A stretch of 39,374 nt of DNA. Source: an uncultured Pseudomonadota bacterium. Lineage in GTDB: Bacteria > Pseudomonadota > Gammaproteobacteria > Methylococcales > Methylomonadaceae. Of the stretch, positions 1 through 39,374 are shown piece by piece (the first letter of the stretch is position 1; every line of letters begins with the position of its first letter). The DNA is taken from the NCBI GenBank assembly GCA_903876445.1, contig CAIQZX010000140.1, positions 1 through 39,374 on the forward strand. Direction: 5' to 3'. The notes below the pieces were generated by a model. The model saw only the letters and a list, made by a program, of their open reading frames with translations. It was not told the DNA's origin and did no database searches. Position numbers and translations under genes: made by a program.

Positions 1-255
1 AATCGTGAAAGGAGCATTGAGAGTTGTCAATGCTATACGAACGCAGAGCTTATGTAAGACTAATGCGAGTTATCGCGGCAGCAGTTGGCGTTGAAGCGTT
101 TAGATGAACATAGATACTTTTCTATGGAATTCACAACTATATGCCAAAATAAAATTGTGAACTACCCAAATAATAAGGCTTGTAGCTTTGACATCCTCCC
201 CGCCCTAAAGGGTTAAAACGGGGATTCCTTAGTTTAGCCCTTCATGCCCGAAAGG

Positions 256-274
256 GGTGTTTCTGAAAAACACC
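256..274 (+). repeat. Hairpin, 7-bp stem, 5-base loop
   Basis: GGTGTTT at 256-262 pairs with AAACACC at 268-274 around the loop CTGAA, and TTATTT follows. It could terminate transcription leaving the putative element, or be part of its structured end. Confidence 0.5.
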
Positions 275-388
275 TTATTTCAACCTAGCTGTAGCTTAAA
301 AGCCAGATAGGGGGAAGTACACAGCAACAGCGCACCCAACAGAAAAAAGATTAACATGAATACAACAAAATCAAAAACACCCTTACAT

Positions 389-408
389 CCCCGCCCTGAA
401 CGGCGGGG
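389..408 (+). repeat. GC-rich palindrome (CCCCGCC/GGCGGGG), element-end type
   Basis: A perfect 7-bp stem (389-395 with 402-408) surrounds a 6-base loop, embedded in the otherwise AT-rich spacer upstream of the DUF2288 gene. It belongs to the same style of palindrome as 197-224 and 5437-5456 and probably marks an IS605-like element end. Confidence 0.6.
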
Positions 409-453
409 CTTTACGGGCTTTTAGGTAAATATGGTAGAGCTTCACTCCCAATT

Positions 454-738
454 TTACTCCTGAACTAAAATCCATGGCTTCACTACGACAGCCCAAAGTT
501 CTGAATTGTTTTCAAACCAACGTAATGCTTGATCGTCGGTTACTAATGCGACCTGTTTATTTTCCAGCCATTGTTGAACTTCGGTTTTATTATCCAACGA
601 AAACTGATAACCCACATCAACTAAATCTAATTCTTTTGAAATCCAAACCGCATCTCCTTTAGCATAAAAACGTTGTAATTCTAACCAAGGAATTTTAGCC
701 GTTTCTAAATTTACTTTTTCTCTTTCAACTTCATTCAT
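454..738 (-). CDS. DUF2288 family protein
   Basis: A 94-residue soluble protein with the look of the DUF2288 family: the N-terminal stretch around ETAKIPWLELQRF, a central ELDLVDVGYQF block, and the closing ELWAVVVKPWILVQ are the conserved parts as I know them. Its biochemical role is unknown. It has no signal peptide and no membrane segment, so it should be cytoplasmic. The start overlaps the end of the DUF1415 gene by 8 bases, so it is the last gene of the ubiH-DUF1415-DUF2288 unit and is probably translationally coupled. The length is normal for the family. Family assignment is confident; function is not assignable. Confidence 0.85.
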   Translation of the reverse strand: MNEVEREKVNLETAKIPWLELQRFYAKGDAVWISKELDLVDVGYQFSLDNKTEVQQWLENKQVALVTDDQALRWFENNSELWAVVVKPWILVQE

Positions 739-1264
739 AACACGCTGCCAGTGTTGCCTTCATTTTATCTAAACCCAATTCACGGGTTAATTTAATGTTA
801 TTTTCGGGAATCATTTCCGGATGTTGATAACTATCTAACGCTTCTTCTAAACTATTTTCTCGTAATAAATGTAACATCGGATAGGGGGAACGATTCGTAT
901 AATTTGCGGCATCATTTTCCGTCGAACCGTCAAAACAATAGCGTGGATGAAAACTCGCTAATTGATAAATTCCTTCGTAATCCTCGGCTTCAAGCAACGC
1001 TTGTGCGACATCCACAAAATCCAAATAATCGTCAAAATCCGCAAACGCATTAGCATAAATTAACAACGTTGTTTCAATCTTTTCATTTTCGTCTAAACGC
1101 GCACATTCATCGATTAAATTTTCTAAACACGTTTCTATGTCTGTCGAATTTTCAAGCGCGAAATGAATACTTTTACGATCCATTTCTCGTTTTGCAAAGG
1201 GACAAATGTTGTGAGCAATAACAACGGTTTCTAACCAGTTTTTGGTTTCTGAAATGTGTTTCAT
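731..1264 (-). CDS. DUF1415 family protein
   Basis: A 177-residue cytoplasmic protein matching the DUF1415 family: the opening NWLETVVIAHNICPFAKRE, the middle FDDYLDFVDVAQALLE and the SFHPRYCFDG region are characteristic. The conserved Cys/Pro-Phe motif near residue 21 and the His-Pro-Arg-Tyr near 105 may be functional, but no activity is established to my knowledge. The ATG lies inside an ATGA overlap with the stop of the upstream ubiquinone hydroxylase gene, and its own end overlaps the DUF2288 gene. The three genes therefore almost certainly form one transcript. A redox or quinone link is only guilt by association. Confidence 0.85.
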   Translation of the reverse strand: MKHISETKNWLETVVIAHNICPFAKREMDRKSIHFALENSTDIETCLENLIDECARLDENEKIETTLLIYANAFADFDDYLDFVDVAQALLEAEDYEGIYQLASFHPRYCFDGSTENDAANYTNRSPYPMLHLLRENSLEEALDSYQHPEMIPENNIKLTRELGLDKMKATLAACYE

Positions 1265-2478
1265 AATAATTTTTCGCCTCGCGCCAATTTCGGTAACGCC
1301 CCTTCAAGTCCCATTGCGCCACGCATAACTTTATTTTTCAATGGTGTTATTCGCTCGGCTAATCCTAAACCCACATTGCGTAAAAACTTCAACGGTAAAA
1401 TATCATTGCTAAATGCCTGATAAAAAATGTCCATCACCGTCATCATTTTTAAGTTTTCAGTACGGCGCATTTTTTCATAACGTTTTAAAACACTCACATC
1501 GGAAATTGAACGCCCTTGTTTAATTGCCTCTAAAATGACTTCCGCTAAAGCTGCCGCATCGAGCAATCCGATATTCACGCCCTGCCCTGCTAACGGATTT
1601 ATCGTGTGTGCCGCATCGCCAACTAATACAACGCCATGTTTAACGTAATGTTGCGCGTGACGGCGCGTTAAAGGAAAACTGGTGGAATCTATAACGCGCA
1701 TGATTTCACCTAAACAATCAGGGAACGCGGCGACCAATTCCTGTTTTAAATTCTCAGACGATAACGCTTGCAAACGTTTCACTTCATCGGGTGAGTTATA
1801 CCAAACAATAGAACCAAAGTTTCCGGTTAACGGTAAAAATGCCTGTGGCCCAGAAGCCACAAAACGTTGCCAAGTAATATCTTGTTGCGGATAAGCAGTT
1901 TCAATATAAATCACTAGCGCGTGTTGTTCATAATCCCAACTCGTTACACCTAAACCGACATTTTGCCGCACTTGAGATTGTGCGCCATCTGCGGCAACAA
2001 GTAATTTTGTGGTTAAAACACGTCCGTTATTCAACATCAATTCGCTGTCTTCGGAATTTGAATAATTGAGCGTTTCAATTCGCGCCGGACACATCAAGTC
2101 GATATTTTCAAATGTTTGTAAACGTTTTAATAACGCTAATTGCGTGACCCGATTTTCAACGATAAACCCCAATTCACTGTGTCCAATATCGTCACTACAA
2201 AATTCGGTATCACCTGAATTTTCCCAAACACGCATCCGTTTGAACGGACAAAAGCGACGATTTTCAATACCTTCCCACGCGCCAACGGTTTCTAAAATGG
2301 TTTTTGATGCAATGCTTAATGCCGACACACGCAAATCATGAGGTTGTTGTGCGTCAAATTCTTGAGGAAATTCACTTTCAATCACCGCAACTTTTAAATG
2401 ACTTCCGCCTAAACAACACGCGACTGCCGCGCCTACCATTCCGCCGCCAACAATGACGACATCAAATTGTTCTTTCAT
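1261..2478 (-). CDS. UbiH/UbiF/VisC-family FAD-dependent ubiquinone biosynthesis hydroxylase
   Basis: A 405-residue flavoprotein monooxygenase of the UbiH/COQ6 family, which hydroxylates the ring of ubiquinone precursors using NAD(P)H and oxygen. The N-terminal Rossmann motif VVIVGGGMVGAAV (about residues 8-20) binds the ADP part of FAD. An AADGAQSQVRQ segment near 165-175 is the DG motif, and VLVGDAAHTINPLAGQGVN near 285-303 is the second FAD-binding motif. The family has several ring-position specificities (UbiH, UbiI, UbiF, UbiM) that I cannot separate by eye. It is the first gene of a minus-strand unit with DUF1415 and DUF2288 and is divergent from the binding-protein gene at 2600. Note ubiX further along at 14560, another ubiquinone gene but not adjacent. 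Confidence 0.88.
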   Translation of the reverse strand: MKEQFDVVIVGGGMVGAAVACCLGGSHLKVAVIESEFPQEFDAQQPHDLRVSALSIASKTILETVGAWEGIENRRFCPFKRMRVWENSGDTEFCSDDIGHSELGFIVENRVTQLALLKRLQTFENIDLMCPARIETLNYSNSEDSELMLNNGRVLTTKLLVAADGAQSQVRQNVGLGVTSWDYEQHALVIYIETAYPQQDITWQRFVASGPQAFLPLTGNFGSIVWYNSPDEVKRLQALSSENLKQELVAAFPDCLGEIMRVIDSTSFPLTRRHAQHYVKHGVVLVGDAAHTINPLAGQGVNIGLLDAAALAEVILEAIKQGRSISDVSVLKRYEKMRRTENLKMMTVMDIFYQAFSNDILPLKFLRNVGLGLAERITPLKNKVMRGAMGLEGALPKLARGEKLL

Positions 2479-2599
2479 AAATCCTCACAAAATCGATTAG
2501 TTTGAAAATCATAACGCATTCTAAACGATTGCTTATTTTGAAAATTGGAATTTTTAACGCAAAATTCATAGCAATTTTTACAAAGAACATCTAACTATC

Positions 2600-3805
2600 A
2601 TGAAAAATTCTCCCTTTATCTTATCTTTTTTATTTGCATCCATGAGTTTACCGCTATTTGCGGCATCGAAACCTAAAACGCCGCCGATTGTTTTGCCGGT
2701 TGTACAAACTATTGATATTGCGTATCTCAGTCAAGAACTTACGCCGCCGACAGAAACGTTATCGAATCTTGATTCTTTTCTCGCTAGTAAAGGAGTCGAA
2801 GGTGCAGAACTTGCGATTAGCGACAACAATACGACAGGACAATTCACGCACCAAAATTTTGTCTTACACAAATTCAATATCCCCTCTGACGGAAATGTAG
2901 GCGAAGCGTTTAAGCAAAACATTTTAACGAAATTTCATTTCGTTATTACCAATTTGAATGCTGCTAATACGTTGGAGATTTCGGATTTAGCCGCAAATTC
3001 AGACACGCTTTTATTGGACGCAGGAACTTTCGATGACGCTTTACGGAATGAACAATGCCGTCAAAATACACTCCATTTATTGCCAAGTCGCGCTATGAAA
3101 GCCGATGCGTTAGCGCAATATATGATGAAAAAACGATGGGTGAAATGGTTTTTAGTGGTTGGTAATACACCTGAAGACACGTTATTTGCTAATGCGTTAA
3201 AACGTTCAGCAAAACGCTTTGGAATGAAAATCATCAGTGAAAAAAAATGGGAACATACTTTTGATACACGTCGTAGCGCACAATCTGACATTTCTGTTTT
3301 CACTCAAACCGATGATTATGATGTTTTAGTCGTTGCGGATGAACAAAGTTTATTTGGCGAGTATTTAGCTTATAGAACATGGCTTGCGCGTCCAATTATC
3401 GGGACGCAAGGCTTAATTCCAACAGCATGGCATTCGACACACGAACTTTGGGGCGCAACGCAAATTCAACATCGTTTTCAGGATTTAGCCAAACGTAATA
3501 TGCAAGAACAAGATTATGGGGCTTATTTAGCGGTTCGCGCAATCGGCGAAGCGGCGACTCGTACAAAATCCAACGAATTAAAAACCGTTCAAGATTATTT
3601 ACGAAGTCCACAATTTACGTTGCAAGGTTATAAAGGAAATCCGTTGTCATTCCGCGCATGGGATGGTCAACTACGCCAAGCAATTTTACTTGCTGCCCCG
3701 CGCTCTTTGGTAACTGTTGCTCCCATTGAAGGTTTTTTGCATCCGAAAACGGAATTAGATACGCTCGGTTTTGATCAAAGTGAATCAGGATGTCATTGGC
3801 GATAA
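2600..3805 (+). CDS. Periplasmic substrate-binding protein, PQQ-dependent alcohol dehydrogenase-associated type
   Basis: A 401-residue exported protein with a clear signal peptide (positive start, hydrophobic core, AA-S cleavage zone near residue 22). The body resembles the branched-chain amino acid-type (type I) binding proteins in the form described alongside PQQ-dependent alcohol dehydrogenase systems. Segments such as YDVLVVADE, GTQGLIPTAWH, YLAVRAIGEAATRT, LSFRAWDGQLRQ and LDTLGFDQSES match my memory of that family closely. No ABC permease, ATPase or PQQ dehydrogenase gene is in the window, so it is an orphan here. The ligand is unknown. It is followed after 70 bases by efp, which has its own promoter-like -10. 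Its presence favours, but does not prove, a methylotrophic or alcohol-oxidising host. Confidence 0.8.
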   Translation: MKNSPFILSFLFASMSLPLFAASKPKTPPIVLPVVQTIDIAYLSQELTPPTETLSNLDSFLASKGVEGAELAISDNNTTGQFTHQNFVLHKFNIPSDGNVGEAFKQNILTKFHFVITNLNAANTLEISDLAANSDTLLLDAGTFDDALRNEQCRQNTLHLLPSRAMKADALAQYMMKKRWVKWFLVVGNTPEDTLFANALKRSAKRFGMKIISEKKWEHTFDTRRSAQSDISVFTQTDDYDVLVVADEQSLFGEYLAYRTWLARPIIGTQGLIPTAWHSTHELWGATQIQHRFQDLAKRNMQEQDYGAYLAVRAIGEAATRTKSNELKTVQDYLRSPQFTLQGYKGNPLSFRAWDGQLRQAILLAAPRSLVTVAPIEGFLHPKTELDTLGFDQSESGCHWR

Positions 3806-3814
3806 AAAATTGCA

Positions 3815-3842
3815 CTTGCTATTTGAATTCACGGATTATAAT
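3815..3842 (+). promoter_or_regulatory. Candidate sigma-70 promoter for efp
   Basis: A perfect TATAAT lies at 3837-3842, 33 bases before the efp start. CTTGCT at 3815-3820 could be the -35 with a 16-base spacer. The -10 is strong and the -35 weak. A TTGAGG ribosome site precedes the ATG at 3876. Confidence 0.5.
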
Positions 3843-3875
3843 GCGGCTTTATTTTATTAACCCTTTGAGGAAAAA

Positions 3876-4445
3876 ATGGCAGTTTATAGTACAAGTGAAT
3901 TTAGATCGGGTTTAAAAGTGATGTTAGACAATGACCCGTGTGCGATTATCGAAAACGAATTTGTAAAACCTGGCAAAGGGCAAGCGTTTAATCGCGTGAA
4001 AATTCGCAATTTAAAATCAGGTCGCGTTATCGAACGAACATTTAAATCGGGCGAAACGCTCGAAGGTGCTGACGTTGTTGATATGGAAATGCAGTATTTA
4101 TACAACGACGGGGATTATCGTCATTTTATGATGCAAGATACCTTTGAACAATATCAAGCGGATGCCAAAATTGTTGGCGATGCGGCTTTATGGTTAAGAG
4201 ATCAAGATATGTGTACCGTAACATTGTGGAATGATTCGCCACTAGCCGTTACACCTGCAAACTTTGTAGAATTAGAAATCGTTGAAACCGATCCAGGCGT
4301 TCGGGGTGACACATCTGGCGGCGGCGGAAAACCCGCAAAATTAGCCACAGGTGCTGTCGTTCGTGTGCCGTTGTTTGTCGCACAAGGTGAAATTATCAAA
4401 GTTGATACACGCACCGGCGAATATATTTCGCGCGTCAAAGAATAA
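3876..4445 (+). CDS. efp: Elongation factor P
   Basis: A 189-residue EF-P, which enters the ribosomal E site and rescues stalling at consecutive prolines. Three beta-barrel domains are implied by length and by the conserved blocks. The modification loop reads [11 protein letters not shown] and places the acceptor lysine at residue 34, exactly as in E. coli, so beta-lysylation by EpmA is expected. The C-terminus [12 protein letters not shown] is the usual end. The partner epmA begins 7 bases after the stop, so the factor and its modifying enzyme are co-transcribed. The lysine 2,3-aminomutase gene epmB is not in the window. Confidence 0.97.
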
Positions 4446-4452
4446 TCTTCTC

Positions 4453-5433
4453 ATGCAAAATTCAACACCGTGGCAACCAAGTTGTTCGATTGAATTATTG
4501 CAACTAAGAGCGCGAATGCTACAACGCATTCGCGTTTTTTTTGCCGAACGAAATGTACTGGAAGTCGAAACGCCACTACTCAGCCACGCAAGTAGCACAG
4601 ACGCACAACTTCATTTTTTCACCACGTTTTACGAAACTTCCGCAAATCGACAGCCGTTATTTCTGCAAACATCGCCAGAATTTGCCATGAAACGTTTATT
4701 GGCAGCGGGTAGCGGTTCAATCTTTCAAATCTGCAAAGCCTTTCGCAATGGAGAAGCGGGACGTTTTCATAATCCCGAATTTACGATGCTGGAATGGTAT
4801 CGAATAAATTTTGATTTAACAGAATTGATGACGGAAGTTGAAAGTTTGTTTGATTTTTTATTTGATGGACAATTAGCTCCGCCACTGCGTTTAAGTTATC
4901 AAACTGTTTTTGAACAATTTACCGGTTTAAATGCGTTGATTTTTTCGTTTGAGGATTATTCTACTTTTGCAAAAAAAGCGAATTTAATCGATGCCATAAA
5001 AATTTGTGGTGATAATCATGTTTTATGGCTGGATTTTTTATTTAGTTTTTGTGTACAGCCCTATTTAGGTGAAAAAGGGTTGTGTTTGATACAGGATTAT
5101 CCTGCTTGTCAATCTTCATTGGCACGTTTAAATGCGAATAATCCACTGATTACGGAACGAGTTGAAGTGTTTTTACACGGTATTGAATTAGGTAATGGTT
5201 ATCACGAACTCACCGATTTTTTCGAACAAAATCGCCGTTTTGATGCCGAAATTGAAATTCGTTGTCGAGAAAATTTACCGGCTGCGATAAAAGATGAAAA
5301 TTTATTGGCAGCATTGAAAAATGGTTTGCCGAATTGTGCGGGAATCGCGTTAGGATTGGATAGAATTTTGATGATTCTGGCAAAAATGCAAAAAATTTCA
5401 GACGTATTAAGTTTCGATATTGAACGTGCTTGA
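4453..5433 (+). CDS. epmA: EF-P lysine ligase (EpmA/PoxA/GenX)
   Basis: A 326-residue class II lysyl-tRNA synthetase paralogue lacking the anticodon-binding domain. It attaches beta-lysine to Lys34 of EF-P. Visible class II motifs are motif 2, FRNGEAGRFHNPEFTMLEWY, and motif 3, GIALGLDRILMIL near the C-terminus. The frame is open further upstream, but the ATG at 4453, just after the efp stop, gives a length like E. coli EpmA (325) and a sensible N-terminus. The protein ends naturally at ...DIERA, and its TGA stop is the TGA of a TTGACATTCCCC stretch that begins an element-like palindrome. Adjacency to efp makes the assignment very safe. Confidence 0.95.
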   Translation: MQNSTPWQPSCSIELLQLRARMLQRIRVFFAERNVLEVETPLLSHASSTDAQLHFFTTFYETSANRQPLFLQTSPEFAMKRLLAAGSGSIFQICKAFRNGEAGRFHNPEFTMLEWYRINFDLTELMTEVESLFDFLFDGQLAPPLRLSYQTVFEQFTGLNALIFSFEDYSTFAKKANLIDAIKICGDNHVLWLDFLFSFCVQPYLGEKGLCLIQDYPACQSSLARLNANNPLITERVEVFLHGIELGNGYHELTDFFEQNRRFDAEIEIRCRENLPAAIKDENLLAALKNGLPNCAGIALGLDRILMILAKMQKISDVLSFDIERA

Positions 5434-5436
5434 CAT

Positions 5437-5456
5437 TCCCCGCTTTAAAGCGGGGA
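5437..5456. repeat. Perfect 20-bp GC-rich palindrome after epmA
   Basis: CCCCGCTTT AAAGCGGGG flanked by T and A forms a perfect dyad immediately after the epmA stop. It is preceded by TTGACATT, echoing the TTTGACATCCTCCCCGCC at 188-204. It may act as a terminator-like hairpin for efp-epmA, but it lacks a T-run. The similarity to the element end in the first 430 bases suggests a shared mobile origin. Confidence 0.6.
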
Positions 5457-5482
5457 CGCTATTGCTAAAGCAGTATTACGAT

Positions 5483-5929
5483 TTACTGATTGTCATCAAC
5501 TTTTGATAAACCATCTAGTGACCAATTGTTAAATTCTTTAGCACCGCTTGTGTCGTCGCCATTTTTATAACTAATACGGCAAACATATTTATGTTTTTTT
5601 GATGCACTGCCTTCATGAGAAACATCCGCTTCTGCACTAACAACATATTCGTAATTCCCTAAGCTCCACGCATTTAAAGGTTTTTCTGGCAATGTTACCG
5701 TTGTTTTTTTGTCTAAATCTTCTCTGAGATGCACATTACAATGTTCAAAAGCGAATTGCGTCATTTCATTCGATTGCGTAATCATGCTACCTTGATCTTT
5801 GCTCTCGATTAAAAATAAATCTGATTTCGCGGCATCTTTTGCCATTGGAATTAAAAGTTCACGCTGCATTACTACCAAGCCAATTACAGTAGCAAGCAAA
5901 AGCAGAATTTTCATCTTGCTCATATTCAA
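5483..5929 (-). CDS. Hypothetical exported or membrane-anchored small protein
   Basis: A 148-residue protein I do not recognise. It opens with a lysine-containing head and a hydrophobic stretch (about residues 7-21, ILLLLATVIGLVVM), which is a signal peptide or signal anchor. The remaining roughly 120 residues are polar and should be periplasmic. There are two cysteines in the mature part (near residues 64 and 117), which could form one disulfide. A tail ends NWSLDGLSKVDDNQ. It lies 44 bases after fimV on the same strand and could be co-transcribed with it. Neighbourhood with FimV suggests an envelope role, but this is only context. Confidence 0.6.
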   Translation of the reverse strand: MNMSKMKILLLLATVIGLVVMQRELLIPMAKDAAKSDLFLIESKDQGSMITQSNEMTQFAFEHCNVHLREDLDKKTTVTLPEKPLNAWSLGNYEYVVSAEADVSHEGSASKKHKYVCRISYKNGDDTSGAKEFNNWSLDGLSKVDDNQ

Positions 5930-5973
5930 CTTCCCCTAAAAGTTAATTAAAGAATGAATTGTAACACAGTCAT

Positions 5974-8385
5974 TTAACGCAATTTATTGAGAACTTCTTG
6001 AGCGATTTTCTGGCGACATAATTGTTCTTTTATTTCACATTTTCTTAACACTTCGGCCGCTAAAGCATCGGCGAATTCTGAATCACTCATATCTAAATAA
6101 TTGAGCGAGGTTTCTTTTTCATCGTCATGAAGTTGCGCTAAATTTAGATGAATTTGCGCTACATTTTCCTCAATTCTTTCACGAACTTTTTCAAAATTTA
6201 TTCGTGGCAATTCTTCTTCGGTAAAATCCATTTTTTCTAAATGACGGATTGGCTTTTCTATTTCTGCCATTTCGAATTCATGAAAATCCAAACTGAAATT
6301 TAATTCTTCTTTTGGTTTTTCAAATACAGGTGATGCCATTTCTTCAATTTTCAATTCGTGAGAATCCAAACTAAAATCCAATTCTTCTTTCGGTTTTTCA
6401 AAAGTTGGCGATTCTGTTTCATCAATTTTAAATTCATGAAAATCTAAACTGAAATCCAATTTTTCTTTAGGTTTTTCCAATGCCGATAATTCTGCTTCGT
6501 CAATGCCAAATTTATGAAAATCCAAACTGAAATCCAATTCTTCTTTTGGGTGTTCTAACATCGACGAGGCTGTTTCATCAATCTCAAATTCATAAAAATC
6601 CAATTCTAATTCTTTTTTAGGCTCTTCTGTTTCTGCTGTTTCGCTCATTTCAAAGCCACCAAAATCAATCGAAGATTTTTTATATTCAAATTGTAACGAG
6701 GATTCAAAAAAATCTGCTGTCGCTTTATCTATTGTGTCATCCAGTTTCATTTCGCCAAAAACAATTTCTTTATCATCAAAATCGGCGGTTTTATCATGTG
6801 AAAAATCATTGGACTGTGAAATTAAAAATAACGCTTCAGGGTAAAATTCCTTAGCAAGATTCGAAACTTCCGTCCAAAAATTTAGCTCCTTATTTTTACC
6901 CAATTTGACCAACTCAAGCATAAAATCTTTAAAGGCTTCTTTAGCATCGTTAGCTTCGTAAAGCCTTAACAATCGCAGCGCGTAATGATGTTTATTTGAA
7001 TCTACTGCAAATTCATCGAGCAATAATTGCTCTGCTTTGCCGATATTTCCATAAGTACAATACACATCGACTTTGAACAAAATATCATCCATTTTTTCAG
7101 ATTCATTATGTGAAAAATCCGAAAATATATTTCCATTAAATTCCATATTTTGCTTATTAAACGCTTCATTTTCAGCGGGTGTCACATTATTTTTTTCGAG
7201 TATTTTGGTGACAATTTTAGATTTTTTTCGTTGACGTAAACGAAAAAGTCCAAAAATACCTAACAATAATGAACCCACGCCGCCGATGATGTAAGAATAC
7301 ATATCCGCAGAAACGTCTAAATAATGCTTAATCATTTCCGAAAAATTGCTAGTTGTAATGGGAAACTCGCTAGTAACAGATGTAATTGATGGGGCGATAA
7401 CTGCATTTGTAGTAACTAACGGTTCACCCCCTGATTTTAAAGAAACAGACGTTAATGGCGAAATTTGATTCATGTCAGTTGGCGATTTTAATGCCGCCAT
7501 TTGTTGCTCTTTTTCGGTTAACATTTTTTGCATTGCCGAAAGCTGTTGTTCTAATTCCGCGACTTTTTTTGATGAATGCGTTTCACTTTTTATAGGTGAA
7601 TTGTTGTTCATTTTTGAAATCGTCACCGATTTTTCTTTAGCAAAAACCATTTTAGGTTTTACAACCGGTGTGAAATGTTTTATCAAAACTTTTTTTGGCA
7701 TTGTAAATAACGTTGGAGATTCGACAAAACTGGGAATTTTTAACATTTGTCCAGCAATTAACGAATCCGTATGGCGCGGAAAAAAGGCTTCGGGATTGGC
7801 AATAAAAATGGCGGCTAACATACGATTTACCGACACATTATTTTGTTTATTAAATTGCGCGGCAATGTTCCAAAGCGTTTCATTTTCACGAATAGGACCA
7901 TAAACTTTTTTACCCGTAATGGGATTCAATGGTGTCGAAATAAAATGGAACGGTGTTGGCGTAGCGAGCGTTTGATTTATTACTGGAGAAGGATCAACCA
8001 AAACTGTAAATTCACGATATACCGTGCTGTTAATACCTTTAATTTCTAATAAAAAATCTAAAAAAGGTTCTTTTAACGGTTCATTTGATGAGAGTTTAAT
8101 CCGTGTTTGATCATTTTCGGTAATAGGTTGAAATTTAATTTTTGATAAAAATACTGTCCACGGAATCCCCGATTCATCAAATTTTGCATTCGAAGCCAAA
8201 GAAATCTTTAAATCCGTTGCTTTCTCACCGACATCTAAAACTAGCGCAATTTCTGCCTGTAAATTTTGATTAAGGGCGGATTGCAATTTCATTTCACCGA
8301 TGCCCAGCGCGTAACTTTGTGAGCAAGCCAGCAATGAAGCTGTAACAAAAGTAGTAGTCAGACAACGCACATTATTTTTTTTCAT
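5974..8385 (-). CDS. fimV: FimV-like inner-membrane hub protein with tandem repeats
   Basis: An 803-residue FimV homologue, the peptidoglycan-binding polar organiser linked to type IV pili and twitching in Pseudomonas. The order is: signal peptide ending ...SQSYALG; the FimV N-terminal domain (GEMKLQSALNQNLQAEI, about 28-135); a LysM domain (about 160-215, ENETLWNIAAQFN); a coiled coil near 270-300; one membrane helix (about 365-385, YIIGGVGSLLLGIFGLFRL); a TPR-like cytoplasmic part (about 435-500); an acidic region with tandem 26-residue repeats (about 573-703); and the conserved FimV C-terminal domain (YLDMSDSEFADALAAEVL ... to the end). The periplasm-to-cytoplasm layout is standard. The near-exact repeats are the unusual part. 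Confidence 0.93.
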   Translation of the reverse strand: MKKNNVRCLTTTFVTASLLACSQSYALGIGEMKLQSALNQNLQAEIALVLDVGEKATDLKISLASNAKFDESGIPWTVFLSKIKFQPITENDQTRIKLSSNEPLKEPFLDFLLEIKGINSTVYREFTVLVDPSPVINQTLATPTPFHFISTPLNPITGKKVYGPIRENETLWNIAAQFNKQNNVSVNRMLAAIFIANPEAFFPRHTDSLIAGQMLKIPSFVESPTLFTMPKKVLIKHFTPVVKPKMVFAKEKSVTISKMNNNSPIKSETHSSKKVAELEQQLSAMQKMLTEKEQQMAALKSPTDMNQISPLTSVSLKSGGEPLVTTNAVIAPSITSVTSEFPITTSNFSEMIKHYLDVSADMYSYIIGGVGSLLLGIFGLFRLRQRKKSKIVTKILEKNNVTPAENEAFNKQNMEFNGNIFSDFSHNESEKMDDILFKVDVYCTYGNIGKAEQLLLDEFAVDSNKHHYALRLLRLYEANDAKEAFKDFMLELVKLGKNKELNFWTEVSNLAKEFYPEALFLISQSNDFSHDKTADFDDKEIVFGEMKLDDTIDKATADFFESSLQFEYKKSSIDFGGFEMSETAETEEPKKELELDFYEFEIDETASSMLEHPKEELDFSLDFHKFGIDEAELSALEKPKEKLDFSLDFHEFKIDETESPTFEKPKEELDFSLDSHELKIEEMASPVFEKPKEELNFSLDFHEFEMAEIEKPIRHLEKMDFTEEELPRINFEKVRERIEENVAQIHLNLAQLHDDEKETSLNYLDMSDSEFADALAAEVLRKCEIKEQLCRQKIAQEVLNKLR
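6276..6665 (-). repeat. Five in-frame 78-bp tandem repeats inside fimV
   Basis: The same block starts at 6276, 6354, 6432, 6510 and 6588, each 78 bases apart, with a degenerate further copy toward 6700. Each unit encodes about 26 acidic residues of the form LDFSLDFHEFKIDET..xxEKPKEE. The constant period and high nucleotide similarity point to recent unequal recombination or slippage. Confidence 0.9.
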
Positions 8386-8547
8386 AAACCAAAACTAAAC
8401 TTTTTACCTTAAATGGAATCGGTCATCAGACCGCACGATAATTTTTTTAGTTTTGCAATATGAAAGCCAAAAATAAATAACGTATATATTTCAATTTACT
8501 ACAAGATAAATGTCATATAATTGACGAAGTTTAGCCGCACAGAAAAA

Positions 8548-10212
8548 TTATTTTTTTCCCAACATTTCGCGTGCATGAGCCAGCGTATTTTTAGTGATTT
8601 CTACGCCACCAAGCATTCGAGCCGTTTCCAAAATACGGTCATTTTTGTCCAACAATCGAACTTGCGACACTGTCATATCGGCGTGATGTTGTTTTTCAAC
8701 ATACAAATGATAATGCGCTTGTGCGGCAACTTGCGGCAAATGCGTCACACATAACACTTGCCGATTTTTACTGAGTTGATTTAATTTTTGCCCCACAATC
8801 TCAGCGATCCCTCCGCCAATTCCCGAATCCACTTCATCAAAAATCATGGTAGGTGTCGTTTTATCATTGGCGGTCGTGACTTGAATCGCCAAACTAATCC
8901 GCGATAATTCACCGCCCGAAGCGACTTTTGACAACGGTTTTGGTGGCAAACCTACATTCGCACTGATTAAAAAAGTGACACTATCATTGCCATTTAATTT
9001 TGGGATTTGCGTTTCAAGTGGAATTACCTCAACGAAAAATTCGCCATTGGGCATTCCCAATTCTTTCATCATCCGCGAAATATGTTGTTGCAATTTTTTC
9101 GCATTTTTTTGCCGTTGCGTCGTTAATTCGTCAGCTAACGAAAAATAAACTTTTTGGTAATCGGCTGTTAAATGCTCCAACTCTAAAATCCGTTCGCTAC
9201 TGTGACTAAGTTGAGCAAGTTCCAATTCTAAATGTTGTTGTAACTCAAAAAGAGCTTCCGGTTTAACGTGATGCTTTCGACTTAATGCCTGTAAAACACC
9301 TAGTTGTTGCTCAATTTCTTGTAATTGTGCAGGTTCGGTATCTTGGTTTTCTAAAAAATGACGTAATTCATAAATCGCTTCTTCAATTTGGATTTGTGAT
9401 TCATTTAACAACAAATTAACAGAATGTAATTCAGGCGCAAATTGTTCGAGATTTGTTAAGGCTTTTAAGGAATTTTTTAACTGGCGATGCACTGATTTAT
9501 CGGCATCATAAAGCACATCCAATTCATTTTGACCGACTGTTAAAATTTGCTCTAAATTCGCCAATTTCCGATGCGTGTCGGATAATGCCGCATAATCAAA
9601 TGCTGCTAAATTTAAGGCTTCGAGTTCATCAAGTTGATAACGGAATAAGGCTTCACGTTGCTCGGCTTCGTGGCGTTTTCGTTGTAATTGTTGTAATTCA
9701 GATTGCGCGGCGTGCCAATCTCGAAAGCAATTATTGACGCGCTCCAAAAACGCGGCATTTTTTCCGTAATTATCAAGTAATCGTCGTTGTTCGTCGCTTT
9801 CTAATAACGTCAAATGCGCGTGTTGCCCATGAATTTCAACTAATTGGCGCGTGAAAGTTTGTAACGTTTGTAATGTAACAGGACGATTATTGATAAAGGC
9901 TTTTGAACGCCCGTCACTGTTAATAGTTCGTCGGATTAAACAATGTTGATATTCATCAAAATCATTTTCTTGTAACCACGTCAACGCGCTTGGCGTGGCG
10001 GTTAAATCAAATTCTAAATTAACTTCAGCGCGTTTACAGTTTGGGCGGACATAATCCGCCGTCGCGCGTTCACCTAACGCCAATCCTAAAGCAGTCAGCA
10101 AAATAGATTTTCCCGCTCCCGTTTCACCTGTTAATACCGTCATACCTTGCGACAAATCAAGCTGCAACGTTTTGACAATGGCTAAATCTAAAATAGTTAA
10201 GTTTAAAAGCAT
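8548..10212 (-). CDS. recN: DNA repair protein RecN
   Basis: A 554-residue SMC-like ATPase that works in double-strand break repair. The Walker A motif GETGAGKS is near residues 29-36. Two long coiled-coil arms occupy about 160-375. The ABC signature VASGGELSRISLA is near 425, and Walker B MIFDEVDSGIGG is near 457. The length equals E. coli RecN (553). It runs from a normal N-terminus MLLNLTILDLAIVKTLQLDL. It follows ribF on the same strand by 67 bases. In many bacteria recN is under LexA; I did not find a convincing LexA box in the short upstream gap. Confidence 0.96.
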   Translation of the reverse strand: MLLNLTILDLAIVKTLQLDLSQGMTVLTGETGAGKSILLTALGLALGERATADYVRPNCKRAEVNLEFDLTATPSALTWLQENDFDEYQHCLIRRTINSDGRSKAFINNRPVTLQTLQTFTRQLVEIHGQHAHLTLLESDEQRRLLDNYGKNAAFLERVNNCFRDWHAAQSELQQLQRKRHEAEQREALFRYQLDELEALNLAAFDYAALSDTHRKLANLEQILTVGQNELDVLYDADKSVHRQLKNSLKALTNLEQFAPELHSVNLLLNESQIQIEEAIYELRHFLENQDTEPAQLQEIEQQLGVLQALSRKHHVKPEALFELQQHLELELAQLSHSSERILELEHLTADYQKVYFSLADELTTQRQKNAKKLQQHISRMMKELGMPNGEFFVEVIPLETQIPKLNGNDSVTFLISANVGLPPKPLSKVASGGELSRISLAIQVTTANDKTTPTMIFDEVDSGIGGGIAEIVGQKLNQLSKNRQVLCVTHLPQVAAQAHYHLYVEKQHHADMTVSQVRLLDKNDRILETARMLGGVEITKNTLAHAREMLGKK

Positions 10213-10279
10213 CGTTTAATCGGATAACCTTTTTTAATAATTGACGTTTTTTGAGTTGAATAGCGAAAAATAGAATAAT

Positions 10280-11212
10280 TCAAATTTTTCCGAAAAATGC
10301 TTTTGCTTCCGCCACATCATGGCGAATTTGACATTGCAATTGTTCCAGCGAATCAAAGCGCATTTCATTCCGCAATTTTTGCTTGAATCGCACAGAAACA
10401 TAACGCCCATAAATGTCTTGATCGAAATTAAACAAATGCGCTTCTAAAATAACTTTTTGGTTTTCTTCGATTGTTGGACGAACGCCAACATTTGCAATGC
10501 CTTGAAATTCTTGATTATCAATCCCCGTCATTGTCACTGCAAATACACCGCGAACAGGCGTATTTCGACGTAACATATTGATGTTTGCGGTTGGAAAACC
10601 AAGAGTTCGTCCGAGTTTATCGCCTTGCGCGACACGCCCACAAATCGAATAATCTTGTCCTAAAAATTGTCGCGCTTGCAGCAAATCGTCGGCGTTTAAA
10701 GCGTCTCGAATTCGTGTACTGCTAATCCGAAAATCGCCTAATTGATAAGATTCCGATTTCTCAACCTTAAAACCTAAACATTTCCCCTGCTCTTTTAGCA
10801 AATTAAAATTACCACGCCTGGCTTTACCAAAATGAAAATCATCACCAATGACTAAATGCTTAACATTTAACTCTGCCACTAAAATTTTTTGAATAAATTG
10901 TTCAGGTTCATAATTGGCTAACGCGCGATTGAAGCGGACGATAATCACGTTTTCAATCGGTAATTCATTCAAAGCCAGTATTTTTTCCCGTAACCGCATT
11001 AAACGTGACGGCGCATTGTCTGCTAAAAAGTATTCCAACGGCTGCGGTTCAAATAACATAATTGCTGTTGGCAAATTAAGTTCTCGTCCTCGTTCGGCTA
11101 ATCGTTTGATAACGGCGCGATGTCCTAAATGTACGCCGTCAAAATTCCCAATTGTTAAAACACAGCCATTTAAAAAAGGCGACGGATGATTAAAACCTCG
11201 AATTAAACGCAT
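10280..11212 (-). CDS. ribF: Bifunctional riboflavin kinase / FAD synthetase
   Basis: A 310-residue enzyme converting riboflavin to FMN and then FAD in the cytoplasm. The N-terminal nucleotidyltransferase half shows GNFDGVHLGH (about residues 22-31) and the ISSTRIR motif near 157-163. The C-terminal flavokinase half has GFPTANI near 204. Both halves are complete and the length is normal for the family. It is followed on the same strand by recN. Often ribF sits near ileS-lspA, which is not the case here. No FMN riboswitch is visible upstream; the region before it is the lpp terminator. Confidence 0.96.
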   Translation of the reverse strand: MRLIRGFNHPSPFLNGCVLTIGNFDGVHLGHRAVIKRLAERGRELNLPTAIMLFEPQPLEYFLADNAPSRLMRLREKILALNELPIENVIIVRFNRALANYEPEQFIQKILVAELNVKHLVIGDDFHFGKARRGNFNLLKEQGKCLGFKVEKSESYQLGDFRISSTRIRDALNADDLLQARQFLGQDYSICGRVAQGDKLGRTLGFPTANINMLRRNTPVRGVFAVTMTGIDNQEFQGIANVGVRPTIEENQKVILEAHLFNFDQDIYGRYVSVRFKQKLRNEMRFDSLEQLQCQIRHDVAEAKAFFGKI

Positions 11213-11250
11213 TTGTGAAAGTAAAAAAATAAAAAAATAAAAGTTAAAAA

Positions 11251-11284
11251 AAAACCCTATGAGTTGAACCTCACAGGGTTTTTT
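11251..11284 (-). terminator. Intrinsic terminator of the Lpp-like gene
   Basis: CCCTATGAG (11255-11263) and CTCACAGGG (11270-11278) form a 9-bp stem with a 6-base loop, flanked by A- and T-runs. On the minus-strand RNA the single imperfect pair becomes a G-U wobble, while on the plus strand it is an A-C mismatch. The hairpin therefore favours terminating the minus-strand lpp transcript, as expected for a short, highly expressed gene. Confidence 0.85.
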
Positions 11285-11303
11285 TTCGCAATAAATGCAA
11301 TGA

Positions 11304-11582
11304 TTATTTCATCATTGATTTTTTGAACATGCTGTCCAATTTGCTGTTGGTATCTTGTGCGTATTGAGCAGCACGGTTTGCAGCTGATTCTGCTGCCGCA
11401 GCGCGTGAAGCAGCGTCAGCTGCTGCGCTTTGTGCGCTGTTTGCATCAGCAGATGCTTGTGCAACTGATGTTTTTAAGGTATCAATTTGCGATTGCAAAT
11501 GTGTAATATCGTCAGTGCTTGCACAACCTACAACTACGCTTGCAACTAAAGCAACCATTGATAATTTAATGAATTTTTTCAT
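11304..11582 (-). CDS. Lpp/OprI-like outer-membrane lipoprotein (alanine-zipper)
   Basis: A 92-residue lipoprotein. The signal peptide ends in the lipobox VVGC with the lipidated cysteine at residue 20. After a short linker the protein is an almost pure coiled coil, extremely rich in alanine with heptad spacing (about 30-85), like the Braun lipoprotein/OprI alanine-zipper group. It ends KLDSMFKKSMMK. The terminal lysine could be the peptidoglycan attachment residue, although the tail differs from the E. coli YRK end. It has its own terminator at 11251-11284 and lies just downstream of an L,D-transpeptidase-fold gene, the class of enzyme that links Lpp to the wall. Whether it is covalently attached cannot be read from the sequence. 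Confidence 0.85.
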   Translation of the reverse strand: MKKFIKLSMVALVASVVVGCASTDDITHLQSQIDTLKTSVAQASADANSAQSAAADAASRAAAAESAANRAAQYAQDTNSKLDSMFKKSMMK

Positions 11583-11684
11583 GATTTTTTCCTATTTAAA
11601 AAAAGAACTTAACGAGAATTTTTACTACAAAAACAACCTATAGCTACGTTCAATTTTAACTACCCATAGCCATATTTTCCAGTT

Positions 11685-12242
11685 TTATTTTATTTTAACC
11701 AGTGTACCGGTATCAACCAACTGGCTTAAATGGTCAATTTGAGAGTTAGTCAATGCAATACAACCATGCGTCCAATCAAAAACGGCATGGACTCTTGCAT
11801 CGGCACTTCCTAAGCCGTGAATACCAATTTGACCGCCTAATGGCGTGTCTTGTGGCGGGATTTGTCCTAACTCATGAGCGCGAACAATTCGTTTATATTG
11901 TCCTTCGTTAATGATATTTTTTTCAAATGCTTTTTCAGCATCATCAACCGACGGATAAGTTAAGCCAAAAAATCGACGAAACATACTTTTATCGCCAATC
12001 CAACCGATATGATATTCACCATGCGGCGTGATATTATCACCACGATGTGATTTCAAACCGGCTCCACCACGCCCAATTGCAACGTGTTCAAGCGTTTCAA
12101 CAGTTTGTTCTCCTTTTTTTACTTCAATTTTTTTGGCTTTTGTATCCACTAACAACCAAACTTCATTCGAACGAATCTCCGTTGCCGCAATAACCGGCAG
12201 GGTAAATAAACTAATACATAACAATAAATAAGCGCGTAACAT
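11685..12242 (-). CDS. L,D-transpeptidase (YkuD) family protein
   Basis: A 185-residue exported protein of the YkuD fold. The chosen ATG at 12242 has the ribosome site AGAGGAAA and gives a good signal peptide (MLRAYLLLCISLFTLPVIAA). An in-frame ATG 24 bases earlier would add MFFKCRGN and spoil it. The catalytic signature is IGIHGLG ... THGCIALTN, with the nucleophilic cysteine near residue 162 and the paired histidine upstream. Family members crosslink peptidoglycan, attach Braun lipoprotein, or cleave that bond. The next gene is an Lpp-like lipoprotein, so attachment (or release) of that protein is an attractive inference. It is divergent from pgm. Confidence 0.85.
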   Translation of the reverse strand: MLRAYLLLCISLFTLPVIAATEIRSNEVWLLVDTKAKKIEVKKGEQTVETLEHVAIGRGGAGLKSHRGDNITPHGEYHIGWIGDKSMFRRFFGLTYPSVDDAEKAFEKNIINEGQYKRIVRAHELGQIPPQDTPLGGQIGIHGLGSADARVHAVFDWTHGCIALTNSQIDHLSQLVDTGTLVKIK

Positions 12243-12293
12243 ATTTCCTCTACACTTAAAGAACATTTTGGTGTACTTTTAAGAACACTTTGA

Positions 12294-13949
<1,656 letters not shown>

Positions 13950-13958
13950 AGGAAATTT

Positions 13959-14279
13959 ATGAGCAATACGTTAATTCAACTTGCACAAGTTTTAGAAGAG
14001 CGCAAAGAACAAACCAGCGAAAATTCTTATGTCGCCAGTCTGTATGAAAAAGGATTAAATTCCATTTTGAAAAAGATTGGCGAAGAAGCCACAGAAGTTA
14101 TTATTGCGGCGAAAGATGGCGATGCAGAACAAATTATCTATGAAACAGCGGATTTATGGTTTCATTGCATGGTTTTATTGGCGCAGCAAGGTTTGCATCC
14201 GAATGATGTTTTAAACGAATTACAACGTCGTTTTGGCTTATCGGGTTTTGAAGAAAAAGCGCAACGCGAACAAAAATAG
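13959..14279 (+). CDS. hisE: Phosphoribosyl-ATP pyrophosphatase
   Basis: A 106-residue cytoplasmic enzyme for the second step of histidine synthesis, hydrolysing PR-ATP to PR-AMP. The all-alpha MazG-like core shows the acidic metal-binding residues in [18 protein letters not shown] and in [14 protein letters not shown]. It is a stand-alone HisE (the HisI half is not fused and not nearby). It sits 9 bases after pgm, with the ribosome site AAAGGAAAT, and 8 bases before tatA. The order hisE-tatA is common in proteobacteria. Confidence 0.95.
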
Positions 14280-14287
14280 GAAGAAAA

Positions 14288-14563
14288 ATGCACTTCAGCG
14301 TAATGCAATTAGCCTTAATTTTGGGCATTATTATTTTGTTATTTGGCACAAAAAAGTTAACTAATATCGGTGGCGATGTTGGCGCGGCAATTCGTAATTT
14401 TCGTTCTGAAATGAAAAAAGGAAGAGATGAAAGCGAAGAAGAATCATCACAACATCACAATGATGGGAAAATTATTGAAGGTGAAACGACAAAAACCTCT
14501 GCTGACACAACAAAAACGTCTGATAATTCCTTTAAATTCAAAAAAAAAGATAACGCAAAATGA
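14288..14563 (+). CDS. tatA: Sec-independent translocase protein TatA
   Basis: A 91-residue TatA/E protein: a short periplasmic N-terminus, one membrane helix (about residues 6-20, MQLALILGIIILLFG), the FGTKKL hinge, an amphipathic helix (about 25-45), and a long charged tail rich in Lys, Glu and Thr. TatA forms the pore-like part of the twin-arginine system that exports folded proteins. The usual next genes tatB and tatC are missing: the stop overlaps the ubiX start by an ATGA. TatB/TatC must be elsewhere, or this is an accessory copy. The polar helix start lacks the common GIS..W opening and reads HFSVMQLAL. Confidence 0.9.
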   Translation: MHFSVMQLALILGIIILLFGTKKLTNIGGDVGAAIRNFRSEMKKGRDESEEESSQHHNDGKIIEGETTKTSADTTKTSDNSFKFKKKDNAK

Positions 14564-15135
14564 GTGAAAAAAAACGCTTAATTATTGCAATGACGGGCGC
14601 GACCGGTGCGATTTATGGCTTACGGATGCTGCAAGTTTTACAGGAACAGCCGGAATGGGAAACACATTTAGTCATTTCATCGGCGGGATTAGTAAATTTA
14701 AAACATGAATTAGGTATGAGTCGTGATGAATTAAGTGCTTTTGCAGATGTAACACATGGCATTCATGATATTGCGGCGACTATTTCAAGCGGCGGATTTA
14801 AAACAGAAGGTATGATTGTCGCGCCTTGTTCTATGAAAACGTTATCTTCTATCGCTCATGGTTTTGGTGATAATTTGATTTCTCGGGGGGCGGATGTCGT
14901 TTTGAAAGAACGACGACGTTTAGTTGTAATGCCACGCGAAACACCCTTGCATTTAGTACACATTCGAAATATGGGAACCGTCACAGAAATGGGCGGAATT
15001 ATTTTCCCACCAATGCCAGCGTTTTACAGTAAAACGAATTCCATAGACGAAATGGTAAATGAAACGATTGGACGAGTTTTGGACATGTTTGGCGTAGATG
15101 TATCCGATCTTTATACGCCCTGGGAAGGATTTTGA
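14560..15135 (+). CDS. ubiX: Flavin prenyltransferase UbiX
   Basis: A 191-residue flavoprotein that makes prenylated FMN, the cofactor of the UbiD decarboxylase in ubiquinone synthesis. The N-terminal MTGATGAIYGLRML is the FMN-binding loop. The middle MIVAPCSMKTLSSIAHGFGDNLI and RRRLVVMPRETPLHLVHIRNM are signature segments, and the C-terminus LYTPWEGF is ordinary. It overlaps tatA by 4 bases and ends at a strong hairpin. UbiD is not in the window. Confidence 0.96.
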   Translation: MSEKKRLIIAMTGATGAIYGLRMLQVLQEQPEWETHLVISSAGLVNLKHELGMSRDELSAFADVTHGIHDIAATISSGGFKTEGMIVAPCSMKTLSSIAHGFGDNLISRGADVVLKERRRLVVMPRETPLHLVHIRNMGTVTEMGGIIFPPMPAFYSKTNSIDEMVNETIGRVLDMFGVDVSDLYTPWEGF

Positions 15136-15137
15136 AA

Positions 15138-15162
15138 AAAGGCGCGAAATCTTCGCGCCTTT
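15138..15162. terminator. Bidirectional terminator between ubiX and purM
   Basis: GGCGCGAA (15141-15148) and TTCGCGCC (15152-15159) form a perfect 8-bp stem with loop ATC, extended by AAA/TTT, with A-run before and T-rich sequence after. It sits between convergent ubiX and purM and should stop both transcripts. Confidence 0.88.
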
Positions 15163-15171
15163 CCTATTAAA

Positions 15172-16218
15172 TTAACTTTTGTAATGTACTTCGGCTTTGC
15201 CTTCACTTTCGACAATTTCGCCCATCACAAATGCTGTTTCGCCTAATTCAGCGAGTAAATTTAATGTTGTAGATTCATCTTCTGGTGAAATACAAATAAC
15301 CATTCCAACGCCACAATTAAATGTAATCAACATATCGGCTTGTGATACGTTGCCATTGCTTTGCAACCAATCAAAAATTGCAGGAAATTGCCACGATTTC
15401 AAATCAATTTGTGCATTCAATCCATCGGGAATAACACGCGGTAAATTTTCAGTTAAACCACCACCTGTAATATGAGCCAGTGCGTGAACTGGAATTTTTT
15501 TCATCAACGATAATAATGATTTGACGTAAATTCGCGTTGGAGCTAATAACGTTTCACCCAATGTTTTACCATCAAAAGGTTCATCTAAAGTCGCTTGATT
15601 ACGCTCAATAATTTTACGAATAAGCGAATAACCATTTGAATGTGCGCCGGAAGACGCTAAACCAATCAATTTATCGCCCGCGCTAACTTTACTGCCATCA
15701 AGCATTTCGGATTTTTCAACAATCCCAACGCAAAAACCCGCTAAATCATAATCACCGTCCGCATACATATTTGGCATTTCAGCGGTTTCACCACCAACTA
15801 ATGCCGCGCCAGCAAGTTCGCAACCTCTCCCAATCCCTTCAATAACAGCAGCGGCGGTATCAACATCTAATTTTCCGGTCGCAAAATAATCCAAGAAAAA
15901 TAACGGCTCGGCACCTTGCACAATAATGTCGTTCACACACATCGCCACTAAATCAATGCCAACCGTGTTGTGAATGCCCGAATCAATCGCTAATTTTAAT
16001 TTTGTGCCGACACCATCTGTTCCTGAAACTAAGACGGGATTTTTATATCTGTCTAGCGGTAACTCAAATAATGAGCCAAAACCGCCCAAACCTGCCATCA
16101 CACCTGCCGTGCGTGTTTTTGCGGCAATGGGTTTAATACGTTCAACTAACGCATTTCCGGCTGCAATATCAACGCCCGCATCTTTATAATTTAAACCGCT
16201 GTTGTTTTCTTCATTCAC
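15172..16218 (-). CDS. purM: Phosphoribosylformylglycinamidine cyclo-ligase (AIR synthetase)
   Basis: A 348-residue cytoplasmic enzyme for the fifth step of purine synthesis, closing FGAM to AIR with ATP. It shows [12 protein letters not shown] near residue 65, the [11 protein letters not shown] loop near 142, [15 protein letters not shown] near 248, and [10 protein letters not shown] near 305. The length is normal. It lies 33 bases downstream of the DUF2802 gene, so it could be read from the flagellar-side transcript. Its usual partner purN is not adjacent in the window. Confidence 0.96.
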
Positions 16219-16251
16219 AATATGTTTCTCTATAAATTTTGGATTTTTAAT

Positions 16252-16701
16252 CTAGGCTTTGCCGCCGTGCAAACGAATCAGCAAAGCCGCTTCGTCATAA
16301 CTTAAATCTGATTGACGCATTAACTCTGTTACACCAGCACCATCACGAATTTTACGAATATCAACATTGTAAGGATTATTTACAAAATCGCTTTGTTCTA
16401 ATTCACTGATTTTTTCAACAATATGCGTTAATTGCTGTTTTAACTCGTGTAATTGCTCATGCGTCATAGCAGTACTTTCATTCACCGTCAATGCGGCAGA
16501 ACATAACCCGTAAATATCATTTTTATTGCCATCGACAATTGTGGTTAAGTTAGCGCATTCTCGTTTCAACTGCAAAACGAAACGGTATAACCAAAATACG
16601 GCAAAAAATGTCACCACAAAAGCGATAGTTACAACACTAAAACCCATTAACACGAAACTTTCAGACACGTTCGTCAATGTGTTGGCTAGGGGCGGATTCA
16701 T
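16252..16701 (-). CDS. DUF2802 membrane-anchored coiled-coil protein of flagellar loci
   Basis: A 149-residue protein with one N-terminal membrane helix (about residues 18-42), a coiled-coil middle (about 45-105), and a C-terminal DUF2802 helix-turn segment (AGVTELMRQSDLSYDEAALLIRLHG). The closing part resembles a small DNA- or protein-binding helical motif. The family is typically found at the end of the flagellar/chemotaxis cluster (Pseudomonas: after cheW). Its function is not established. It follows the 57-residue small gene, which overlaps its start by 41 bases, and has its own AGGAAGAAAAGG ribosome site. It may be transcribed from the sigma-28-like promoter at 17015-17041. Confidence 0.85.
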   Translation of the reverse strand: MNPPLANTLTNVSESFVLMGFSVVTIAFVVTFFAVFWLYRFVLQLKRECANLTTIVDGNKNDIYGLCSAALTVNESTAMTHEQLHELKQQLTHIVEKISELEQSDFVNNPYNVDIRKIRDGAGVTELMRQSDLSYDEAALLIRLHGGKA

Positions 16702-16834
16702 CCTTTTCTTCCTCGTGTTCTTCTAATCTTGGATTATTTCTGTGTGGCTTGTCAGGCGTTCGATATTCATCTTTGTGAATTTTTTTCGCTTTAAAAACGG
16801 GAAAAGCGGCGGTAACGGCTGGAATTTCTAACAT
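16661..16834 (-). CDS. Small charged protein of 57 residues, flagellar-locus associated
   Basis: A short open frame starting MLEIPAVTAAFPVFKAKK and ending QHIDERV, with a good GGAG ribosome site 6 bases before the ATG. It is hydrophilic, rich in Lys, Glu, Arg and Pro, and probably disordered. I recall similar small proteins (hydrophobic IPxVxPVxPV-like head, charged middle, ...IDE tail) next to flagellar genes, but cannot verify this. It overlaps the DUF2802 start by 41 bases, so the two are likely coupled. No function is known to me. The start codon lies just after one arm of a 12-bp inverted repeat that includes the first base of the ribosome site. Confidence 0.65.
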   Translation of the reverse strand: MLEIPAVTAAFPVFKAKKIHKDEYRTPDKPHRNNPRLEEHEEEKDESAPSQHIDERV

Positions 16835-16843
16835 AATTTTCTC

Positions 16844-16929
16844 CGAATGACGCGCACTGAATCTTGTAACACGTCAAAGTTTCTTAACCGGTGTACGGGA
16901 ATATGACTTAATACTTAGCGCGTCATTCG
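16844..16929 (-). repeat. 12-bp inverted repeat in the leader of the 57-residue gene
   Basis: CGAATGACGCGC (16844-16855) and GCGCGTCATTCG (16918-16929) are perfect inverted copies separated by 62 bases. On the minus-strand RNA the second arm runs directly into the GGAG ribosome site, sharing its first G. A hairpin here could modulate translation of the small protein. It could alternatively be a protein-binding site or the ends of a tiny element. Confidence 0.75.
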
Positions 16930-16947
16930 TCGCCTGCACCATAACAT

Positions 16948-16965
16948 AAAAAAGCCTTATAAGGC
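16948..16965 (-). terminator. Weak terminator-like dyad with T-run
   Basis: The 12-base palindrome GCCTTATAAGGC (16954-16965) is followed on the minus strand by six T (16953-16948). Because the dyad needs a loop, the real stem is only 4 bp. It is a weak terminator at best, or an attenuator within the leader downstream of the sigma-28-like promoter. Confidence 0.35.
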
Positions 16966-17014
16966 GATAACGAATGTTAACTGACGATTTTAAAAGCGTC
17001 CTTTTTCGTTACTG

Positions 17015-17041
17015 TTATCGGCAATTGCATGACATTTTCCA
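17015..17041 (-). promoter_or_regulatory. Candidate sigma-28 (FliA) promoter
   Basis: On the minus strand GCCGATAA (17022-17015) is a perfect match to the sigma-28 -10 box. Exactly 11 bases upstream is TGGAAAAT (17041-17034), a poor match to the TAAAGTTT -35. The correct spacing plus the perfect -10 supports a FliA-dependent promoter for the 57-residue gene and DUF2802. The weak -35 keeps the call tentative. Confidence 0.5.
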
Positions 17042-17167
17042 TAACCGGTTACTCACAAATACAACGGATTATTAACAACCGTTTAATCTTAATCAATCGT
17101 GATTTATGTTCTGACAGAATAGCTTGGTTTTATTTATGCTATTTTTGTGTCACTAGAATATAAATCG

Positions 17168-17212
17168 AAAAGCGGGCGAGTTACCAAACAGAAGGTTAAT
17201 GTCCGCTTTTTT
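17168..17212 (-). terminator. Possible terminator after fliA
   Basis: AAAAGCGG (17168-17175) and CCGCTTTT (17203-17210) pair across about 27 bases that can themselves form a small inner TTACC/GGT(T)AA stem. T-runs lie on both sides. It starts 8 bases after the fliA stop. The large loop makes it imperfect. Confidence 0.4.
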
Positions 17213-17220
17213 GTTATAGC

Positions 17221-17952
17221 TTAATCATTGTTCAACCAGCCACTAAGTCGTGAACGTAACCGAATAACTGCTTGAGAGCTGATTTGGCTAACACGCGATT
17301 CGGTTAAATTCAAAATTTTACCAATTTCACGCAAGTTCAATTCTTCATCGTAATACAAAGAAATTATCAGTCGTTCCCGCTCAGGCAAACTCGCAATCGC
17401 ATTACTTAATGCTTTTTGAAATCCTTCACGAGTCACACTTTCTAGCGGTGCTTCGGTTACGCCCGAAGACTCCTCGAGGTAATTATCACCAGTTTGCGCC
17501 AATTCTTCAATACTGAACACGCGGCAATTACTTGAATCATGCAAAATATGATTGTATTCATCAAGTGTTATACCTAAGTGAGTAGCGACATCAACATCTT
17601 TTGCCGCTGCACCCGTTTGATTTTCAATCGTCCGAATTGCATCGCTAATAATTCGCGATTTTTTATAAACTGAACGGGGTACCCAATCACAACGACGAAC
17701 TTCATCAAGCATTGAACCACGAATACGAATTCCTGCGTAAGTATCAAAACTCGCGCCTTTGCTGGAATCATAATTTTTCATGGATTCGAGCAACCCCAAC
17801 ATTCCAGCTTGAATTAAATCATCAACCTGTACTGAATCTGGTAATTTGCTCAATAAATGGTAAGCGATACGCTTAACTAATGGTGCGTGCTGCATAATTT
17901 GCGCGTCAAGACCACCGATTTGAACGGAACTGTACATTGCTACTGCACTCAT
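17221..17952 (-). CDS. fliA: Flagellar sigma factor sigma-28 (FliA)
   Basis: A 243-residue sigma factor for late flagellar genes. Region 2 is at about residues 20-90 (DDLIQAGMLGLLESMKNYD, FDTYAGIRIRGSMLDEVR). Region 3 is at about 92-155 (CDWVPRSVYKKSRII ... LGITLDEYNHIL). Region 4 is at about 185-243 (LPERERLIISLYYDEELN, then the helix-turn-helix ending ESRVSQISSQAVIRLR). All regions are present and the length matches the family (about 240). The ATG overlaps the stop of the 83-residue upstream gene by 4 bases. A 23-base stretch of its region 3 (17542-17564) recurs exactly in that upstream gene. The anti-sigma gene flgM is not in the window. Confidence 0.96.
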   Translation of the reverse strand: MSAVAMYSSVQIGGLDAQIMQHAPLVKRIAYHLLSKLPDSVQVDDLIQAGMLGLLESMKNYDSSKGASFDTYAGIRIRGSMLDEVRRCDWVPRSVYKKSRIISDAIRTIENQTGAAAKDVDVATHLGITLDEYNHILHDSSNCRVFSIEELAQTGDNYLEESSGVTEAPLESVTREGFQKALSNAIASLPERERLIISLYYDEELNLREIGKILNLTESRVSQISSQAVIRLRSRLSGWLNND

Positions 17953-18200
17953 GCGACCTCCTGTTTTGAATTGAAGAGACGATATATATTGGCATCCTTC
18001 AAAATATGATTGTATTCATCAATACTGACACCCAAATAATCCGCAACGGCTTCGTTGGTAACGTAACCTTTCCGCTGCTCGACAACGCAAGCAGCGTGTC
18101 GAATGATATTGAGTTTTCTATCAATCAAACGCGGAAACATATCTAAAATTGGCGCGATTGGATTGTTAAATTCTTTTTCATACATAATTTGCGGGTTCAT
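17949..18200 (-). CDS. Orphan sigma-28 region-3-like small protein
   Basis: An 83-residue protein between fleN and fliA, joined to each by a 4-base ATGA overlap. Residues 29-76 align with FliA residues 98-146. Shared positions include Lys29, Ile32-Ile33, Ala36, Glu41, Gly45, Val52-Ala53, Leu56-Gly57, the identical block DEYNHIL at 61-67, Asp69, Arg74 and Phe76, about 20 identities with one gap. There is nothing like region 2 or region 4, so it cannot be a sigma factor by itself. The first 27 residues are unrelated. The DNA shares an exact 23-base run with fliA (18000-18022 against 17542-17564), suggesting partial duplication or gene conversion. A role as a FlgM decoy or FliA modulator is speculation. 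Confidence 0.85.
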   Translation of the reverse strand: MNPQIMYEKEFNNPIAPILDMFPRLIDRKLNIIRHAACVVEQRKGYVTNEAVADYLGVSIDEYNHILKDANIYRLFNSKQEVA

Positions 18201-19066
18201 GCTGTATCCTTTTGGACATATTTAACCATGCGTTCAATAAAAAATTCGATATAACCACCAGCCTGCATTTTCAATGGCCAGCTGTCTATTTTCGCTGCAA
18301 TAGATTTCATCGCTTGCGCGGATTTACTGCGTGGAAAACCCAAAACGACCGGCATTTGTTTTTGAACCGATTGGCGCAAATACTCATCATAAGGAACTGC
18401 ACCCGCAAATTGTAATGTCACATCTAAATAGTTATCTGTCACTTTGTTGAGCTTTTGAAACAAAGCCCTACCATGCTGAAGTGATTGCACCATGTTCGTA
18501 ATAACATGAAAACTGTTACAACCATAATCCCGATGCAACAATTTGATGAACGCATAAGCATCGGTCAACGAGGTGGGTTCATCACAAACTACAATAATAA
18601 TTTCTTGACAGGCTCTCGAAAAATTCACGACACCAGACGAAATCCCCGCTGCCGTATCAACAATCAAAACGTCAATCTGTTGATCAATTTCACTAAAAGC
18701 ACGAATTACAGCCGCTTGTTCAATTGTTGAAAGCTCTGTCATTTTTTGAATACCAGACGCGCCCGGAATCAATTTTAAACCTGACGGAGACGTTACCATA
18801 ATTTCATTTAGTGTTTTTTCACCCGCTAAAACGTGTGACAAATTGAACTTAGGATAAACACCGAGCAAAATATCGACATTAGCAAGTCCCATATCTGCGT
18901 CCATTAACACAACGCGCTGTCCCATTTGTACTAATGAAATCCCCACATTCACTGAAACATTGGTTTTACCTACACCGCCTTTACCACTTGCAACCGCAAT
19001 TACTCGAACTGGTTTGTTTTTGCTCATGCGGCGCATACCTGCTGCTTGATCTGGTTGTTTAAGCAT
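18197..19066 (-). CDS. fleN: Flagellar number regulator FleN/FlhG (MinD-like ATPase)
   Basis: A 289-residue ParA/MinD-family ATPase that limits flagellar number and counteracts FlhF and FleQ. The deviant Walker A is VASGKGGVGKTNVSVNVG, then DADMGLANVD, and VDTAAGI as switch II. The C-terminus has a probable amphipathic membrane-targeting helix (FFIERMVKYVQK). I chose the ATG at 19066 (MLKQPDQAAGMRRM) because it matches the usual DQAxGLRRL opening and overlaps the flhF stop by 8 bases. An upstream ATG at 19108 adds 14 residues without a good ribosome site. It ends in an ATGA overlap with the 83-residue gene. Confidence 0.94.
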   Translation of the reverse strand: MLKQPDQAAGMRRMSKNKPVRVIAVASGKGGVGKTNVSVNVGISLVQMGQRVVLMDADMGLANVDILLGVYPKFNLSHVLAGEKTLNEIMVTSPSGLKLIPGASGIQKMTELSTIEQAAVIRAFSEIDQQIDVLIVDTAAGISSGVVNFSRACQEIIIVVCDEPTSLTDAYAFIKLLHRDYGCNSFHVITNMVQSLQHGRALFQKLNKVTDNYLDVTLQFAGAVPYDEYLRQSVQKQMPVVLGFPRSKSAQAMKSIAAKIDSWPLKMQAGGYIEFFIERMVKYVQKDTA

Positions 19067-20891
19067 AACCTTGAGCCACCCATGCTTCGTTGTTTTCTTC
19101 GTCATCATCGTCGTCAGCCTCTAATTCTGCGACGCATTGTGCAATTAAATCTCTTGCACACGGATGACGCATATCTTCGGGGACTTGTTGACCATTGGTA
19201 ATAAATGATAATGCTAAATTGTGTTCAATTAACGAGGATAATGCAGAACCAATTGTTGCCGCTTCATCCAATTTTGTGAGAATAGCCGCCTGTGGTTTGA
19301 AAATATGAAACGCATCAATAATCTCGTTCATCGCCTTGTACTCCGTTGCCGCAGACATGACAAGATAAGACTTAATACTTAAATCATTTTCTTTCAACGT
19401 GTTAATTTGCTCAATCAACTTCATGTCGCGTTGACTCATACCTGCCGTATCAATCAAAATCAATTTTTTATCTGAAAAACCTTGAATTAACTGTTTTAAT
19501 TCTACCGCACTCGATGCAACTCGCACGGGAATGTTCAGTATTCGCCCATAAGTGTTTAACTGCTCGTGTGCAGCAATACGATAATTATCTGTAGTAATTA
19601 AAGAAACTTGATTTGGACCGTGTTTGAGTGTGAATTGCGCGGCAATTTTAGCCACACTGGTTGTTTTACCAACGCCGGTTGGTCCGACTAACGCCACAAT
19701 TCCACCCGTTTCAAGCAAATCATCTTCGGCAATAGGTAAGACTTTCGCCAATAACTCTTGAGCTTGCGTAAAAACAAAATCGAAATTGGTGTGATTAGCA
19801 AAACGGTTCGCAATTTTAATACTTAATTTTTTTGAAATACTCATCACCGCTAAACGATGTAGCAACTCGCTTCGAATAGGGGTTGAATTTGGATTATTTG
19901 TGTGACGTACCGCATAGTTAATGCGTGATAATTTAGTATCTAACGTTGTGTGTAATGACTTTAATTCTTGTGTCACTTCTAACAATAACTTTGCCGACGG
20001 ACTGTCTTTTTCTTGCACAACAGGCGAAGGAACAGGTTCAACTTTTGGCAGTTCATGTGCAACAGGAACATTATCTTGTTGCATCAAATCCGAAAACTTT
20101 AAATTTGCGGGAGCTGTGTAAGCCTCCTCTTGAATGGCTTCTTCCAAAAATTCGTCAAACTCATCAACGTAATCATCCGCATAATTTGTATCACTAAAAT
20201 TCCGACGTAAAGCGTGTGCTTCGTTAGCGACTTCTGCGCGAGTCTCACGGACATTCGGCATAATCGCTTCACGCTGTCGGGGCGGCTCTCGGTAAATCGG
20301 TTCACGTTGTCTTTCTACATCGGCATACATCGATTCGCGTTGCGGTAATTGATCGACATATTTATTAACGGGTGGCTGTGCAGGCTGTTTCTTTTTTGTT
20401 GGCACTTTAATCATCACGGACGGAACGGACGGTCTCGCCACAGAAGGTTGTTGTGGTTGTACTGCAGCAGATGGTTGTGAAAAATTATGTTTCACCGCAT
20501 CCGGATTTCCACGCAACTGAACTTTTTCCGCATAGCCAACATATTGATCAATACCGCGTTTTGCGCTGCTTGAACCAAAAACTTGATCTTCTTTTTTACG
20601 CGGACTACTAATAACATGCAAATTATTTCGCTCTGCTTGAAAATCGGGCAAATCGACTTTTTTAATTTGTTTCGTAGATTTAGATGGCTTGAAAAAATCT
20701 GGCGCAACGTCTCTGCCTTGGGCTGAAGTGTTAGAATGCACAGTTTGTTCATCAAAATCGCGAGCGGCAACAATTTCAACACCGCCTTCTACTTTACGAT
20801 TTGACATAATAACGGCATCCGCACCTAATTCGTCGCGTACCATCTGCATAGCTTGTCGTATATTCTCAGCAAAATAGCGTTTAATTTTCAT
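19059..20891 (-). CDS. flhF: Flagellar placement GTPase FlhF
   Basis: A 610-residue SRP-type GTPase that sets the site of polar flagellar assembly. The N-terminal B domain opens MKIKRYFAENIRQAMQMVRDE and GADAVIMSNRK. A long, low-complexity, charged and proline-rich linker follows (about 75-270). The NG domain occupies about 330-590, with G1 GPTGVGKTTSVAKI, LIDTAGMSQRD as G3 and TKLDEAA as G4. The protein is longer than most FlhF (roughly 400-500), and the extra length is in the linker. It ends in an acidic run and overlaps fleN by 8 bases. It lies downstream of flhA by 30 bases. Confidence 0.94.
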   Translation of the reverse strand: MKIKRYFAENIRQAMQMVRDELGADAVIMSNRKVEGGVEIVAARDFDEQTVHSNTSAQGRDVAPDFFKPSKSTKQIKKVDLPDFQAERNNLHVISSPRKKEDQVFGSSSAKRGIDQYVGYAEKVQLRGNPDAVKHNFSQPSAAVQPQQPSVARPSVPSVMIKVPTKKKQPAQPPVNKYVDQLPQRESMYADVERQREPIYREPPRQREAIMPNVRETRAEVANEAHALRRNFSDTNYADDYVDEFDEFLEEAIQEEAYTAPANLKFSDLMQQDNVPVAHELPKVEPVPSPVVQEKDSPSAKLLLEVTQELKSLHTTLDTKLSRINYAVRHTNNPNSTPIRSELLHRLAVMSISKKLSIKIANRFANHTNFDFVFTQAQELLAKVLPIAEDDLLETGGIVALVGPTGVGKTTSVAKIAAQFTLKHGPNQVSLITTDNYRIAAHEQLNTYGRILNIPVRVASSAVELKQLIQGFSDKKLILIDTAGMSQRDMKLIEQINTLKENDLSIKSYLVMSAATEYKAMNEIIDAFHIFKPQAAILTKLDEAATIGSALSSLIEHNLALSFITNGQQVPEDMRHPCARDLIAQCVAELEADDDDDEENNEAWVAQGYA

Positions 20892-20921
20892 TATATGAAG
20901 TCCTTAGTTCTTTAAGTCTAG

Positions 20922-23018
20922 TTACACACGTCGTCCAACATTTGCAATAACTTTTACCTGCCGATCAGCGGGGATTTCGTTATATGCCAAAACGTGTAGG
21001 TTCGGAATTGAATGACGAACGAAACGCGATAACCAGGGTCGAATATAGGAAGACACAATTAAAATAGGCAGTTGTCCATCCATTTCCATTTGTTGCGTGT
21101 GTTCTTGCAACGAGTCGTGCATTTGATCTGCAAGACCTGGTTCTACGCCGGTGCCGCTTTCGCTCGCCGTTTGGAGAGACTTTTGCAATATCTGTTCCAA
21201 CTCGCTATCTAAAGTAATAACAGTGAGTTCATCTGCTGAACCGGTAATTTCATGAATGATTAAACGCCCTAAAGCGGTACGCACAGCGGAAGTTAAAATG
21301 TCGGTATCTTGACTCTTCGCGCCATATTCTGCCAACGTTTCTGCAATAGTACGCATATCACGGATTGGCACTTGTTCGGTAAGTAAATTTTGTAATACTT
21401 TTGCTATCACACCCAACGATAATGTTTTGGGTGATAAATCTTCCACCAATTTCGGCGCGGTTTTCGCCAAATTATCCAACATACGTTGTGTTTCTTCGTA
21501 ACCCAATAATTCATGGGCGTGCGATTGCAGTAAATGACTTAAATGCGTTGCCACAACGGTTCCGGCATCCACAACGGTATAACCCATCGTTTGAGCATAA
21601 TCTTTTTGATTCGGTTCAATCCAAACTGCTTCCAAACCAAATGCAGGGTCGCGGCAAGGTTTACCCACTAAATCACCAAATACTCGTCCAGGGTTAATTG
21701 CCATTTCCATTTCAGGAACAATTTCTGCCTCGCCAACGGTTACACCCATCAATGAAATTCGATAAGTCGTTGGACTTAAATCTAAGTTATCTCGAATATG
21801 TACGGATGGAATCAAGAAACCAAGTTCTTGAGACAGTTTTTTACGCACGCCTTTAATCCGCACCATCAACTGACCACCTTGGTTTTTATCCACCAATGGA
21901 ATCAATCGATAACCCACTTCTAAACCAATAATATCGACGGGCATAACATCTTCCCAGCTCAAATCGCGGTTTTCTGTGTGCGCCACAACATCTGGCTTTT
22001 TAGCACTTGTCGCATTATCGAGAGCTAATTGTTTACGTTTTTTATCAATCATCCACGCGCTACCACCTAACGCCGATGCCAACATCAAAAATACTAAGTT
22101 TGGCATTCCTGGAATTAAGCCTAACGCGCCAATAACGCCACCCGTAATCATCAATGATTTTGGGTTTTCAAATAATTGTTGGCTAACTTGTTGACCAATG
22201 TTTTGGCTGGTCGCGCCCACTTTCGTTACAACCAACGCCGACGCGGTAGAAAGTAATAAAGAAGGAATTTGCGCCACTAAGCCGTCACCGATTGTCAATA
22301 AAACGTAGCGTTCGCCAGCATCAGCAAAAGATAAATCATGTTGCAACATACCAATACATAAACCACCAATCATATTGACAAATAAAATGATAATCCCCGC
22401 AATCGCGTCACCACGCACGAATTTACTGGCACCGTCCATAGAACCGTAAAAATCGGCTTCCATAGCGACTTCTGCGCGACGCGCTCGAGCCTCATCTTGA
22501 GTAATTAAACCCGCATTTAAATCCGCATCGACCGCCATTTGTTTTCCTGGCATCGCGTCTAAGGTGAAACGTGCGCCAACTTCTGCAACCCGTCCCGCAC
22601 CTTTCGTGACAACCATGAAATTGATGATAATCAAAATGGTGAAAACCACTAGACCAACGGCAAAATTCCCCCCGATAACGAATTCACCGAAGGCTTCAAT
22701 TACTTTTCCTGCCGCATCGCCACCATTGTGACCTTCCAATAAAACGACACGAGTAGAAGCGACGTTTAAGGCAAGCCGCAATAAAGTTGCCAATAAAATG
22801 ACAGTTGGAAACGAACCGAAATCTAATGGTTTAAGGGTATAAACAACTACCAATAAAATAATCAGTGAAAATGCAATGTTGAATGTAAAGAAAATATCGA
22901 GCAAAAATGCCGGTAACGGCAATATCACCATCGATAAAATTATCATGATGACAACGGGCGCACCGAGTTCAGCTTTACCGATGATACTTAACGCGCTTTT
23001 GAGTTTGGTTAAATCCAC
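20922..23018 (-). CDS. flhA: Flagellar export gate protein FlhA
   Basis: A 698-residue protein forming the nonameric export gate. The N-terminal half (about 1-330) holds about eight membrane helices with the conserved FHIPEP signature region (LGSFPTVILLATLLRLALNVASTR; GDAAGKVIEAFGEFVIGGN; DADLNAGLITQDEARARR). The C-terminal half (about 360-698) is the cytoplasmic domain that docks chaperone-substrate complexes. Length is typical (about 690). It starts 6 bases after flhB ends, so the two are co-transcribed. Confidence 0.97.
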   Translation of the reverse strand: MDLTKLKSALSIIGKAELGAPVVIMIILSMVILPLPAFLLDIFFTFNIAFSLIILLVVVYTLKPLDFGSFPTVILLATLLRLALNVASTRVVLLEGHNGGDAAGKVIEAFGEFVIGGNFAVGLVVFTILIIINFMVVTKGAGRVAEVGARFTLDAMPGKQMAVDADLNAGLITQDEARARRAEVAMEADFYGSMDGASKFVRGDAIAGIIILFVNMIGGLCIGMLQHDLSFADAGERYVLLTIGDGLVAQIPSLLLSTASALVVTKVGATSQNIGQQVSQQLFENPKSLMITGGVIGALGLIPGMPNLVFLMLASALGGSAWMIDKKRKQLALDNATSAKKPDVVAHTENRDLSWEDVMPVDIIGLEVGYRLIPLVDKNQGGQLMVRIKGVRKKLSQELGFLIPSVHIRDNLDLSPTTYRISLMGVTVGEAEIVPEMEMAINPGRVFGDLVGKPCRDPAFGLEAVWIEPNQKDYAQTMGYTVVDAGTVVATHLSHLLQSHAHELLGYEETQRMLDNLAKTAPKLVEDLSPKTLSLGVIAKVLQNLLTEQVPIRDMRTIAETLAEYGAKSQDTDILTSAVRTALGRLIIHEITGSADELTVITLDSELEQILQKSLQTASESGTGVEPGLADQMHDSLQEHTQQMEMDGQLPILIVSSYIRPWLSRFVRHSIPNLHVLAYNEIPADRQVKVIANVGRRV

Positions 23019-23024
23019 GACGGG

Positions 23025-24155
23025 TTACTCCTGTTTAAATTCGGGCGGTACTTTAATATCCTTAGGTGGCGCAGGCTTTGTACCATGCGTTCTCATAGCT
23101 TCTTTTAATTGAAAAATATAAGCTAAAACCTGTGCGACAGCTAAATACAGCCCTTGTGGAATTTCATTATCTATTTCCGTCGAGTAATACAAAGCCCGTG
23201 CCAACGGTGGAGCTGCAACTAAAGGAACATTCGCTTCAATGGCGATATTACGAATATGGGCAGCAATTAAATCAACCCCTTTCGCCAACATAATCGGCGC
23301 AGAACCTGAAGCCTCATCATATTTCAACGCAATAGCATAATGACTTGGGTTAGTAATGATTACATCGGCATTTGGCACTTCTTTCATCATTTTATTTTGA
23401 GCCATTTCCATTTGCGTGCGACGAATCCGCCCTTTAATTTCGGGACTACCTTCCGATTCTTTATGCTCATCTTTGATTTCTTGCATCGACATTTTTAAAT
23501 TTTTGCTGTGATTCCAAAGCTGATACGGCACGTCAATCGCTGCCACAACAACCAATGCACCACTTAAAATCAAAAAGCTATGTGCAATAAGTTTTAGCGC
23601 GTGAATAACCGCTTGTTCCATTGGTTCAGAACTTAAACCTAATAATTGAGCAAAAAGTGAATTAAATAAAAGCCAGCCGACTAAACCCACAAGCGAGATT
23701 TTCAGCATCGCTTTGAGCATTTCAACTAAGCCATTGATAGAAAAAATTTTGGGCAAGCCTTTAATAGGGTCGAGCTTGTCGAATTTAGGTGCTATTGAGT
23801 CCATACTAAAAATCCAACCGCCTAAGGAAATGGGGGCAATAATGGCGGCAACTGTCAAAATTGCCAACATTGGTGCAATAAGTAACAAACCGTCTTGCAT
23901 CGCTTGTTTAAAAAAAACAATCGTGGCTTGCGGTTCAAAAATAACGTCGCGTGAAACCTGAAAATTATTTTGCATCATGGCAATTATACCGCTGCCAACA
24001 CGTCCACCTTGTGATGTCAGCAACCACGCACTGACAATAAGCATTACAAACGTATTAAGTTCCCGAGAACGGGCAATTTGACCTTTCTTTTTTGCGTCAT
24101 CTAACCGTTTCTGGGTGGGTTCTTCGTTTTTTTCTTGTCCTGAATCTTCAGCCAT
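23025..24155 (-). CDS. flhB: Flagellar export switch protein FlhB
   Basis: A 376-residue export protein that switches specificity from rod/hook to filament subunits. The N-terminus EDSGQEKNEEPTQKRLDDAKKKGQIARSRE is standard. Four membrane helices lie at about 30-215. A cytoplasmic C-domain follows. The autocleavage site sits at residues 269-272, the same numbering as in E. coli, but reads N-P-S-H instead of N-P-T-H, followed by YAIALKYD. Cleavage between Asn and Pro should still be possible since these two and the His are kept. It lies 4 bases downstream of fliR. Confidence 0.96.
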   Translation of the reverse strand: MAEDSGQEKNEEPTQKRLDDAKKKGQIARSRELNTFVMLIVSAWLLTSQGGRVGSGIIAMMQNNFQVSRDVIFEPQATIVFFKQAMQDGLLLIAPMLAILTVAAIIAPISLGGWIFSMDSIAPKFDKLDPIKGLPKIFSINGLVEMLKAMLKISLVGLVGWLLFNSLFAQLLGLSSEPMEQAVIHALKLIAHSFLILSGALVVVAAIDVPYQLWNHSKNLKMSMQEIKDEHKESEGSPEIKGRIRRTQMEMAQNKMMKEVPNADVIITNPSHYAIALKYDEASGSAPIMLAKGVDLIAAHIRNIAIEANVPLVAAPPLARALYYSTEIDNEIPQGLYLAVAQVLAYIFQLKEAMRTHGTKPAPPKDIKVPPEFKQE

Positions 24156-24159
24156 GTTT

Positions 24160-24933
24160 TTAAGTTAAGCGTAGTAAATGTTTAATCAATTCATAACCAT
24201 CATTCAAAATACCGGGCATCAACGCTAAAACATCGGGTAACGTTGTCCAAATCAATAAAATGCCCAACATCAAAGTAATTGGAAAGCCGACAGAGAAAAT
24301 TTGTAATTGCGGAGCGGATTTTGATGCAACACCAAAAATCACGTTTACCAACAACAAACTCACCACTATAGGCATCGATAGTAATAAACCATCAGAAAAA
24401 ATTCGTCCGCCCCACATAATAATCGTCCACACATCATTTAAGTCAAAAATCTGACCAATTGGCAGTGACGTAAAACTATCGACTAATAATTTAATCAATA
24501 GCAAATGTCCGTCCAAGCTCAAAAACAACAATGTCGTGGTAATCATATAAATTTGTGCTACAACAGGAACTTGCTGACCATTTTGCGGATCAACCATTGA
24601 CGCGAAACCTAATCCCATTCCATACGCCACGCCTTGACCTGCAAAAACCACAGCAGCAAAAATCATTTGTAGAATAAAACCTGTTGTAAGACCAATAGCC
24701 ACTTGCTGAACACCAATCATCATTCCCGCGTAACTCATCATGTCAATTTGCGGTAACGGCGGAAGTAGCGGCATTACAAGAAAACTAATCACGCCAGAAA
24801 GAATAACGCGAATCTGTGGAGACAAAGCACGAACACTCAACACAGGCATTGATACAAACATTGCGCTAATTCGCATCAATGGAAACGTTAGCATTGCTAT
24901 CGAATTGAGCAATTGTGCTTCGGTAAAGTTCAT
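24160..24933 (-). CDS. fliR: Flagellar export protein FliR
   Basis: A 257-residue membrane protein of the export gate with about six hydrophobic segments. The FliR/SpaR family is recognised from LTFPLMRISAMFVSMPVL near the start, GVQQVAIGLTTGFILQMIFAAV in the middle and the GVASKSAPQLQIFSVGFPITLMLG block near 200-220, a highly conserved region. Together with FliP and FliQ it makes the helical core of the export gate. Five bases separate it from fliQ upstream. Confidence 0.96.
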   Translation of the reverse strand: MNFTEAQLLNSIAMLTFPLMRISAMFVSMPVLSVRALSPQIRVILSGVISFLVMPLLPPLPQIDMMSYAGMMIGVQQVAIGLTTGFILQMIFAAVVFAGQGVAYGMGLGFASMVDPQNGQQVPVVAQIYMITTTLLFLSLDGHLLLIKLLVDSFTSLPIGQIFDLNDVWTIIMWGGRIFSDGLLLSMPIVVSLLLVNVIFGVASKSAPQLQIFSVGFPITLMLGILLIWTTLPDVLALMPGILNDGYELIKHLLRLT

Positions 24934-24938
24934 GCGAA

Positions 24939-25208
24939 TCAGCCGATTAGGGAGGGAATGTCTCGAATTAAATCCTTAAAATAATCGAGAAACATTTGTA
25001 ACATCGCAGGTCCTGCCAGTAGTAAAACACCGGCAATCACTATTACTTTCGGCACAAAGGTCAACGTTGCTTCGTTGATTTGTGTTGCTGCCTGAAACAT
25101 AGCAATGATTAAGCCAATGACTAACGCAGGTAAAAGTAGCGGAATTGTGAGCTTTACAGCTATCACCATCGCTTCTTGACCAATTGTATAAATGATTTCG
25201 GGTGTCAT
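24939..25208 (-). CDS. fliQ: Flagellar export protein FliQ
   Basis: An 89-residue protein with two membrane helices (about 15-38 and 52-75), part of the FliPQR gate. The family signature VGLIIAMFQAATQINEATLTFVPK is present here as GLIIAMFQAATQINEATLTF. Length is standard (89). It starts 15 bases after fliP. Confidence 0.96.
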   Translation of the reverse strand: MTPEIIYTIGQEAMVIAVKLTIPLLLPALVIGLIIAMFQAATQINEATLTFVPKVIVIAGVLLLAGPAMLQMFLDYFKDLIRDIPSLIG

Positions 25209-25223
25209 CAGATTGACGCTCCG

Positions 25224-25991
25224 TTAAGTGCCAACAAAAAAACTCGCAGCGAGCATTTCCATAATCAGCGACCAGCCATCAGCGAGAACAAACAGCATAA
25301 TTTTAAAAGGTAATGAAATCACCATTGGTGACAACATCATCATACCCATTGACATCAAAACGCTCGCGACCACTAAATCGATAATCAAAAACGGTAAGAA
25401 AATCAGAAAACCAATTTGAAATGCAGTTTTAATTTCACTCGTAACATAAGCAGGTAAAAGCAATGAAAAAGGAATAGCTTCCGCTGTTGCATTCTCTAAT
25501 TCTGCTTTGCCCGAAATTCGTACAAAAAGCTCTAAATCACTTTCACGAGTTTGTTTGAGCATAAATTGACGAAACGGAATTGAGGCTTTTTCAATTGCTT
25601 GCATTGCATCGATTTTCTCTTCCATATATGGCTGCACAGCTTCAGCATTCACTTTATCGAACACTGGCATCATAATAAAAACGGTCAAAAATAACGATAA
25701 ACCCAGTAAAACCTGATTACTTGGAACTTGTCCCGTACCAAGTGCTTGACGTAATAAACTGAATACAATCATGATTCGCGTAAATGAAGTCATTGTCAGC
25801 AACATCGCTGGCAATAACGTCATCAGCGTCATCAAAACTAGAATTTGCAATGTCACGCTGTACGTTTGTCCACCTTTAGGATTTGATGAAACGGTCAAGG
25901 CTTCAATTCCCGTAGGCATTGCGAATGCTACGCCGCTTAAACCAATTGCAGCGAGGGTAAGCAAAATGAAAATAACGGTACGTTTACGCAT
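25224..25991 (-). CDS. fliP: Flagellar export protein FliP
   Basis: A 255-residue gate protein with a cleavable signal peptide (about 1-24) and four membrane helices. Signature segments: [41 protein letters not shown], a periplasmic loop around [10 protein letters not shown]-like sequence ([13 protein letters not shown]), and the C-terminal [13 protein letters not shown] motif. The start overlaps the fliO stop by 8 bases. FliP is the scaffold on which FliQ and FliR assemble. Confidence 0.97.
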
Positions 25992-26343
25992 CGACTTTTC
26001 CTTTTAATACTTGTTTTAACTTATGAGCAAAACTGTTTTCGGAAGGTTCAAATGAACTTTTACTTATCAAACAATCATCCCCTTCCAAAACGTGCAGCAT
26101 TTCAATCCGACTCGGTGTTACGCCTAAAATTAACTGTTTTTTTCCCGCTTGAACTAAAACTAATCGTTCACGCATTCCCAGCGACAAACCACCTACAATT
26201 TGTAAGCGGTCTCCGCTGATAAACTGTTGTCGTTGTAATTGTTTAATTGCCCATACGCAAATAGCGAAAATGGCTAAAACAACCAACAATCCCAATGCCC
26301 AGCTGGCAAAATCGGTGCTGGAAATAATTTCAGTTTGTCGCAT
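25984..26343 (-). CDS. fliO: Flagellar protein FliO
   Basis: A 119-residue bitopic protein with one membrane helix near residues 15-33 ([18 protein letters not shown]) and a cytoplasmic part with the [33 protein letters not shown] core found in FliO. It assists FliP assembly. It begins in a TAATG overlap with the fliN stop and overlaps fliP. Sequence conservation in this family is low, but position and topology settle the call. Confidence 0.93.
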
Positions 26344-26678
26344 TATGCCAAACGTTTAATACGTTCTGATGGACTAACTACATCTGTTAAACGAATGCCA
26401 AATTTATCGTTAATGACAACGACTTCACCATGTGCAATCAACATTCCGTTAACTAAAACGTCTAACGCTTCCCCTGCAAACCGTTCTAATTCGACAACCG
26501 AACCTTGGTTTAATTGCAAAAGATTACGGATGCTAATGTTCGTGCGTCCAATTTCCATCGAAATCACGACTGGAACGTCTAAAATTACGTCTAAATTGAC
26601 TTCTTCGCTTAATTGCTCATGATGTTCGTCATGATCTTCAAATTCTTTGAAGGCTAATGTTTCAATGTCTTCGCTCAT
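26343..26678 (-). CDS. fliN: Flagellar motor switch protein FliN
   Basis: A 111-residue C-ring protein. The C-terminal SpoA domain (about 28-108) reads LDVILDVPVVISMEIGRTNI, NQGSVVELERFAGEALDVLVN and GEVVVINDKFGIRLTDVVS, all standard. The N-terminal extension is short and acidic, with a His-rich patch (HDEHHEQ) around residues 16-22. It lies 27 bases after fliM. FliN and FliM together form the rotating switch and dock FliH for export. Confidence 0.97.
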   Translation of the reverse strand: MSEDIETLAFKEFEDHDEHHEQLSEEVNLDVILDVPVVISMEIGRTNISIRNLLQLNQGSVVELERFAGEALDVLVNGMLIAHGEVVVINDKFGIRLTDVVSPSERIKRLA

Positions 26679-26705
26679 GTTGTTTATCTCACTTAAATAA
26701 TAGTT

Positions 26706-27716
26706 TTAGTTAGTAATACGCTCTGTAATTTGAACAGCGTAATTGCCATCAGAAATACCGACTTTGCCTTCAAAAATTGGCACACCTGCCGCCCTTAACG
26801 AGACAGAGTCAGGCAAATCAATCGGAATGACATCGCCTTTTTTCAGATTCAATACGCTACGAATGGACATATTTTTTTCAATTAACAAGCTATTAACAGG
26901 AATATCAATACGCATCACTTCACGATAAAGCGATTCATAAAAATTCTCGTCTACATCGTCGTTGTTGCTGTTAATTACATCGAGCAAATCACGAATTGGT
27001 TCAAGCATCGCATAAGGCAACGCGATATGAACGTCACCGCCACCACCTTCCAAATCAACGTGAATTGTTGAAACTACGATTAACTCTGTTGGCTCAATAA
27101 TGTTAGCGAAACGCGGGTTGATTTCTGAACTCAAGTATTCAAAATCCAAATTCAAAACAGGTTTCCATGCTTCTTTTTGGTCTTTGAAAATCAGTTCAAC
27201 AATCATAATGACAATTCGCATTTCGGTATTGGTAAATTCTTTACCCTCCGATGGCGCATTATCAAAGAAACCGCCCCCGCCAAAATAATTATCCACTGCT
27301 GTGAAAATTAAACTGGGATCCATAACAATTAACGCTTTACCGCGTAACGGATTAACACGAATTACCGTTAAACTGGTCGGTACAAGTAAACTTTGCGTAA
27401 ATTCTTGGAATTTTTTAATTTGAATTCCTGAAATATAAATCTCGGCAGATCGACGAATAAATTGAAACAAAGATACCCGAAACATTCGCGCAAATCGTTC
27501 GTTAATCATCTCTAGCGTTGGCATTCGTCCTCGAACGATACGCTCTTGATGAACTAAATCGTAATCTTTGACAACGCCGCGTTCTTTCAGTTCCTCAACG
27601 ACTTCTTCGGAATAGACGCTTGATTCTTCTTCGTCTTCATCGCTTCCAAAATCGTCACCGCCGCCCATGCCGTTAAGTAAGGCATCAATTTCTGCTTGTG
27701 AAAGTAAGTCACTCAT
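26706..27716 (-). CDS. fliM: Flagellar motor switch protein FliM
   Basis: A 336-residue C-ring protein. The N-terminal LSQAEIDALLNGM is the CheY-P binding peptide, so chemotactic switching should be possible even though no che genes are in the window. The middle domain (about 45-230) carries RIVRGRMPTLEMINERFARM and VTAVDNYFGGGG-type sequence (FTAVDNYFGGGGFF). The C-terminal SpoA domain (about 255-330) ends VSLRAAGVPIFEGKVGISDG. An acidic stretch follows the CheY peptide. Length is normal. Confidence 0.97.
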   Translation of the reverse strand: MSDLLSQAEIDALLNGMGGGDDFGSDEDEEESSVYSEEVVEELKERGVVKDYDLVHQERIVRGRMPTLEMINERFARMFRVSLFQFIRRSAEIYISGIQIKKFQEFTQSLLVPTSLTVIRVNPLRGKALIVMDPSLIFTAVDNYFGGGGFFDNAPSEGKEFTNTEMRIVIMIVELIFKDQKEAWKPVLNLDFEYLSSEINPRFANIIEPTELIVVSTIHVDLEGGGGDVHIALPYAMLEPIRDLLDVINSNNDDVDENFYESLYREVMRIDIPVNSLLIEKNMSIRSVLNLKKGDVIPIDLPDSVSLRAAGVPIFEGKVGISDGNYAVQITERITN

Positions 27717-27724
27717 AGTATTTG

Positions 27725-28222
27725 TTATTGCATGATAAATGAGGTGAAAAAGACTTCTTTGATTTCTAAACCGGGTGCTGTTTTTTCAAGCATTTCCGTT
27801 ATGTTGTCAAAAATCGCATTCCGTAAGGCAATTTTGCCTTCGTGTGTTTTCAAACCTTCAGTATTTTGCATACTGATAAGCATCAATAAATTGTTCATTA
27901 TCATTGGTTCGTTCTTTTTCAAGACGGCAACAGTCGCTTCATCACCCGTAGCAATTGACAGCGTGATTTTAACTAATCGCACAGCCGACGTTTGTGGGAA
28001 ATTAACGATTAACGGTTTTGATAATTCATTGTAAATCGTAATAATTACCGGTGGTGGTGGCTCTGCACAAGCCTCTTCGACTTTATTTGCCATTTGTTGT
28101 TGCATATAAAAGAACATCCCACCTGCACCTGCAGCTAAAGACACAATTACAGCAAGTATCAAGATAATTAAATGTTTCTTGGACGGCTTTGCAGCCGCCC
28201 CTTCTAGTTCTATTTGAGCCAT
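27725..28222 (-). CDS. fliL: Flagellar basal-body protein FliL
   Basis: A 165-residue protein with one membrane helix (about 18-42, LIILILAVIVSLAAGAGGMFFYM) and a periplasmic stomatin-like domain that helps stators around the motor. The C-terminal GLEIKEVFFTSFIMQ end is typical. A short PPPP-containing segment follows the helix. It is the first gene of the long flagellar unit, with a sigma-54-type promoter about 115-130 bases upstream. The ATG follows a rather weak ribosome site (TAGGTTGTCGAT). Confidence 0.94.
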   Translation of the reverse strand: MAQIELEGAAAKPSKKHLIILILAVIVSLAAGAGGMFFYMQQQMANKVEEACAEPPPPVIITIYNELSKPLIVNFPQTSAVRLVKITLSIATGDEATVAVLKKNEPMIMNNLLMLISMQNTEGLKTHEGKIALRNAIFDNITEMLEKTAPGLEIKEVFFTSFIMQ

Positions 28223-28260
28223 ATCGACAACCTATATGTTTTGTTTAACTAATACTTAGA

Positions 28261-28320
28261 CAGCAGAAAATTTGCTGGCGATTATACCTAATAAACCAAT
28301 AACGGCTGACGACGTTATTG
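28261..28320 (-). repeat. Two inverted repeats in the fliL leader
   Basis: CAATAACG (28297-28304) and CGTTATTG (28313-28320) form a perfect 8-bp stem with an 8-base loop. CAGCA (28261-28265) and TGCTG (28273-28277) form a second, smaller one. Both lie between the sigma-54-type promoter and the fliL start, so they would be in the mRNA leader. They could instead be protein-binding dyads. Confidence 0.55.
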
Positions 28321-28336
28321 TTGTTTGGTTTTGAAA

Positions 28337-28352
28337 TGCAGTAATTGTGCCA
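28337..28352 (-). promoter_or_regulatory. Candidate sigma-54 promoter for the fliL operon
   Basis: On the minus strand TGGCACAATTACTGCA has the invariant GG (-24) and GC (-12) separated by exactly 10 bases, and TGGCAC is the consensus -24 block. Fli operons of this type are sigma-54/FleQ-dependent in Pseudomonas and Vibrio. Transcription would start near 28326, leaving a leader of about 100 bases. Confidence 0.7.
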
Positions 28353-28440
28353 TAAATTAACAAATGACATCATTTTAGGAGCAACATCAATTCCATAAAC
28401 CGTGGCATAATAACGCCATTGTAATTTTGTCTATTTTTCT

Positions 28441-29418
28441 ATGAAAATCCATGATGACGCGCTGCGGGAATTAGCTCTCGCAGTCATTCAAGTTGAAGCG
28501 CAAGCCGTTGCTCATTTAGCTTCCCGCATTGATGCCAATTTTGTGGCAGCGTGTAAATTGCTGTTTGCCTGCAAAGGTCGAATTGTTGTCACAGGTGTTG
28601 GAAAGTCGGGACATATTGGTGGAAAAATCGCCGCGACATTAGCAAGTACGGGAACGCCTGCTTTTTTCGTTCATTCGGGTGAAGCGAGTCACGGTGATTT
28701 GGGTATGATTACCGCGCAAGACGTGATTTTGGCTTTATCAAATTCAGGTGAAACAACAGAAATTTTAGCGATTTTGCCATTGATAAAACGGCTCGATATT
28801 TCGCTGATTGCATTAACGGGAAATTCAGAATCGACACTCGCAAAATTCGCCACAATTCATTTGGACGTTTCGGTTAAACAAGAAGCCTGCCCGCTCGGTT
28901 TAGCCCCAACTTCCAGTACAACAGCGGCATTAGTAATGGGTGATGCGTTGGCAGTTTCGTTATTAGAAGCGCGTGGTTTTACACGAGATGATTTTGCTTT
29001 TTCGCACCCTGGTGGACAATTAGGACGGCGTTTACTATTGCGAGTCAGCGATATTATGCACACTGATTCAGCCATTCCAAAAGTGAGCAAAAACACCTCG
29101 GTCAGTGGCGCAATTTTAGAAATGACAACCAAAAAATTAGGCATGACAGCGATTATAAATTCAGAAAATGTATTGCTGGGAGTTTTTACCGATGGCGATT
29201 TACGGCGATTACTCGGCAACAATCTGAGTTTGCCAAATTGTGAAATTCACGAAGTCATGACCAAAAATAGCAAAGTGATTCACGCCGATTGTTTGGCGGC
29301 AGAAGCAATGCAAATTATGCAACAACAGAAAATTAGTGCTTTGTGCGTGGTTGATGACCAGCAAAAAGTGTGTGGCGCGTTAAATATGCACGATTTGATT
29401 CGTGCGGGGATAGTTTAA
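28441..29418 (+). CDS. kdsD: D-arabinose 5-phosphate isomerase
   Basis: A 325-residue cytoplasmic enzyme that turns ribulose 5-phosphate into arabinose 5-phosphate, the first step to Kdo. The N-terminal SIS domain (about 30-180) shows VTGVGKSGHIGGKIAATLASTGTPAFF, HSGEASHGDLGMI and LALSNSGETTEI. Two CBS domains follow (about 205-325; VSDIMHTDSAIPKV, FTDGDLRRLL, VMTKNSKVI). Length and order match KdsD. It opens the kdsD-kdsC-lptC-lptA-lptB unit and is divergent from fliL. A CATAAT at 28406-28411 is a possible -10. Confidence 0.95.
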   Translation: MKIHDDALRELALAVIQVEAQAVAHLASRIDANFVAACKLLFACKGRIVVTGVGKSGHIGGKIAATLASTGTPAFFVHSGEASHGDLGMITAQDVILALSNSGETTEILAILPLIKRLDISLIALTGNSESTLAKFATIHLDVSVKQEACPLGLAPTSSTTAALVMGDALAVSLLEARGFTRDDFAFSHPGGQLGRRLLLRVSDIMHTDSAIPKVSKNTSVSGAILEMTTKKLGMTAIINSENVLLGVFTDGDLRRLLGNNLSLPNCEIHEVMTKNSKVIHADCLAAEAMQIMQQQKISALCVVDDQQKVCGALNMHDLIRAGIV

Positions 29419-29949
29419 ATGATACCAGTTCGAGTAATGGAGCAAGCCCGTCAAATTCAACTTTTGATTTTAGATGTTGATGGCGTTTTGACAGACGGAA
29501 AATTGTTCTTTGACCATTTAGGCAATGAATTCAAAGCGTTTCATGCGCGTGATGGGCATGGCATCAAAATGTTGCAACAAACAGGCGTTGAAATCGCGGT
29601 GATTTCTGGACGTGAATCATTCATTGTCACAAAACGCATGGAAGAATTAGACGTTTCGTTGGTTTATCAAAATCAACGTGATAAACGTGCTGCGTTTGCT
29701 GATTTGCTACAGAAATTAGATTTAACAGCTGAACAAGTCGCTTACGTTGGCGACGATGTGGTCGATTTGCCAATTATGACGCAAGTCGGTTTGGCGATTG
29801 CGGTGGCGGATGCAAATGAAGCCGTTATTGCTTGTGCGGATTGGACAACGACAATCAGTGGCGGACTTGGTGCGGTGCGCGAAGTGTGCGACATGATTAT
29901 GCAATCACAAGATAATTTTGAAACGATTTTGGCGGATTATTTGCAATGA
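29419..29949 (+). CDS. kdsC: 3-deoxy-manno-octulosonate 8-phosphate phosphatase
   Basis: A 176-residue HAD phosphatase that removes phosphate from Kdo-8-phosphate. The first HAD motif is LDVDGVLTDGKLFF, followed by FHARDGHGIKMLQQTGVEIAVISGR and VAYVGDDVVDLPIM as motif 4. It is the cap-less tetrameric KdsC type. The ATG directly follows the kdsD stop; another in-frame ATG at 29437 would give a slightly shorter start. The stop overlaps the lptC start. Confidence 0.96.
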   Translation: MIPVRVMEQARQIQLLILDVDGVLTDGKLFFDHLGNEFKAFHARDGHGIKMLQQTGVEIAVISGRESFIVTKRMEELDVSLVYQNQRDKRAAFADLLQKLDLTAEQVAYVGDDVVDLPIMTQVGLAIAVADANEAVIACADWTTTISGGLGAVREVCDMIMQSQDNFETILADYLQ

Positions 29950-30512
29950 TGCCCAAACATAACGCTTTTTATGGTTATGTCATTGCGCTGGCAATCATGA
30001 GCAGTTTATTTGCAAAATGGCTGACTAATGAAGAGGCTGAACGGAGAGAAGCGGTTGCACACAGCGCAGATTTTTTCAGTGTCGGTTACGCAAAGTGGCA
30101 AATGAATGAGCAAGGTGTTTTGGCTTCACATTTAACTGCCAATAAAATGGCACACTATAGCGATAACGGCATCACACATTTAGAAAATCCGTTAATGTTT
30201 TTTTATAACACCCCAAATCCTGCGTGGACTTGTCATTCTGAAACAGGCGAATTAGAAAAAGATGGGGAAACATTATTATTGAATGGAAAAGTTGAAATTG
30301 AACGCGCTGCCAGTTCACAAGGACGCGAGTTGATTATTCATACTTCAAATTTAACGGTTTATCCTAAAACCTCTTTCGCGCAAACAAACGAATTCGCCGA
30401 ATTACGCAGCGGCGAAAATCTGACTACGGGTTTAGGCATGAAGGCGACATTTAGTTCACCTGTTCATTTAGAATTATTAGCAAAAGTACATGGCAATTAT
30501 GATAAAAAATAA
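29946..30512 (+). CDS. lptC: LPS export protein LptC
   Basis: A 188-residue bitopic protein of the Lpt bridge with one N-terminal membrane helix (about 8-25) and a periplasmic beta-jellyroll. LptC receives LPS from LptB2FG and passes it to LptA. The family is weakly conserved, but NEQGVLASHLTANKMAHYSDNGITHLENP and the later LLNGKVEIERAAS are recognisable. It overlaps kdsC by 4 bases (ATGATG context) and lptA by about 20. Two Met codons begin the frame, and either may be used. Confidence 0.92.
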   Translation: MMPKHNAFYGYVIALAIMSSLFAKWLTNEEAERREAVAHSADFFSVGYAKWQMNEQGVLASHLTANKMAHYSDNGITHLENPLMFFYNTPNPAWTCHSETGELEKDGETLLLNGKVEIERAASSQGRELIIHTSNLTVYPKTSFAQTNEFAELRSGENLTTGLGMKATFSSPVHLELLAKVHGNYDKK

Positions 30513-31002
30513 ACAACTTTGGCTATGCGCCGCCCTGCTCTACAGCACAAATTTATTCGCGCTCGAAAGCGATGCGAAACAGCCGATTACCATTGATTCA
30601 AATGGTGCGACGTATGATGAACACGCTGAACTTAGCACTTACACAGGAAATGTTGTTGCGACACAAGGCAGTATTCGGGTGAATTCGGATAAATTAGATG
30701 TGCATTTCAAAGGTGGCGAAGCTGAAAAATTAGTCTTTTCAGGCAAATCAGCACGCTTCAAACAAACGCCCAGCGCGGGTGGAAAAGATATTACAGGTCA
30801 GGCTTCGACTGGCGAGTTTTATCCCAAACGTAATTTACTGGTTTTGATTGGTGACGCGACGGTTTTACAAGGAAACGGAACGTACTCAAGTGATTATATT
30901 GAATACGATATTAAAACCTCGCTCGTTAAAGCGGGTGATAAAAGTGCTTCAACCGATAACAGTAAACAGCGCGTTCACGTTGTCATTCAGCCAAAACCAT
31001 AA
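30490..31002 (+). CDS. lptA: LPS export protein LptA
   Basis: A 170-residue periplasmic LPS carrier. A signal peptide is visible (cleavage near NLFALES, residue 25). The OstA-like jellyroll shows PITIDSNGATYDEHAELSTYTGNVVATQGS, typical of LptA. The first ATG at 30490 gives MAIMIKNKQ; the second at 30499 gives MIKNKQLWLCAALL, which is the cleaner signal peptide, and neither has a strong ribosome site. The frame begins inside the end of lptC. LptD is not in the window. Confidence 0.93.
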   Translation: MAIMIKNKQLWLCAALLYSTNLFALESDAKQPITIDSNGATYDEHAELSTYTGNVVATQGSIRVNSDKLDVHFKGGEAEKLVFSGKSARFKQTPSAGGKDITGQASTGEFYPKRNLLVLIGDATVLQGNGTYSSDYIEYDIKTSLVKAGDKSASTDNSKQRVHVVIQPKP

Positions 31003-31005
31003 ATT

Positions 31006-31728
31006 ATGATTCTCGCCGCAACACAAATACACAAAAATTATAATAAACGTCCTGTCGTCAAAGGCGTTTCGTTACAAATCAAAACAGGCGAAGTCGTCGG
31101 TTTACTAGGTCCAAATGGCGCAGGAAAAACCACCAGTTTTTATATGCTAGTTGGCTTAGTTAAAGCCGATGCCGGTGAAATTACGCTTGATGGAAAAACG
31201 ATAACGACAATGCCAATGCACGTTCGCGCTCAAAATGGGATTGGTTATTTACCACAAGAACCGTCAGTTTTCCGTAAATTAAGTGTTTCGGATAATTTGC
31301 GGGCGGTTTTACAATTGCGTGATGATTTAACGGCAGGTCAAATTGAATTAAAAATCATGGATTTGATGGATGAATTCAGTATTACGCACTTAAAAAATCA
31401 GTTGGCATTAAGTTTATCGGGGGGGGAACGACGGCGTGTTGAAATTGCCCGCGCCCTCGCCTCAAATCCAAAATTTATTTTACTTGATGAACCTTTTGCG
31501 GGCGTTGATCCGATTTCGGTTGAGGATATTAAAAAAATCATTCAGCATCTCACGCAACGTGGTATCGGTATTTTAATTACCGAACATAACGTGCGTGAAA
31601 CGCTCGATATTTGTGACCACGCTTACATTTTAAGTGATGGACAAGTTATCGCCGAAGGAAACGCCCAAGAAATTGTCGCTAACGAACAAGTACGAAATGT
31701 TTATTTAGGCAACAATTTTAGTTTGTAA
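31006..31728 (+). CDS. lptB: LPS export ABC transporter ATP-binding protein LptB
   Basis: A 240-residue ATPase that powers LPS extraction with LptF and LptG (not in the window). Walker A is [13 protein letters not shown] near 38-50, the signature [17 protein letters not shown] near 135-151, Walker [16 protein letters not shown] near 155-170, and the switch His in [12 protein letters not shown] near 195. It begins 3 bases after lptA. The 3' end overlaps the end of the convergent hypB by 24 bases. Confidence 0.97.
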
Positions 31729-32511
31729 AGGCGTGTTTTTTTGCATTTCATCAATAAGCCAATCTGTCCATTCCGAAAAATTGTCGCCTTTTGTCGATGA
31801 TAATTTGAGTATTTTAATCGCCGGATTAACTTGTCGCGCAAAGGCTTCGCATCGCGCGACATCAAAATCAACGTAAGGCAATAAATCGATTTTGTTAATA
31901 ATCATCAAATCTGCCGCATGAAACATATCGCTATATTTCAATGGTTTATCATCGCCTTCGGTTACGGAAAGCACAACAACTTTATGTGCCTCACCTAAAT
32001 CAAATGACGAAGGGCAAACCAAATTTCCCACGTTTTCAATGGCTAAGAAACTATTCGCTTGCACTGCTAATGTTTGTACGGCACGACCAATTCCATGTGC
32101 ATCTAAATGACAAGCGCGTCCGGTGTTTATTTGAAATGCGGGTGCGCCGGTCGCTCGAATTCGATTCGCATCATTTTCCGTTTGTTGATCACCTTCGATA
32201 ACCGCAATCGGAAATTTTTCTTTTAAAGCATTTATCGTCTGAACTAGTAATGTTGTTTTACCTGCTCCCGGACTGGAAACTAAATTCAAAACAAAAATGT
32301 TATTTTCTTGAAAATAGGCGCGATTTTGAGCGGCGTAAGTATTATTTTTTCCCAATAAATCTTGTTCAACTTGCACTAATCGCGCCTTTTCAACGTGACT
32401 ATGTTGTTCGTGTTCGTGTGAATGTGTTGTTAACAAATTCACTTTTGTCGCATCAATCGCACTAAATTTTCCCGTTCCGCTTGGATTACTACATCCACAA
32501 ATTCCACACAT
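31705..32511 (-). CDS. hypB: Hydrogenase nickel incorporation GTPase HypB
   Basis: A 268-residue GTPase that helps insert nickel into NiFe hydrogenase with HypA. The N-terminus MCGICGCSN carries the cysteine-rich nickel site, followed by a His-rich patch ([10 protein letters not shown]). The G domain (about 75-265) shows [41 protein letters not shown] and NKIDLLPY. I use the ATG at 32511, which has a GGAG ribosome site 7 bases upstream; a TTG at 32523 would put that site inside the gene. No other hyp or hydrogenase gene is in the window, so it is an orphan. It is the gene following glnD and overlaps lptB tail to tail. Confidence 0.94.
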
Positions 32512-32537
32512 TTTATTCTCCAAAATTGTTTCAAAAT

Positions 32538-35171
32538 TTAATTTACCAACTGTTTCAACATTGCCTGCTTTAACATTTCTAATTTTTGCAAATCATCAAT
32601 AGCTAATTCATTCGTATCTGTAACATAAAACATATCTTCAACACGACTTCCAATCGTTGAAATTTTTGCACTGTGCAAATGAATCTGTTGTTTCAAAAAT
32701 GCCTGCCCAATTTTTGATAATAACCCTGCATGATCCGTCGTAATTAGTTCAATAATTGTGTATCGATTCAATGAATCGACATGAAATTTAATACTTGTCG
32801 GAATCGGAAAATGTTGTGCCTGACGAGTTTGAGATTGCCGATGAATGTTTTTTGTATTTTTCACATTATTTTGGAGCAAATTTTGACGCAAGAACGAACA
32901 AATATGGACTTCTCGATGTAAATCGTTAATCGCTTCACCAGATTGTTCTAAAACTAAAAAACTATTTAATACATAGTTATCGAGCGTCGTAATAATTCGC
33001 GCATCTAAAATTGTTAAACCTAATTGATCTAACGTCGCCGTACTTAATGAAAAAATCGCTCCTTCATTTTTGGTATAAATAAACACTTCCGCACTGCCGC
33101 GTTGTGTTTGTGGACGTAATAAAACTAATGGCAAATCCTGTTCATTTGATGCCGCAATAGCAATCGTATGCCACGCAATTTCATCAGATGAATAACGTAA
33201 AAAATAATCATCACTGACATGTTTCCATGCTGAATCAATTACCGGTTCACTCATACCGGATTTTAGTAATTCAATTTTTGCTTCTTGTTTATTTTCATTT
33301 AGACGATCCGCTAACGCGGCTGGATTCGGTAAGCCCGTATGAATAACGGTATAAGTTTCTAAATACAACTCTTTCAATAGCGCGTCTTTCCACGAATTCC
33401 AAAGCTCTGGATTGGTGGCGCGTATATCTGCAACCGTTAACAAATACAAATAATTTAAATACTCAATACTGATAACTTTTTGTGCAAATTCATGAATGAC
33501 ATCTGGATCGCTAATATCTTTACGTTGGGCGGTTGTAGACATTACTAAATGATTTCGAACCAGCCAAGCGACTAAATTTGTATCGTGATTGGAAATATCA
33601 TGCTGCAAGCAAAATTCTCGCGCCATCTGTTCACCTAAAATAGAATGATCGCCGTGCATTCCTTTTGCAATGTCGTGAAATAATGCCGCTAAATAAAGCA
33701 ATTCCGGTTTTGTAATATGCTGAAAAATAGCCGTACAAAATGGGAGTTCCTTACTGTGCTTATCAATCGTAAATCGGCGCAGATTACGCACAACAAATAA
33801 AGTATGTTCATCAACAGTATAAATATGAAACAAATCGTATTGCATTCGCGCCACGATATGAGCAAATTGCGGAATATACGCGGCTAAAACACCGTAACGA
33901 TTCATGCGACGCAACTGATTTGTAATACCGTGTGGTTGACGAAATGCTTCAATAAACAAATGATTTGCCGCTTTGTTTTTCCGGAAATTCGCGTCAATTA
34001 AATGCAAACTTTTGCGAATCAACCGTAACGTTGTCGCTCGAACACCTTTAATATCGTCGTGTTGTTCCAAAATCAAAAATAGTTCTAATAATGCCAACGG
34101 ATTTTGCTCAAAAACCTGTGCATTATTTGCTTCTAAATAACCGTTGATGATTTCAAAATTTTCGTTCAAACAACGAACTTCATTGTGTTCGCGCGGTACA
34201 AATCGTTCATTAAATAATTGCAACAACATTTCATTTAGCCGCTCTAAACCTAAAACGGTTTTAAAATAAAATTGCATAAACTGTTCAACATCTTGGTTAT
34301 ATGCTTGGTCGTCACTTTTAAAACCAAATTGTTCAGCAAGATCACGCTGATAATCAAATACTAAACGGTCTTCAGCGCGATTTGTTAATAAATGCAGCGC
34401 GTAACGAATTCGCCAAAGAACACTCAATAATGCAACTAATTCCGCATATTCTTCTTCTGGTAAAAACCCGTATTTAATTAACTCTTTCAGTGTTGGCGTG
34501 TTGTAATGGCGTTTGAAAACCCACGCAATAACTTGTCTATCACGCAATCCGCCAGGACATTCTTTAACATTAGGTTCTAAGTTATAAGCTGTGTCATGAA
34601 ATTTTGCATAACGCGCTTGCTGCTCTGTCATTTTTGCCGCAAAAAATTTATCTGAAGCCCAAATTTTATCGGGTGAAATTTCATGTTTAAGCATTTTTAG
34701 CAAATTAGAACTGCCGCTAATTAAACGAATTTCTAACAAACTGGTCATAATTGTCTGGTCATTGGTCGCCACTTCCACACATTGCGAAATGCTTCGCACG
34801 CTATAACCCAGTTTTAAACCAATATCCCAAAGAAATGTAAAAAACGCGCCCAACTTTTCTTGATAATCAGAAACATCATCGACAGGCAAAATTACTAGAA
34901 TATCGATGTCGGAATAAGGAAACATTTCACGTCGCCCATAACCCCCAACCGCACATAACGCCACTGCTTTTGCTTCATCCCCTAAAAAATATAACCAACA
35001 AAGACTTAAAATGTTATCGAGAAAATCCGATTTTTCGCGTAATAATTTTGAAACCGATAGTTTCGGATTAAATTTTTCGCGCAATTCAGTTTCTTTATTT
35101 TTAAGCAACAATTTGAAGGTTGCCAAAACATTAGAAGATTCAAACAAGGTGACATCAAGCGTTGTGGTCAT
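32538..35171 (-). CDS. glnD: PII uridylyltransferase / uridylyl-removing enzyme GlnD
   Basis: An 877-residue sensor that adds or removes UMP on the PII protein in response to glutamine. The nucleotidyltransferase domain shows [20 protein letters not shown] (about 88-107). A helical linker follows. The HD domain (about 440-570) has [20 protein letters not shown]. Two ACT domains end the protein (about 690-760 and 800-877), where [21 protein letters not shown] senses glutamine. Length is normal (E. coli 890). It starts 7 bases after map, the usual map-glnD pairing. Confidence 0.96.
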
Positions 35172-35177
35172 TGGTTT

Positions 35178-35942
35178 TTACCGTTCATTAGCGCGTAACG
35201 TTAAAATTTCATAGCCATTTTGCGTAACCAAAATAGTGTGTTCATATTGTGCTGATAAACTGTGATCTTTTGTAACCGTCGTCCAACCATCACCAAGTGT
35301 TTTTAGTTGAGGTTTGCCGTGGTTAATCATCGGTTCAACCGTAATAATCATACCCGCATCTAACACTAAACCTTCGCCTGCTTTCCCGTAATGCAAGACT
35401 TGTGGCTCTTCATGAAAACTCCTGCCAATCCCGTGACCACAAAACTCTTGTACCACCGAATAACGATTTTTCACGGCATGTTTTTCAATTGCATGACCAA
35501 TATCACCCAGTGTTGCGCCGGCTTTAATTTGCTCGATACCCAAAAATAAACTCTCGTGCGTCACTTCACACAAACGTTGTGCATAAGGCGCGACTTTACC
35601 GACGCAAAACATCATGCTGGTATCGCCATGAAAGCCATCTTTTAAAACAGTAATATCGATATTGATAATGTCACCAGATTTGAGTTTTTTATCGCAGGGA
35701 ATGCCGTGACAAATTTGATGATTGATAGACGTGCAAATAGATTTTGGAAAACCACGATAATTAAGCGGAGCAGGAATTGCACTTTGAACGTCAACAATAA
35801 AATCATGACAAATGTCATTCAATTCATTAGTTGTTATACCAACAACAACATGCGGTGCAATCATATCTAGCACATCAGCAGCAAGTCTTCCGGCTATTCG
35901 CATTTTTGCAATTTCTGTTTCGTCTTTAATGATAATACTCAT
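35178..35942 (-). CDS. map: Type I methionine aminopeptidase
   Basis: A 254-residue metalloprotease removing the N-terminal Met from new proteins. Metal ligands are visible in the pita-bread fold: NIDITVLKDGFHGDTSMMF (two Asp, residues about 97-108), EFCGHGIGRSFHEEP (His), IITVEPMIN (Glu) and YEHTILVT (Glu). It has no zinc-finger extension. Length is normal for bacteria (264 in E. coli). It precedes glnD by 6 bases. Confidence 0.97.
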   Translation of the reverse strand: MSIIIKDETEIAKMRIAGRLAADVLDMIAPHVVVGITTNELNDICHDFIVDVQSAIPAPLNYRGFPKSICTSINHQICHGIPCDKKLKSGDIINIDITVLKDGFHGDTSMMFCVGKVAPYAQRLCEVTHESLFLGIEQIKAGATLGDIGHAIEKHAVKNRYSVVQEFCGHGIGRSFHEEPQVLHYGKAGEGLVLDAGMIITVEPMINHGKPQLKTLGDGWTTVTKDHSLSAQYEHTILVTQNGYEILTLRANER

Positions 35943-36127
35943 ATTTTATAAAAATTCAGCTCGGTGAATGATAGTAAGGATTGGAAATTCTAACAGAGCA
36001 AGTCTTGTTGTAAAAAAGCGATTTGAATTCTATCCCATTCACGCAAAAAAAAATGCCCGTTTAATCACGCTGTAAAAATTATGTGATAAAATTTACACCA
36101 TTTTTAAAATCCCAAAAGAAGGTATCA

Positions 36128-36547
36128 ATGCAAGCAACAGTAAAATGGGTTGATGGCGTTATGTTTGTTGGAGAATCTGGTAGCGGTCACGCCGTAATCA
36201 TGGATGGTCCACCTGATTTAGGTGGACGGAACATGGGCATTCGCCCCATGGAAATGTTGCTATTAGGTGTAGGAGGCTGTTCTTCATTTGATGTTGTGCA
36301 AATTCTACAAAAAGGACGTAATGATTTAGTAGGTTGTGTTGCAGAATTAACAGCTGAACGGGTTGATGCCGTGCCAGCGATTTTTAGTAAAATCCATTTA
36401 CATTTTATCGTCAGTGGACGTGATTTAAAACCCGCCACCGTTGAACGCGCGGTTAAATTGTCAGCGGAAAAGTATTGTTCCGCATCAATTATGTTGGGAA
36501 ATGCAGGGGTAGAAATTACCCATGATTTTGAAGTTATCGAGGTTTAA
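36128..36547 (+). CDS. OsmC/YhfA-like peroxiredoxin-fold protein
   Basis: A 139-residue OsmC-family protein of the YhfA subgroup. The conserved features are [20 protein letters not shown] (with the first conserved Cys near residue 59) and [13 protein letters not shown] (second Cys near 117), the pair used by OsmC/Ohr proteins for thiol-based peroxide reduction. Its substrate is unknown. The ATG at 36128 is chosen because AGAAGG lies just before it and the upstream residues of the longer frame (MIKFTPFLKSQKK) are unlike the family. It overlaps no gene. speD begins 5 bases after its stop. Confidence 0.9.
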
Positions 36548-36551
36548 TCAG

Positions 36552-37337
36552 TTGAATACAAAATTACAATTACACGGTTTTAATAATTTAACAAAGTCGC
36601 TCAGTTTTAACATTTATGATATTTGTTACGCACCGGCTGAACAACAGCAAGCCTATATTGAATATATCGATGAAGCCTATAACGCGGACAAATTAACCCA
36701 AATTTTGAAAAATGTAGCGGATATTATTGGCGCACAAATTTTAAACATTGCTCGCCAAGATTATGATCCGCAGGGGGCAAGTGTCACGATTTTGATTTCA
36801 GAAGGCGATGTTTTGCCGCCAATGAATATGAACAGTCAATCACCCGGTCCTTTGCCCGAAACGGTTTTAGCACATTTGGATAAAAGTCACATTACCGTTC
36901 ACACTTATCCAGAAAGTCATCCGGACAGCGGTATCAGTACATTCCGTGCCGATATTGATGTCTCGACTTGCGGACGTATTTCACCATTAAAGGCGTTAAA
37001 TTATTTGATTCACAGTTTCGAATCAGATGTCGTCACAATGGATTACAAAGTGCGCGGTTTTACTCGTGATATTGAAGGTAAAAAGCATTATATCGATCAC
37101 GATATTACGTCGATTCAAGATTTCATCGCATTAGATACTCAAGAAAGTTATCAAATGATTGATGTGAACGTTTATCAAGAAAACATTTTCCACACTAAAA
37201 TGATGTTGAAAAAAACAGAATTGGAAAATTATTTATTTGAAAAAGAATGTGGTTTATCGGCTGATCAAAAATTAGCGATTGAACAAAAAGTTCATAAAGA
37301 AGTGACTGAAATTTTTTACGGTCGAAATTACCGTTAA
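36552..37337 (+). CDS. speD: S-adenosylmethionine decarboxylase proenzyme
   Basis: A 261-residue proenzyme that, after self-cleavage, uses a pyruvoyl group to decarboxylate SAM for spermidine synthesis. It is the long enterobacterial type, very similar to E. coli SpeD (264): [20 protein letters not shown] at the start, [20 protein letters not shown], and the cleavage region [20 protein letters not shown] with cutting between Lys and Ser. The start is best set at TTG 36552 (leading to [10 protein letters not shown]), as the E. coli protein begins MKKLKLHGF. An ATG at 36522 would lie inside the preceding gene and add foreign residues. speE is not in the window. Confidence 0.95.
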
Positions 37338-37354
37338 AACCAGACCTCACAAAC

Positions 37355-37389
37355 AAAGTGCAAGTTCTAAAACTTGCACTTTTCTATTT
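37355..37389. terminator. Strong terminator after speD
   Basis: AAAGTGCAAGTT (37355-37366) and AACTTGCACTTT (37371-37382) form a perfect 12-bp stem with loop CTAA, followed by CTATTTTT. It serves speD, and by symmetry probably also the convergent gene ending at 37391. Confidence 0.9.
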
Positions 37390-37390
37390 T

Positions 37391-38596
37391 TCAACGTAAT
37401 TGTTTTGCCAATAAAACAATCGGATGCACCACTGTTATATTCTCGCCACGTTCTCGTAATCCTGCTGCAATATGTAACGCACAACCGATATTCGAGCTAA
37501 CTAGATAATCTGCCGGTTTTTCCAATACGGTATTCAATAATTCGTTTAATAACGTTTTTGCCATTTTTTCATGTTTTAAACTGTAATTTCCAGCCGCGCC
37601 ACAACATTGCACTGTTTCTGGCAATGATGAGATGTTAGCGTTCGGAATTTGATTCAATAATTTCAAAACGCTTTTATCTGTTTTCATCACATTTTTTAAT
37701 GTACACGGTGAATGCAAACGGATATTTGTATCAAGTGGTTTTAAAACATGACTGAAATCAAAATTTGTTTGTATCAAAAAATGACTAATATCGATTACCT
37801 TCGGCACATAATCTTGCAATGTACTTCCACAACCACTTGCAATCGTGACGATAGCGTCTAGTTTTTTATTGGCAAAAGCGATTTGATTTTCTTTCGCTAA
37901 TTTGTGCGCCGTTTCAGTATCGCCTTCATGTAATGCTAACGCACCGCAACAAACCTGTGTTTCGGGTAAATGCACGTTAAAACCAATGTATGTCAAAACT
38001 TGAATAGCGGCATTCACGGTTTCAAAGTCCAATAATTCGCCCATGCAACCTACAAATAAACCTATGTCTCCTTTAACTTCGGCTAACGCGGGATAATACG
38101 TTTCTAAATTTTTTGTTGATGGATTATTGGGTATTAAGCGTTCTAATTCCGCCAAGCCAAATAATTTTGGCAAGTGTAAAAAACGTGCGGTTTTTTGCAG
38201 ATTTTTTTGTTGATAAAATTTCAAACTTGATTTTATCCAACCACGCATCCGTTTACTTTCAGAAAGTGCTTTAACCAATTTAACAGAAATCGATGTCGAT
38301 TTTTCCCCATGCGTTTGCGCTCGGAAATCATCAATCAATTTTGCATAAGGTACAACCGCTGGACACGCCTTTTCACAAGCACGACATAGTAAGCAATTAT
38401 CAATATGTGAAAACAATTTATCGGTAACATTCAAATTACCGCCTGCCCATGCTTGAATTAACGCAATTCGTCCGCGCGGTGATTCATTTTCATTTTGTGT
38501 ATGTGTATAAGTGGGACAGTGTGGCGTACAAATTCCGCATTTCACACAACTATCCGCAATTGCTAATAATTCTTTTTTTGCATTAGTCATCGTCAT
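37391..38596 (-). CDS. GlcF-like iron-sulfur subunit (glycolate oxidase / GlpC family)
   Basis: A 401-residue Fe-S protein. Two 4Fe-4S ferredoxin motifs are at the start: CVKCGICTPHCPTY (about 13-26) and CLLCRACEKACPAVVPY (about 68-84). Two CCG domains follow, as in heterodisulfide reductase/GlcF/GlpC proteins: GCMGELLDFE...CCGALALHEGD and SPCTLKNVMK...CCGAAGNYSL. GlcF passes electrons from glycolate oxidase (GlcD) to quinone, GlpC from glycerol-3-phosphate dehydrogenase. No glcD or glcE is seen, so the exact partner is open. The start is at 38596, with an in-frame ATG at 38590 also possible. It overlaps the upstream membrane-protein gene by 14 bases, so the two are coupled. Confidence 0.85.
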   Translation of the reverse strand: MTMTNAKKELLAIADSCVKCGICTPHCPTYTHTQNENESPRGRIALIQAWAGGNLNVTDKLFSHIDNCLLCRACEKACPAVVPYAKLIDDFRAQTHGEKSTSISVKLVKALSESKRMRGWIKSSLKFYQQKNLQKTARFLHLPKLFGLAELERLIPNNPSTKNLETYYPALAEVKGDIGLFVGCMGELLDFETVNAAIQVLTYIGFNVHLPETQVCCGALALHEGDTETAHKLAKENQIAFANKKLDAIVTIASGCGSTLQDYVPKVIDISHFLIQTNFDFSHVLKPLDTNIRLHSPCTLKNVMKTDKSVLKLLNQIPNANISSLPETVQCCGAAGNYSLKHEKMAKTLLNELLNTVLEKPADYLVSSNIGCALHIAAGLRERGENITVVHPIVLLAKQLR

Positions 38597-39044
38597 TTTC
38601 CGTTAGCGCGTGAATAATTTGTTGATATTCAATAAGTTTAGGACGATACAAAAACACGCCTAAAAGAGCAACCCCAGTCAAAATATGTAACGAATTAACC
38701 CCATCACCGAAATAAAATATCGTTGCTCCAAAACTGCCAACAATTAACATCAATAGCATCGAAATACTGACTGTTAAGGTATAGCGTAATTTTACAACGC
38801 TTTCTACATTTGTGTTTTCAAGTAATGGCATCGTTTGATTAAGGCGCAAAAAAATATAACGCAGTAAATTTGTGAGCGGTAAAATAAAAATCGTCAAAAT
38901 GTAGAATGTTGTGCGCCAAAAAATACGTTCATTTTCATCCAAGATATGTTGATAAGGGTAAAAATGTGCGCTTATGATGCTCAAAAGCAATAATAAAATA
39001 ACGACATTGGTAATTAACCAAGGAAAAAAAATAGAGATTTTCAA
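38583..39044 (-). CDS. Hypothetical four-helix membrane protein
   Basis: A 153-residue integral membrane protein I do not recognise. Hydrophobic segments at about 8-26, 45-62, 90-110 and 118-135 suggest four helices. The tail is hydrophilic, ending ALTENDDD. The overlap of 14 bases with the GlcF-like gene suggests a shared function, for example anchoring the Fe-S protein at the membrane. That is inferred from position only. Confidence 0.75.
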   Translation of the reverse strand: MKISIFFPWLITNVVILLLLLSIISAHFYPYQHILDENERIFWRTTFYILTIFILPLTNLLRYIFLRLNQTMPLLENTNVESVVKLRYTLTVSISMLLMLIVGSFGATIFYFGDGVNSLHILTGVALLGVFLYRPKLIEYQQIIHALTENDDD

Positions 39045-39374
39045 GAAGATAAACCCATTTAGTAAAAAATAGCTAATCGTAGCATTGCAAAAGAATTCCT
39101 GCCAAACTACGTTTGCGTTGGTTTGATTTTTCGGCGAAAAACTAAAGCTCTAATACAAACCGCCATAAAAACATCTGGTAAATTTGAACTGTTTAGTGAC
39201 ATCAACTTGAATTGTGATTTTCCGCACAGTTTGGTGATTTGCTTCTTTGTTTTGTAACGCAATTGGAGTATGTTTTTCTTTTACATTTTTCATAGCAATT
39301 CATATAAAAATATAGTCGTGTTTCAGAGTTTGAAACACCGTTAACATTACATCTATTGCCAAAAATCGACTGCT
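39045..39374. other. Gene-poor region at the window end
   Basis: Only one possible frame is visible: minus strand 39293-39150, 47 codons, starting MKNVKEKHTPIALQNKEANH and ending FYGGLY. It has a poor ribosome site and no recognised family, so it is not called as a gene. No clear hairpin, promoter or tRNA is seen. The region may hold the promoter of the minus-strand unit beginning at 39044. Confidence 0.6.

Follow-up and report, generated by a model that had tools for sequence, protein, structure and literature searches.

The window analysed here, the whole of a 39,374-nucleotide stretch of DNA from an uncultured gammaproteobacterium of the family Methylomonadaceae, carries fleN, fliA and, lodged between them, a small open reading frame here called S3 (Table 1). 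The name fleN is taken from the preliminary description of this DNA and from the position of the gene beside flhF and fliA. The genus to which the genome belongs probably consists of methane oxidisers, as inferred from the order name Methylococcales. The two ATGA overlaps reported for S3, one with fleN and one with fliA, are both present in the sequence at 4 nt each; the conclusion once drawn from them, a fixed ratio of the protein to FliA, goes too far, since the overlaps suggest coupled translation and specify no ratio.

Table 1. Features at the fleN-S3-fliA locus, in window coordinates
Feature	Position	Strand	Evidence
S3, free-standing sigma-3 protein, 83 aa	17949..18200	(-)	ORF call, orthologues, purifying selection
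Sigma-3 (region 3) domain of S3, residues 20-77	17970..18143	(-)	BLASTP, AF2 helices, Foldseek
N-terminus of S3, residues 1-19, variable, probably disordered	18144..18200	(-)	pLDDT, omega
Junction J1, ATGA: fleN stop / S3 start	18197..18200	(-)	Sequence
Junction J2, ATGA: S3 stop / fliA start	17949..17952	(-)	Sequence
AGGAGG, ribosome-binding-site-like, for fliA, within S3 3' end	17957..17962	(-)	Sequence
fleN, MinD/ParA-type ATPase	18197..19108	(-)	ORF and profile matches
fliA (sigma-28), complete, with regions 2, 3 and 4	17221..17952	(-)	NCBIfam PRK06986, E 2.4e-89; Pfam r2, r3, r4
Region 3 of FliA, residues 89-147, segment homologous to S3	17512..17688	(-)	BLASTP

Relationship of S3 to sigma-28 region 3

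The homology of S3 to region 3 of sigma-28 that was first noted by eye is borne out by BLASTP, by profiles and by fold matches. In a single BLASTP comparison with the FliA of the window, residues 20-77 of S3 align with residues 89-147 of FliA, with 23 of 59 positions identical and one gap (E 3e-12); the match is slightly longer than the one described at the outset (29-76 against 98-146, about 20 identities), and the DEYNHIL heptapeptide is indeed identical in the two proteins. The NCBIfam FliA model PRK06986 matches S3 over profile positions 88-147 (E 7e-5), and the Pfam model Sigma70_r3 (PF04539) matches the S3 of the window at E 0.001 with 19.6 bits, under its curated cut-off of 25.3 bits, and all nine orthologues at E <= 1, the best at 8.1e-5. 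A profile built from the nine S3 sequences in turn finds region 3 of FliA in other genomes of the family, with E-values down to 3e-16 per genome, and the sequence of the solved FliA structure (E 5.5e-6), and S3 thus has sequence-profile homology to known sigma region 3. Matches to sigma regions 2 and 4 were found with neither Pfam nor NCBIfam, in keeping with the description of S3 as a protein that lacks both, and without these regions S3 does not count as a sigma factor of the FliA/WhiG type.

Several lesser resemblances were set aside. The top match in the solved-structure searches, ranking above FliA, is 8vd6, annotated "CAP REPEAT" (E 1.7e-8 and 2.5e-6), and was discarded because it is built on five repeats of 20-28 residues, none of which is significant alone. 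The start of S3 (MN....YS) resembles that of FliA over a stretch too short to count. A run of 23 nt spanning most of the DEYNHIL codons is identical in fliA (17542-17564) and S3 (18000-18022), and is treated as chance because the identity of the two genes within a genome is not raised, which speaks against recent gene conversion (56% in G000; 52-65% over all pairs compared), and because an identical run of the same length is shared by the S3 of G007 and the fliA of G005.

An AlphaFold2 model of S3, made from the nine-row alignment, consists of three helices (residues 23-44, 49-56 and 60-82), with block-mean pLDDT values of 91, 90, 92 and 87 across residues 31-70 and values below 50 for residues 1-20. 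The structural likeness to sigma region 3, checked with this model, lies in the three-helix fold and in the identity of its best Foldseek matches: ranks 1-10 are all sigma factors, among them sigma-28 of P. aeruginosa, WhiG, Aquifex sigma-28 with FlgM and E. coli sigma-S, and chain C of 1l0o (SpoIIAB with sigma-F) follows at rank 14 (E 0.6). The chains of 1rp3 give TM scores of 0.63-0.69 normalised by query, and 9wsm_F superimposes over 49 columns at 1.0 A. The best E-value is 0.079, and none of the 490 Foldseek matches reaches 0.001. As these values are weak, and as region 3 was identified as the matched part of the targets from the sequence alignment, the fold match backs the sequence result and cannot stand alone.

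The residues of the domain show where S3 has departed from its relative. The second and third helices are conserved in S3, and the loop between helices 1 and 2 is one residue shorter. The Trp that precedes the PR motif in all 21 FliA rows is missing from all nine S3 proteins and the Asp before it from six of nine; the PR pair itself is kept in seven and replaced in G004 and G012. In E. coli sigma-28 the Arg of this motif reportedly contacts the extended -10 element. At two positions of helix 1 every S3 has Leu where every one of the 21 FliA rows has Ser, and at another helix-1 position all nine have Arg where the FliA rows have Ser or Thr. The two leucines could stabilise the isolated domain or form a new interface, and the S3-specific Leu and Arg residues are what one would expect if the domain had adapted to standing alone or to a new contact.

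Occurrence, selection and history of the junction

Orthologues of S3 with 79-83 codons occur in nine of the 18 genomes of the genus, window included, and in each of them the gene sits between fleN and fliA. Of 61 relatives searched, 43 lie outside the genus, and these hold frames of FliA size alone at E <= 0.01. The S3 profile matched 129 of 237 genomes of the family (29 genera), and no S3 was found in the 219 other family genomes; apart from the nine S3, the smallest matched frame has 175 codons (G065:C536) and the rest at least 242. Across the class (276 genomes, window included) there is no further S3 among the matches listed, all of which, the S3 of the window excepted, are frames of at least 227 codons. 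A scan of a collection of named genomes with a pattern from the single protein returned no relatives, and one with an alignment-based pattern returned 22 loci, namely eight S3 genes of the genus and 14 full-length FliA; both scans rest on short peptide patterns that can miss relatives. A pattern scan of IMG/VR and a tblastn search of plasmids found no relatives. All 18 genomes of the genus have the FlgM, flagellin and MotA/ExbB families, so that none of the three tracks S3; as FlgM is there with or without it, the FliA/FlgM switch probably does not depend on S3.

Selection on the core of S3 is strongly purifying and acts on the protein. A codon model with fixed topology was applied to seven of the nine sequences, omitting G012, whose S3 equals that of G004, and G015, nearly identical to G002. 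It gives an omega of 0.20 for S3 overall, 0.10 for the core (alignment columns 22-78; 2dlnL of 162 against omega = 1), 0.57 for the N-terminus (columns 1-21) and 0.28 for the last 13 columns, with 0.05 for FliA region 3 and 0.03 for FleN for comparison. By the NG86 method synonymous divergence is high, so that nine of the 21 S3 pairs are saturated, and the other 12 ratios lie at 0.07-0.28. The closest non-identical pair, G002 and G015, differs by three synonymous and no nonsynonymous codons in the core and by two synonymous and three nonsynonymous codons in the N-terminus. Together with the omegas these counts indicate that selection preserves the amino-acid sequence of the core and constrains the N-terminus far less. 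The frame is open in all nine orthologues, with 2-8 stops in each of the other frames in the seven tested. S3 is therefore maintained in relatives of the window genome, and the absence from all close relatives with signs of decay that would have spoken against the preliminary description is not what is seen.

In genomes from outside the genus the rule is a direct 4-nt overlap of fleN and fliA, seen in 24 of the 25 whose fetched loci hold both genes (20 of 21 in the family and four of four in the order; the locus of G040 is without fleN), the fliA starts being projected from the FliA of the window; three of these overlaps read GTGA in place of ATGA, and the exception, G024, has a gap of 6 nt. 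Nine of 14 further named loci have the same direct overlap, the largest gap is 70 nt, and none of the 14 has an S3-sized insert. Direct overlap is the ancestral state. Within the genus, nine junctions hold S3, four a 29-codon ORF (G006, G013, G014 and G016, at loci L020, L018, L016 and L019), four an ORF of 12-13 codons, and one, in G017, is a direct overlap. Each of the 17 inserts, from 12 to 83 codons, consists of one ORF that begins and ends in an ATGA overlap, and all 17 have GGAGG or GGGGG ahead of fliA at the place of the AGGAGG of the window. By eye, the start and end of the 29-codon ORF are more alike across its clade than the middle.

The insert probably arose by duplication of the fleN/fliA junction, to judge from the letters flanking it. 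In the 17 insert-bearing genomes, the 15 nt before fliA agree with the junction at the end of fleN at 7-12 positions, exceeding 9 in eight genomes and falling at 7 or 8, inside the control range, in six; 9 is the maximum of the controls, which average 4.6 for 62 other starts with a Shine-Dalgarno sequence and likewise stay at or below 9 when all 260 control starts taken from the stretches of the genus are counted. This result supports a duplication and does not prove it: the reference was picked with the data already in view, some of the control starts are orthologues of each other, and part of the likeness comes from selection for a ribosome-binding site. The ORFs of 12-29 codons in eight of the 18 genomes are probably reductions that keep translational coupling. 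That of G005, with 13 codons, ends in LNFKQGVA, which resembles the HNFKQEVA region at the S3 end in G004 and G012 and would be as expected of an internal deletion.

In a tree built from a concatenation of at most 11 genes from 21 genomes (13-21 genomes per gene), the 29-codon clade is sister to the rest of the genus, both with support 100. S3 is found in the basal G008 and scattered over the other subclades of that rest, and the genomes without it outside the 29-codon clade lie in three places. G009 groups with G002 and G015 (support 82), G005 with G017 (98), and G010 with G011 (100), the placement of the last pair beside G007 having support 58. If S3 was present in the ancestor of the clade without the 29-codon ORF, there were probably three reductions, and at least two. 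In a tree of region 3 the S3 sequences form one group, set apart by a long branch (0.92) and with a support of only 51, and the AU test accepts S3 inside the FliA of the genus, the FliA of the genus as a clade of its own, and the free tree (p 0.58, 0.44 and 0.44). The history suggested by these data, supported but not proven, is that a tandem duplication took in the fleN/fliA junction together with part of fliA, that region 2 would then have been deleted in frame from the first copy to leave S3, and that several lineages may later have shrunk the insert to a mini-ORF still passing ribosomes from fleN to fliA.

Possible roles of S3

S3 is a real, selected and lineage-specific paralogue of one FliA domain, sigma-3; the data show a protein homologous to region 3 of sigma-28 alone, overlapping both of its neighbours and optional in its genus. 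The reading we prefer, to which we give a probability of about one half, is that this paralogue, derived from a duplicated junction, tunes FliA activity in trans. S3 would be translated immediately ahead of FliA on a shared mRNA and would act on the sigma-28 circuit, its isolated sigma-3 fold competing for a surface that normally meets the sigma-3 of FliA itself. Candidate surfaces are FlgM, the sigma-2 and sigma-4 faces of FliA in its compact inactive state, and core polymerase, and competition for any of them could tune the amount of active FliA. Such action is plausible because in the sigma-28/FlgM complex, as described in PMC4598750, FlgM wraps around the outside of a compact unit made up of sigma-2, -3 and -4, and because a complex of sigma-F domain 3 with the anti-sigma factor SpoIIAB (1L0O) is tabulated in PMC4496699. 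The lack of S3 in nine of the 18 genomes and of any co-occurrence signal with FlgM counts against a modulator in trans; close relatives do without S3, for which reason it is proposed as an optional one. A more specific form of the proposal is tentative and carries clearly less weight: that a shed copy of sigma domain 3, co-translated with FliA, regulates its parent in trans by competing for FlgM or the compact off-state of FliA, so setting the threshold for late genes, and was lost at least two and probably three times in the genus with the coupling ORF kept.

A different partner is the rival that the region-3 tree and the helix-1 residues bring to mind, since a long branch and residues common to S3 and absent from FliA suggest that S3 has been freed from some of the constraints on FliA. 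The sigma-3 fold would then have been recruited for something outside the sigma-28 circuit, such as FleN, FlhF or another regulator, and the place in the operon would mean co-expression only, which agrees with a FlgM presence that does not track S3; the retained fold, with its second and third helices, and the unvarying position next to fliA in nine of nine genomes argue the other way, and we regard this as unlikely, if worth keeping in mind. The PR motif raises the further idea of a DNA-binding modulator that would place its region-3.0 helix on the extended -10 element of sigma-28 promoters and compete with or help the holoenzyme. Its Arg survives in seven of the nine orthologues, but the loss of the Trp from all nine and of the Asp from six, the replacement of PR in G004 and G012, and the small DNA interface that an isolated sigma-3 would offer make such a role distinctly improbable.

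The remaining explanations deny the peptide a function. S3 might be a mere translational coupler, an inert spacer, translated by ribosomes leaving fleN, whose use is to place a strong ribosome-binding site ahead of fliA, and the 17 inserts of one doubly overlapping ORF with GGAGG or GGGGG before fliA, whatever their length, fit this well where the mini-ORFs are concerned. A coupler would not conserve a fold, however, and since omega is 0.10 in the core but 0.57 in the N-terminus of this ORF, pure coupling accounts for the mini-ORFs and not for S3, for which we consider it a poor candidate. That half of the sampled genomes of the genus lack S3 and have shorter ORFs in its place could also point to a decaying, functionless fragment of a fliA duplication. 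The selection test largely refutes this: the core omega is low, all nine orthologues are open where the other frames contain stops, and with DNA identities to fliA of no more than 52-65% decay would have had time to show, which leaves the idea with hardly any credibility.

Compared with sigma-3 of FliA, S3 is alike in sequence and in its predicted fold, and differs in having neither regions 2 and 4 nor the Trp before PR, mostly no Asp, a helix 1-2 loop shorter by a residue and helix-1 residues of its own. SigO and RsoA of Bacillus subtilis together make one sigma factor, and SpoIIAB is the kinase anti-sigma factor of sigma-F. The domain table of PMC10141391 distributes the regions of SigO-RsoA over two proteins, one of them small, as here; a division of sigma regions between proteins is in that respect already known, whereas a lone extra copy of sigma-3 beside its parent differs from it, the FliA of the window having its own r2, r3 and r4 by Pfam, so that the locus does not encode a two-part sigma factor. 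Domain 3 of sigma-F in its complex with SpoIIAB (1l0o; entry in PMC4496699) indicates that a sigma-3 domain can be a docking surface for an anti-sigma factor, although sigma-F, unlike S3, is a complete sigma factor and the anti-sigma factor available here is FlgM. FlgM is itself a small modulator in the FliA circuit, as S3 would be if it acts as proposed, but S3 has no Pfam FlgM match and FlgM is a separate gene in all 18 genomes of the genus. A narrow literature search, scant on subscription journals, found neither a sigma-3-only protein nor coupling at fleN-fliA, in agreement with the earlier remark that no protein of this kind was described.

Sigma domains are usually studied within one chain, and S3 is a free copy of domain 3 whose fold is kept under selection; it offers a natural test of what sigma-3 does alone in the FliA/FlgM switch and may tune flagellar gene expression. 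The genus supplies a built-in comparison between genomes with S3, with a mini-ORF alone and, in one case, with a direct overlap, and in the mini-ORFs translational coupling has probably outlasted the protein that once carried it.

Genes downstream of fliA

A MotA/ExbB-family match adjoins fliA in seven relatives (G001, G002, G003, G007, G008, G009 and G017). The corresponding 519 bases of the window (16702-17220) hold no listed ORF of 60 aa, except that a 66-aa ORF of the opposite strand ends there, and in G004 a motA-like fragment of 71 codons (L011:2529-2744) was all that was seen. Elsewhere, all 18 genomes of the genus carry other genes of the MotA/ExbB family. Further downstream, positions 16252-16701 encode a protein of 149 residues with a putative DUF2802-like domain, of a type present at other flagellar loci. 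It is matched in 19 of the 21 compared genomes, window included, with 42-48% identity in the three genomes outside the genus.
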